Positions 1 to 64,000 of a stretch of DNA of 64,000 nt are shown piece after piece. How positions within the stretch are numbered: position 1 is the first letter of the stretch; every line of letters starts with the position of its first letter. The position numbers and the translations under genes were made by a program. The notes under the pieces were generated by a model. That model saw nothing but the letters and a program-made list of their open reading frames with translations, ran no database searches and was not told the DNA's origin. This stretch comes from Aspergillus flavus (lineage: Eukaryota > Ascomycota > Eurotiomycetes > Eurotiales > Aspergillaceae), in contig NC_092406.1 in the NCBI RefSeq assembly GCF_009017415.1, forward strand, positions 5,146,001 through 5,210,000, given 5' to 3'.

Positions 1-328
1 TGGGATTGACTATTTTAATGTGTAAAATATGGAATGTCGTTACTTTCTTGCTGTTGAAATCAATGTCATAGGTGGTGATTACTAGGAATATCAAGCAATA
101 ATTCAATGACCATTTTGAACCCGCCACAAATAACAACTCAACTCACCGGTGCTGATTTCTGCCATAGTCTCAAAGATACTAAGCCATGATTTAACGTCCA
201 TTGACGCCAATATCGCAAATCCACTACCACGAGAGAATCTACCCCGTATGCATGAATAGGCTTTTGCATCTCAGTCTTCTTCGGGCATACGCAATGTCTA
301 GCTAGCTTCTTCTAGAGAGTCACCTCTA

Positions 329-920
329 TCAAAGTCTTCGCAGAAGCTTCGGCCTCTGGAGGGCCACAAAGACATCTTCTACCTGGCTTGCTGGGAGAAT
401 ATGAGCGGGGGTTGGAGTTAAGATCTCATTCTTGCTCACCATGTCTCGGATACCAGACAAAATTTTCTCAAGTGTCACAGGGGGATGTTCTAGCAATTTA
501 AGATAAGCGGTTCTACGAGCGAAAATGGTAATTCGAAGACCTTGCAATGTCTAGTGGTTATTAACAGAGATATCGATAAGTCGCCTAATGGCTTTAGGCA
601 GGCCAGTAATTGCCGGGGATTCTCCCCTAAGACGCTATTGAGGACTACATCCACGGCTGCTTTAAGTGTCTTCAGTTATGAGATAGCTCAACTCTATCTC
701 CTATATACACTCGCTCTGGGATGGCAAGGTTCAACACAATATGATCTCTCTTCTCTGAAGTACGGACACTTGTATAAATCTTAGCGCCTAGATTTATCGC
801 TATTTCAATAGCTGCTTGTCTGACACTCTTTTCCTACCTACGGAATACAACCCGGTTTGTTAAGTATTGATCGAGGCAGTGGACAGGAAGTCTACCGGCA
901 TCATGGACTGGACTGCAATT
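329..920 (-). pseudogene. Relic of a highly reducing polyketide synthase, enoyl-reductase domain
   Basis: Reading the minus strand in shifting frames gives, in the correct order, pieces of a PKS enoyl-reductase domain. Near 910 comes MMPVDFLSTA, like the family stretch before the cofactor site. At about 775-820 comes RQAAIEIAINLGAKIYTS, like the NADPH-binding GGVGQAAIQLA region, followed by SEKRDHIVLNLAIPE. At 600-660 comes AVDVVLNSVLGE, like GVDVVLNSLAG. At 340-400 comes ILPASQVEDVFVALQ, like the end of the domain. At least two frameshifts and several stops separate the pieces, so this is not functional. The ketoreductase and carrier domains that should follow below 329 could not be recognised. 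The match is to the well-known domain pattern from memory; the degenerate order is seen directly. Confidence 0.7.
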
Positions 921-1565
921 GAGCAGGTTTCCGTGATTGTTTGTACCTATCTGCCTATATATAGCCCACTTTTCTCAAACCCCAGTCACCTTATCCCTGG
1001 TCTAAAGACTGGTACTTTTCACTTCGATCAACCTCCAAGGATATCCCGAGAGCCATCGGACAGCAAGACCAAGAACTTAACATCCCATAGCGGCGATAGT
1101 GTAAAATCCTCCAGCGTCTGCTCTCAGGTGGAAATGGGGCTGTGCAAGAGACGGCGCAGCCGCATAGGCTAAGCAGCAGGCGTTCTTGAGAACTAATCTG
1201 ACAGGCATCTCCCGCATCGCCTTAGGGTCCCCACTCTAGGCATGACTCGCCAATACTACCTAAGTAGCTGCACGAGGTTGTATCGGGTGCCTTGATGTTG
1301 GGGGCCTTTTTTCCAATGCTAGTTTTCTTTGTCTGCAATTATTGTCTAGGTGCTTTTGCGCACAGGCACACCGAAATAACTCGATCATTCCTTAATCCAC
1401 TTAGTACCAGGGGCGACTAAATGAACGCAAGTGCGGAGTAGAGACTCCCAAGGCTCCATCATTCTAGTAGATAGAAGCTATTATCTTATATACGCAAGTA
1501 TGTAGCCACCGAGCTCCCAAAACTATTACTATTTGCATCTCCTGGTCCCTTTATTCTGAGTGATC

Positions 1566-2660
1566 ATGCCATCGGTCCATTCAACTCTGTACACCGCATA
1601 TACCTTGCTCACTCTCCCGGCACGTTTGGTGACCTGGTGGCTGTATTATATCCCCAAGTCCAACCGTCCTAATTCTGCATGGTCATGGAAGACAGCCGTC
1701 ACCTTACAAGTTGTGATCTTATTGATTCGATATCGAACGGCGATCAGGTACCGCACTCCCAAAGTATTGGAGCCAGGCCCAGATGGAGATCGATTTATTG
1801 TGCTCCATCCCAACCTGAAAACAGAATCCGCGGTCTATTAAGGAACACTTACCTCCGTCACAGCAGTCCAGCCCACACCAGTTGGCGCAGTCTGGTACCC
1901 AACAGCCCCAGCCCAGCCCCCACGAAAGCTCATCATCCATTTCCACCCAAGCGCCTATGTACTCTTCGGCCCTTGACCCGGAGATGGATGTGGCTGGGGA
2001 CCCACGAAATTCAGTAAGCTATCCGGATGGCCAATCCTCTCAATTCAATATAGACTCCCCTTAGACGCAGACAAAACTTTCCCAGCCGCCGTCCAGGATG
2101 GAATCACCGCCTATATATACACTATAGAAACCCTCCAGATCCCCCCATCCCAAATCGTGCTCTCGGGCGAGTCCGCAGGCGGGAATCTCATTCTAGCAAT
2201 GCTAAGGTATATCACCACCGAGAACCAAGCAATACCTCTACCTCGCTGCGCGCTGTTATGGTCACCGTGGGTTGATATGACCATAAAGGCTCTCTTGGAG
2301 ATGGATCAACACCGCAATTACAAGTCCGATTACATCGAATATGATTTCGGTTCCTGGGGTGCTAGTAGCTATTTCCCCCCTGACTGGTCGGACAGTAATC
2401 CCTATTTGTCGCCATTGGGAAGCGAGTACCGATTGAGTGTTCCGCTTTTCATTGAAGTTGGCACGTCTGAGGTGCTTTATGATAATATTGTGCTATTTGC
2501 GCATAATATGAGGGAGAAGGGCACGGAGGTTGAGTTGCGTGAAGCGACGAATGGGGTTCATGCGACTTTTGGTATCGCTGATACTTTGGGGATGTCGGAG
2601 GTTGCTATAGATGGTCATGCGCGGGGGGCAAGATTCAATGCCAGAACAGGTGGAGACTGA
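1566..2660 (+). pseudogene. Alpha/beta-hydrolase (hormone-sensitive-lipase-type esterase) with two in-frame stops
   Basis: One uninterrupted frame runs from the ATG at 1566 to the stop at 2660 (about 364 codons) except for TAA at 1839-1841 and TGA at 1974-1976. The N-terminus has a hydrophobic anchor-like stretch. The middle reads LSGESAGGNL (from about 2160), the GxSxG nucleophile elbow of the HSL-type esterase family. The end has VGTSEVLYDN and GVHATFG around the expected acidic residue and histidine. The oxyanion-hole motif, normally HGGG, reads HFHPSAYVLFGP and runs into the TGA. Two stops without a frameshift suggest point-mutation decay. The substrate is unknown. Its position beside a PKS relic suggests it once belonged to a secondary-metabolite cluster, which is inference. 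Confidence 0.75.
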
Positions 2661-3566
2661 ACTTGCAAACATGGCGAGAATACGATGTAACATACTCACT
2701 GAATATAAAACTAGGACGTAGATAACCTTACCTTGCACATATTATAGTATAAAAAGTAGTATAACACCTGTACTACGAATCCAACTCCGGGATAGTAGTG
2801 GTATAAAGCACCTAATCTAGGGCTTAGGCGATCCAAAGCCCTAACCAAAGGACCATAATTACTCGTCAGAACACGTAATATCTGAGACTCTCAGGAGGGT
2901 AATGATTTCAAATGACAGCGGAAATTTGTCATGGAGATCCAAAGTGGCTGGCATTCTTTGTTCCCTGTAACTCTTTGTTGTTTATTGTTTTGGACAATCT
3001 ATTGTTTGGGATAGGCTTCAGATCAATCACTCTCGTGAAATGCCTCTGCACCTGTTTCCGGGCAACATTAGTTTCAGTATGCTGATATGAAATGTAGGAG
3101 TAATTGCGATAATGTGCACAAAGGGTCCTGAGCAAGACTATGTAGAAGGCATCTCCCAAAATAAGATGAATAGTACATTGATGGGAGATTCTTGCTGGAT
3201 TTATCGGAATGTACCAAAACTTGCCAATTTGCAGACAACTGTCTAACAATGTCTCAATAAGATGCAAGAACAATCCCATTCAGTGTCATACTGGATATTC
3301 GCACCGCAAGACTATGTCTTTGTGTTGAACACTCCTATATTAGGAAGTCCGCATCACCCTTGCCTTTGTTCCGAAGTTGAAAGCAAATTCTTTGAGTGTT
3401 ATTAAATGCCGTTTGTAGAACCTTTCATCTCATCTTGCCGGACCGGAGATACGCGTCTCAATCAGGACCTTTCCCTCCTCCAAGGGGAATTTGACAAAAC
3501 TGTCCTAGTTATATACGCAGACTGGTCTCTAATTGTCACACAAAATGCTTACACAAAACCAGCAAG
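2661..3566. other. Intergenic, no gene recognised
   Basis: AT-rich sequence between the dead esterase and the F-box gene. A 116-codon open frame on the minus strand (2929-3279) has no recognisable motif and is probably chance. A small hairpin is present at 2818-2843 (TAGGGCTT, 10-nt loop, AAGCCCTA). The 3' half should contain the promoter of the F-box gene. Confidence 0.5.
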
Positions 3567-5633
3567 ATGGATCTGGAGGATCTTCCACCATTTAGGCGCT
3601 TGCCCTCTGAGCTTATCAGACTCATCTTTACCCTTTTAGTCAATGACGAACCCACGAGTCTCCACAATCTCAAATTAGTTAGCAGATTATTCTACAACCA
3701 TGCTAGTAGAGCAGCCAGGTCTATAACCTGCCGCGATATCGTGATCAAGGTATGCGGACATTATGCCTTGACAAAATCAACCGAGAAGATTGTGGCAGAG
3801 CTTAACCGGACAAGGGGTTTCCACTTTGCTCGCCGGCTCATAATTGAAGAAAGCGATTCCACTTGTAAGGCGGAAGCTCCTTGTAAGGCGCTTTCTGGTT
3901 GGCATCCGCCTGGGCTTACTGAGCTGAGACGCACGGATCTGGATGAGCCATATGAGCCTACGTGTGCTGCAACTTTGGAGGAGACACCATTGTGCCCGGA
4001 CACTCGCGATGGGGACGTCAAAATGGGTAACAAACGACACCATGTGTGGAAGCCCGTGGCAGAGTTAATTAGACATCTGCCTGCGCTGACAGATCTGTTC
4101 TTCAGATGCGGCGGGCAGTTTCCTGTCTGTATTCTTGATGCCATGCATCGCTGGGCACCCAGATCGAGGCTACACCTCCAGACATTCAACTTGCAGGGTT
4201 TGGAAACACCCATAGAAGACTCCGAAGAGCACAAGTTGGTGTCCTCGTCACACTTGCATAGCATCATGCTGCAGTACAATGAAAAAGGTGTGTATAGCTA
4301 TGACAACAGCCCCTGCTACCGAATGAAGACTTTACAACGTCTGGTAAAGTCAGCCCCGAATCTGAAGGAAGTGCAAATCACCCGTCGCGAGGCTCCCAAG
4401 AACTTCACGACTGTCCCTATACCTAGTGTTTTGCAAAAGCCCAAGACAGAAGAGCAAGATATCTTTCTGCCCCCTGCATCGCTAAAACTCTTGCGAGTCA
4501 TTGACCTGGTCCCTCTGGCAGCTATGACACTCATCGAATGGGGAAAGCACACCAACTTCTCTGAGCTAGAAACCCTGGAGCTGTGTTCACTGGCCGAGCC
4601 AAAGGCGCTAGTTGTCTGGTCCCAGCAGCTGGAGTTCCCAAAACTAAGAGTCCTATACTTACAGCTCAACGCCCCTGCTTTTCTCGAAGAGGACGCTCCT
4701 ACCACCGAGCTCTACGAGGCCGCAACTCAATTCTTAAAGAGTCTCCCAGCACTGAGGGAGCTATACTTGGAGGGCTGGCATTCAATGGTCTCTTTGGATC
4801 CGCTTGTTCATCACCATGGCTGTTGCTTGCGCAAGCTAGACCTCGCAGGTCCCCAGGCCTGGCAATGTTTAACTGAACGTGACATCCTCCAGCTCGGGAA
4901 ACATTGTCCGCTTCTGGAAAGCCTGGATCTCATGATCCCACGTTCCCAGGGCGACGCCACCGAAATTGCCCTATATAAAGCTATAGGAACCATACCACGG
5001 CTCAGATATCTACACTTACACCTAGACGTATCCGATGCATCACTCGGTAGAAGTCAAGATAACTTGGAAACTGATATGAATCAAGAGTTCCGTCGCGATA
5101 TCAATCTAGTTCGGAATATAAACACCAAACCACCTAGTGAACCATCTTTCGACGAGTTCGGCAATAATTTCTCCATCAAGGACTTAGGGGGCTTCTACCG
5201 AAGCCGCAACGGACACGTCCAACGATTATTTAGAAACAGCGCCATAGATTCGAACCTCGCATGTTCGATCTTCAAAGCCATATCCGGAAACAAGGTCATA
5301 GGCTCATCACAATTGGAAAGAATGATCATTCGACTCCAATGTAGCGCATTTGAAACGGGTACCTTGTTAAGTCACTTGGTCCATATTTTCTCTTGCGCGT
5401 GGTTAGTCGAGCGGAATTCACGGGATGATCGACGTGATGAAGTGTTTGCTACACAGGTTGCTTCCTGTCCTTATGACGAGATTTATTTCAAGTCGAAGTT
5501 TCCGGAGTTTGTGGAGCCCTTCAAGGATGTTTTTAGAAGTGTGTGGCCGAGGCCGGTTGGGATGGAAGAGGAAAGTGCTTGGTGGAATGATTGGTGGAGT
5601 TTTCCTCTTGAAACTGATGTTGTGATGGGTTGA
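3567..5633 (+). CDS. F-box protein with leucine-rich C-terminal region
   Basis: Intact 688-codon single exon beginning at ATG 3567. Residues about 8-47 (PFRRLPSELIRLIFTLL followed by HNLKLVSRLFYN) match the F-box, the domain that docks proteins onto Skp1 in SCF ubiquitin ligases. From about residue 150 to 480 there are repeated leucine-spaced segments such as LRVLYLQLN, LRELYLEGW and CLRKLDLAG, like irregular leucine-rich repeats that would recognise a target. There is no signal peptide or membrane segment. Such F-box/LRR genes are numerous in Aspergillus accessory regions and their targets are generally unknown. The gene stands intact between decayed sequences on both sides, so it may be under selection or recently arrived. 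An in-frame ATG further down would lose the F-box, so the first ATG is preferred. Confidence 0.8.
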   Translation: MDLEDLPPFRRLPSELIRLIFTLLVNDEPTSLHNLKLVSRLFYNHASRAARSITCRDIVIKVCGHYALTKSTEKIVAELNRTRGFHFARRLIIEESDSTCKAEAPCKALSGWHPPGLTELRRTDLDEPYEPTCAATLEETPLCPDTRDGDVKMGNKRHHVWKPVAELIRHLPALTDLFFRCGGQFPVCILDAMHRWAPRSRLHLQTFNLQGLETPIEDSEEHKLVSSSHLHSIMLQYNEKGVYSYDNSPCYRMKTLQRLVKSAPNLKEVQITRREAPKNFTTVPIPSVLQKPKTEEQDIFLPPASLKLLRVIDLVPLAAMTLIEWGKHTNFSELETLELCSLAEPKALVVWSQQLEFPKLRVLYLQLNAPAFLEEDAPTTELYEAATQFLKSLPALRELYLEGWHSMVSLDPLVHHHGCCLRKLDLAGPQAWQCLTERDILQLGKHCPLLESLDLMIPRSQGDATEIALYKAIGTIPRLRYLHLHLDVSDASLGRSQDNLETDMNQEFRRDINLVRNINTKPPSEPSFDEFGNNFSIKDLGGFYRSRNGHVQRLFRNSAIDSNLACSIFKAISGNKVIGSSQLERMIIRLQCSAFETGTLLSHLVHIFSCAWLVERNSRDDRRDEVFATQVASCPYDEIYFKSKFPEFVEPFKDVFRSVWPRPVGMEEESAWWNDWWSFPLETDVVMG

Positions 5634-7807
5634 ATTTGTATATATTATGATTTGGTCTTTGGCTGTGGTGATTATTCATAGTGAAATATGATATACCTTC
5701 TTATTCAGTCTGGATTTGGTGTCACATATGTCACCATCTTGTCACTCAGCCAGGAGACCAAAAGGCAAATGACCTAGCTTGTAGCTTAGATACCTAAAGT
5801 ATGGACGGTGATATGATAGGCTTAGCTTGCCTATTGCTTCTCTAAACTACAAGGATTCTAGAAAGTGTATAATGGACTTGTAAAACGAGGTTCCTATTCC
5901 TCTATTCTCAATGACTAGATGCCAGTGCCGCGTCGGAATACAAGCGAGCTGCTTCAGCACGAGTCAAATTGGATGGGTAGTCACTGGCATAGCCTCTGTC
6001 TGATGCATTCGACTCCACTATTGATAACCTCTAAGTTGATAGAATTATCCCTATTGAATCTATATATTGGAATACGATGACCCTCAATTGCTCTGGTGAT
6101 AGCCCTTAATCAGCGGCTTCCCTATGAACCCTAAGTGTTTGCTTTCGGGCTGCAAGAAGTACCATTCTTCAACTTCTATAAGCAGTTTAGGAACAGACTC
6201 CATGATCAGCCCCTTCCAGTTGGAGGATCGCATCCGCAGTTCGCGGAGAAACGCATAGGCCGGGATACCCCATAGGTATGACTGGATATTCTCTGCTATT
6301 CTTACGTCTCTGCCCAGTAGCCCTAGTGACCCAGTGCCGCCTGCGCAGCCCTTTGCAATCATAGCAGGTAAATCGATTTTTAGAAAGTTCCGTAAGGCAG
6401 CCTGCTGGGAGTGATCTAGAGGCAGTGACGTGTCTGCCTACTGTAGATGCCTTTCTAATTTCCATGTGACAATTTGTAGATAAATATCTTCGGAGCCTTA
6501 TCTGAAACCGGACGCCAAGTTACTGCCAGTGGCAGGGTCTTTGTTCAGGGACATCAGAAGGTATGTAAATCGATAGGCTTAGGCTTAGGCCGTAGGGCTT
6601 CCTTTGTAAAAGCTACCGATGAAAAACTCTGCTCATAACATGGGAAAAGTCGGTATCATAAGACTGCTGTGTCTGAGGTATTCAGACATCCATGGACCAC
6701 GCCCAGTTCTCTGGTGAGTACAGACATCCACGAGCCGTCCGGCTCTTTTACCCAATTTCCGTATCTGCTCAAAATGACCTACAGGCCCTGGGGCATTCAC
6801 CTTGAACCGCCGGGTCCTCAAACAGGTTGGCCTGTTGTAGCTCCTAGATTGGCACTGCGGTAATTGGACTTAAACTACTCAAGACTTTCGAGAGGGATAT
6901 AAGCTATATGACGATCTCTTCTTAGTCTCCGATGGCGGAGGTGTGTTGAGCCTGAACAGGTGTTTATAATGTGACCTCGATGCAACATGGGCATTGATGG
7001 CATCTTGAGTATATTCGATGTTAATAGGAACGTGTAACGGCTATTCGTGATAAATGAGGAGATAATGTGTTAGCACTGCGTATATGTCACTCTCTACAAG
7101 TATTCGAAGAGACGCCATGTTGACTATCCTTCGTACTTGAGTTTGGGAGAGAGCGATGAATGTACCAAGGATGGTATTGTTTGCAACCATTATGTCAGTA
7201 TAGAACTCTCATCAGTGGTTACCTTACATTATCTGTAGGTTAATTTAAACATATCCTGGAGGTCCTGTGCAATGTCAGACGTATATGCCCCGATATGTCT
7301 GTTGTCCTGTCTCTTATTAGCTCAGTATAGCCGGCCCTTTTGAATAAGACTAGCTTGGCTTCAGAGTATCTTCGTGTCACAGTTCGCGCGCGTTTACTGT
7401 GTGCATAAAGGCCCACCTTGTTACTGGCGACAGCGCATCCTAAAAAGGAAATACAGCACGCGAACGTTCTTCCCGTGATGAAGATATTGAAATCACGAAT
7501 AGAGGTACACACATGCGTGCAAGACAAGATTCGGTGGGATACTCAAGACTGCCTATTTCAAGACTCCAACCTTGCAGGGACTCTCCTGGGTGATGATTGA
7601 TCAAGCATAGATGCAGTCTTCTTTATGGGAAAGACGTTGCCAACCATTTTCTTTCTCAATGCGTTCCTGATCGGATGGCCTAAACTGTTAAACCCCACTG
7701 TGAGTAGCCTGCAATTCATCGGGTTTTGGTCATCGCGCGTGTATACTCAGTATAGAGGCGGTTTTTTCAACTGTTCTCCGATAAAAGAATAGTAGCCTTA
7801 TAATTGA
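5634..7807. other. Intergenic, no gene recognised
   Basis: Only short open frames without family resemblance on either strand (for example minus 6084-6465, minus 7240-7527). No terminal repeats, transposase motifs or RNA genes were seen. A short tandem TAGGCT-type repeat occurs near 6576-6590. Confidence 0.45.
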
Positions 7808-10800
7808 CTACCACTTCTGACCACCGTAGGATGCAATGACTAGCGCTCCGCGCAAGAGACGAGGATCCTTAATAGGATGGATGCCAGCCTCCCAAGGCGA
7901 AGCCTCACAGCTGGCAAGTCTATAGTTTTTGTGTGTAGCTATCTCCTCGGATAGCCGAATTGACGCCTCCAGTTGAGGTGATATCATAATCAGCCGTGGT
8001 CGCCCGAAAGTCACCGATTTGGAGGTCGATTTTCTGTGAGAGGAAGTCCTGCAAACTAATATATACCAGTTAGCAAGCATTTCTGAGTAAGACTTTTGCA
8101 AGACATCCTTGTCTTTCTTACCTATCAATGAAGACTTTTACTCGGTAATCTCGAATTCGGGGTCGATTGCCTCTTCCATCACTTCTTCTTCTTTCTCTTT
8201 CTATTTATCTTTCTTCTCTTCTTTTTGCCACCATTTTCTTAACATCCTCATAGTTTAAGAAAAGGGACAGGATCCAGTCTGGTTCTTCTTCCCAGCGAAA
8301 CTGGAGTATCAAGTTTGGTATGGCAACTAGGAAGACCAGACACATGATCAAGTATGCGAGTCAGCAGTCTTAGATCGGTATATTCAAGCACTCTTTCCTC
8401 GACCTTATTCATATCCACTTCTGGGAAACATATTACACAACCAAGGTGGGACTTTCAATTGCTTGTCGCCACTGAATACGTAATATCCCTTATACCGCAT
8501 TCCACCGTTTGTTATCCAATTGGATGAGTACTGACAATAGGCACTCGTGGTTTTGTCACAATGCCTTTGTCCTCAAAGTCTGCTGACCATTTACATACCT
8601 GTTCCTTTTACCGTAGTAAAGATTATCGCCATGACCGTCCATGTATCAGACAATCAGGTATTTTCAGGGAGGCATCCATAAATGGTAGGGTGTGGTGTGG
8701 CGTTCTCAATGTAGGTCTTTAGTATGACTTCGGCGATGTCTAGAAATGTCATCTGCTTGTCATGAAGCGTCTCTGGTAGTCTTTTATCAAATTTGATGTA
8801 CCCTTGGATGTTACCTGCCGCAGGGGTACCAGCCTGGGGTAACGTCAGTAGCGTACGCACGCCTCGTTAATGGTATAGATCAATCATTGTTTTCCAAGTA
8901 TTCGCCGTGTTGCCTATCCACTTGGCCTGGCCCATTGATATCATGTTAGCGCCTGCTGGCTCCATGGGGTCGTCACAATATTGTCTCTCACATCACTCGA
9001 CAGGCCAAATAACCGATTCTTTATCCAGTAGGAGAGACACTCTAGCCGGGTCATAATGCCCTCGCCGAGCTCATAGTCTGGCTCTATCGATGGATTTCTG
9101 TCGTGGAGTAAAATTTGTTCCAGGCGGATATCTAAAGCATCACCAACGGTCGTTAAAGCCCGGCTACCCTCGCGAGAGACCTTAATAGTTTGTTCCATGA
9201 CAGGACAAAACCGTGTGTTTCCTCTGGCTTGTGATTGGAGCTGGATTCATTTTTATCGAGATCAGAATCACTGCTTTAATCTCTCCTCCAGACCTCCCAA
9301 TCCATAGAGCTGTATCTATTCAAAGGGGGGTCAGCGACTCAGCCATTGGCTTTATTATGCAGTTCGTCCTAGTGGGAGAGTTGCTGGACGAAGATATGAG
9401 TCTTTCCGTGAGAATGTTCTTCTGGGACATGAGTCGGCGAAAAGTTCTGGCCATCGGTTATCCATAGAGTGAGACATCGTGAATCGACGGAGAGATAATA
9501 TACGATACATGTCTGGTACTTTCTCACGAGTGATAGCATAGACCAGTGGTATCTGATCATCCTGACTCCTCGCCTATCATCGAGGTCCTTTCTGCCCACT
9601 GGAGTACCATAGCTAACATAAATCCATAGAAGAAAGAGCCCGCTCCCTTCATAGAGGAAACATATGTAATTCTATTGCCGCAGGCTAGAATGTTCATGGT
9701 CATGAGTCTAAGCAGTATCTTGATGATGATCCTTTAGGAAGGCATAACTAAGCGGCTTGTATAACGGGATGTTGGCCAAGTGGAGTCACTAATAGGTCCA
9801 GCTCCTTTTCTTTTGTTTCCTCAGGAAGGGGTCTCATCTGTACTGATTCTTTCTTGTGCCGGTTTATTACCTTCGTAAAATCCGTCGCTGCATTCCTATT
9901 CTGTTGTAGGATGCTTTGGACTAGATCGCCCCTATCCAAAGACCAGCCCGATATCATCTTATTCAACTGTTACGTTGCTCATATCGCGCGATTCTCTCAT
10001 GGCCCACTCGTTGAATGTATATCTGGTTCATTGATCGGTTGCTTTCGACGCGCATAGATAGACTGCTATTGGTTAAGGAAAAGCTAAATGATACGGCAAA
10101 GGTCCCGTCTAGTATATAGTAGGTCCTTGACGTCTCTACCATTTTCCAACTTATAGTGGTTAGTATACCTTGCCTTCCTTGCTTCTGCTGGGTTGCCAGT
10201 CCTAGGGTTTCTGAGGTCATTTCGGTAATTATCTCATACCCTCTCATTTCGGTATATGTAGTACACAGAATAAGCAGACGACAGAATAAAACACATTGAC
10301 TCCGTCGAGAAGTTCCTAACAGGGAAATTGTCACGTTCGCCGGGAGGCTGCGAATCCAGATGGTGAACCTTTCCTCGTGGATCTTGGTCATGTTATCTGC
10401 AATCTCATCGCAGAAGACAGCCCGTAGACTAGGAGGGATATAGTAGTTTCCATTCACAGGTTGACCGTACCGTGTCGCCTTGCTGTCATTACTAACCAGA
10501 ACAGCCTCACTTTATCAGTCATCTTGGAGTGAGACATGGTGATGAATGATAGGTTAGTGGATGATGAGGCAAGAGAGTACAGACGCATCATAGTAGTCTG
10601 CCTGACTAGTCGGGGTCACGGTATCCAAGGCCTTTTCAAGTCCGACGCAAAATCTTGGAGCCCTTTGGTTGTTCGCCCCTGAGGTTATATGCGTGTAGAG
10701 GCGTCAAGAAGGCGATATCTACACCTAGTTAGGGAACTGGTTCTACCTCTTGACCTTGGATAAATTCGCTGCCAGATGTCCTTGTATAGCTTTCGCATTC

Positions 10801-11783
10801 TTTGCTCATCGGATGCTCGGAGCTTAATTGACGAAGTCGCAGCTGATATACCATCTGAGTCCTCGACTGTTCTTTGTCCGTGTCTCCAATTGTCAAGTCC
10901 TCGGTAGACTTACAAAGAGAATAGTTGCTCCGTGCAGCTCCGTTCATCTTCCATGTAGTTTTCCCGACTATGTGGACATTGTGTGTTCAGTGAAGAGCAG
11001 CGCATGCCTTATGCTAGAATCAATAACGATTCCATTATTTTGCCAAGCGGGCCTATGGCCAGCTTTATTACCGAATCATATCTTGTTTGAGTGTCCTGCT
11101 GCTCATTCTGTTCAGCTAGTTCCAGTGTTCTTGAACACCATCTCTAGAAGTCGAATCTGGCGTGATTGACACAAATGTTAGAGACTCGAAAATGGGTAGC
11201 GGCATACAAGATGCGAGTAGAAGTTTCCTCAGGCCTTTTCGCACAACCATGATTTAGATGCTCTGTTGCAGCCTTTAACGCAGCCTTGTCTACATCGAAT
11301 GTTGTAGCATTGCCAAACAGTCTTTTTATACATTAAGACGCGGTGTTCAAAGATTCTGTGGTACAGATTTCGAGGCCGAATCCTTTATCAAAAGTTGTAC
11401 TCAATTAATATATAGAATCCATAGAAACCTCTCAATGAACGGGTCGCTTTGACATTTCCGTTCGAGTCGAAGTATGTTTGAGTCTGGAAAGGAGATGAGT
11501 ATACACAGGTAAGTGGACTGCTTATGTACCCTTCTAGAAGGGCAGTATTCACCAGTATTTGGTGAATACTTTCACTCGCTGATACTACTCTGCTCCTTGG
11601 AAGGAATTGAAGTCCTCCTTCATGAAAATAGATCTTCACTAGGTGCCATACGGAAATCAGCCGATCTAGTCCAAATGCAGCTAATTCAATATGCCGGAAA
11701 TCGAGCCATTTCCGGATGAATAGACTGTCAACGCTCGTGATTATGCCAAGAAAATAGTATAATCTAGCTATCAACGAAGTCAA
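7808..11783 (-). pseudogene. Decayed coding sequence of unknown family
   Basis: Across this stretch the minus strand carries protein-like fragments in changing frames, broken by stops. Examples are near 11400-11720 (residues such as GLDRLISVWHLVKIYFHEGG and FQTQTYFDSNGNVKA), 11170-11300 (ALKAATEHLNHGC), 11040-11140 (SRTLELAEQNEQQDT), 9750-9960 (KMISGWSLDRGDLVQSIL), 8941-9198 (SREGSRALTTVGDALDIRLE) and 7808-8128. Their composition is that of folded proteins, and the order on a single strand suggests one or two ancestral genes. I could not recognise the family. The fragment VDIAFLTPLHAYN faintly recalls the tail of fungal Zn2Cys6 regulators, but this is too weak to name. No intact frame exceeds about 165 codons. 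Confidence 0.4.
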
Positions 11784-11789
11784 AGTCCA

Positions 11790-12226
11790 AAATTAGGGTT
11801 ATCAACAGATGCTTATCAGACTTTTGCCTCGTGGCCATAGCGGCCAATGACGGGCACGAAGGGGGCCGGGATGATGGTGCAGACTTATCAGTCTTGATGA
11901 CCTCCTCATTTCCTTATCGGGGCACGTCCCATGTCCTCATGCATACTAATCCCCCCGGATTCCCTTCCCTGTCATTTATCTCAAGCTCATGCTACCCTCT
12001 CGGAGTCTCCGGGGTATGCTTGACACCCCTACATCCATTTGCATTTATCCAGAGGACTATTGGCATATCGTTACTGCTTACAGCTGGGGTTGCATCGAGC
12101 CCTAATTGACCCCACCCCCTTGCATCGTGCATCTTCAGGGTGATCCTCAAGCTTGGTGTGGAATTCCAACACTACAATTCTCTGAACACACACCCTTCTA
12201 CGAATTGAAAGACATTTCTCGACGAC
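11790..12226 (+). promoter_or_regulatory. GATA-rich promoter region of the NCS1 permease
   Basis: Upstream of the permease ATG (12227) there are four HGATAR sites on the minus strand, seen on the plus strand as TTATCA at 11813-11818, TTATCA at 11885-11890, TTATCG at 11914-11919 and TTATCT at 11976-11981. HGATAR is the known binding core of AreA-type nitrogen regulators. The closest pairs lie about 30-60 bp apart. Nitrogen control of this permease is inference; the sites are seen directly. Confidence 0.5.
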
Positions 12227-13937
12227 ATGAAGCTCCGACCTCATCTCCACGTCCAGCAATCCCGATCAGCCTTCGCAGAGGGAAATGCACGATGGACAAA
12301 CCTAGACCTAGACCCTGTCCCCCGCCACCTCCGACAATGGGGGCCCATTAGCTTCATTGGCATGTCTCAGAACCCTCCCAGATAGTACCAGGACTAACAT
12401 TCCACCAGCATACTGGATCTCCGACGCCTTCAACGCCGCCACCTGGCAATTCGCCAGTAGCATGATGGCCGTAGGCCTCGGCTGGAGCGACGCCGTCATC
12501 ATCGTCGCCATCTCCTTCTTCATCATCTCATTCGTCATCGCCGGAAATGGCGCCGTGGGCGCCATCTACCACGTCCCGTTCCCTGTCATCGCCCGCGCCA
12601 GCTGGGGCTTCTGGGGCTCGTACATCGCCATCGTGTCGCGGGTCATCCTGGCGCTGTTCTGGTTTGCCATTCAGAATGTTAACGGTGCTAATGCCGTGCG
12701 GGCTATGATCGGGGCTATTTGGCCTAGTTTCCTTACGTTGGAGAACCATATCCCTGAGGATCAGGGTATTACTACGAATGGGATGGTGTCGTACTTGATC
12801 TTCTGGCTGGTGCAGTTCCCGTTCCTGTGTATTCATCCGAATAAACTCCGGTGGTTGTTTATGGTGAAATCCGTGCTGGTGCCGATTGCCTGGATCGCGA
12901 TCTTTATATGGGCGTTTGTCGCCGAAAGTGGTGGAGGATTACTCCACCAGAAAGCGACGGTGTCGGGGTCGAAATACAGCTGGCTGTTTCTCGCCAATAT
13001 GACCAGTGTACTAGGGAACTATGCAACACTCAGCGTCAACCAGGTACATATCACACTCATCCCAATAGACAAGAAATACCAAACCTAACACCAAGATATC
13101 TAGTCCGACTTCTCGCGCTACTCCCGCGTCACCGCAAAATGGCAACTCCTCTACATCCCCATGCTCCCCATAATCTTCACCTTCCTCTCCTTCATCGGCA
13201 TCGTGGCCTCCAGCGCCGGCCAAGCCCGCTACGGCGGCTCCATCCCCTGGGACCCCATCGACCTAATCAGCAACTGGAGCAGTCGCGCCTGCCGATTCTT
13301 CGCCGCCTTCAGCTTCGCCCTCGCCGCCCTGGGCGTGAACATCTCCGCCAACTCCCTCTCCGCGGCTAACGACCTGACGGCCCTCGCACCGGGGTATATC
13401 AATCTCCGGCGCGGGCAGATCATCTGCGGGCTATTGTCTTGGGGCTTGGTTCCGTGGAAGATACTGGTCTCGGCGGGGAATTTTCTCAATTTCATGTCTG
13501 CTTATGCTATCTTCCTGGGGCCTATTGCGGGGATTATGTTGTTTGATTTTTGGGTGCTTAAGAAGAGGAAATATGATACTTTGGCGTTGTATCAGCGGGA
13601 GAATAGGACTTATGGGTATGGGGGTTGGGGGGTGAATTGGAGGGCTGTGGTTGCTTTTGTAGTTGGTGTTGCGCCGAACTTGCCCGGGTTGATTAATTCC
13701 GTTAATAGTGAGATTGACGTGGGTGTCGGTGTGCATCCATATCAGTTTGGATGGCTTTTGGGGTTTGTGGCGACGAGTCTTGTGTATGTTGTTGTTTCGT
13801 TAGTGTTCCCGGCTAGGGAGTCCCTGGTGGACGTGGCGGTTATGCCGGAGGAGGTTTATGATGCTAGGGAGAGGGAGGATGGGGATGGAAGTTTGGATAG
13901 TCAGGAGAAGGTGATGAGAGAGAAGGTTGAGGCTTAG
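12227..13937 (+). CDS. NCS1-family nucleobase/allantoin-type permease (Fur-like)
   Basis: Three exons, 12227-12359, 12409-13043 and 13104-13937, give 533 residues. The first intron (49 nt) starts with GC (GCATGT) and ends CAG; the second (60 nt) is GT-AG. The frame joins to FIAYWISDAFNAATWQFASS, a hallmark of fungal NCS1 transporters. About twelve hydrophobic helices follow, with conserved family stretches GNYATLSVNQSDFSRYSR and NISANSLSAANDL. This family imports uracil, allantoin, uridine or related compounds with protons across the plasma membrane. The sequence resembles the Aspergillus Fur subgroup, but the substrate cannot be fixed here. The N-terminus (RWTNLDLDPVP) and acidic C-terminal tail face the cytosol. 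Four GATA sites upstream suggest nitrogen regulation. It converges on ipi1. Confidence 0.88.
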
Positions 13938-14284
13938 GTTTGGTTTCTTTCGAGATGTATTTATTCCATTCTTGGGTATATTCGTTATTTTGTATACATG
14001 TTGCTCGATCTATTCTTTTGGTTCCAAATCATGAATACTTGTTCCTCGTGAGGTGCTGTCGTGGGAGGATACAATATCGCGGTCCTGTTTGAGCGATTTC
14101 GCTATCAGCCAAGGCGCTGGCTGTGTGGACTGGAACACTCTGCTCTCGTGCACTTCGTGGAACAGCAACCACAGCTGCCAGAATGCCCTGGATCCCACTT
14201 CGACATGACAAATGGCACATCGCAGGTCTTCCACATGGCCGTCATCACAGTACCATGTAACGTAGCATATCGTAGATAAACCAA
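13938..14284. other. Convergent 3' region between the permease and ipi1
   Basis: 347 bp between two converging stop codons. It must hold both 3' untranslated regions; no gene was recognised. The open frames here are short and antisense to each other. Confidence 0.5.
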
Positions 14285-15429
14285 TCACACCGCAATCCCC
14301 GTCCCATAAGCAACAGCCTCCTTCAACACCTTACTTGCCCCCGAACTAGCCCTCCCCATCTCACCTCCCTCCTGCCTCGCGTTCTCCAGTCCCCGCTGAA
14401 TAGCCCGCAAGAACCGATTCGAAAAGACCCGGTACCGATCCTCCCAAGTCTCATACATCTCGCCCTCCTCGTCCCGTGGCTGTCCAAACAGATTCAAATA
14501 AGCATACGGCGCCGCCGTATCAGGGACCATATGCACAGCCGTCTGACAGAGGGGAAACTCCCACCCTGCCACACCCCCAGATCCCAGCATATCCACATCC
14601 TGCGCTTCATTGGCCGGCGCGCCAATGCCCGCGTTCAAGAACTCGGCTAGAACAGTCAACACCTTCATCATTGGCTGGCCCTTGGCGCCTGATTTTCCGA
14701 ACGAGGCGCGGTTTGCAGACCACTTGGCCGATTCCTCTGTGTGCCAGCCCAGGACGGAGAGGAAGCAATTGAGTGTCTTGATCCAGCCGCCGGCGCTGGA
14801 GACCACTTCTGTGCCGGCTACATCGATGAGCCAGGAGAGGACTTCCACGGCTGAGACGCGGATGTCGGCTGCGAGATGGGTCATGCCGGCGCGGATGTAG
14901 GGGAGGAGCTGGGGGACATGGTCTCGGATGTCGGATTGTGGGAGGGCGCGGAAGAGTTTGAGGAGTTGGGTACGGACGCCCGTGTTTGCGTCGAGGATAA
15001 GAGGGAGGAGGGTGGGTAGAATGACGCTGACTGGTTGCGGGAGGGGAGAGTTGACAGGTCGCGAGCTGATGGAGGTTGTTAGGTGGGCGAGGGAGTCGCG
15101 GCGTTGGGAGTCGGATTTGGAGCTGAGGAGGGAGACGTGGTGTGTGAATTGTGTGTTCGAGGTTGGAGCATTTAAGGTTAGGGATTGTTGGTTTAGGACG
15201 ATTCCTAGAGGATTAGTTAACTAGTGATTCTTTTCTTTCTGGGTAGTGGAGATAAGGCGAACCTTTCGATTTGAAGCTGGTATCGGTGAAGTTCTCGGGC
15301 TTGCCTTTGGCTTTGCCGACTTTAAGTTTGGCTTTCTGTGTTCTGTTAGCTTATGTCTGTTTATATTGTCAGATGGCTTACTGTGAAGTCTTTCTGCTTT
15401 TCCTTCTTTTTCTTCGCGCTGGATCCCAT
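14285..15429 (-). CDS. ipi1: Pre-rRNA-processing protein Ipi1 (60S ribosome assembly)
   Basis: Three exons on the minus strand, 15429-15382, 15335-15263 and 15204-14285, separated by introns of 46 and 58 nt, give 346 residues, the usual size in Aspergillus. The N-terminus MGSSAKKKKEKQKDFTKAK is the basic start typical of Ipi1. Then come SFKSKGIVLNQQSL and HEAT/armadillo-like helices including ISSRPVNSPL, LPLILDANTGVRTQLLKL and THLAADIRVSAVEVLSWL. Ipi1 acts in the nucleus with Rix1 and Ipi3 in processing of the internal spacer of pre-60S rRNA and in pre-replication licensing in yeast (family knowledge). The gene is expected to be essential and constitutive. Its ATG lies 415 bp from the stop of the MurC-like gene, leaving room for its own promoter. 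Confidence 0.9.
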
Positions 15430-15843
15430 GGTGGATAGAGTTGTTGTGGCAGGTACAGTCGCTAACCCAATTAATTGAATTTATGCGTATATATCACTGT
15501 TTGTAGTATAACAACGCGCAGTAGAGGACCAGCTGTCCTGATATAGAGTCTCAATTGAGCGCAGGATATAATTGAAGCTGGAAATATTTGCTATCTTCAA
15601 TTATTTTTGATATCAGCACGTGATCATGTTGGCTTTGTCAGGTTGATGCCTCAGGTATGTACGTACCCCATTTAGTTCATACGATAAGCCCTATCGGAGT
15701 ATGAGTACAAGGCCTCGGCATATATAACAACCCGTCGTTTATAAGAGAAGCTTGTATTTATTCATATGGGCTACATATTACAAATAGAATATAGGGTCCT
15801 GTGAAATTGACGCCGAAAGTGGCAACCTCTGGAGCCACTTCCT
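15430..15843. other. Promoter of ipi1 and 3' end of the MurC-like gene
   Basis: 414 bp without an open frame of note. It holds the ipi1 promoter and 5' leader and the 3' untranslated part of the gene at 15844-17337. Confidence 0.5.
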
Positions 15844-17337
15844 TTATTGGTCGCCTTTCATCCTCGGGGTTCCCAGCGCTTTCAATTGACCTGCCAATGC
15901 TCGTGCCCAGAGAGTTGAGCTACGGAAGCCCATGCACACCACGAAATCACCTTCCTGCCCCAAGCGAGACACGAGCTCTGGGAGAGCAGATGGGTCGGGC
16001 ATTGAGATCGCATCCTCACGCCCGTGGGAGTGCAGGTATTGAACAAGTGTCTCCCGTGCCTCGCCCGCTGGGACTGGATCAACCTCAACCCCGTCTGCCT
16101 GGCCGATGATGATGTGTGCCGACTCTTCGAAAGCCGCCGGATATTCCTCCAGCCATGCTTCCACGTTTCTCACTACAACAGTAGGCTGGTAGACAGCAAT
16201 GACTCTGCGCGCACCCGCTTGCTTTGCCATCGTTTGTGTCGCCTTTATCTCGGCAGGGTGTGTGCCGAAATCGTCGATGATTTGGATGCCGTTTGCTTCC
16301 CCTACGTGGATGTAACGGCGATTTGTTCCCTGGAAGCTTCCCAAAGCATAACGGATGCTTTCCAGTTCAATGCCGAGCTCAAGTGCGATGGCAGTAGTGG
16401 CTAACGCGTTTTGGAGGTTATGTAATCCCAGAACGCTCAAGACTATAGATCCAACAACTCGACGAGTTCCATCCCGTCGGTCTCTGACGGACAGGACGAA
16501 GGTCGAGTCTTGCGGGTTGTATTTGACGTTCTCTGCACGGACATCTGCATCTTCTGAAACCCCATAGGTGACGATGTTGCGATCTTGAACCTCGGGGAGG
16601 ATTTTGCGAACTCCCGGATCGTCGATGCAAAGGACCGCGAGTCCATAGAATGGCACATTCCGTACGAACTGAGCAAATGTTGCTCGGGTCTTCTCCTGTG
16701 TGCCATAAAATGTTATATGGTCACTGTCAATATTCGTTACTACCGAAATCAGAGCAGGAAGCCGGACCATTGTGCCATCGCTTTCATCGGCTTCCACAAC
16801 CATCCAGTGACCGGAGCCCATGTGAGCATTGCTGCCATACTGCGTGACGACCGCACCGGATATCGTTGTCGGGGACAGCCCGCCGGCTTCTAGCATGCCC
16901 GCAACCATGCTAGTCGTCGTACTCTTGCCATGACTGCCGCTAATTGCAATGGACTTGTGATGGCGCATCAACGAGGCCAACATTTCGGATCTGTGGATGA
17001 CCGGGATCCGTCGGTCTCGAGCAGCGTCAACCTCAACATTGGTTTTGTTCTTCGTTGCCGCGGTTGATGCGACCACGAGCTTTGCAGAGCCGAGCTGGTC
17101 TTTGTCATGGCCAATAAATACTGTTGCGCCTGCGGCCCGCAATCGGACGACGTTGTCGCTTTCTTTGATATCGCTTCCTTGAACAACATATCCCAATTTC
17201 AACAGGATCAAAGCGATCGCCGACTGGCCGTGTCCTCCGATGCAAACAAAATGAATCGGGCTAATAGAGGGTGGGAACCCAGGCATGTGCGCGGAGCTCT
17301 CGTAGCGAAGAGCTTCCTTCAGGTCTGTAGAGAGCAT
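15844..17337 (-). CDS. MurC-like protein (bacterial UDP-N-acetylmuramate--L-alanine ligase homologue)
   Basis: Single exon, 497 residues from the ATG at 17337; the frame stays open 17 codons further upstream but without an ATG. All three Mur-ligase domains are present. The Rossmann start is PIHFVCIGGHGQSAIALI (about 27-44). The ATP P-loop SGSHGKSTTTS (133-143) is followed by EADESDG (182-188) and TNIDSDH (201-207), then LHNLQNA (305-311), TNRRYIHVGE (338-347) and DDFGTHP (355-361). In bacteria MurC adds L-alanine to UDP-MurNAc for cell-wall peptidoglycan. Fungi make no peptidoglycan, so the true substrate is unknown. Bacterial HHP reads THP here, and the QPHRYTR motif reads QPTVVVR, so the amino-acid or nucleotide specificity may have changed. 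The length matches bacterial MurC. Ancient transfer from bacteria, perhaps alphaproteobacteria-like, is inference. Confidence 0.85.
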   Translation of the reverse strand: MLSTDLKEALRYESSAHMPGFPPSISPIHFVCIGGHGQSAIALILLKLGYVVQGSDIKESDNVVRLRAAGATVFIGHDKDQLGSAKLVVASTAATKNKTNVEVDAARDRRIPVIHRSEMLASLMRHHKSIAISGSHGKSTTTSMVAGMLEAGGLSPTTISGAVVTQYGSNAHMGSGHWMVVEADESDGTMVRLPALISVVTNIDSDHITFYGTQEKTRATFAQFVRNVPFYGLAVLCIDDPGVRKILPEVQDRNIVTYGVSEDADVRAENVKYNPQDSTFVLSVRDRRDGTRRVVGSIVLSVLGLHNLQNALATTAIALELGIELESIRYALGSFQGTNRRYIHVGEANGIQIIDDFGTHPAEIKATQTMAKQAGARRVIAVYQPTVVVRNVEAWLEEYPAAFEESAHIIIGQADGVEVDPVPAGEARETLVQYLHSHGREDAISMPDPSALPELVSRLGQEGDFVVCMGFRSSTLWARALAGQLKALGTPRMKGDQ

Positions 17338-17827
17338 CCTGGTAAGTCTGGCGAGGGTTTGTGCTGTGAAGTCGCAACAAGTAGTCACGGAAAAGATGTC
17401 GCTTCAGCAGGATTGACAATTATCCACAAGTGACGCTAGTATAGCTAGCTGCATTTCCCTAGTCCTAGTCCATTTAGTTCGACCCACATATTCGTACTGC
17501 TCAGCATTCGGAGTAAACATCGAGGTTATTGGATTTTCGATCTGATTATGTTTACTTCAGACACAAGACATCTTCCACGCTTCTCTTACTTCGCACTCAG
17601 CATCCACACAACCTACGAAGATGATCAGACGATGTGAAGAAGAGGTGACATGACGGTGTACTAGGGCGCCAGCCCCCAAGTGGCAACACACTAAGTAATT
17701 CACAGGTCCCAATATTACGGGGTACATCTGCTTACAATGCGTGCAAAACACTGCTTAGCTTCAAGTTGCGAATGACTTCTATGAAACACAGAGCACGGTG
17801 CAGCCATATGGCCAAGAGCCGCAGTTT
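17338..17827. other. Intergenic, promoter of the MurC-like gene
   Basis: No gene was recognised. The part next to 17337 should hold the promoter of the minus-strand MurC-like gene; the rest lies beyond the 3' end of the phosphotransferase pseudogene. Confidence 0.45.
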
Positions 17828-19239
17828 TCAATCTGTCCGAGCCAGCAGCGTCTCCAACTGTTCATCGCCCGAATATCTCTCAAGAGCCTTCTGTTTCCAA
17901 TCTACCCAGTCCAACTCTGCATCTTTCTTTAAGGCATTTCTAGGCCTTGAAAAAGGCCTAGAAACCCCTCCCAGTCAGCGAAGTCATATCCGCAATAGAA
18001 CTAGAACCGATGAAGCAGGCGCCCGTTTCTCACTATTGCTGCAAGACCTTTGTTGCCTTTCTCCTCCAGTATGCTTGCAAATGTTAATTCATCCTCGCCA
18101 ATGCAGTTGACTCCATTGTAAGAATCAGCAACGGGAAGAAGCATAATAGGGGATTTAAAGGCTTCCGATATGGGTGCGGCGTAAGCCCATTCCCAGTCGA
18201 TAATACCCGTGATATTATAGTCATCATCGATAAGGATGTGGTCACCTTTGTCGTCTGCATGTCTCAAGTAGAATTGTCCGTCGTCAAACCTATGGTATGG
18301 CAAAACTTCAGAAATGCAATCTAATAGAAAGCGATGGACTAGGTATGCATCTATCTCACGTCCTGCGCAGCTTTCCCCTTTCCTAATCAACTCCAGGTTG
18401 AGTTCAATGCTAGCACGGAGATTGTCCCTAGGATTACTGCAAGGTCCGAGAAGAATCATCTGCGAGTCGTCATAGTGCGTCAGTGATTCTCGTGCGAAAG
18501 GCCCAATGTGATTAGCCCCCGGTCGGTCCAAAAACCCCATATTGTCAAAGGGAAATGATTCCAATTCAATATATATATCCGCGAGCTGGTCCATAACTTT
18601 CCCCCTTTACTCTGGAGAGGCAAGAGACCAGCGCAGTGACTTTCCCGGGAGCTTTTCCATAAGGATGTATCCGACTCCAACAAGAGTCTGCCCATGGGGA
18701 CCGTAATCGAACACCTTAGGGGCAGTGACTTTTGTCTGACTTAGAAACTGAAGAGTTGCAACTTCGCTTCGCATGATATAATCCCGCAGTTCAGGCGGTG
18801 GTGAGGTCGCGTTGAATCTCCGGATACGTGCTAACCACCGAAATCCATCATCGAAAAGGATTTCTATATGATAATTCATGCCGCCCATTACAGACGACCG
18901 TGTTGATCTGTCGTACAGAAGAGGTTACAGCGACAAGCAAGTAATACCATTGCGCAAATACCTTGCTCGAGAGAGAAGTGCAGACAGGTCGAGAGATTTC
19001 AGTAGTCTTGTGATCTCCTTTCTTTCTGCTTCTTGAGCGGCAGGATCGTATGATTCCCCATCCTTACCTCTATTGTGAGCAAAGCCATCTCTGGCCTGAA
19101 AGTGGGTGATTTTGCTTACCTGCCACGTAGGACATTCGTGATCAATATGCTTAACACAGAGATGGCGGTCACAGATGATACACCCTCCTTCTGAACGCAC
19201 AGCAGGCCTGTCACAATCTTTAAAATCACACGTCCACAT
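17828..19239 (-). pseudogene. Aminoglycoside-phosphotransferase-fold kinase with N-terminal zinc-binding segment, inactivated
   Basis: From ATG 19239 the minus strand reads in one frame to 18001 apart from stops at 18925-18927 (TAA), 18607-18609 (TAA) and 18001-18003 (TAG). Past that, a frame change near 17945 is needed to reach the tail ending in QLETLLARTD at 17828. The order of pieces matches a fungal APH-family protein. It has a Cys/His-rich start (WTCDFKDCDRPAV and ICDRHLCVKHI), YDPAAQEAERKEI, then MGGMNYHIEI and GVGYILMEKLPGKSLRWS. The catalytic region is HADDKGDHILIDDDYN plus TGIIDWEWA, the Brenner/DxD-like part of APH kinases. A 50-nt GTAAGC...AATAG stretch at 19070-19119 looks like an unspliced intron. 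The substrate is unknown. Three nonsense changes plus a frameshift make it a clear pseudogene unless the assembly is wrong. Confidence 0.8.
17937..17964. repeat. Perfect 12-bp inverted repeat with 4-nt loop
   Basis: TTTCTAGGCCTT, loop GAAA, AAGGCCTAGAAA. It lies inside the C-terminal coding part of the phosphotransferase pseudogene, at the point where the reading frame shifts. Confidence 0.9.
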
Positions 19240-20515
19240 TGTCAACTTTGTCCTGGGAAGCTAGTGAGGTGTTGTTCTACACGCGGATCAGAAGCTCTCA
19301 GACGCTCTTTGTCATGACTCGTGTGACTATAGGATACAACTTGTAAGCCACTCTCTCTGAAGGACGGCTAACACATTCAGCTTTGAGAAACCGGCTTATA
19401 CAATAGTCTTCGTAGCTCTCCTACCATACACAATTGTGTTCAATCTCCAGCACATTGCCGGTTAATCTCAAAAGGGAGATATACTCTTGAAGATTCCCTG
19501 ATCGTTAAAATGAACACAATGCACGATGTTTAAAGGTATCAGGAGATCAAGGGGCAAAAGGTGAGGCAGGGAGGATTATTTGTAGTTTTTCGACGAGTAT
19601 ATTCAAGTTACCTAGTATGTATCTATCGAGTATCCACCCTACTCTAAATATATAATTTGCGGGTGGGGTGGGTTGTTCGTGTTAGCAATTGTGGAACATG
19701 GCTATTTAAGCTTATATGCTATGACGTCAATTCATGAGGCTAGTATATCCTTATCACCCTTGTTCACGGCCTACGGGCTAGCGTTCAGATATATGACAGG
19801 GCGAGAAGCTCCACATTATTCTCAAGTGTCTTACTTAGACTCCGGAATATACAGATACTACTTGTTGACTACTCAACAAAACAATATCGTTAAAAAGCTC
19901 ATTCGACAGCTGGCTACACTTCAATGAATACAGGCTCAGACTGGATAAGTAGAATCTTGCTGTAGCATATACATACAGCGTCTATGCACGGTGACGGAAA
20001 ACACAAAGCAGAGATGCGCACTTCTGCCCGGCCCCAAGCCTTGAACAAATCAAAAACATGAACAAGAGAATCAGAAACAGTGAAGAATCAGAACTGAAAA
20101 CAAAACAAAGGCCGGGGTCCGGACAGACGCGATTGTATCAAGCATAAATCAAATCAGCCAAACAAACAGAAAGCCACAACAGAACCACAAGACAAGCTGT
20201 GTATTGTCACAGCAGAGGATCAGTCGCTGTTAAATCGCAGACTGAAACAGATCAAAGCCCGAAATAACAGAGCGAATATCCCTCGTCATGTTACCATTAA
20301 ACTAGCGTAACCAACGCATTGCACCTCCTCGTATCTCATTAAGTGCATCGCGGGCCACGTCATCCAACACCTCTCGTCTAGCGAGATTCCATTGGTTGCA
20401 GTATTCATCATCTCTATCGGTCATGGCGTAGCATCAACGGTGGGAAAATATAAGGGGGGGTTCAAGAAAGATATTAAGAAACGAGTGTAGAGAAGTAGAG
20501 AGGTAAGCGCGGCCA
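19240..20515. other. Intergenic with areA 3' untranslated region
   Basis: The several hundred bases below 20516 should be the areA 3' untranslated region. In A. nidulans the areA 3' untranslated region controls transcript stability in response to glutamine (family knowledge); no specific element could be confirmed here. The rest, 19240-19950, is AT-rich with one short open frame (19673-19927, plus) that has no recognisable motif. Confidence 0.4.
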
Positions 20516-23183
20516 TTACAGACTCATCGTCAACCACTCCCATTCCTGACTAGCCCCTTGGCCTCCGGCAATACTATGGTTCGCCGGATTGGCTGCTGCC
20601 GGTGGCATGGCGGGTGCCAGAGGCACCACCTTGGATCGGCCTCCCGCGGACTTGTTAGCCTCGTCCGTTTCCATCTCCGTGGCCTTTTCCAGCCGTCGTT
20701 GACGTTTCGGGGCAGCCTGGATCGGGTTGCGGGTCTGGCCCGTGCTAGGGGAGGCGGCTGCGGAGGGAGCTGCCTTCGGAGGAGCGGCGGCAATGGGTAC
20801 CACCCCATTCGACCGTCCCGCGGCAGCACTAAAGCCGGCGGGTGGGGATTCGGAGGAAGTCCCATTCTGAGCGCGGCTTGATGTCGGAGTCGTGACGGAT
20901 GCTTGCTGCACCGAGTTCTTGCGGGCTGTCTTCTTCGACGCACGGGAGGTCCCAACCGCCAAGCTGTTGGCACTGCTACGGTTGCGCTTTTTGATAACGT
21001 CCGTTTTCAGGGACAGAGGGCGCACGACACCGTGCAATTTCAAAAACAACCCGCAGGCATTGCACAGTGGCTGGCCCTCTGGGTTCCGACGCCACAGCGG
21101 AGTGGTTTGAGTGAAGCAGTTCGTGCAGGTGGTCGGTCCGTTGCTGCCTTGGTCGCCGTTCTTGCTGCCCCCGGGACTGGCCGGGCGGGACGGAACTGCG
21201 CTGCTCAGGGCGGACTCGGGCGGCGTATTAGGGGAGGTATGAGACGTATTGTTATTAGAGTGCATGCTTTGGCGCAACAGCTGGGCCGTATTGGGGGTGG
21301 ACGTGGTGCGGGCAATCTTCTGCCGGCGAGGGTCCTGCTCTCGGTTGCGCACCTCACTGACCGAAGCCACCGACCCATGAGTCCGACCCAAACTGCCACC
21401 GTGATTCCACTCCTCGGGGGTGTCCATCATGTCCGTGGACCCGATGGTAACATGCTTGCGATGTTGAGGGCCAAAGCCCGGCAGCGAATGGAAGGAGCCC
21501 GGGAACTGCCCATCCCACTGCATGCCCGACGAGAACCCGTCCTCGTCCCCATATTCAGTCGGCATCGCCAGACCAGCCCGCTCGGACAGCTGATGACCAT
21601 CGTCATCCTCGTTATCTGAATCGGCTCCAAATGAAAACATGGCGCCGGTATGGTGGGAGTTGCCGGTCGAGTAATTGGTGGCGTTCAACACCTGAGTGGG
21701 GTCCACATGTTGCGGCTGGGGAATGGGGTAGCTCGGCGAATGCACCGTCGACGAACTGGCCTGTTCATGGTTGTTCTGGTTGAACATATACCGAGGCTGC
21801 AGCGAAGCAGACAAGTTGGACCGATGCGAAATATAGTTCGGAATGCGGCGCTGGGTGCGCGCGTCGCCCGACGGCATATCGAAATAAACGGAATGGTCCC
21901 CGTCGTAGGTGGGCTGCGGCGTGGATGCCGTGGACTGGTAGCCTGATGGCGGTGGAGAGAAGAAATCCGTCGAGTTGAGGGACGAAGCCACCGGGGTATG
22001 CGAATAGAGGTTCGCAAACGGATGACCGGAGGCCATCGGAGACTCGCTGGGTGAGAAGGTGAATTGCGACTGGTAGGGGCCCGCGGAGGGCAAGATTGGA
22101 TCATCTCCCAGGCCGAACGTATCCAAGCCAAACGGTGCCCCGGGGGAGGTGTGGTTGTGATGATTGACCGGATGGTGGTTACCCTGATGGAAGCCAAAGG
22201 CCGAGGACGGGGCGTCCAAGGCATAATCGGGCACGCCGGAAGCGAGGTCCGGATCGTGGGCCAACATCGAGTTGGAAACGGGGGGTACCTGGGGCGAGGA
22301 TTCGGCCGGTCGCTTTCGGGTCGGCACCTGCAGTGAGAAAAATTGACGCTCGTCGATACTCGTCTTGCGCACGCGACGGGGGACGTAGCCAAATTCACTG
22401 TTCTTCCGTTGATCCTGAGCCGGATGGTGGAACGAGGCCGGCACCGGGGTAGAATCTCTCAGCTGGTCTTTCCGGGACTTGATGGGAATGGCCGCGGACG
22501 CCGTGGAGTCGGAAATCTTGACGGCACTGGGCGAGGGGTGGTCCGAAGGAGATTCGAAGGGCACGATGAAATCGTCGAGGTTCATAGGGTCGGCGGTCAG
22601 GTCGGTTGACTGAGGGTTACCGGTGGCAACGGGCGGGTCGGAAATGCGCAGTTGAGCGATACCACTGGGGCCAGCGCTACCGCGTCTCGCAGGAAACCTT
22701 CACAGACAAAAAAAATTAATGATGAGCGGGTCCAGCCGTTCCTCTACAGAGGGAGAACACCTACATGGACTGTTGAGCACGTTCCCGCTCCTTACGTTTC
22801 AAACTCATCGCCATCATCCGCCAGGTCAGGTTTTCCATACGCTCCTGGTTGGGCAACTGGGCCTTGGTCCTAGAATAGAGCTTCCATATTTGAGTCGCTA
22901 ACGGATCTTGCCTCTGCATCTCATCCGGACTGTCAATGCCGGGTCGAGGCGCACCAGACCCCCATTCAGGGAAGAGGGAGTCCTGAAGTAGGCCGTCATG
23001 GGCCTGTGAGTCGGCGGGGCTCAGAGGGGAACCGAAAGAAAAGTCATCGGACAGCTGCGAGGAGGTAGGGGGGAGGTTGTTGGAGGAGCGGTCAGCATCG
23101 GCGGACGGGTGGTGGGTGGTAAAAGTTGCGGTTTGAGTCGGTCGCACGCCCCCAGGGCCTCGCCCGAGGGTTAACCCGGACAT
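20516..23183 (-). CDS. areA: AreA, global nitrogen regulatory GATA transcription factor
   Basis: Two exons, 23183-22765 and 22697-20516, separated by a 67-nt GT-AG intron, give 866 residues. The start [19 protein letters not shown] is the conserved Aspergillus AreA N-terminus. The intron falls inside the codon for M of [12 protein letters not shown] single GATA zinc finger at about 664-688 has the fungal form CX2CX17-18CX2C ([14 protein letters not shown] then LCNAC), followed by the basic tail [11 protein letters not shown]. The protein ends EWEWLTMSL, the conserved C-terminus that contacts the co-repressor NmrA (family knowledge). The middle is Ser/Pro/Gln-rich with an acidic patch (DSDNEDDDG). 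AreA activates genes for secondary nitrogen sources when ammonium and glutamine are low, by binding HGATAR sites. It is likely autoregulated. No lesions were seen. Confidence 0.97.
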
Positions 23184-24300
23184 GTTCACACGCCCTACTC
23201 TTTATTGGGAAGGGCGGGGATCACGATAGTAGGCGATAAGACGGGGAGGAGGGGGGATCAAACAAGAAAGGGAAGAAAAAAAGGAAAGATAGGAATCACA
23301 GGCCGGATGGGGGGAAAGAGATAAGGACGATTGAAGAGGTTCAAGAACCAGCCCAGCAAGCAATGAGAGTCGAGGGAAAAAGAGCTCGACGCAGGAATGA
23401 GAGCGTCGAGGGAGCGATTGGTCCGTGGCGCAAGGAATAAATTCCAGTCTACCCGCCCTAAACGAACGCTGCGTGCAGGAAGAGGATGCAGCAGTGGTGG
23501 AAAAGAATCGGGAAGCTAGGATCTGAAGGGGGTCCAAGTCAGTTATAGTTTAGGCACTTGGTCTGAGATCCGTCACAGGAATCAAAATCCAAATCAAATT
23601 CCAATTATAATAATAATAGTTGGATGGGTCGCACCACCACCGCAATATAGAGAAAACGAAACGGTAAATAATCAATTTATCCCACAAGGAAATAAGAAAA
23701 GAAGTGCGATTGGAGACGGACACGCAGCTAAAAAGGCTCGAGTGGAATGCATCAGTCCGTACCTATTGAAATTCAAGACGACGAATGTATGTCATGAATC
23801 AAGCCAGACCCAATTTTAATGGTGTCTCCTCCTTTGCCCCTCTTTCGCTTGATTTTCTCCTGGTTATAATTTGTCCAGATCGGAGGTAGAATAATTTCTT
23901 TTTCTTTTCTTTTTTTTTTTTTTTCTTAATTCCGGGATGATACTATGGTATGGCTGACAGTCAGTGCAAAGAGAGAGAGGGGCTAGACCCTCTAGACGCA
24001 CATGGCCGAATGAAGTAGAGCTGCTAATCGAGGAGCAATCCCAGATAGGAAAGTAAAATACAAGAGAAACGAAAAGTGATTCACGGGGGGCCGATACTGA
24101 GGCGACGGTCAAACCGATAATATAAGAATAATACTGGGAGAGGGAAAGCAAAGAGGGAGGGGGGAAAGAAAAAGAAAGTGAAGAGAGGTGGAAAGGCTCT
24201 AAGAGAAGAAAGAGTGGAGGATGGATGACGGACTGGTTCTGGGCGGAGGAAACGGGCGTATCCATACGGAATGATATCCATACACATACACATACGGAAC
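23184..24300 (-). promoter_or_regulatory. areA 5' leader and proximal promoter
   Basis: Upstream of the areA ATG the coding strand is strongly pyrimidine-rich, as is usual for long Aspergillus leaders. GATA cores on the plus strand occur at 23224-23229 (CGATAG), 23234-23239 (CGATAA) and 23319-23324 (AGATAA), consistent with known autoregulation of areA. A run of A on the coding strand (T tract on plus, near 23911-23924) lies further up. The transcription start cannot be placed. Confidence 0.45.
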
Positions 24301-27010
24301 CAGTAATAATCCTGGGAAACTAAACATCCTTACCTTTTCCAGAAAATCACAGCGTCACATTTTTTGGTTCCCGCCGTAAGAAGAGAAAATCGGCGCAGGG
24401 ATACTTGCAGCCTCGCATTAATTAATTTTATTCCTACAGTACGTAGCATGATCATCCACTTGCGAGAGCTTTCATTCTTCTCTCCCTGACCATTGTGTTG
24501 ACTCTTCCCCAGTCTCCCCCAGAGGAAAACTATGTTGACCAAATCAGACAGAACTCTTGCAGGATCGGTTCAAACGAATGGATGTATCATGAATCATTCA
24601 AATTATATTGGGTCCCGCTGGAATTAAGTTCCCTGAGTGAAACCAACGACCAAAACCGTCTGGAACGCAGGTATTACGAATACTGAGCCGACCGATCTCT
24701 CGACTCGAGTGCTTCCGGTGGCGACCCATTTTAGCTCGTGGTTTTTAACGTTGCTGGGGATGTTCTCGAAGCTGCAGGGCGCTAAATTAAATTAAACCCG
24801 TACGGATTCTCTGCTCCTCTTCACACGAGAGAAAAGGCTTGACATAATCATGAATATAATCAGAATCCTTCGCATGTAACCGTCCCCTGATCCCTGGCGG
24901 AGGGTGGTCCACGACCCTGACCTATATCATGTTTCGTTAAAACCAAAATCAATTGAGCCTGATGTACCTAGTGTTAATCGAGACATCCCAACCACTATGT
25001 CGGGAAATCTAAACTATTTCATAGATAGTTATTTTAAAACCTGAACGGATCCATTCGTCTTAACCGACGGGTAAAATGCAACAGACGAACTAGCACTAAC
25101 ATTAGGCACAGGTACGCATTAGTAGTACTTTTCCTTCATGAGCTTAGATCCAAAATCGGAGATTCCACTTAAAGTACCCCGTTCGGCCGTATTTGGGAGT
25201 AAACTCCGCCAATGACCGCTCCGCATCGTCTGTTTCAAAGATGCAAAAATCATGGACTGAGAACCCGGACTCTCTAATCACTCTCTGGTTGGTAGTCCAC
25301 ATCCCGAACGTCGTACCCATAGTACATACACCATCAGTGAGTCAAGGGGTTTAAGCGGAGGGAGCATTCCGAGTTGTTCTCTTGAATCCTTTGTTTAGGG
25401 ATAGACAACGGTAACCAACGAGATCCCTTCATGAATAATACCATACCTTACTCACCCGGCCGAGATGCGAGGACGAAGCTTTCGGCTTCTGACCGAGACA
25501 AAAGTCATGTAATCAAGAGAAGAGGAACAATGTCAACGAGGGACAGAACAGAATTATCGGGGGCGGGTTCTTGAATCGTGGACAATGCGTCTTGCATGCA
25601 TACAATTACACAGACCATCCATCGGGCCGACCTTGGGCTCATGGTCCATGTCCACGGTCGACGTCTAACAGCCCGTATTATACATACAGGGGGTTACGGA
25701 TACAACTTTCTCTTTCTCTTTCTCTCTCTCCCTCTCTCTATTACTAGGGCCAAGGTACGCTTCCGGAGGATTGAGCGACCTCTCCGCTCATCGGATTCCT
25801 TCATCACATCCACTCCAGTCTCGACCGGAGCAATCAGCAGAGAGGAGACATGTCAGACCGGCTCGATGGCATCGGGCACCGGCCTACCAGAGTAGAACTG
25901 ATAGCCTCCAGGGCAAAGGTCCATGCGCTACCGGCGGGGCGGACTCAATCAAAAGCCAGCACTCGGGCAACCCGTCTGGTCCGGACGAGCTCCGAAGACA
26001 GGAACCTCTCTCCTTCGTTCGGCCCTTCTTGGAATAAATAATTACAAGACTGGTGCTCTCTGCACATGGCTGATTGCCAGATTTAGAGTTTGTCCTTAGT
26101 CGTTCTCGTTTCCATGTATATCGAGGCATACGAACTTTGAAGTGGTACTTTTGTTGCCTTCACAAAAACCACACCTGCTCATTGGTGGGTTTCAATAGAA
26201 TGTTGCAAGATGATGAATAGAATGTAAACTTTTTTCCAAGCTCCCCACGAAATGATCGGAGTCTATGCGATGACATTTGCCGAAATCATCGTTAATGCCA
26301 CTAGAGCCCAACGACAGATTGGGAAACCAATGAAGCTGTATCAATTGAATTTTGTGTAGGATGCCTCGTCTCACCGGCGAGTTTCCATTCCTATCTTACC
26401 CGATCTGTGTATCCGTCCGGTTCCCGCTTGCGGTATGGTAAGTATGGTCACCCCGTTTCACGCCCGTAACCGAGCTGACGCTAGGGAAGTACAGGCCCGA
26501 TGCCTATAGCCTCTTTTCTCTCACTCACGGTCTACGCAGTCTACAGCCTCCTCTGTCCTATAATGTCCACTAGACGAAGAATTAAGCAAGGGGCATCCAC
26601 GATGGAAATGAATCCGGATCCACTCTCAGCGGGGGTGTCTGTCATCTTGTTCGAAGTAGCAACGATCGATCGTCGCTTCTGTCTTGTGTCTGGATTGCCC
26701 AGTCACGATAGATGTACTTTAGTCGGGGTTAATTTCGGCCAGACAAGTCTTCACGGTTGGTATCAAGCTGCAAAGCATGCAGTAGTTGCTCCATCGCCTT
26801 GTCCTGAGATGTCGGGTTAACCCGATCGTAGTGAATGTAAGCACCACTACCATACCTGTGGGTGCCATTTAGAATAGCGTAGAGAGCAAGGTATGCGCAC
26901 GAGCAAATGGAGCTTCGCCCGCTCCCCGGTACATCCTGACCTCCAGACGGCAGAGGGCCCAATCTGTCTACAGGCAAGCGTGCCAAGAGGATCAAGGCTG
27001 TCTGAGAATT

Positions 27011-27033
27011 AAAAAAAAAAAAAAAAAAAAAAA
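27011..27033. repeat. A homopolymer, 23 nt
   Basis: Uninterrupted run of 23 A on the plus strand in the gene-free region. Confidence 0.95.
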
Positions 27034-30000
27034 TCACAGCCGTTAAGAAAATGAGACAGCCGCGGGATGACCAGGCATAGTGCATGCTCTGTGAACGGCA
27101 AATGTGCACTGAATAGCGGGGTAGAGACAGCTTTTCGAACCAGCTGTCAGTTAGCACCTCCCTGGGTAATTGTCGTTGAGCCAGTCGTGTGTCTTCCTTG
27201 GTTTCTTCCACTTTGCATTTCGTTGTCTTTCGGCCCCACGGGATAGACAACCGCGAGGTCCACCGCGCTAGTGGTTGATAATCATATTAATTCCACTGCC
27301 CACATAGCAACCACGATGACCTGGAGAGATAACGGTGATAAGCTGATAAGCGTGTAATTTGACTTGGTCATCGCAGCCAATGGGTATCTGTCGATCGGAC
27401 CGAGGTGAGTTAGAATCATATTAAAGTGCAAGAGATGCATGTCGGCTCTTCCTCGGGGATACCCCAAAACATCAATCACTCAAGGTTCGGATAATTAACG
27501 TCTTGGTTTCCCCCTTTCAGTTTCGGATTTGGGGTTTTTTATTTTATTTTTGTTTTGTTTCTTCTTTTGCCTCATGTCGATCGCGTGAATTGCCCGCTAA
27601 TAAAGAAACCTATTTCAAAATGAAAACGACGTCAGCCTTGTCCCGGGGGCGTGGCAAAAGCAACTGAACTCCAACAATCTAACGGGATAAAGTTCGAGTG
27701 TGAGAGGCCGGCTGCAGGCCAAGATCAAAGAAAACGCGACGAAGTGGGCGAGTGGCGTGCAGATTAACCACTAAAAGACAGCCGCTGCCGTTCAAGATCA
27801 ACCCACTTAATGGGACTAAATCCTGATAATCCCTTCTCCTTTCCCTCTCTGTAGAAGCAATGTCAGCGTATAGGATGACAATGGCAGAGGACACCACGCC
27901 ACGCCACGCAACACGAGACCTTCGGCTTGGTCCCTTTTTGGTTCGGATGCATCGTGAAGTCTCCCGGCGGGTGGGTTCTTGGGATAATCCAGTAGAAATC
28001 AACTAAGGCGTGTCGCGTGCCTGAGCTAACCTGTCGCGGTAAGTATACCGTCGCCAAGGGTGGAAGTAGCCTGCATCTTACAGTCGGAATCGCAATGGCA
28101 AACAGATGGACATCTCCTGGCAGTGACATACTCATTGGTAATAATCACGGAGGACCGCCCACCAATCACAGGGTCATTGTCGCAAGGGTTAGTGAGGTAG
28201 ACCGACTTCTGGATGACGCGGTAGAGGAAGATCATAGTAATTGACCCCGACCATAATAACAAAGGGCAGGAACAATAGACAGACTGGGTTAGAATGTCGG
28301 CAAATCTGTTGGAGTAATTCCGGGGAGACTGACATCGATGGCGCAGTCAAGCTCCATTGTCCATACCACAATCGCCCCATCTGGAGATGGCGTCCAACCC
28401 CAGCCTGGGAGGGTTGGACGATGTGGGGATGCACCGTCCGAGGCATTCAATCATGACGGTGACAATGGTCATCGAGGTGCAGGTAGTGACTGGTGTTATC
28501 ATGGATCGCATTACCATTCTCCCCAGACAATGATAATAATAGCGATAGTAATCACCCTATCTATGATCGATCATCTGTCATTATCTTCGAAGCGAGAAAG
28601 AGATGCAAGTCTTTCCACCTATTTCTCGCGGGTCCGGCGGATACTCCGGAAATAGACGAAACCCCCCTGCAGTGGGTGATTGACTAGAGTGGCAATAACT
28701 CCATGCAGGAATGCAGTAGGAGCACGCGTAGCGAGGGCTGTGTCGAGCAGCCGACGACGAGATGAAGTCAGTGCGGATAAGAAAGGATCAATGATACAGA
28801 AAGGAGGGGGGGGGGGTGTATTTGATTCCAGCAGCTATTCCAACCATCCATTACTTTTCATCGTGGTTGCCTTTTGTCTTCGATTTAATTCAGTCGGGTA
28901 GTATGGGAGTGTTGGGCCGAAAGAAGTATAGCTTTTTGGCAACGAGGACGTGGAGATAGCCATACTTATTTCGCACATCTTGCCCGTCGACTTTCTCCCG
29001 CATAATTCACCTCTTGTGCTGGAAGAACTTTAATCTCTCGACACATCAGGAAGGGAATGAGAAATATAACCCTGTGGAACATCCCTCAAGAGTTATTATA
29101 TATATGGCCTTTGTGGCCCGATCACTGTATCATCACCCAAAGGAACGGTGAAAAGACGTGATAGAGAATGGCGACAACGTCAGTCCAATGGGGACGGGGA
29201 GCAGACTTTTTGTACGAATTCAAGGGGACAAACATAACAAAGCCGACCGTCGGCCTTCAGGCATGAACCGTGATAACCACCTGCAGGTGTTCGAGATAAG
29301 AACGGTTACATTCAGAGGATCAGCCCCAACATTCCTGCAAGGCAAATCAAATGAATCGGAATGTTTGGATCCTCGACAACCGTTATCTCTTTCCCCCTGG
29401 CCCCGTCCTATGTAAACTACGATAATATGCTGAGGCTATTATTCTCCAGGTCTCCATAACTCTCCGCAAAACGACCCCGGATAGGGCCCATCCCTTTATC
29501 GTCTTAAAGCTTGTCGAGCTGATAGCCCTTCTAGAGCCATCATCGACGCAGAACACCGCCCATTGAACCTCTCCAGAACGCCAGCGCGTCTTGACGGCTT
29601 ATCTACTGCCAGTCAACTTAGTATCACTCCCGCGGAGATATGTCATTCTCTCCCTGTCACGTAAGTCTGCATTATGATAAGCAGGCAGTCATCATTGGCA
29701 GACCCAATGAAATGAGCTGCACCTTTATCTTAAGTGGCCTATTGTGTATCACTGACAACTGCACTGCAACTATAACTTAGTACATGCATATATAGCTAGG
29801 GAAATCACATCATTCTCTTCCCGACAACATCTTCTCACCCATGATATGTCCATTAGCCACAGAGCTGACACGCTTCTAAGGTACTACTCCGTAAAGCGAG
29901 AAGATATACCTACAATTCTGAATGACGCAATACCCCTTATCAATCCCTGTAGAAACAATATATCTACTCAGACGTAATTTCTACTTATCACCACAAGTAC

Positions 30001-31057
30001 TCTATACCGAGACATCTCAACTCAAGCAACTGTCACGATAGCCCTGGAGTATTATCCTGACCACTCTGTCCCGAAAGACGCACAGACACGTACACCTTAT
30101 CGATCATCCACCTAATGCTTCGCCAACAGCACCTTAAATGTTGCATTCTCCTTCAGACAATACCGTCAGCATCTACCATCGCCTCAGAGGTTGGTGTTGA
30201 AGTATCGGTCTCAAACTCCAATAAGATATAGCAGTAGTAGCTATCCATTCCCTCCAAGCCCTCATGACCCCCTCAACTTCTTTTGGTGTAAACGATAGTT
30301 CTACGGTTGTCTTAACATTCATACCCCACGAAAGGATTCTGATACCTTTTACTATAAAAAGTATGAGGCCCCAATATGTCAGTAGGCTGGAGTAACGATT
30401 CGAATATCCAGGGTGGTCTGGTGTATTTGGGTCCATGGCCATCAAGACTACACGGAGACGTAACATACTCGACCAAAGATGAACGTCGGCTCTATAGATC
30501 TCATCTTCATTATCGTCCTATCAATCCAAGTCTATCTGTGATATATCCGTTCATACAGCAGAAATCTATATTTCGTTGAAGAGAAAAGAAAAGTAAAAAA
30601 GTCTATGTGGCAGAAGAGATGATAGACAAAGATAGGAGGGAAAGAAAAGAATATCAACGTCAACAGGAACATGTCGAATCAGTCCATGAGGGGGTAGTAA
30701 AAATGCAAAAAAAAGGGCTTAAGCAAGAGACGTAAAACCATAGCAATCCTTCACGTCCACCAACCGTTCTCCATCAACCGAAGATGAGAAAGTAATAATT
30801 CAGTTCTCGGGGGTGATGGCCTGTAAACGGGCGAATCGCTGCTTGGTGGTCATGTTTGGCAACTAGTTGATCAAATTGTGGTGATGGAAGTCAACGCATG
30901 GTGAACCCAGATCACGTTACCCACGGGCCCAGTTGGCCAGACGTCTACCCTCGCCATTAGACCTATTATCAATGACACCTGTCCCGCTGGTGCTCTAACA
31001 ACATAGCTCATAAAACCAGACATGGATATCCAACGATGAAACAAAAGAAAAGTAACG

Positions 31058-31080
31058 AAAAAAAAAAAAAAAAAAAAAAA
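31058..31080. repeat. A homopolymer, 23 nt
   Basis: Uninterrupted run of 23 A on the plus strand, about 280 bp beyond the stop of the Zn2Cys6 gene. Confidence 0.95.
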
Positions 31081-31360
31081 GCCGAAGTGATAGAATAAAG
31101 TCAATGACATCAGAGATCTAACTGTGCCCTTGTACAAATGTCACCTCAAACACAAGTGTAGAAAAGGGGTCTCACGGAAGAAACGAAGATGGAAAATGCC
31201 GCCCAAAATCCTTTGCGCCCGCTAATGAATAGCTGTAAAGGAAATGCCCACGATGGAAAGGTGGAGGGTAGAAGAAGAATAGATGCAAAAAGATCGCACT
31301 GGGTATTATGTAACGGAAGCTTCTTTTTCTTGCTGAAATCAATGCCGACGTGCTAGTTCA

Positions 31361-32574
31361 TTACCGGGGAGACTGTCGTTGGCCTGGATGGCCCATTGGG
31401 GGTGGACTACCAAACGACGCTTGTTGTGCAGCGTCCCCAGCATACATCTGATACTGAACGACATTCATGGGCGACATATTATTCACGTCTTGCCAGGCAG
31501 GAAACCCCATTGCTGCGGGGGTACCAGCGTATGTTACTGCAACTGGCGTCCCCTGAAGGTCCGTCGGTGGAGGGCTCTGCGGATTAACATGGTTGCCCGG
31601 GAAAGGCTGCACTGGGCTGGCCATGTCGGGGTTCATATCTGGGGGAGGTTGCTGGAATTGGCCAGGATTGGGGTACGGTGCCGCAGCCATGTCTGGCGGC
31701 GGGGGATAGGTCATAGGTCGTGTTGGGGGCACTTGCCATACTGATCCATCCGGTTGTATAGCATATGTCGGCGCGGGACTGAGCGTCTGCGGTTGTGAGG
31801 GGACTGTCGGGGTCGGAAGCCCTTGTGCCATTGGCATGGTGGCCATGGGGTTCGGTCCCGGGCTCCATACATTGGAAGGCATGTTCACCATCTGTGGTTT
31901 CCCCGCCGACATGTTTGTTAATATTTGACCGTCTGCTGAGATCGTGGTGAATTCGTCCCACGGTACCGAGGGATCGAGGGGCGGCGCTGTTGCAAATTCA
32001 GGAGCCCCTACATTGCGATCTAACTTTGTTAACAAACCTTCTTGTCCTCCGAAGGAGAAGATCACCACCCACCTGGTGCAAACGATGTCATGGAATTTCC
32101 AGCGAACGCTCCAGCGTTGAACGCCGCGACATCTGGGGCGGAACTCAACGGTATTGGCTGGTACGGAAAAAAGGCCTCGGTTTGTTCTCCCCCGCTCACT
32201 GCTGGCGGAGAGGACGAGGCGGTTGAGGGATCGGTCGACGCCGTGTTCGAACCTGGGCGAGCTTTCTTTTCGATTGGCGGCTGCTGGTCAACTGGGAAGA
32301 ACTGACACTCCTTTTTTAGTCGAATACAATTCTCACATCGACCCTGAGCGTCGTCCGCCGCTACCAGACATCGTATCTTTCGTCGCCGACAATGCACTAT
32401 GGAATGATAAGCAACCGAGGTTTACGAGGGAGTAGCGATGCCAACCCAGGGGCAAAAAGGACAGAACTGACCACATGCGACAGACGTGCGATGATATCCC
32501 AGCTTGTTGCGCTTCTTATCTGCGGCGGTTGAGGATTCCATGATCGCGGTTTGCGAGGTGGGTGTCGAAGTCAT
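31361..32574 (-). CDS. Zn2Cys6 transcription factor
   Basis: Three exons, 32574-32472, 32396-32073 and 32007-31361, with introns of 75 and 65 nt, give 357 residues. After MTSTPTSQTA and the basic KKRNKLGYHRTSVAC, the first splice completes the binuclear zinc cluster: C at about 34, CVHCRRRKIRC, then GRCENCIRLKKEC, spacing CX2CX6CX10CX2CX6C. This is the fungal-specific DNA-binding domain, placed at the N-terminus. The remaining residues are rich in Pro, Gln and Met (PPPPDMAAAPYPNPGQF) and look like a disordered activation region; no fungal-TF middle-homology domain is evident, so the protein is short for the family. An alternative start is the in-frame ATG at residue 12. Its target genes are unknown. 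It stands alone between two gene-free regions of 7-8 kb. Confidence 0.85.
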
Positions 32575-33768
32575 AGTAGTTCCGACAACCGCAGGCATAG
32601 CTCCAAGGAGCGAGACAGAGAGTTAGAGCCCCAAAAGGAAGGGCGCATGAATCACACACGAGTTTTTTAAACAAGAGAGTCAAATGGGTGAGATGTACTC
32701 GATCCCCAAGGCGCGCGAAGACTACTAGTAGTGACTGGAGAACGAAAGTCCACCCATGCAAAGCGCAAAAGTGCAGGGACCGAAGATCCAGACAGCAAGG
32801 GACACACCACGCGGGAATCTGGGGGCGATCGGTGAAATGTGTTGCTTTGGCTGGTGAAGTTGTGGTACGTAGACCGATTTCTCCGTTTCGCAATGTTACT
32901 CCACAGTCAATCTGCTGCGCGCAAGGCGATGCTAACCAACAACAGTCCAGAGAATGATGGGCAATCCAGAGTCGGTTTCACACGATTAGCTCGTGGTCGG
33001 GAGGAACCGCACTAAGGGTGTAAGTATTATTTTTTGGTTGTTTCGTCGTCGTCGTGGCAGTCGTCAAAGCAAGAGGGAATAGTTGTTTAGTATGTCGCAG
33101 GGTTGGTTGAGGGTAAATTGGCCCACGGGGACAAGGACCGTCTCCGCCCACGGGTCTGAAGGAGGTATTATAAAAGACAATATTAATAGGAGAGGGGGAA
33201 AAAATAATAATAATAATAGAAAATATAAAAATCCAGATCAAGTCGACAACTAAGAGTATGCCAGGGAAAGGAGAGACCTCTTCCAAAATACGTTGAAGGG
33301 TGGAAAAAGGAGAAAAGAAAGTAAGGTACCTCGTCGCAATGAAACCTTGGGCGTGAGAATAATTAAGAAGAAAACTGGAGCCAAATTGGAGAGCGATACC
33401 AATGAAAGAAAGAAAGAAAGTAAACCTGAAAGAAAGCGAGAGAGGCCCGGTGCGTAATAATCAATGAATTACCTACTTACACTTCGGGATCGAGGATCTC
33501 GGGACTTTTACTTCTTTTTCTTCCTTTTTAATTATGGAGATTAATTTTATGTTTACGATTATTATTTTATTTCGCTGGTTGGAATTTTTTATAAATTTTA
33601 TTTCAATTATTTTCTTCAAAGGATAAGTGAGAGAGGGGGCTTAGAAAGAAAGGGGGACAGGAAATTCGAAGCTACTAAAGGAGAATAAAATCAAAGAGAC
33701 TCGAAAGGTAAAATAAAATAAAATAAAATAAAAATGCAAAAAGAAAATGAGGGAAAATACGGAGTAAA

Positions 33769-33805
<37 letters not shown>

Positions 33806-34937
33806 GAAAAAAGAAAAAGAAAAAAATTTCGAGAGTGGATAACAGAGATGAGCCAAACAGGAAAGGAATCATGAACATAATCTGGACAGTGAATATACTA
33901 AAGATAATTATAGATGGGCAGAGTGAATTGAGGATGATGAATCCCTCCCCCATGGAATTACATACTGGATGGAGACCTTCCAGAATCAGACCCTGAATAA
34001 TAAAACAGCCTAAAAGAATAGCACTATGCCCTAAACTGCAGATGAAACACCTCAATCTCTCTGAATTTTTTCTTTTTTTTTTATTTAAAAAATAAAAAAC
34101 AAATCAGTCTAATGTATGTGCAAGGATGATGATGATGAATGTGATTCCTATTATTATCACTTGTTCTAATCTATATTGAACACCCTTTCCCCAGATAGAT
34201 TCCAATCCACCCACTCCGGTGACGTTGAAAGTCTTGTCAGGAACAATGATTGGAATGTGGCTGTGGAACGCCATTGGCCCTGTTGATACATTGGACCCAA
34301 GGACTCCCTTTCCTTTCTTTCTTTCAGGCTGGAATTAAAGGGTTGCCAAATCCCTCTTGTTCAGTTGTCTGATGTTGTACCCTAATACTTTGTACGATTA
34401 TGCGATTCCCTGCAATCTCCCCATGTCTACTGTCCCTAATACACCGTTCTGCGTGAGAGATATAAAACCCGTCAATATTCCATCAGGCCATCGGATATCC
34501 CCCCCCTCTCTCCCCTGACCTTCTCCAGCCACTCCAGGCGGTGGTTCGTCCCAATTCAACGCAACCATGGTCCCAGAGGCCTGTGACAGACATCTGTAAC
34601 AGGAATAGTGGGGGATGTGGGGGTTTCTTTTTCCTTCGAGTCTTCGCCAGGCATGTTTCCCCATTACTCTCCTCTCTCTCTTCCCTCCCAGTGAGTTGGT
34701 TAAGGGGCAAAGAAAAGGTTGAAAGGGTAAATAAGAAAATAAAATAAAAAACTAAAAAGGAGAATCAGAACCCATCGATGAAAGTCCAGATACCTGAAAA
34801 AGTCTACGACCTGTCAATCATGGGTAATCTTGAAGGAGTAGAAAAGATGGGGGGTAAATTGGAGCCTGACTCGGAGACATTAAATTTAACTCCCTCGTTT
34901 GGCCAGAGCCCTACCGGTTGTGATTGGTGAAGGGTTT
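32575..34937. other. Upstream region of the Zn2Cys6 gene, low complexity
   Basis: No gene was recognised. It contains GAAA repeats (33403-33420), AAAAT repeats (about 33710-33735), an ATA/AAT microsatellite near 33206-33220 and a 28-nt A tract (33774-33801). A TACGGAGTA nonamer occurs at 33758-33766. A long 5' leader of the minus-strand regulator is likely. Confidence 0.5.
33774..33801. repeat. A homopolymer, 28 nt
   Basis: Longest A run in the window, adjoining AAAAT repeats. Length in the real genome is uncertain because such runs sequence poorly. Confidence 0.9.
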
Positions 34938-35222
34938 ATGGGGCTGGCGGTGGATGAAGCCAATGAACGATACCTTGGCGTAGAAGAGCTTCCCCTTTGG
35001 GTGCTGAGAAGTTTGGCTGCGTGTTCAGGGAACCCAAAGAGGCTTAGCGAGCAAGTCGAAACGGACCCTCGAAACTTTGCTGAGCTTCGAGAAGCCCTGG
35101 AGTCGTCATCGTTTTTTTATGGTTCACCAATCAGCGTCAGTCGAACAGCCCCAGGCTATGGGGCAGGGACTAATTTCATCGTCATCCCAGTCGATGAATG
35201 GGGATTCCACACGATGTATTAA
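34938..35222 (+). CDS. Possible small protein of unknown function (94 residues)
   Basis: Open frame from ATG 34938, with the frame extending 13 codons upstream without a start. The translation has an ordinary protein composition, for example NERYLGVEELPLWVLRSLA and NFAELREALESSSFFYG, and sits in locally less AT-rich DNA than its surroundings. No family was recognised and no splice partner could be joined. It could equally be a fragment of a lost gene. Low confidence. Confidence 0.25.
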   Translation: MGLAVDEANERYLGVEELPLWVLRSLAACSGNPKRLSEQVETDPRNFAELREALESSSFFYGSPISVSRTAPGYGAGTNFIVIPVDEWGFHTMY

Positions 35223-38200
35223 TGAGGATGAGCGTTTCACCTTTATCTTGATAATATTTTTTCTTCTATATTTTTTTTTTCAACTCTTGTCATTCATTAC
35301 GGTGGTATGAGGTTGCTACAAACAAATATATTAACTTCTGGACTACATTGCAAAACAAGCAATTCTGTTTTATTGCATTGGTCGGAAAATATCACACCCT
35401 CTCCTGCAGGCAATATTGATCACCGTGCATACTTTGTCCGACTCTTCGTTCTCTGGAGTACAGATCTGTCAGAAAGGGGTGGGCCGGTCAAGGTTTAATT
35501 AAGGATCATATCTGCATCTTAGGGCGTCTGGCGATTCTTGGCTTAGTACACTGGTCTGTAAGGGACTTTTACAAAGAAAAGAAATAAAAATTAAACAAAA
35601 AAAAAAGTTAACACCACTGCTTGTGTACAAGCTATGTGTTTACAGCCATCATATAGGATATAATAAAAGCAAATATAAAAAGCCTCATGGTCCTTCCCAG
35701 TAAATTAGCCGTTGCCCTATGGCTTACAAGACCATTTGATTGGTAACTAATAGAATGACACACGGCGCACCATCTCAGCACAGACTTAAGCCGCCGTCGA
35801 TATTAAGAACCGTAACAATGCAACTCTAGTCTCTTCTTTATAGTAGGTATATCCAACGAATATATCAATATCTCCATCACCGTTACATTATCAATGCCAC
35901 CCTACCAATCGCCTCCATCAGGAAAGTCAATCTCTAACCGGACGTACGCAAGTATGCGTTATTATTACTCAGTATTATCATCATTATTTCCTGATTCGCG
36001 ATCGCGTATTACGACCAGCCAAGGACCCTCCATCTCCCACATCCCCATAGATATGGAGAATAGAATTAGGAGCTCCTGTTCAAGCAACCGACGACGAAGC
36101 TCAAGCATTGCTTAATCTCAGGGTCCACGGAGAGTGTCCGCGGGCATCCGCCTTCCAAGGTTCTACGTAAGTAAATGAGGGTGAACCAGAGATTAGACTC
36201 GGGTCTTAATTTAGTCTCCAATGCCCGACCACTTAACGCTTTCGGCAGTCTACCGATGAAACTGGTCTTTTTTTTTTTTTTTCTTTCACTTCCTGCAAGC
36301 GAAAGCCGAGCCCATGTGAGGAGACGTCGGGCTTGGAGTTGGTTTAGCTTCTATACTTAGTAAGGCCGTTCCTTTAGCGTCTCCTAATAGGGAAAGGAAC
36401 CGCTTGAGATCACGATTAATGAGGATAACGTTGGTCGATGATGGAGATGATACCATCCGAATTGTGTTTAGTCTTGGTCAATTCTACGTATCCAGAGACT
36501 AGGGGAGATTTTATACCGACCGAGTATCATCTCCGAGTGTCAATCGAATAGAATTTTTCTCCTTGCTTTCTTTTTCTGCGTGATTGTTGTCGCTTCACTT
36601 CTCTGGATCGCCTCGTATTGCGGAGGGAAGCACCAGTTAGGAAAAGATGAGAGAATAAAAAATAATTGAATAAAAGAAAATAAATCAAACTGAACCAAAA
36701 TAACTCCCAAAATTGTGGCGGATTCATAGTAGGAACTGCTATAGCCGTGAAAATTCCTCGTTTGGTCAGTCTGTGCAGTGGGATCGGGCGATATACGTAA
36801 GCGACGTTGACGAGATCGCCGAAAATTAATCTATCATTAATCTATCGCTCCTCCATCTGCTAACGCCCACTCTAAGATGAAACAAACGGGGGTCAATACA
36901 TCGATGAGCTTGTTTGTCTCATTGGATATGACTCTGGACTAAAGTGCAGCCGCCAGATTCTCTCACAGAGCAATGACTCCAGTATGTATGATGTAGGGTT
37001 CCGGATATCTACTTTGAACCATGCAAGAAGTAATTTAAAGTATGGAGATGGGTTACTATAGATAGAACCCCTACTTTCCTGACACATGGGCACAGCTCCG
37101 TTTCAACCCTCGGTAAGACTCCCTCCACTTTCTTGCTGCAGGGACTAATATCCATTCTCATTTACCACTTTACCTCCAGAATTTCTCCGAGGATAAATCT
37201 TCCCTGCCGCCGATGATTGGTGGCCTCGGGGGTTTGCCTCATCGAAATGGCACTCTCTCTAAGGGCAGGATTTTTAGTCCGATCCAACTCCACGAACCCT
37301 AAGTCAAACTAATATACGGAGTTCTCCGTTCGAGACCTTACCAACAACGATGGCTTGCTTTCCACAGTAGTTTAATAAGTACGGTACTTCTCAGTGCCAC
37401 GGATCCAACTGTAACTCAATCCACGATCACTTGAGCAAAAACAAACCAACAAGGAAATACCAATGATGTTCTCCTGCCCGGACCTAGCGACCGATTCAGA
37501 CTAGAGCCCTTGTCATAGTGCGATGCCATCCTCCCTCCGAAATGTAATTTCCATGGTTGATAAATTCCCCTGGGGCTTCTAGGGCCCTTCTGGATGCTTG
37601 CACATGCTTGTCATGGTATGTCGATCGGCAATGGATCGTCTTGGTCTGCGAACCACCGTTCCTTGGTCACCGTCGCTGGTTTACACGCATGCATCGCGTT
37701 CCCATTAGGGACGATATCCGGACCATCCAGCGCGAAACGGACTTTCTACCGTACATGGTTAAAGGAGCTGTTGCGTAGCTGAGGTGTACTCAGAGTAATT
37801 TGGCCGGCTGAACTTGGCGCAGCGCATCCTTCATGTCTGTAAGCAACCAATCCGCATGAAGTACAGTACCTGCGTCTTGTTCAATCGACGCTGGCATTCC
37901 CATTGGTCAACATGATGAACAATCTTCAGCACAGGAAAAACGTGATCCTCTTCCGTAATCCTTCCCTTTCCACCCCTATCGACGCAAAGTATTCTTAACA
38001 GTGAACCCCCATTACCTGCGGATATATGACCCGCAGCTTGGTGTCTCTGGTCAACGATCTAGACATCGACCAACACCAAGACCACGCCCCATAATGCCAT
38101 GATAACTATGCCAGAACAGGAACGCAACGAGCGGAACTACCCGCCTCAGGGACCGATGTCTTGCACCCTGTGTCAATCGAGCGGCTCGACTCTAGTGCCA

Positions 38201-40731
38201 GCTTAATTTCATCGCATATGGTGCAGATTTAGAGCTTCGGTGAGGTCTCCACTCGGAGGGGCCGTATCCAGCATGCCTGGTCCATGAGCGAAGGTCCCCG
38301 TCGCGGTGGGACTATCGGGTATATTCCCTGGTTGACTGCCGGGGATATCTGTCGGTGAGATTAATACTGGTTGTTTTATTGCGCAGCGGAGCGAAGCAAG
38401 CGTTATTGGAGTGTTGACACCTTGATCTATTTCGGTCGCCGACAGCTACTCACTACTACATACGACCAAATCGTTACTAGTTAAGTGTAACTGGGCAGCC
38501 TTATCAGTTTACTTGCGAGGGTTTGACTAATAGTATATTGATGAGAAGTCATAGCGACGATGAGAAAGTCTACGCGACTCTATTCGGACCCTCAGGGATT
38601 CATGAGTCCTTCGTCTCCAGTACACGTACACGCAACGTACAATGTGAATATGAAAACACCTATCTCAAACTACAAAAGAACAACTACACCCGGATAAGAA
38701 ACGGATCAGACACCTGAACGAAATCCAGCTCTTACAAATTTTGTTGCTCTTGTTTGTGTGTTGTGGGACGGCGAAATCAGTCTGCCTGATTAGGCATCTC
38801 CGTTCGTGCAGAACGCCCCCCTATCAGTATCCACTCGGTCTGTACGGCATACCTGGATGCAAGACATTGTCTAGACAAGGCTGTCTACTTTCTGCACTAG
38901 GAAAGAATAATTGGAGGTAAGTTGGTTATACTTATGTCCTGGCCCTGTGAACTGGGAACACTATCATTTAAAAATCATTTAGGGACTGTCTCCAAGGATG
39001 GGATAGCATGACTACAATGCGCTTATTCCCAGCTACTTTCTGAAGACGGAACCTTGTCCTATTTGAATTGCCAGGGTAGATGTATAACGACTCCAGCCTC
39101 TTCACGAATACCAGGGAAACAAAGAATAAGTGTCAGTCCAATGACTGAAGATATTAGTTATCCCAGATACCGAGCTCTATGTGTATCAAAACCGTTGAAC
39201 TTACAATAGCTTCATGACAGTACACGATCAGTTCTACAATTGGCAGAGTATACCAACATTTCCATCTCCAACTCGGAGGGTCGAACACTAACACAAGCAC
39301 CACACCAGATCATTCATACCTGCTGATACTAACATCCTTATACTTCAACCAGACTAAACACTACCACCCCCTCATTCTTATGCGAAATATCAAGGATAAC
39401 CTACAACTTGCCTAGATATACGACTCCTATCAGTCTCAACCGTAACGAGAACACAAACACCCATCACAGATAAACCACCTTCCCATTCCAGTCTCTCCCT
39501 TATCTACCACAGAGATCAGAACCAGCATTCTCACAAGAACAAGATACTCACTCAACCAAAAACCACAACAATAACCCCTTCCAACACCCCATATACTCCA
39601 ACTACACAAAACACACAAAGAAACCAAGCAAAGCAACACCAACCCCCCAAATAAAACCAAACTAACCCACACCTTAATCACACCCCCACCACCAAAAACC
39701 ACCAAGGTACAAAAAGAAACCAAGCAACAACAGCACCAATAACCATATCAGGCTAACCCCCTCCACAACCTAGACCCAAACCTAAACCCACACTGTTAAA
39801 CCAAAACCAAAACCAAAACCAAAACCAAAATCAAACTAAACCCAAAAGCAAAAACAAAAGCAAAAGCCACGTAAAGAGCCAAACCCAAACACAAACTCAA
39901 AAACCCCGTAGCGCGAGTCCAGAATCCTTCGTCGTTTCACCATGGCCGGGCACTTGACTCGATTCGGGTATGCTCTGCGTTTCAATGAATGCATGAGGAC
40001 TATAGAGGCTAGAGTAGTGGGGGGTTATGTCTTGGGGGTGCACTGAGACTAGGATGAGGAGTTTCTTGGGTTGTGATTTGAAGAAGGTGGTGTGTTTGGT
40101 TTAGTTTGGGTTTAGTTTCGGGAGGTGGTTACCTCTTTACTAGCCGAGATTTTTGTTTCTTCTTTCTTGAGAAGAAATGTAGGATGGATGCTGGTTGTTA
40201 TTGGGTTTGGTGTTTGGAGATTGGAGTTTGGGTATTGATTGGGGTTTGGAGGTGGTTCTTCTTTCTTGGTTTGAGATTTGGGTAGTAAGTAGTAAGTACT
40301 AATTAGAAGTATGTATATCGGAATTATATGGGGTTTGGGAGTGATTGGGTGCGGCGGTAGTAGAAACATGTATACTTTAGCTGGAGGTTTACTTACTACT
40401 CCGTATACCTCGCTTGTGTGATCAGATGGAATAATATGTGATCTATTGGCTTTTTGTATATTTTGATTGAGGTTTCTTTTATATTCTTTACTTGTGACTG
40501 TTTTACATTCTGTGAGGGATCCTTGGTAGAGGTTGTTTCATGGTAGACTTGATACTCTGCACTCTGCGTGGGATGCATTTCAATCAATCCTTTGGTAGAA
40601 GAGAAAAATACATAAATAAACTCTTATTATAATACCCATATATATAACCTACTCCAATCCAAATAATACCCCTCACCCTTTACTATAGCACTCCCAACTA
40701 CAGCATTAACTCACCAACGGATAAACGCTTA
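35223..40731. other. 5.5-kb region without a recognised gene
   Basis: Short open frames only, none with family resemblance. A perfect inverted repeat ACGGAGTTCTCCGT lies at 37316-37329, an ACCAAA tandem repeat at 39799-39832 and a TACTCCGTA nonamer at 40397-40405. The stretch 39400-39920 is strikingly A/C-rich on the plus strand. No transposon ends or tRNA were seen. Confidence 0.45.
39799..39832. repeat. ACCAAA tandem repeat
   Basis: About five consecutive copies of the hexamer AACCAA/ACCAAA followed by degenerate AAAGCA-type units to about 39868, in an A/C-rich stretch. Confidence 0.85.
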
Positions 40732-43700
40732 TTAGATCTCCTTCAAACCAGGCAACGTCTGAGAAGACGGATACGGAGACCGATTGACACCGCCATCCAC
40801 GCGCAGAACGACTTTCACGCTAATAGCCCTGGCTTCTCTGATGCAGCACGCTAGACACGTCCGTCCAACTCTGCCAATAAGAGCATGATATCCAAGTGAA
40901 GCGCACCACGCTCGGGCGAAGGTTTCCCTGTCGTGGCCGCCACGCGCGTCGACGATGAGCACTTCGTGCTTCTTGTGATGGTTGCTGTGGTTGCTGTGGT
41001 TGTTGTGGTGACTGCCCTCAAGGAAAGCGTCGTCAGGGACACAGTGCTCGGGGAGGGAGTCTAGCGATATGTGTTTATATTTGTACCCGCTGTGGAGAGG
41101 GTGGCCTGGGAGACGGTGGTGATGTCGGGGGCTTGAACTGCTGGACGGCGTTGATGTGCCACTCCCAGTGGGGCATGCGCAGTGATATGATATGAAGTTG
41201 CCCGGTGGGCGGCATTCGTGAGATGTGATGAACCGGACGTTGTACCTCAGTTGGAAGGAGACTTTCCAGGGTGAGTCAGTTCCTGAGGCGATCGAAAAGG
41301 TCATAAGGGCTCTGTCGACGATGGGATGCGGCGTGTTTTCCAATGACTGCCCGTCCTTTCCAGAGAATGTCAATGTCTCGAAGACTACGTTCTTCGGTTC
41401 TTTCTCCAACGGGGAGTCCAACGGTAAGGAGAATGCGCCGCTGACTCGCTCACCACGCCCAAGTGGTGTTGATTCATACGCTAATTTATTCCCCTGACGG
41501 ATGCGCGGCTTTCCAGGCATTGACAGAGGCGGTTGAACAGAAACCTCGAACCATGAATTGTCCAGCGGCTGAACTGTCCAGGCATCTTTAGGCACAACCG
41601 CGCTCCTTATCCAGCCCAAGCACTCTTTCGTATCTTCCAGACTGGCCAGGACTCGACCGACAACACACTCTTTGCTCCACCAAGTCATTCCATTGTACGC
41701 AAATCCACCGTAGAGGTTTGCAATGGGCCCTAGTTTCGCGAGAGCATCTGAGTCATTCTCCAATATCGTAGCCATGAGGAGGTGGCTGATCTGCTCTCCG
41801 GGGAAAACAAAACCGGACAGCCAGCTGCGGGTAATCCAACCACCAAGCTGCACAGAAGCCTTCTGATCTTGAGAGCAGTGGAGGGCTATCCACCGGCGGG
41901 ATGGGCTTCTGGTATGCATTTCCTCTTTACTAAGAGGCGCACCAGCTTCGGCTGGCAGCATATTGTGTACTGGTTTATTATACGCATTAGTGACTGCTTC
42001 ACTCATTTGACCCGACCCAATCGCAGACTCCAGGCCCGCTCTGAGTCCATCAAGTCCTGGCCAGCCAATCTCTTGACCAAACACAAGTAACCCTTGGAGC
42101 TGTTGGTCGAGGTATGTTGGGACCAGACTGCAGTTCCAGGCTGACTCAGTGGACTCGGCGGCTGAGCCAGACAACGATCTGTGGAGCAAATTTTCGAAGA
42201 AAGAGCGTGAATTCTTCTCGTGATTCTTTTCGCCTCTCGAGTTTCCCGTGTGTTCTACGGGGTCGAAGCCAGGATGGTCAGGCTCGTCGGCCCTGTAGCT
42301 AATGTCAAACGTATCCATAAAGCGTCGTACCACCACCAAGTCCCAGTCTACCTTTCCGCTCCGTAGCTTCTCGAAATCATCTATGTCTTGAACGGTGATC
42401 TGCAATTCCTTGGAATTATCCAGAATCCCCACCCGGACAGTGGCATCGAGACGGAGAAGCAGTTCCGCGGCGAGGAGCATCTGGATAAGGAGCCACCTGC
42501 GCTCGAGCGTTGGATGCATCCAGGGTTTTGAGCACGTAGAAGGGTCCAAGAGATCACCGTCCGGATGAGGACCGGCTTCCCACAGCAGCTGTCCTGCATA
42601 TAAACGCCACTCGGGAAGACTAAAATCCACCCACGCGTTCCTTGCGGCGAGGGTCATGGTCAAAGCCTTAATTTGAGATTTGAGGCTATGAGCCAGGCTG
42701 GAGTCCGCGAGCAGAGGTTTGGATGGAGGGTAGAGGAATTTAGTGAATAGGCCACTGTATAAGTCTCGGGTAGATTCGGTATCAAGGATTGTGGTTGCTT
42801 TCTTTCCGTGTAATAGTTCACGACGAAGGTTTGTTAACGTCCGCAGGCGTTCCACTAAGCACTGTAGATTAATGTCCCGTACGCCGATCTTTTTCCAGGC
42901 AGATGGGCCATCGCAGAGCAACTGTTTCCGGTCATATGGAGCGCCCCCAGACAGTGCATAAACGTCATGATAATGCTCCATCAGTTCATATACCTCCGAG
43001 GCCGGAATCGAGGAAAGCTGTATGTAATTCAATTTCCCCTTTGGCTCTTCAGGGTAGCGCACAGCATCCGCAACCGGGAGCTCTAGGAAATGACGAAACC
43101 CAACCGCTCCTGGGTCCTTTCCATTCATTGACAGCATGTTTGGTACTTCAAAAATTCCGATGTCGAAAGTCGCTCTTTTAGCGCCTCCGGTTTTCTTCCA
43201 ACTATTAAGATGTATCGGCTCATCTTTGGAGATTACCCACCTGTCTGGAACAGGTAGATGAGCATGCAACGTACATAGAGTATACGACGGATGAGGCAGT
43301 GGTTTTCGGTCCCACAAATTTTGAATAGTAGGATCGTGGTCATCGAAGGGGAAGATCACCTGTGGGTAATGATGGTCATACTTGCCCCTTTCAAGGAGGA
43401 AGAATGGGGCTCCTGAGAAAAGAGTCTCGATTTCTTTTTTGCTGAGCGCATATTCAGATGACGGCGTAGCATTATGAACACCCTCTTGGTTGTGTCCCTT
43501 CGCAGACGGTTCATGCGCATGCGGGGAGCTCTGGGAACCCGTATGACTTTTGGCAGCTGTTGCCGTTGATTGCTTAGATTGGTTTGCATGAGTCTGTTTC
43601 TACGGTCAGATCCACTCCAAATTCTAAATGAGACTATCTGGGTGGAATATAATCGAGAAGGAAAGCTTACACTACCATGGTCCCTCTCCACTGTCGGCAT

Positions 43701-43895
43701 CTCCGATTCTGAATCATCTCGATGTCTCCGGAACAGATCTTGGAACACATTCCTGTCATGAGTGCCACGAGTCTGACTCGGCGCATTCGGAACAGATGCC
43801 CTTCTTCTCAATCTCAAATTCGGATTCCTAGGCACGCCATCGTCCTCTGCTGGCGCACCAGAGACAGAATGCCGACGGCCAAAAAAGAAAGACAT
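40732..43895 (-). CDS. Conserved-looking protein of unknown function, 1030 residues
   Basis: Two exons, 43895-43671 and 43599-40732, joined across a 71-nt GT-AG intron (GTAAGC...CGTAG). The splice yields DHGSKQTHANQSKQ and restores a single frame through LFSGAPFFLLERGKYDHHY into the long exon. The first 130 residues are Ser/Arg/His-rich and probably disordered. The body (about 170-870) is a globular, Trp- and Leu-rich region without a motif I recognise. A His/Asn-rich linker (HHNNHSNHSNHHKKHEV) precedes a C-terminal segment with several cysteines (VGRTCLACCIREARAI). There is no signal peptide or clear membrane helix. It looks like an Aspergillus protein conserved within the genus, but I cannot assign a function. 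A region before the His-rich linker is Ser/Pro-rich and variable. Confidence 0.8.
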
Positions 43896-44596
43896 CGTCT
43901 TTCGCTTCGAGTTGTATTGAAGTAACGTGTTTTGTATGCCTATACCTAGTTTATAGCTGAGAAAAGAATTTCTGGCTGTTCGGCATGCCGAGGTAAGCCG
44001 GCTATAAGTTGGTGCCCAAAGACAAGCGATCCGCAGCGTAGGAACTGATTGTCAAGCGATATCCTCATTTACACGGCGAAGAATCAACTCTTGTGACGGC
44101 GCTTATTATATATACAAGACTTATATTGCTAATGCAGGGACAAGGTCTAGAACAAAGGAAGAAGTTGAGTTGGAAGTGACGGGCAGTGATAATCGATGAC
44201 GTCGGGCAAACCACGGGCCGGCCGAAGTTACCTGATTCAGTAGGAACCTCAGGGACGGTTTTATCTACATGGCATGACAAGTAATGGGGCAATTAGACAT
44301 CTGACGCCCGATTTATGCGCTAATCGGGCCGAATGGCATTAATATTCGGAGTACGTGATTACACAATGTACCTTAATCAAAAGGCATTGTGACATGGTCT
44401 AGTATAACGTGGTTGATGCCCACTAATGTCAACCAACTCATCAGTCTAAAATACGTACGCCCACGTTCATATAAAATGGTAAATCATAAATATGTGCAAT
44501 TTTTTCCTTCGAAGACAATAAACTAAAAGGACATCAAGGCATCAGTCATTAGATTATTCCGAAGTCCTCCAGAGTTATTTAGTCCAATATCTTCGC
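43896..44596. other. Intergenic, no gene recognised
   Basis: Holds the promoter of the 1030-residue gene and the 3' end of the dienelactone hydrolase gene. The 75-codon open frame (minus 44065-44292) has no motif. Confidence 0.5.
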
Positions 44597-45520
44597 TTAA
44601 GCGTGCTTGTGAAGGAATTCCAAAACAGTCTTGTATCCCCTCTCGTACTCTTTGCGGACTTCAGCGTCCTCGAGGTTCGAACGGGCTGCCATCCAGCCGT
44701 GGATCTGAGTGGAGAAAGTCTCAACGTAGTTCTCCTTCTTCAGGTTGGAGCCGAAGTCCTGGACATCCTTCGGGTTCTCATCCTTGGACGCGAGCACGGC
44801 CATGGGGATTGAGACCGACTTCGCATCTTCTGGGGCAAGCATAGCGGGGTGGCACTGCACGGCGGCCTTGAAGATCTTGTTGTCCTTGCCCGAGGCCAGG
44901 GCGGTGATCTTTCCACCCCAGCAGTAGCCCAGGATCGACCAGGACCCGAACTCGCCGTTGGGGGCGAGCTTGTTGGCTTCGGAGACAACATCTGGGATCT
45001 TAGAGAGGGTGCTTGGGGGCGCGGCCTTGGTCTGGAAGAAATTGCCGAGTTTCTGCTTGTGGTCATCGTTCTGGGGAGGGAACCAGGTAATGTCGGCGGG
45101 CTCGCCTTCGAAAAAGTCGGGCATGAAGACCCGGTACTTTTGCTCATTGGCAGTGGCGAGAATGTCGGCTCCCTGGATGGTCTGGTCGAAGAAACCGAAG
45201 ATGTCTATTGACTTTTCTTAGCTATGTGGGTGCGGGGTGTCGATGGCGAGTAGTTTTTACGCACCGTAGATGACTAGGATAGCCTTGGAGGCATTTTCCG
45301 GACCAGTGACGTCTAAGAGCTGTCAATAAAAGCAGTAAACTAAGCCATCTAAACTGAAACATACATGTCTTCAAGCCATTGATGGTCTTGTATTCACCCT
45401 TGGCCTGGTAGCCCTTGGGGACAATGGGAGGGATACTGCAAACTATTAGTATAGTTCGATACTGTCAATCTTGAAAGGTAAAAATACTCACGAGCAACAG
45501 GCTTTGCTAACACCAGACAT
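44597..45520 (-). CDS. Dienelactone hydrolase family protein
   Basis: Four exons, 45520-45492, 45435-45365, 45312-45265 and 45204-44597, with introns of 56, 52 and 60 nt, give 251 residues, normal for the family. The start is MSGVSKACCSIPPIVPKGY. The alpha/beta-hydrolase core has ILVIYDIFGFF and the nucleophile elbow GYCWGG, so the nucleophile is cysteine (about C144). The acid is probably D191 (ASKDENP) and the base H218 (IHGWMAAR), giving the Cys-Asp-His triad of dienelactone hydrolases. Bacterial members hydrolyse dienelactone in chlorocatechol breakdown; fungal AIM2-like members are cytosolic and their substrates are unclear. There is no signal peptide. The four-exon layout is well supported by frame continuity. 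Confidence 0.9.
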
Positions 45521-46828
45521 GGCGGCAGAAGAGCAATGAATTGGTCGAAATGATGATGGTGGGGTTTTCAACGACGAGAAGGACCTTCGCAAGGGAGATG
45601 TTAGAAGCTGCTTGTAAAACATATTTAGTGAGGAAACAACGCACAAGAAACCAAGACAGGACAATTGGCGACTACCAGACGTGTAAAGTCAGTGGAAGTT
45701 GCTGAGTATGGTAAGGGAATGATTTTCGAGGGATGAAAGCAGGAAGGCCGGTGTTTTTTTGACAGAAGGTATCCGAGGTATCGCTTTGACCCCACCTGGA
45801 CAACCGACGTCATCGCCGCAACATCTCGGCAGCGTCCACGGTTACCTTCTACATAGCTGATATCAACCCACTTTTCAATAGTCACATATATTTTAGGATG
45901 TAGATGTTCAGAATAATGTTCTATATATTACCATATTCAACGTTATCCGTGAAGACAGACTTCAAGTCGTGAATACTACTTCAGCACTGGATGAACGAAT
46001 ATCCGCTATATGTGGGGTCTCGATACACTTACCCATGAGCACTTTCTGCTGAAGAACTTCAACTACGCAGGTTTCAGGATCAAATATTAGAACCGATTAT
46101 CAACTGTAATACATTTCAGCTCAGAATCCCAATTCCTTGAGTCACAGGTTTATATACTAGATGCCATAACAATAACACTTTTTGCTAGCATTCAAAAAGA
46201 TTATCACTAGCCACCACTGTACCATATTAACACAAGAGATAGCGGGCTTACGATATACTAGCCAGGGTATTTCTCGAGACTTCTCAAGCTGATACATATT
46301 GTCCGGCTAAATTTGAATCAAGAAATCTAATTCTTCAATCTTCTGATTGCTCCCGACAGGTTGGTATCCTCTTTCGGATAAGAGGTTCTGTAATTTAACA
46401 TTAGTGGATCTCGTTCTTTCTGCTTTCTTATAGGGAGCATGTCTGAATAATGTGTCTGAGAGCAGCTAGTCTAGACGACAAAATTGTTAGTTAGGGCAGT
46501 AGGCATTCTGAGTTAGTACTATAAATCCTCTGTACTGCGGAGGGTACGCATCTATCATAAACCCTTCATATTAGACCCCTACAATAGCTTCAGATATAAG
46601 TCTTGATATAATGATATAACAGTCCTATTCAGGCTACCGCCAAGATACTGTACCTAACGGACAGACAAATAAAAAAGTATAAACCATATGCTCATGTCCG
46701 TTCATGCAACGTAATCTCATGCCCCCAACATCATAACAATTCTCACTCATAAGTATATCATCGATAGTAGCATAAGCCACCGATAGTAGCATAAGCACCA
46801 GTAGCTCGCAACCCACTCATCAATACCA
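45521..46828. other. Intergenic, no gene recognised
   Basis: Promoter of the dienelactone hydrolase gene and 3' end of the CREG-like gene. AT-rich; open frames are short and carry no motif. Confidence 0.5.
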
Positions 46829-47698
46829 TTAATACCCCTTCTCCCCAGGAAGCCTCACATCCTCCCATCCGCGTCCATCCCCAATACCCGGCAAACTCTC
46901 CTCCCTCCGAATACCCTTCCACTCAGTCACATTCATCCACCCAATGCGCTGGAACCCGCCGAAGCCACCAATCCAATAAACCTGAGTGACAACCATGCGG
47001 ACCCAGTGGCTCCTATGCGGGGAGCCCGGCCGCTCCGGCAGCCACACCCGGGCATCGGGGTGAGCTTTAAGATAGCAGGACCGAAGAGCCGCCTCCGTGT
47101 CCTCCGGGACAGGGGACGGGAAGGACTCGACGTACCCGAAGAGAGTAACGCGGGGGAGACCGGCAGGGCTGAGCGGGAAGCCGGGCCAGAGCGGCTCGGT
47201 CTCGTTCAAGTGGTCCCACCAGTCGAGGGTGATGCTGATGTTAGAGCCTTCAGCGGTGTTGCGGAAGGTTGTTTCGACTTCGAGGGCGAGGAAAGTCGGG
47301 TCGCCGTTGCCGCCGTTGCCGCTTGAAGGGGGCAGGGCCTCGTCGCAGTCTGAGATGTATTCTTTCTGGCTGATGGACAGGCCGGCCACGGCGGCTGGGA
47401 CGTGGACGTCCTTGGGTGTGTGAGAGAAGATGGTGGAGGCTACGCCTGTGGTTGAGAGAGCGAGGAGTCGGCGGGCCATCAGGGTGGAAGTGAACCATGA
47501 CGGTGCGGCTTCTGCCTCGGGGTCTTTCTCGAAGGTGTCGGCATTGTTCTCGGGGGTCGAGGGAAAGTTATAGGTATCGCCTAGGACTGTCTGGTCGGGG
47601 GAGGCATTTTCGGCAGCTGAGAGGGGGACCGCTACAGCCTGGACGAAGAGCAGAGCTAGTGTGGAGACGAGGGCGAGACCTCGGTCAAGACCCTTCAT
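46829..47698 (-). CDS. Secreted CREG-like FMN-binding split-barrel protein
   Basis: Single exon, 289 residues from ATG 47698. Residues 1-23 (ending FVQAVAVP) form a signal peptide. Residues 65-250 resemble the CREG family, related to pyridoxamine-phosphate oxidases: SWFTSTLMARRLLALSTTG, the loop HVPAAVAGLSISQKEY, then GDPTFLALEVETTFRN and a final HWVRMVVTQVYWIGGFG block. Possible N-glycosylation sites are NIS, NET and NVT. CREG proteins in animals are secreted or lysosomal glycoproteins; the fungal role is unknown, and FMN binding or catalysis cannot be judged from the sequence. The 1.2-kb gap to the cyclin stop holds its promoter. The gene appears intact. Confidence 0.85.
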   Translation of the reverse strand: MKGLDRGLALVSTLALLFVQAVAVPLSAAENASPDQTVLGDTYNFPSTPENNADTFEKDPEAEAAPSWFTSTLMARRLLALSTTGVASTIFSHTPKDVHVPAAVAGLSISQKEYISDCDEALPPSSGNGGNGDPTFLALEVETTFRNTAEGSNISITLDWWDHLNETEPLWPGFPLSPAGLPRVTLFGYVESFPSPVPEDTEAALRSCYLKAHPDARVWLPERPGSPHRSHWVRMVVTQVYWIGGFGGFQRIGWMNVTEWKGIRREESLPGIGDGRGWEDVRLPGEKGY

Positions 47699-48891
47699 GA
47701 TGAGCCTTCGCTTTGGATGTAGATGGGTAAGACCTGTAAAGTAGAGATTTAAAGCAAAGATAGAGCTTGTAGGAAAGGGATGTGTTATGGAGGAAGCTAC
47801 GCCAAGAATTGTCCCCTCACATTGGACTCCGGATGGTCTGATGATGAGGGTGACTGTGAGGGGAACTGCAACAACGCCGGATCTGATCTTATCTGATTAC
47901 GCTAGGACGTATATAGCTAAGCGTACTGTGCACCTGACTAGCGCAACATCCGATTCCATCCGGAGGTTCCGGCACACTCCGGCATTGATGCCTGCCTCAG
48001 GCTGCCTAGGATGACAATGACTCACCGGTAGTTTGCAGCGCCACTCGATCGTCGGATGCTCACCGAAACACAGAGAACTGGAATAGCCAGTTCGGTGACT
48101 CATGACCTCTATCACGAGACCATGTCAGATAGGTGCCTCATGAGAACACTAGAGGCGACTACCAGCTGGTTCCATGGCTTGGTTGTCTCCTTGCGTAAAG
48201 GCCTTACGATGGAATCCACCGATGATGGCCTCAGGCAAAGAGGCATTAAGATCAAAGCCCAAATATCCCTCGATCAACCAGTCACAGACACAATGGAAGA
48301 ACCCCTACTTTGACCAGAAAACTCCTTCAGAAAATAAAATATGCATTGTAGAACACTAAATCCGCCGCTACACCGTCGACCGAGATGACAAACAACCAAG
48401 AGAACAAAGCACACAAAGAAGAAACCCTGCCATTGCCGCACACTCCAGTTCATGATAGTAGTAGTAATAGTAATAAATATCCACGATATGGAACAAAGTA
48501 AATGATAAAAGATAGTGATAGAACCTCCCCGTCATAGATCATACACAAGTGGACTGCGGGTTACAGGACCACTGCACCAGACAGAGGTGGACGCAGACTC
48601 CGTCGCAGAATTCCAACCAAATCCAACCAACACCAGGGTATATACAAGACGGGAGATGTTTCCCGACGAAAGAAGATATGAGATAAAGTTCACACAAAAC
48701 TTTTCCCACCGGATGTCTGCGGTTCCGCCCTCTGTAGGCGTTGAGGCTAAATCAAGATCACTCGGTCGACGAGTTCAGGATATTATGCAATAAACAATAA
48801 CTTTTCCTTTCTACAGAAAAAAGAAAAGAAAAGAACAGAACAGAAGGCGAACCTGTCCACTGCATAAAAGTTCCGTCCAGCGAACGAATCT
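47699..48891. other. Intergenic, promoter of the CREG-like gene and 3' end of the cyclin gene
   Basis: No gene was recognised. The cyclin 3' untranslated region should lie just below 48892. Confidence 0.5.
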
Positions 48892-51078
48892 CTAACCTAA
48901 GTAATCCGCGCGCACGCTTGGATTCAGTGCAATCTTTCTCGCTTCACTACCGCAGCACGCACGCTTCATGCCTGCCGGTCCAGAAAGTGGAACGTTGTAA
49001 TTAAGAGCGTGCAGTTGGGCAGCCGTGAGAGATTGAGTGCGCTGAGGCCCAGCGTTCATGAACAGACCTTTCATGTTTCCATCGGGCAACACAGTGCCCT
49101 CAGTAATGGTATTGGACTGCATCAGATGACGGACGTGGTTTTGCAACGCGAAATCGTCAGATCCGGCGCGACCGCGTTTCCGACACTGGCGCTGATTTCC
49201 GCTCTGTTGATTCGTCTGGGGAGCACGAGGAGCGGAACCAGACAACGCACAAAGGCTCTGGGCAGCCTCATGAGCGGATGTCATATCAACAGGAATTCCC
49301 AGTGAAAATTTAGACAGCTCCGAAACATGTCCAGTAGACCCAGTAAAGCTTTCGGGGGATTGATAAATGTCGTTGTAAGAACTCTCATCGATGGGGGAAG
49401 CAATGGCCACAGCCTTCCGGCTCTCCTTCATCGAATTGTTAGTACATCTAAGGGTAGCCTGAATGGCCAGCCGAGGCAAGACAGGGCCCGATGTAGTCGA
49501 CGACATCGAAGAGGACCGAGACGAGTTAGCAGACAGAGTCGAGACATCCGAAACCATCGAATCTGGCGAAGACGCAGAAGAGGTCGAGCGAGCCAGAGAA
49601 GACCGGCGTACCATAGTGGGGTAGCTATCAAACGAGCCTGTCTTCGGGCAAAACGAAAGTGACGGGCGCTGGTCGAGCGTCGACCGCGCCATGCACATGT
49701 TTTGCGCCTGGGACATGGCAGCGCAGAAATAGCGCCGGTGAGATGAGAAGGAGCCAGCACTCGCGGCAGGAGTGGAGGCCATGCTCGACTGGGGCGTCAG
49801 CTGCGGAGTAGGCAGCGTAGGAAGCCGTGGCAACGACGGAAGGGATACATTGAAGCTGTCAGCTCGGGAGGCTTGCTCAAGAGTTGGGGGAATCCGCTTG
49901 AGAACAGGTGCCTCCGACGGGAGGGTGGAGGGCTCGCTCGCGAAAGAAGGGAGGAAAGAGCCTCTCATGGAGGTACCACGAGGAGACGGAGAGCCTGCCA
50001 TTGATCCGGAATCGGAACCCTCCATGCTTGTGGGAGTCATCGGCTCAAAGTCGATCTCTTCCAACTCAGGAGTAAGTCTTGGAATAACTGTCCGCCAAGT
50101 CTGGCCTTCGCCGGGTATGATACCAGCACCAGGAGTATACTTCAACACAATATCAGTCCACCGCTGGAAAGTGGCTTCGGGAATGTGAAGTTTCCAATCC
50201 ACTGCTTGCAGAAACATCAACTCGTTCTGGTTGATCTCCAATGTATTCAGACCGGAGATTTTGCTCCAAGCGCGGGCGGAGTAATTTCGGTCCTGGAGGT
50301 ATTTGGAGGCGAGAATCAGGGCGGCAAGGAACATGCGTCGACCACACTGCATAGCCCGGCAGACGGGCTTACTCCGAGTCTGGTCATGGACCAGATCGTG
50401 ACTGGGCACGTGCGGCTTAATCTTAATCAGATAGTACAAAGCCACTTGCAACGTGCTATAACTGGTCCGCGACCGGCGGAGCGTCTCCTGGATGAAGGTG
50501 CGAAGGGGCAAAACACCTTTGCAGCCTGTAGTTGAATCACTTCGGAGTGCTACGGCGGACAAGGGCCAGATGGTCTCGACGATCTGCGACGCGGTGTCTT
50601 GATGTAAATCTTCAGCTATGGGATCGTACCCGACAAATATTCAACCGCACTTACCGACGAGGTTGTCGACGAAGTTCACTTTCCGCTCCGACTGACGCAG
50701 CAGACAGGGCGGAGGCCGCGCGCAGGACACGCCGTTGGACTGGATACCGCTGTTTGTACGCCGCGGATGCTTACGCAATTCCGGAGGAACGGCGACATCC
50801 GCAGCCTTCACCGCGTTGCCCCTCAAGGGCGCACGCGAAGGGCCCAGTCCCCTTCCTGCTGTTTGGTACTCACCGTCATTTTCCCAGATGACATCAACCG
50901 GGTTCGTCGAGGCGGAAGAGATGGATCCGTGGGAGGAGACTCCATCAAGAGAGAACACCGACGACGAAGAGGAAGATGCGGAGGAGGAAATGGACGATGC
51001 GTAAGGGTGCGCATACGACGCTCTGTATGAAACACTAGGGTTTGGATCTTTCAAACCCAAAACGTCAATCCCTGTCAT
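48892..51078 (-). CDS. PCL (Pho85-type) cyclin
   Basis: Two exons, 51078-50655 and 50615-48892, give 715 residues. The intron is only 39 nt (GTAAGT...CATAG); an alternative in-frame acceptor 6 nt further on would drop two residues. The first 110 residues are Ser-rich. The join gives FVDNLVAEDLHQDTASQI, and the cyclin box spans about 145-301 with the family signature CGRRMFLAALILASKYLQ and WSKISGLNTLEINQNE. The long Ser/Pro-rich tail (from about 320) ends KIALNPSVRADYLG and has many possible phosphorylation sites. PCL cyclins pair with the Pho85/PhoA-type kinase and act in G1 progression, polarity or conidiation (family knowledge). Which PCL subgroup this is cannot be settled here. Confidence 0.85.
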
Positions 51079-54000
51079 ATTCCGGGGAGCTATCCAGTTG
51101 AATGACCTGATTTACTTCAAAACAGCAAGTAACTCAAATGACCAATCAGGTGGACGGCAAACTTGTGTGGATACGGCAAGGTGCGCTCGTTTAAAAACCG
51201 TGAGAAAATCAAATATACCGTTGTGCAATAACCGTTAACGAGACGCTGTAAGACAAGAACCGTCTTTTATTCACAGGCGACGGCAGGCCTTGGAAAGAAA
51301 AATCGCCAGGGTGTATGGGTATCAAAAAAGGGCGGGTAGATCGGAGGTTAAAAGGTCATTCAACTATCGTTGGATGTCAAGGTAGGTCAGGTAGAGGGTG
51401 AGAACGTATATCGAGGTTTAGGGTAGGACGTATGGAGGTGGAAATAATCGAAGGGAGGCGCAAACAAGAAGTATTGTACCGATCACCGGTTGTAGATTCC
51501 AGGGCAGATCAACCAAAGTAACGTACGACAAAAGACACGTAGAAAGCGTATCGGGTCCACGCGACTTCCAGGACGACAGGTGCTGTATGAGTCAATCGAT
51601 CTAGATGAGAGTAACAGACTTGTCGGACTTTCGGAGATCAAAGGCGGAGGATTCTGCAACACTGGTGACCGGAACAAAGTATTTCGAAACAACAAGGTAC
51701 ATCTTGATACTGTGGGGAGTATGTAGGTATAAAAAAGAGCCGCTACGACGGCGGACTGTTAGCAAGCAGGCAGATCCACTTATGTAGACTGATGCTTGTC
51801 CAGGCAGTCAGCTGGCTGTCAAGAGGCTCTTAAGAGGCGATCGACTATAGTCTGATGGCGAACAAGTACAGTCAGCAACTATGAAGTCCCCAGTTTTTCA
51901 TATGCTTATGACTCTTCAAGTGTCAGGGAACCGCAGGTGCGCTGCCTATTCTTCGGAGGGCGGAGCGGTAGACTAGGTAAATGACTAACTGGGGGGGCGA
52001 CCCAGTCAGAAAACCAGAAGTGGAAGGGAAGAGCAGGCAAAGGGGATGGCGAAATTTCAAGATCAGGAAGAAATTCGGCCAGTGGCACCAGGGAAAAGGG
52101 AATGATATGAAAGGAACGTGACTAACAGGAGATTCTCCAGAGGGAATGGGGGTTACTCACCGTGACCTGTGGCAAGAGTGGCGGAAACTGAGGAACAGAG
52201 CGGACCGCAGGGACCACGTTTTTCTGCCAAAAAGAACAAGCTTGAGAAAAATAGAAATCAACTGATGAGCGGAGAGGAAGATGTGACAAGAAAAAGAAAA
52301 ACAAGAAAAATCGATTAATAGTCACAAAAATAAATCATATGGGATGAGAGATAAGGGGGGAGATATGACTCTTCAGAAAAGAAAAAAAAAAGAGGTTGTC
52401 TGTCCCTTCTTCAGAAAGGATGACTGGTAGAGGGAAAGGAAAAGTAGAGGGAGGGAGAGAAGGAAGAGACGGAGAGAGTCAGTCAGTCAGCCCTGTTGGC
52501 GGTACGTAGTGTTCTGAGTCGTACAGTACGGCGACGGGCGGTACTTAGAGGTTCAGGGCGCAGCGACGATGATCGGGAACGGATGATACAGTATGACTCT
52601 TTCACTCTTCACCCGAGATAGGGATTTCTGGGCCCGAATTGGGCATTTCATTGCAAAGATCCGCTTTTTTTCTTTTTTTACTTTCTTATTACATTTTTCT
52701 TTCTCATCAAAAGACAAATCATCATCTGGGGCTTGATCATCTGGTTCATTCAATATTTGATAGCCATTATTCATCGAATCGATCACCTCCGGTTTTTGAT
52801 GTTACTCGGTCACCATGCAATACGGTCACTTTCTGTAGTAAAGGGCCGCTCTCGCTCAGTTACATGCAGCATGATATTACTCTTAATAATAACCTAGACT
52901 TTGATATATACCTTGACATAACATTGAAAAAGAATCCAAAGACGATAATATCGTAATTTTAATCGCCCCCGATCGGTATTATCGTAGTGGATACCTAAAT
53001 CCTATCTCTCCAGAAAAAGTAGCTTTCCATATATCAATAGTATGGAGATAGAGCATCGAACTGGTACCCTCATATCAAAACCGAATGACTCGACCGGCAA
53101 TCCATCGCGATATCGGCAGTTTGAAGAACCTTAGTAAGTACAGCTGTCAACCATGCTGTCGAACATGATAGTTGCAGACAAGACTAATAAGAATACATCC
53201 ATGCATTCCCAACGGTAATATTACATCTAATAACAATAGAGTCATAATCAGGTGCGAATCAACAATGGGCGACCAGATATCCACGACGTAAGAACTATTC
53301 GACATGAATCAGGATGAGATCCTTTTCCCCAGTGCAACAGACTGCAACATTGTCCCCAGCCGCCGAAGAAGTTTGGTCCGGAGCCAGTGATGTTTCCTCT
53401 GCCGCGCTCGTCAACGGCCCAAAGGGTGGTGGTCAGCCAACCACCGCTTCTGGAGTTGGCCATTTGCCAGTCCGCGCCACCGGAGGATTAGAAGTTTTTT
53501 TTTTACACTTTACTAAGTTCGGGACAGCCCAAACAGCAAGGCAGTGTAAGGCCGTGGCTGTACCTACAGAATTCTACCAAATTTAGGTCCCCAAGCAAAT
53601 ATTTGAATTATGACTCTCATGACAGGTCCTGGTGCCTGGTTACCGCCTATTTTCATTTACCGACCTTCGTGTCTACCGTATACTAGTAGACTACTAGTTA
53701 TACAATTCAATAGAAATGCAGATAGGCAACTAAGGTAATCACCGGAGACGGTAGTGCAAGAAGAATCACTCAGCCAACTGTCCCTGTGGAACCCACCATT
53801 CCCGAAACGGCGGTAGTTCCCAGGCGCCAGGCAACAGGTTACAGAATGAATGAGAAAAAAATAAAAGACCACCTAAAGGTTCTCGGCACATGGCAAGTTC
53901 TCAATCATAAGGTACATATCCATGTCTTCGATGCATCTTCCTTACACAAGGTCACCTGTAACCTTACCCCTATTAACTTTGGATCGGCTAATCGTCTCAT

Positions 54001-55511
54001 TAATTTATGAAAGTCCAGCCGAGCAAAGATTTCGGTTTCGCCCCCCTTTTTGCCTCAGTTAATGATCTGGGGTACTGAAGTTTAGGTAGAATCGACTAGG
54101 CAGCATACTGGACGGGGAATGTACCAGGTACTTACTGTACCTGGCCACCATCAGTCCAGATCTCCTGATGTCCGAGTAATGCAATAACCATCCTTTCAGC
54201 TTTTCTAAACCACCACCACCCTCCTTCCAACTAACTTCACCAATCGAATAATACTATCACAAAACTATGGCTGTGTCAAACACTCCCCTTTCTTTCCCCT
54301 AGAGACACACCTCCATACGTAACCATCGATCCAAAAGATCTAAATATACCCCAAACACCATCCAAGCCTCGATGCAAATCCATACCTACATACCTCCAAG
54401 GAGTATAACAAGAACATAACAGAACATAACCCAAACATAAAAAGTCTAATAATAGTTTAGCTCGAACGCCCGAAAAGGAAGGTTGACAAGAAAAAAGAGA
54501 AAGGCTGAGTAACCACTTACGTCGTTCACTACCTAATCCATGACACCACTTACCCACTTTCAACAGTAAATCGAGTCATGGTCTAGTCCACTTCGGGTAG
54601 AAGTTTGTTTTCCGAGGTCGAGGAAGAAAAAGGAGGGGTGTGGATGCTGTCCCGCCAATGAGACTTGGGGTATTGTTACCGGGGGGGATTTAGGGTGGGG
54701 GGTGAGAATTCGATAGCCCCGCATCTTTTGGTCATGAAATACACTGTGTATGGAGGGATGACTTTGAACAGTGGGTGGTCTGGTTGAGGTTGGGAGGTGA
54801 GATTTGTTTGATCCAGTGGTTAGGTGTGCTTGTTCTTTACTAAGTATTATACTGTGCTTAGGTGAGTAGGGTTACAATCTCAGTAAGTCGTGTATATATG
54901 CACCCTCTCACACACATCTACCATATCAACTCCACCATGTAAAACAAAACCCATCTATCTCTCCACACAAGCAATATCAAAATCAAAAGAGCTACAGTAG
55001 TACACAATAAGCAAAGAATATCCACTCCGCGATCAACACGAGTCCAACAGAAGTACTAGTGCAACAAGCTAAACCACACCCTCCCCAACCTTAGTCGAAC
55101 CCTAGAACTCAAAGCGAAACCATCCACGGCCAACCAGAACCGATGCAATTCCCATCCCCAAGAAAATCTCACCATGCCATCATTTGCGGGGTCGGAATCA
55201 TAGTTCCATAGCAAAAGCTGGGAGATGAAAAGTACTGGTTCTTGTGTTCATGTCCGGCCAACAGAATCTCTTCCGTGTCTAGAACCGATGGTGTAAGCTT
55301 GACACTCGCCCCTTTGGGCATCTTGCAGAAGGATGATGTATGCTAATGCATGCATGCTGCTTGATGGATTCACTAAGGTATGATGTCGGGTTGGTGTGGT
55401 TTTGCCTTTAGTGATTGGTAGTGGATGGTGGTGTTTTATGGAGCTTTGGGATATAATCTAGGGCAGTAATCGGTTAGGGATGTATGTACATGGTTATAAA
55501 CTAATGTACTT
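51079..55511. other. 4.4-kb region upstream of the cyclin gene, no gene recognised
   Basis: The part to about 52500 is pyrimidine-rich on the minus strand, as expected for a long cyclin leader. The rest has only short open frames; the one at 53314-53586 (plus) and its antisense partner have no motif. The stretch 54190-55140 is poor in coding character. Confidence 0.45.
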
Positions 55512-55750
55512 CTAATGCTTTATATCTCCATTTGTCCAGCATGGGATTAAATATGCTTCAGATCTATCACTACACGCTATATCCTCGCTACAGAAGCCCT
55601 TACGATCGGTCCAAACTTGCTCAATAAATGCAAGCACCTCGTCGAGAAGTCCCTGTGACCTCTCGACTGCCGCCAGCTGCCCTCCCTCATAGATGTCATG
55701 CACGTAACACACCTTTTCATGCTCCTTCCAGAACACAGGATTCCCGGTTG
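55512..55750 (-). pseudogene. Fragment of an unidentified coding sequence
   Basis: An open frame of 79 codons without any ATG, ending at 55512. The translation looks like a real protein tail (FWKEHEKVCYVHDIYEGG, LLDEVLAFIEQVW, then a stop after CWTNGDIKH). The frame is cut off upstream by the TCAA-repeat boundary of the duplicated segment at 55751. The family was not recognised. Confidence 0.25.
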
Positions 55751-56010
55751 TCAATCAATCAATCAAGATTCCATCGTCTACCTATATAGGTGCCTCGCCG
55801 GTGCGACAGAATATATGCTAACTACACGTAACAAGCCCGCAAATCCCATATAATATAGATATATTTAACGAACCAGCGTATAACTAAGTCATAGAACTAT
55901 GTATAACAAAAACACCTACCCCATGTATAAATAGTAGAATTTTCTATGCTATCCTCGCGTATACCCCATCTCCTCTACTCATTATATATTTCGATAGTGA
56001 AGTAGAGTGT
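55751..56010. repeat. Diverged duplicate segment, copy 1
   Basis: Begins with 25 nt (four TCAA units then GATTCCATC) identical to 58713-58737. The following 200-odd bases can be aligned by eye to 58738-58965, for example GCCTCGCCGGTG with GTCTCGCTGGTG and GTCAGAAT-like words. This copy is the more AT-rich of the two. Confidence 0.5.
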
Positions 56011-56308
56011 CATGAGTTGTGAATATAACTTCTCGGAAGAACATCATATCAGCTCTATGTAACTAGCTGTTAATACCATAGGAAGAATAAATCGTGTTGG
56101 ATGAAGTATACCAAGGTGGACTGGGGGATGGATGCTCTCTTCATGGAACAGAGGGCGGCTTCGCATGTGGATAGCCTATGTTTATATTAAGTTGAATATA
56201 TAGTTTGTCTGGGTTTCTAGAGTAAATATCATACGTTTTCTAGATATTATATCGATAAATATCCAGATCTTACATAGAATATTATAAAATAAGAGAATCT
56301 GCGCTTGA

Positions 56309-56527
56309 CTATGAAAGCGAGGCCACCGATGGTTCATTGGAAAGGAACAAGACATTAGCGTACTTGAATGGCCTGTCGACCTTCGGGTATGGAGGTTTAG
56401 CATCGACCATCAGGAACAGTGCCTGAAACCAGCGTAGCTCCAGGGGGATGTCTTTCAGGAAATGCGGTTCGTAAGTTGATGTGGAAATCTTGCTTTCTTG
56501 GTTTTGGTTTGGATGATCTGGAGTCAT
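56309..56527 (-). CDS. Possible short protein or gene fragment (72 residues)
   Basis: ATG at 56527, stop at 56309. The translation includes PHFLKDIPLELRWFQALFL and DRPFKYANVLFLSNEPS and has a normal composition, but no family was recognised and no neighbouring exon could be joined. It may be a remnant of a larger gene. Confidence 0.22.
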   Translation of the reverse strand: MTPDHPNQNQESKISTSTYEPHFLKDIPLELRWFQALFLMVDAKPPYPKVDRPFKYANVLFLSNEPSVASLS

Positions 56528-58712
56528 TTGTCAGTGCGGAAGGTGAGCGGGATTAATTGTCAGGCCATTAGCACTATCGATTGAACCTGGCGATTTATAA
56601 TAATCTTTATTTGGTTATCTTTGGTATCAACGTTTCGGAGGGTGGTTTCAGTGAATATGACTCTGTCAGAGAAGAGTATCTCAAGACGGACTCTTACCCA
56701 GATTGATATCAACTTAGTTCGCAAGTAGAGGGGCTGTATGTGGCAACCGAGTACCACGACGTGAAAAAGGCCAAGTTACTACCCTAGAGATTTCTGAGTA
56801 AAGGGCACTTTCTGCATTGGTTAGAACACCAAGAGAGCTGGCTGAAGCTCTCCTTACAAGCCTTTCCAATATATCCACCATTTGATGCTTTAATCATTCC
56901 GCAGTACTATGGTCATGATGCTTGTTGTCGTCCTATTTCCAACCAGACAGGATTAATACTGGATTCACACGTAGTGACAGTGCCCGGGCAAGGATTCCCC
57001 TGCCAATGGCCTTGCACAAGAAGAGCGAGAACCAAACTTGTTCGACAGGGACTGACCGCGCTATGAATGTGACAGCAGTCATTCAACAATAGCATTAGTA
57101 CATGCCTCAAAATCTCGGTCTCTCATCGACTGGTGGCACAGGTGAACTTTCACCTCCGCCTCTCACGCCTCAGCAATCTTCTCAGAATCACAGGCGACCA
57201 GACTCGATGCTGGACGTTCACTTTGCCCGACCTCATGGAGAGCCTTACTGTCTCGCTCCCCTATGTTTGGTATTGTTTTTCAATATTTTGGGTTCTCCCT
57301 TACCCGTAAATCTCCGGGATCAGAAATAGGACTGGTCGGTTAGACAACGTCTTGTCACACCGTCCCTCTGGCAACATCCACTGAGGCCAATGGCTAAAAG
57401 CCGCTCTTATTGGCTCAATGCGAGGCAGTACGTGAGAGAGTGATTTTGACCCAACGAAGCAGATCGCCGCGACGCTGCAAAGTGCATAGCAGTAAATCTT
57501 TCTGACGAAGAAGAACTTGACATATCCTCACCGTAGAAGCCTGATTCTTCGATACGGCGAATTATATGGCACTCCCATCTCAATAGTTAACTTCATCGAT
57601 GTCACCGTGAGGCATCATCCTGTGGTGTGTCCTATATTACCTCCCATCTTCATCCAAAGCATAACTGTAGCTAACTGTCTAAGCATAAGTGTTGGAATGA
57701 ACGCTCCCGGGAGACACAAGCGCACATAGGGGTTTTGAGAACTAATGATGATTGTGATCGTCGCTGCACGATCCTGTGTTAGACAGAGGCAACAAACAGA
57801 TGGTCGAGGCGCTCATTTCGGCGCATCCGCGGGCGGCTTCGAACCCAATGCATGCCCTGGGGGTTGCCTACGCCTGTTATCACGATGAAACTGCTTTTGA
57901 GGCCGAGAAGGTCAGGGTTTGAAGACATCAGTGGACTGTGTCCAGAAGGTATCCCACCAAACGACCCACCTGTCATCCTGCCAAAGTAAGTCGATGTTGA
58001 AGATACTCAGGGTGTTGCTCTCGAGAGTGCGATGTCGCTGCACGGCTCCAGAATAACATTGGCTACCTCCCGGTAACGACAGATCGCCCCAAGAAACGTG
58101 TCATGAAACCATTACAAGACACAGCTTCCAGTATAGTTATCAGCGGCAGAGTGCCATCAGACCAATCGAGAAACTTCTCCACGATCCTATTCATTGGAAG
58201 GAGTTGTCAGTGTCGGTACAAGAAATCTAAAATATGCCCCCTACCAAGTCAGGAATGTAACTGAATTTATCGAGATAGCATTGCTGACACCCGGGATCGG
58301 GACGGTCAGGGAAGCGGAAGAGTATATGTGCAAGACACCTTTCACGCCGATATCAGGATACTTGGACCATCCCGGACTTGTATACACTGGGACAGGGGAT
58401 CGCCGATGGTCGAGCCGTCACGGGGATCCCGAGACTACCGTTGGCACCATTCTGCGGAGCAACATAGGCGCACACGCCGCTATTACCGCCGGGCCAGGCG
58501 ACGATCAGTCGTGGGCAGACTTGGCTGAAGTCACGGCCCGGAAACGGACTTGTGACGACGACTTACCTTACTCAGCCGCATTGTAGTCCGAGTAGAAGTA
58601 GTTATCGACTGGAAGGTTGCTCAAGACGAATGTGGACGGAAGCTCTGGACATGTCGCCGAGTGCAAAACGGAGTTTAGAAAGGAAGACTGCCATCTGTTA
58701 ACTTGGATCAAT
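56528..58712. other. Region without a supported gene
   Basis: Scattered short open frames on both strands (plus 57102-57329, minus 57779-57976, plus 58194-58586) read partly like protein but none has an intact start, a motif and a splice partner. Probably decayed sequence. Confidence 0.4.
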
Positions 58713-58965
58713 CAATCAATCAATCAAGATTCCATCAACCTCCTAGAGTCTCGCTGGTGAGTCAGAATTTGCGTCGAATACGCCGAATAGAAACCCCCAG
58801 AAGCCCATACTATACAGATATACATAAGAAAACGACGTGGAGCCATATAAAAAGCCGTACACAGCCAAAACGCCTTCCACAGTTATGAAAAGATAATATA
58901 CCTGCACCATCCTTGCGCTCACTTCCCCTGCTCGCCATATAGTTCCACGTAGGTGAGATCTCAGC
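58713..58965. repeat. Diverged duplicate segment, copy 2
   Basis: Begins with the same 25 nt as 55751-55775, preceded here by one extra TCAA unit, and continues in recognisable similarity for about 230 bp. Same orientation as copy 1, about 3 kb apart. Confidence 0.5.
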
Positions 58966-59051
58966 CTAGGTTGACCCCGTAGGTCATGGCGTGACCGTTT
59001 AACCAGCATGTTCGCCGTCTGTTCCTGTGGTTGTTCGCTCATAGCTCTGTG

Positions 59052-59590
59052 TCAGCTCCACCTTGCAAAATTGACCCAGGGCTTATTTGTGTATAAACTC
59101 GGCAACGTACGGATAGCCTGCGGGTGCGATATAATATCCTCATAGTCTGTAGCCTTGCCGCGTAGCCCCCGAATCCCAGCTATATCATGAGGCAACGCCT
59201 CGCACAGATCGATGTACAGCGGATATTGCAGGAGGGCATATGTTAGGGTCTGGGAGCTCTCCCGCAGGAACACCGGTCTGACTCGGCCGTTTTCGTCTTG
59301 AACAAAAAGCTGCGAAGCTCTATCTGATGCGTGCAGCATCTGAGTGGCGATCACCGTGTGCGGCTTAGAAAGACCCAGAGATTGTTAGCTTGGATATTCC
59401 TGTTGCTTGGAGCACTAACCAGACCGAGGGGAGCCAGGATAGACACTAGGCGCCTAGGAACCCGATTCCGACAAGGGATTTCACGATGTACCCGATCGAG
59501 ACGAGACAGGTGCGTAGGAAACAATCCAATAATACATTTGCCGTGCGAACTGGGATTTAATTGACTTTCGGAACGTGGGGTGACATCCAT
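59052..59590 (-). CDS. Predicted two-exon protein of unknown function (160 residues)
   Basis: Exon 1 is 59590-59420 (ATG 59590) and exon 2 is 59363-59052. The 56-nt intron has donor GTTAGT, a GCTAAC branch site and acceptor AAG. Splicing keeps the frame and joins LVSILAPLGL to PHTVIATQMLHASDRA. The second exon reads QLFVQDENGRVRPVFL, LTYALLQYPLYIDLCEALPH and ends YTNKPWVNFARWS. No signal peptide or membrane segment. I do not recognise the family. The good splice signals and protein-like translation support a real gene, but it could be part of a longer or decayed one; AAG is a weak acceptor. Confidence 0.4.
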
Positions 59591-60167
59591 GGAGGTGAGA
59601 AGCTAGTATGGAGAAGTGGATCGCGGGGAACAAACTTTGATATACAATTCGATTATCAAATCTATGGCGGGCAACTCCGACAATTGCCCGAAGTTTATAC
59701 ACTGAATGCATAGCGGTGTGTTTTGTAACTTGGTATTGTTAATTGTTATTTTAACGTAGAATTATATACTCGAACCTGGATATTACAATCCAGCTTCATC
59801 TGGTAGGCCTATTTGCCAGGCATGGTTGTGCCCTCCATACGGCCCATCTGCCGTGTGTATATATATGCACGGCAGGAATCTCGTCCAAATGGCGAGAGCC
59901 GGGCGTGATGGGGTATACTTTGTATACTTTGTACATGAGTTCCTCCCATGTGTATCTGTATGTAGTTCTGTCCATCCGAACTCACCGTAGACTTCCGTCC
60001 TGTATATGTATATGCTCGGTATATTAAGAGGCTTTTGCATGTCGTGATCTCATAATTCGTCATTCGTTGAGAAAGACAACTCAGTGGTTGAGAGTCAGGT
60101 AAAGGAGACGGACGAAGATGGGGGGTTCCGAGGGTAAGGGATCAAAGGGGAAAAAGAATCTAGGGTG
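59591..60167. other. Intergenic, no gene recognised
   Basis: Contains the 3' end of the membrane-protein gene at 60168 and the possible promoter of the two-exon gene. A GTATACTTT direct repeat occurs near 59911-59930. Confidence 0.45.
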
Positions 60168-61286
60168 TCACCCCGGACTTTCTGTCGACGTTTTCGACGG
60201 GAGGCTCTTCTGTTGATGTAGGGAGGTAAAGTCCACCGGACTAAGTTCTCGATCGGGATACGGATGATTTGCGTGGGTTTCGCCGCTCCATGAATGGGAC
60301 ACCTCTGAGTGGCCGGTCTCATGATCTCGGGAAAGCCCGGCATGCTCGAACATGGCGATTGAAACATCGTCCGTGTCCATCCAGGGGTGGGAGCGGTGGC
60401 GTGCGGCTGGCATTGCATGTGTGAGATCGGATGTGACCCGACTTGCGTCGACGAAATCGGGGAAGTCCGACGTGGGGCGGGCGACCGACTCGGTCTTCCA
60501 GACATGGCTGCGGACGAGATGCACCAGCTTGCCCAGCACGGCGAATTCCAATTTCAATTTGATGCTGTACACCACGCCTTTAATCATCGTCTCCATGATG
60601 TACATGTCCTTATACTCAACTACCAGCAGGCCGACGTCCATCAGGATACTGACCAGATTGATGGCGACCAGCTGGTACATGATTTTGCGTTTGCCTCTGT
60701 CGGGGTCCAGGCGGAGCATTCGTACTGTTTCCCAGATGTACAGACCGGAGATAATAAATTCCTGGATACAAAAACCGGTCATCTGGATCTTCTCCATGAT
60801 GTTGTATCCGTTGATGTAGGCGGCCCGGCCACCGGCCAGGTTGGATCCATAGGTTAAAACAGTGGTTGGAATGTGCAGGATAATGGCATCCACGATGATC
60901 ATAGCGAGCACGCGGCGGAGGATGCGGGCATTGCCCAGGACCAGATGGAGTCGCGAATAGAGAACCAGGGACTGGCCAGTGACCATCGCCCACCAGCCGA
61001 TGGTGATGAAGGTGACGGAGAGCCATGTTTGGTCGGTCAAGTTGAAGAACTTCAGCAGGAAGCCTACCTGGTAGGGCACGAGACCGACTGAGGAGGCAAT
61101 GAACAAACTCCAGAAGTAAAGGCCGTGGTACTGACTGAAGGTGACGAAAACGAGGATGATGAGTTCGATAGCATTGTACCAGGTCACGGCGGCGAGGGTC
61201 GCAATGGCAATCTTGAAACCAATGTCGTTGCCGGTATAACCCCCGGTGATACCATTCCCGGGCGAAGCACCATGCCCTGAGACCAT
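60168..61286 (-). CDS. Multi-pass integral membrane protein (DUF7703-like)
   Basis: Single exon, 372 residues from ATG 61286. A Gly-rich start (GNGITGGYTGNDIGFKIAIA) is followed by about seven hydrophobic segments between residues 25 and 255, including WYNAIELIILVFVTFSQYHG, LVPYQVGFLLKFFN, WWAMVTGQSLVLYSRLHLVL and RRVLAMIIVDAIILHIPTTV. The last 110 residues are a polar, His/Ser-rich cytosolic tail. The layout is like fungal seven-helix membrane proteins annotated as a domain of unknown function; receptor-like topology is suggestive only. There is no signal peptide. The function, ligand and compartment are unknown. The gene appears intact, with its promoter in the gap above 61286. Confidence 0.8.
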   Translation of the reverse strand: MVSGHGASPGNGITGGYTGNDIGFKIAIATLAAVTWYNAIELIILVFVTFSQYHGLYFWSLFIASSVGLVPYQVGFLLKFFNLTDQTWLSVTFITIGWWAMVTGQSLVLYSRLHLVLGNARILRRVLAMIIVDAIILHIPTTVLTYGSNLAGGRAAYINGYNIMEKIQMTGFCIQEFIISGLYIWETVRMLRLDPDRGKRKIMYQLVAINLVSILMDVGLLVVEYKDMYIMETMIKGVVYSIKLKLEFAVLGKLVHLVRSHVWKTESVARPTSDFPDFVDASRVTSDLTHAMPAARHRSHPWMDTDDVSIAMFEHAGLSRDHETGHSEVSHSWSGETHANHPYPDRELSPVDFTSLHQQKSLPSKTSTESPG

Positions 61287-64000
61287 GTCGAGTTAGAGGC
61301 TCGTCCCTTTAAGCGTGCGGATAGATACGAGGCATGATTTGGCGTTTGTGGGGGACTGCCAGCACGGAAACCACATCCACCATATAAAACAGGCCCAATA
61401 AGCCTTCGCTAGAGGTGGAGTATGTGTTCAACAGAAGATAAATGGGGTAAAAAGTGGGAAGTCAGCAAGAAGAGAAGAGGAGGAAAGGGAAGAGGTGAGC
61501 AGATGAGAAGATTAACTGGTCTCGTCAGGTGAGAGGCTGTGACCTAGTTTCTGGGGGCGGATTTTCTGGGGAGTGGAGATGAAGAACTATAATAATCATC
61601 GGTAGGGACATCCAAGAAATAAAAAAATAAAAAATAAAAAAAAAAAAGGGAAAAAAGGGAAAAAAATAAAAATAAAAACTAAAATCCAATTTCTAAGCCT
61701 CAGATCGATTCTCCGCGGATGTATGATGGATCAATGCACAGGCCCTACTCAAATTCAAGATCCATGCAGGAGTGAACAATCAAAAGGTCTCCATCTGGAT
61801 CAGTGAAGGACCGGAAATGGGTCCCAAGAAAAAGGATATGTGGTCCTTTGTTACCCGGTGACTGATCCAAATTGACAGAGAAATTAATTGTCCGATCGAT
61901 GGAAAAAGAAAAGCACCGAAAGAGACAGGCTGGGTCGCGAGACGATCATCCACAGATCCCACCAGGTTCCTCCACTGGGAGCTGTACTATCTAGCTAGCC
62001 CCAATAATACGCAAACGAATTGATCTCATCTTGGTTAACCTCATGATGACAACAAGGCATCGACAGCTGAAGCGAAGTCTCTTTCCCAGCTCGTCGCATA
62101 TCAGATCCAGCCCGTGTCCTTGTCGTGATTTGTTTGCCAGATATCTTTTCGTAGTAGCGGTGGGATCGGACGGTTTCCGTTTCCCCCAATCAATTTAAAA
62201 TTTGCATGTCGACCGAGAGAGGTACAGAGAGCTCTCGCCTGTCAGGTGTCAGTGGCTCCACTTGCACACGGGCAATCACAAAACTGCATCGTTCGTTTAG
62301 TTAGTTAGTAGTTAGTACTTTGGTTCCCGTCCGGCGTCCACTCCTTTTTTGCCCTCTTGGACTCTCGCGAATCACGGGATCTCCCAAATGAGTCAATTTG
62401 GCCTTAAACCCTAAGCTGGACGTGGATCTCTCCACGAGAACGAGAAACAAGAACAAGACCAAAAAGCCATTCAATCCCGGTTTATTTTCTCATGATTTTA
62501 ATTAGTTTACTTGGTTAGCAGGATTGCTTTCTCCCTTAATCCCGCATCGCAACACCCAACAGACCGGTTCTCCCCTTCAACAAGGCAACCTATTACACAC
62601 AGCTCGACCCATCGTGGGGCCAGAACTGAGGTCAGTCCAGCAAGTACTCCGGACGTTATCTCTGATCTCACTGGAAGCTGAGCACAAACCCATCCCACAC
62701 GCATGAAAATCCCCGTGCGAAAAAAGAAGAAGAAAAAAAAAGCAATGACTTCATCTGACCCGTGCAACCTCCACTTAGGTACCAGCTCTCCCCAAGACGG
62801 CTAAAACGGCTCCGACGGAGACGCACACCCCAATTAACCGTTGTATTCATTGTTCGCCTTAACTTAAGACTCCATCGCTAAGACTAACCATAAACTTGGG
62901 TCGACCCGGAATCCCAAACTATTGAACACCGCTTTTCCTTTGTCCTCCTGCCGTTACGCTCACTAAACCCAGCGCGGTCCGCGGTTAAGGGGGGAGGAAG
63001 GCGGTTGTTAAAAGAATGGGGTGGGTGAGTTTTAATCGTTAGGTTGGTTTGGTTATCCGGGGACTTCTTCCCCAGGGCTTTTCTTTTTTACCTCGTATTC
63101 TCAACCGGGATCCAATCGTAGTCTCGACTCCCGACCCTCGTTGGCACTTGACAGGGTCATCCACGGTGGACAATTCATCAAGCCGGCCTTAAAGTAACTT
63201 TGGTGCGTGTGTATGTGTGCTCCTTTCAACCGGCTATTTTCGTCCCTAGAGATTAAAAATTGACCGGTTACCGGATTTGGCCCTCTACCAGTATGGTAGA
63301 ACGCGTTAATCGTTGCGTTGCCAACGCGGCCCATGGAATTGAATGGGTAAGGCTTCCTCTTCCCACTCAGCCACCCGCGCGGCGGTTGGAGATGTCTAGG
63401 TTCCGTTGGAATGTCTTCATATAGGTTGCTCGGGGTATGTCTCGGAAGTTGTTGCGTTCCCTTTTTCTTGGGTAATTTTGTGATTATCGCTTTAAGTGGA
63501 CATCCCGTGTACTTCTCCTTTTGTTCGTTGGCCGCGTCGACAATTACGATCCTAAGAAATTCATGGAGAATAGGAAGGATAGAACTAACCCAATCGCGTA
63601 ACCTACCCGGAGTACCTACGCAGGTAACCATCGAACCCTCATTTCCGGCTCAACTCCCAGAAAATCACTCAAACTACGGAGTAGAGAACATACCATATAC
63701 GGAGACAATAGATACCACCCCATGACAAACATTAACCCCCCCCCCCCCCCCCCCCCCTAATAAACAAGAAACGAAATATCTGCACATAAGCACAATCCAT
63801 ACATTCTTACCTACATCCTACTAGTACTAGTAATATCAGTACATACATGGATGCATACATACATACCTATAGAACGGTTCCCAACGCCAACAATAGCCGT
63901 TAATATTAGAATACATCCAACACCAACAAAAATACGCTGGAACCCGATCCCTATAAACAAAGACCCGATCCAAGAAACTACATAGGAACGTCACCCTCGC
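61287..64000. other. Upstream region of the membrane-protein gene, no gene recognised
   Basis: Includes A-rich low-complexity sequence at about 61618-61682, a TACGGAGTA nonamer at 63675-63683 and a 22-nt C tract. A 176-codon ATG-initiated frame on the minus strand (63101-63631) has no motif and is judged likely to be chance. Confidence 0.45.
63736..63757. repeat. C homopolymer, 22 nt
   Basis: Uninterrupted run of 22 C on the plus strand. Such G/C homopolymers are rare in Aspergillus DNA and the true length may differ. Confidence 0.95.

What the first reader, a model, noticed from the sequence alone, without database searches (positions are those of the whole stretch)
15844..17337. Full-length homologue of bacterial MurC in a fungal genome
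The sequence shows an intact 497-residue Mur ligase with the P-loop GSHGKSTTT, EADESDG and LHNLQNA motifs, intronless, between ordinary fungal genes. MurC is a committed enzyme of peptidoglycan synthesis, a polymer fungi lack. A lone MurC implies a different substrate, perhaps another carboxylate-amino acid ligation, and a probable ancient transfer from bacteria.
Basis: partly seen in the sequence, partly recalled or inferred. Interest (0 to 1): 0.8.

Follow-up and report, generated by a model that had tools for sequence, protein, structure and literature searches.

The report
Bacterial muramic-acid pathway in moulds
A mould genome carries an intact relative of a bacterial cell-wall enzyme, MurC, together with the two enzymes that make its substrate, although fungi have no such cell wall; the genes appear to come from bacteria, and the site of this MurC that should hold the amino acid is rebuilt, so some moulds may make an unknown muramic-acid compound.

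Summary
In detail: window 17337..15844 (minus strand) is an intact, intronless 497-residue MurC homologue in a fungal chromosome (Aspergillus, probably section Flavi). It is not contamination and not folylpolyglutamate synthase. Each of the three forms one fungal clade (mostly Aspergillus and Penicillium). Nineteen contig lengths are shared by two or three of the genes in other moulds. Fungal MurC groups with Acetobacteraceae (100/99.6); grouping fungal MurA or MurB with Acetobacteraceae is rejected (AU p 4e-12, 2e-5), so more than one bacterial source is likely. The ligase machinery is kept, but two histidines of the L-alanine site are replaced in every fungal copy that can be aligned there (four of the five site residues differ in this one), and the C-terminal, amine-binding domain has diverged most. 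Best reading: a horizontally assembled fungal route from UDP-GlcNAc to UDP-MurNAc, ending in a MurC that attaches an amine other than L-alanine. Product, expression and activity are unknown. My searches of open-licence papers found no description.

The parts
15844..17337 (-). murC-like CDS, 497 aa, one open frame
17287..17337 (-). 17-residue N-terminal extension before Met18, where the bacterial rows begin; 9 of the 11 fungal rows of alignment A1 have such an extension (P0007 and P0010 do not); low confidence in the model
   Evidence: pLDDT
16912..16938 (-). P-loop GSHGKSTTT, residues 134-142 (ATP site)
16774..16794 (-). EADESDG, residues 182-188; Glu182 invariant (role in Mg binding recalled)
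16405..16428 (-). GLHNLQNA, residues 304-311; Asn307 and Asn310 invariant
16255..16275 (-). DDFGTHP, residues 355-361: bacterial DDYGHHP with Tyr346->Phe and His348->Thr (H. influenzae numbering), part of the altered amino-acid pocket
   Evidence: residue roles from a passage of PMC3060825
16168..16188 (-). QPTVVVR, residues 384-390: bacterial QPHRYSR with His376->Thr and Arg377->Val, Arg380 kept
17371..17495 (-). upstream DNA with two short tblastn matches (11 of 12 and 11 of 11 residues) to the A. terreus murB-murC gene model beyond its MurB domain; suggests descent from a murB-murC locus whose murB is no longer here
14288..15220 (-). neighbour: open frame of an Ipi1-type 60S maturation factor (Pfam match found in its 14288-14884 part)
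18004..18888 (-). neighbour: two ORF pieces with weak APH-type kinase similarity, below the Pfam cut-off (19.6 and 20.0 of 23.2 bits); broken or intron-split gene
   Evidence: the slightly longer 18004-18606 frame gave no family
20519..22699 (-). neighbour: GATA zinc-finger protein

Best explanation
The gene is a fungal MurC of bacterial (Acetobacteraceae-related) origin that works as the third enzyme of a horizontally assembled UDP-muramic-acid pathway. MurA (contig C5) adds enolpyruvate to UDP-GlcNAc, MurB (contig C2) reduces it to UDP-MurNAc, and this MurC activates the lactyl carboxylate with ATP and joins an amine other than L-alanine to it. The product is probably a small muramic-acid metabolite and not a cell-wall polymer. 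Shown: three intact genes in one genome, family membership, kept catalytic residues, bacterial relationships, linkage in other moulds (from contig lengths and locus tags), the altered amino-acid pocket, and constraint on the MurC protein. Inferred: that the three act in sequence, that the amine is not L-alanine, and that the end product is a metabolite.
For: MurA: TIGR01072 466.3 bits (cut-off 392.7). MurB: NF000755 372.4 (277) and TIGR00179 225.5 (144.5). All nine MurA sites and all six MurB sites checked are kept in this genome's copies. Fungal clades: MurA 20 rows, five of them without organism name, 100/100; MurC 12 rows, two without name, 100/100; MurB 18 rows 98/100 and 15 rows 93/100. 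Linkage: 19 contig lengths shared by two or three Mur genes, two of them by all three, one of 2,917 bases; consecutive locus tags, e.g. P. angulare N7456_012934/012935. Pocket: His348, His376, Arg377 and Arg380 are kept in 44 of 44 non-fungal rows (P0011 counted apart), while His376 is replaced in 12 of 12 fungal rows and His348 in the 11 that can be aligned there. Lys138, Glu182, His207, Asn307, Asn310 and Arg341 are invariant in the 18 rows of A1. Mean identity to three Acetobacteraceae MurCs is 58, 53 and 38% (N, middle, C domain), against 75, 67 and 65% for one alphaproteobacterial pair. Constraint: of 77 sites varying among five close fungal copies, 7 fall on sites conserved outside fungi where 20.7 are expected, p 3e-5.
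Against: No transcript, protein, activity or product was seen. In this genome the three genes lie on three contigs, not in a cluster. The pocket is not uniformly lost: Arg380 is kept here, and the Arg377 column holds Arg in six of the 12 fungal rows under the alignment used. Other moulds show decay or change: gap at Arg120 (P0125), Asp305->Asn (P0143), Arg331->Gln (P0124), Asp369->Gly (P0126) in MurA; Arg159->His (P0245), Ser229->Asn (P0252), Tyr190->Asn (P0253, P0258) in MurB; disordered C-terminal regions in P0009 and P0012. Section Fumigati species have MurA and MurB listed but no MurC among the best 120. P0011, the nearest outgroup, already departs from the bacterial pocket and its organism is unknown.
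Confidence: 0.62

Rival explanations
1. An ordinary MurC: it makes UDP-MurNAc-L-Ala, as in bacteria, for example to make a muramyl-alanine compound or to feed a bacterial partner.
For: murC equivalog model above cut-off; catalytic residues and Arg380 kept.
Against: Four of the five residues reported to bind the amino acid differ here, while the 44 non-fungal rows keep all five, apart from one unreadable letter at Tyr346. The C-terminal domain diverged most. No further Mur ligase beyond a FolC homologue and no transglycosylase-family protein was found.
Confidence: 0.14
2. One reading: MurC acts alone on another carboxylate, unconnected with MurA and MurB, which have their own uses.
For: In this genome the genes lie apart, and MurA and MurB occur in moulds for which no MurC was listed.
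Against: Two contig lengths are shared by all three genes, and six of twelve MurC rows share a contig length with MurA or MurB. The N-terminal, UDP-MurNAc-binding domain is no more diverged than the ATP domain, unlike the C-terminal one.
Confidence: 0.12
3. A relic: transferred genes that are neutral and on their way to being lost.
For: Patchy distribution and damaged or changed copies in other species.
Against: All three frames are intact here. MurC substitutions avoid conserved sites (p 3e-5). The 90%-identity cluster of the nearest MurC holds 25 member sequences (P0001).
Confidence: 0.1
4. Bacterial contamination or mis-assembly.
For: None found.
Against: Contig of 6.5 Mb, ordinary fungal flanks, and 95-99% identical copies listed from three other Aspergillus species.
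Confidence: 0.01

Closest known systems
[quoted passage not shown] PDB 1p3d)
   Different: Tyr346, His348, His376 and Arg377 replaced; 17-residue N-terminal extension; fungal; no MurD/E/F found to follow it.
Mpl, murein peptide ligase (PDB 3hn7, 3eag)
   Same: Also joins something other than free L-alanine to UDP-MurNAc, with a different C-terminal domain (PMC3060825, passages).
Folylpolyglutamate/dihydrofolate synthase (FolC)
   Same: Shares the Mur ligase middle domain.
   Different: A separate gene in this genome.
Nuclear mur genes of insects with endosymbionts (recalled, not looked up)
   Same: Bacterial mur genes kept in a eukaryotic nucleus.
   Different: Those are thought to serve a symbiont's cell wall (recalled); here only A, B and C were found, and nothing here points to a symbiont.

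Membership tests
[quoted passage not shown]
   381.5 vs 335.1 bits
[quoted passage not shown] set recalled) kept | tested here: met
   invariant in A1
[quoted passage not shown]
   Phe, Thr, Thr, Val, Arg here; roles from a passage of PMC3060825
[quoted passage not shown]
   needs an enzyme assay
[quoted passage not shown]
   none found: PF08245 gives MurC and FolC, PF02875 only MurC, PF00912 none; the search is exon by exon and may miss split genes
Mpl | equivalog model above cut-off | tested here: not met
   161.1 of 388.7 bits
FolC | FolC model match | tested here: not met
   no FolC row among the 23 families listed for this protein at E 0.01; FolC is L002
MurA (gene on contig C5) | equivalog model and catalytic residues incl. 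Cys115 | tested here: met
   466.3 vs 392.7 bits; 9 of 9 sites (site numbers recalled)
MurB (gene on contig C2) | equivalog model and Ser229, Glu325, Arg159, Tyr190 | tested here: met
   372.4 vs 277 bits; (site numbers recalled)

The most novel reading that the evidence does not exclude
A group of moulds makes a muramic-acid metabolite by a UDP-MurNAc pathway put together inside fungi from genes of at least two bacterial sources, in which MurC has been turned into an amide synthetase for a new amine, perhaps to act on bacteria as a false cell-wall precursor or signal.
Probability: 0.5. Interest if true: 0.92.

Novelty: new variant of a known kind. Interest (0 to 1): 0.8.

Why it matters
UDP-MurNAc is regarded as specific to bacteria and to the plastids and symbionts derived from them (established knowledge). 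Moulds that encode its whole synthesis would break that rule, could produce an unknown class of fungal compound, and would bear on the use of muramic acid as a bacterial marker. The altered MurC pocket makes a clear prediction that one enzyme assay can test. The case would also show a multi-step pathway gathered in eukaryotes by separate transfers.

Tried and rejected
Contamination: rejected. FolC or Mpl identity: rejected. 'Lone MurC': rejected after searching the genome for MurB and MurA. One Acetobacteraceae-like donor for all three: rejected with the three Acetobacteraceae genomes sampled (AU p 4.5e-12 for MurA; 1.9e-5 for MurB). An unsampled donor with mosaic genes remains possible.

A MurC clade test gave p 0.0017 against fungi, P0011 and Acetobacteraceae as one clade. 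That test had left out the unnamed row L026, which falls inside the group in the same tree. With L026 and four further rows the group is in the best tree at 100/99.6.

A search for partner genes around MurA and MurB of this genome looked at ten ORFs each, chosen by length. Near MurA: GH3 enzyme, profilin-like piece, FAD-binding protein, fungal transcription factor, DUF3431, APH-type kinase, four ORFs with nothing. Near MurB: alpha/beta hydrolase, carboxylesterase pieces below cut-off, DUF3425, SDR, histidine kinase, Sua5-type, Sde182-type, two ORFs with nothing. I saw no shared theme. Ddl-like ATP-grasp genes (L012, L013) stay far below the Ddl cut-offs. No repeat of 20 bases or more was found at window 13900-20600. 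Viral contigs gave one 39% MurA, and plasmids gave 86 records, all below 60% identity to this MurC. Among 299 genomes of the Acetobacter family, 284 match P0011 at E 1e-60; three of them (G200, G212, G284) have two matches, the rest one.

Papers: of PMC6028093 I read the passages found; one GO term for MurB activity stands in a strain-comparison table. Of PMC9893605 I read passages and section 16: no mur gene among its 15 transfers in Penicillium. Of PMC3060825 I read passages. In PMC5386878 'mura' matched the author name Murat. That I found no description rests on the listings. Long results were listed in part (20 of 26 papers, 6 of 16, 15 of 1,850), and listed papers other than the four named here were not opened.

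Full report
What is there. The window lies at 5,146,001-5,210,000 of a 6.5 Mb contig in a genome of 37.7 Mb in 8 contigs. The nearest MurC proteins are from Aspergillus minisclerotigenes (99%) and A. transmontanensis (97%), and MurA matches an A. flavus protein at 100% after rounding, so the genome is an Aspergillus, probably of section Flavi (section names here and below are recalled). The ORF at 17337..15844 encodes 497 residues in one frame. It passes the curated murC model and all three Pfam Mur domains. Its predicted structure matches MurC of H. influenzae best. Flanking genes are ordinary fungal ones.

It is not alone. Searching the whole genome for the preceding steps found a MurB on contig C2 (domain at 77,673-78,035; 344 residues from its ATG) and, besides an EPSP-synthase domain in a 1,602-residue frame (the AROM type), a stand-alone enolpyruvyl transferase on contig C5 (420 residues from its ATG). 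Both pass curated equivalog models: MurA with 466.3 bits (cut-off 392.7) and MurB with 372.4 (277). The nine MurA sites checked (Lys22, Asn23, Cys115, Arg120, Asp305, Arg331, Asp369, Arg371, Arg397; numbering recalled) and the six MurB sites are all kept in this genome's copies. No MurD, MurE, MurF or glycan polymerase was seen: the middle domain finds MurC and FolC, the C-terminal domain MurC, and the transglycosylase family nothing. The search reads exon by exon and may miss split genes.

Other moulds. MurC relatives are listed from A. terreus and from Penicillium lagena, herquei, angulare, cosmopolitanum, olsonii and malachiteum. MurA is listed from more species, including section Fumigati and A. 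nanangensis. MurB is similar in range and is also listed from Hirsutella minnesotensis. In A. terreus one gene model spans MurB and MurC. Consecutive locus tags agree (P. angulare N7456_012934/012935, P. malachiteum N7483_011948/011949, A. hiratsukae CNMCM5793_004029/004030, P. chermesinum N7468_009305/009306). In this genome the three genes are dispersed.

Origins. Fungal MurC forms one clade (12 rows, two unnamed, 100/100), with the unnamed protein P0011 as sister, and joins Acetobacteraceae inside the Alphaproteobacteria (support 100/99.6). A mis-set first test of that grouping is told under Tried and rejected. Fungal MurA is one clade of 20 rows (five unnamed), 100/100; grouping it with the three Acetobacteraceae sampled is rejected (AU p 4.5e-12). 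Fungal MurB is one clade of 18 rows at 98/100 and of 15 rows at 93/100 in a wider set. It resembles the long MurB type: of the 13 bacterial hits with a taxon name in the list, 12 are Bacteroidota, and a Pseudomonas MurB matches at 38% over nearly the whole length, whereas the three Acetobacteraceae MurBs match only in part, at 26-30%. Grouping it with Acetobacteraceae is rejected (AU p 1.9e-5). So at least two sources are indicated, unless an unsampled donor had a mosaic set. The donors of MurA and MurB are not resolved, and these two trees are not rooted by an outgroup.

A later move between fungi. MurC is 95% identical between this genome and A. terreus, a species of another section, and 89% to P. 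lagena. MurA is only 82% identical to A. pseudotamarii of the same section. Two short stretches upstream of MurC (17495-17460 and 17403-17371) match residues of the A. terreus murB-murC gene model beyond the MurB domain, best read as shared DNA between the genes. The copy in this window therefore probably came from a murB-murC locus in another mould. I could not compare typical genes of the two species.

The altered pocket. A structural study names His376, Arg377, Arg380, Tyr346 and His348 as the MurC residues believed to bind the incoming amino acid (PMC3060825, passage). In 44 non-fungal rows all are kept, except one unreadable letter at Tyr346; P0011 has Phe, His, Ala, Thr, Arg at Tyr346, His348, His376, Arg377, Arg380. 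In this protein the five are Phe, Thr, Thr, Val and Arg. His376 is replaced in 12 of 12 fungal rows and His348 in all 11 alignable ones (P0012 is disordered there). The other two positions vary: the Arg377 column holds Arg in six of 12 fungal rows, where the alignment has a gap and is uncertain, and Arg380 is kept in four, Lys in one and lost in seven. The catalytic residues are invariant in the 18 rows of A1 (Lys138, Glu182, His207, Asn307, Asn310, Arg341). Mean identity to three Acetobacteraceae falls from 58% and 53% in the first two domains to 38% in the C-terminal domain, against 75, 67 and 65% for one pair of alphaproteobacteria used as yardstick. Among five close fungal copies, 77 sites vary, but only 7 of them are among the 133 sites conserved in 45 non-fungal rows (44 plus P0011), where 20.7 would be expected (p 3e-5; at a stricter threshold 6 against 16.3, p 6e-4). 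The protein is thus constrained, with its amine end remade.

Mechanism. The simplest account is a pathway UDP-GlcNAc -> UDP-GlcNAc-enolpyruvate -> UDP-MurNAc -> UDP-MurNAc-amide. The first two steps follow from well-conserved enzymes. The third keeps the activating machinery and changes the acceptor. What the amine is, and what becomes of the product, cannot be told from sequence. No polymer-making step was found, so a small metabolite is likelier than a wall.

Limits. Expression, activity and product are untested. Several species show damaged or changed copies, so the pathway is dispensable. I had no fungal DNA outside this genome, so neighbours of the linked genes are unknown. The paper library holds open-licence PubMed Central papers only, so 'not described' means not found in the listings.

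Noticed in passing
G000:C8:2624743-2625783: A strong AnmK-family (anhydro-MurNAc kinase) match, 258.5 bits; in fungi this family includes levoglucosan kinase (recalled), so it need not be linked.
   Followed up: no
L012 (C4:3449096) and L013 (C3:4765486): Two D-Ala-D-Ala-ligase-like ATP-grasp genes, far below Ddl cut-offs (67.5 and 54.6 of 243 bits); function unclear.
   Followed up: partly
P0011 (472 aa, metagenome contig of 8,695 bases): Nearest outgroup of fungal MurC, 54% identical to it and up to 62% identical to Acetobacteraceae MurC, with a partly altered pocket (His348 kept, His376->Ala); organism unknown.
   Followed up: partly
section Fumigati proteins P0153-P0160 and P0262-P0274: MurA and MurB present with no MurC listed among the best 120; UDP-MurNAc may have another fate there.
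   Followed up: no
L105 (IMG/VR contig IMGVR_UViG_648276684_000008): A MurA homologue (39%) on a contig of the viral collection.
   Followed up: no
window 33710-33824 and 39798-39865: A-rich and AAACCA tandem repeats.
   Followed up: no
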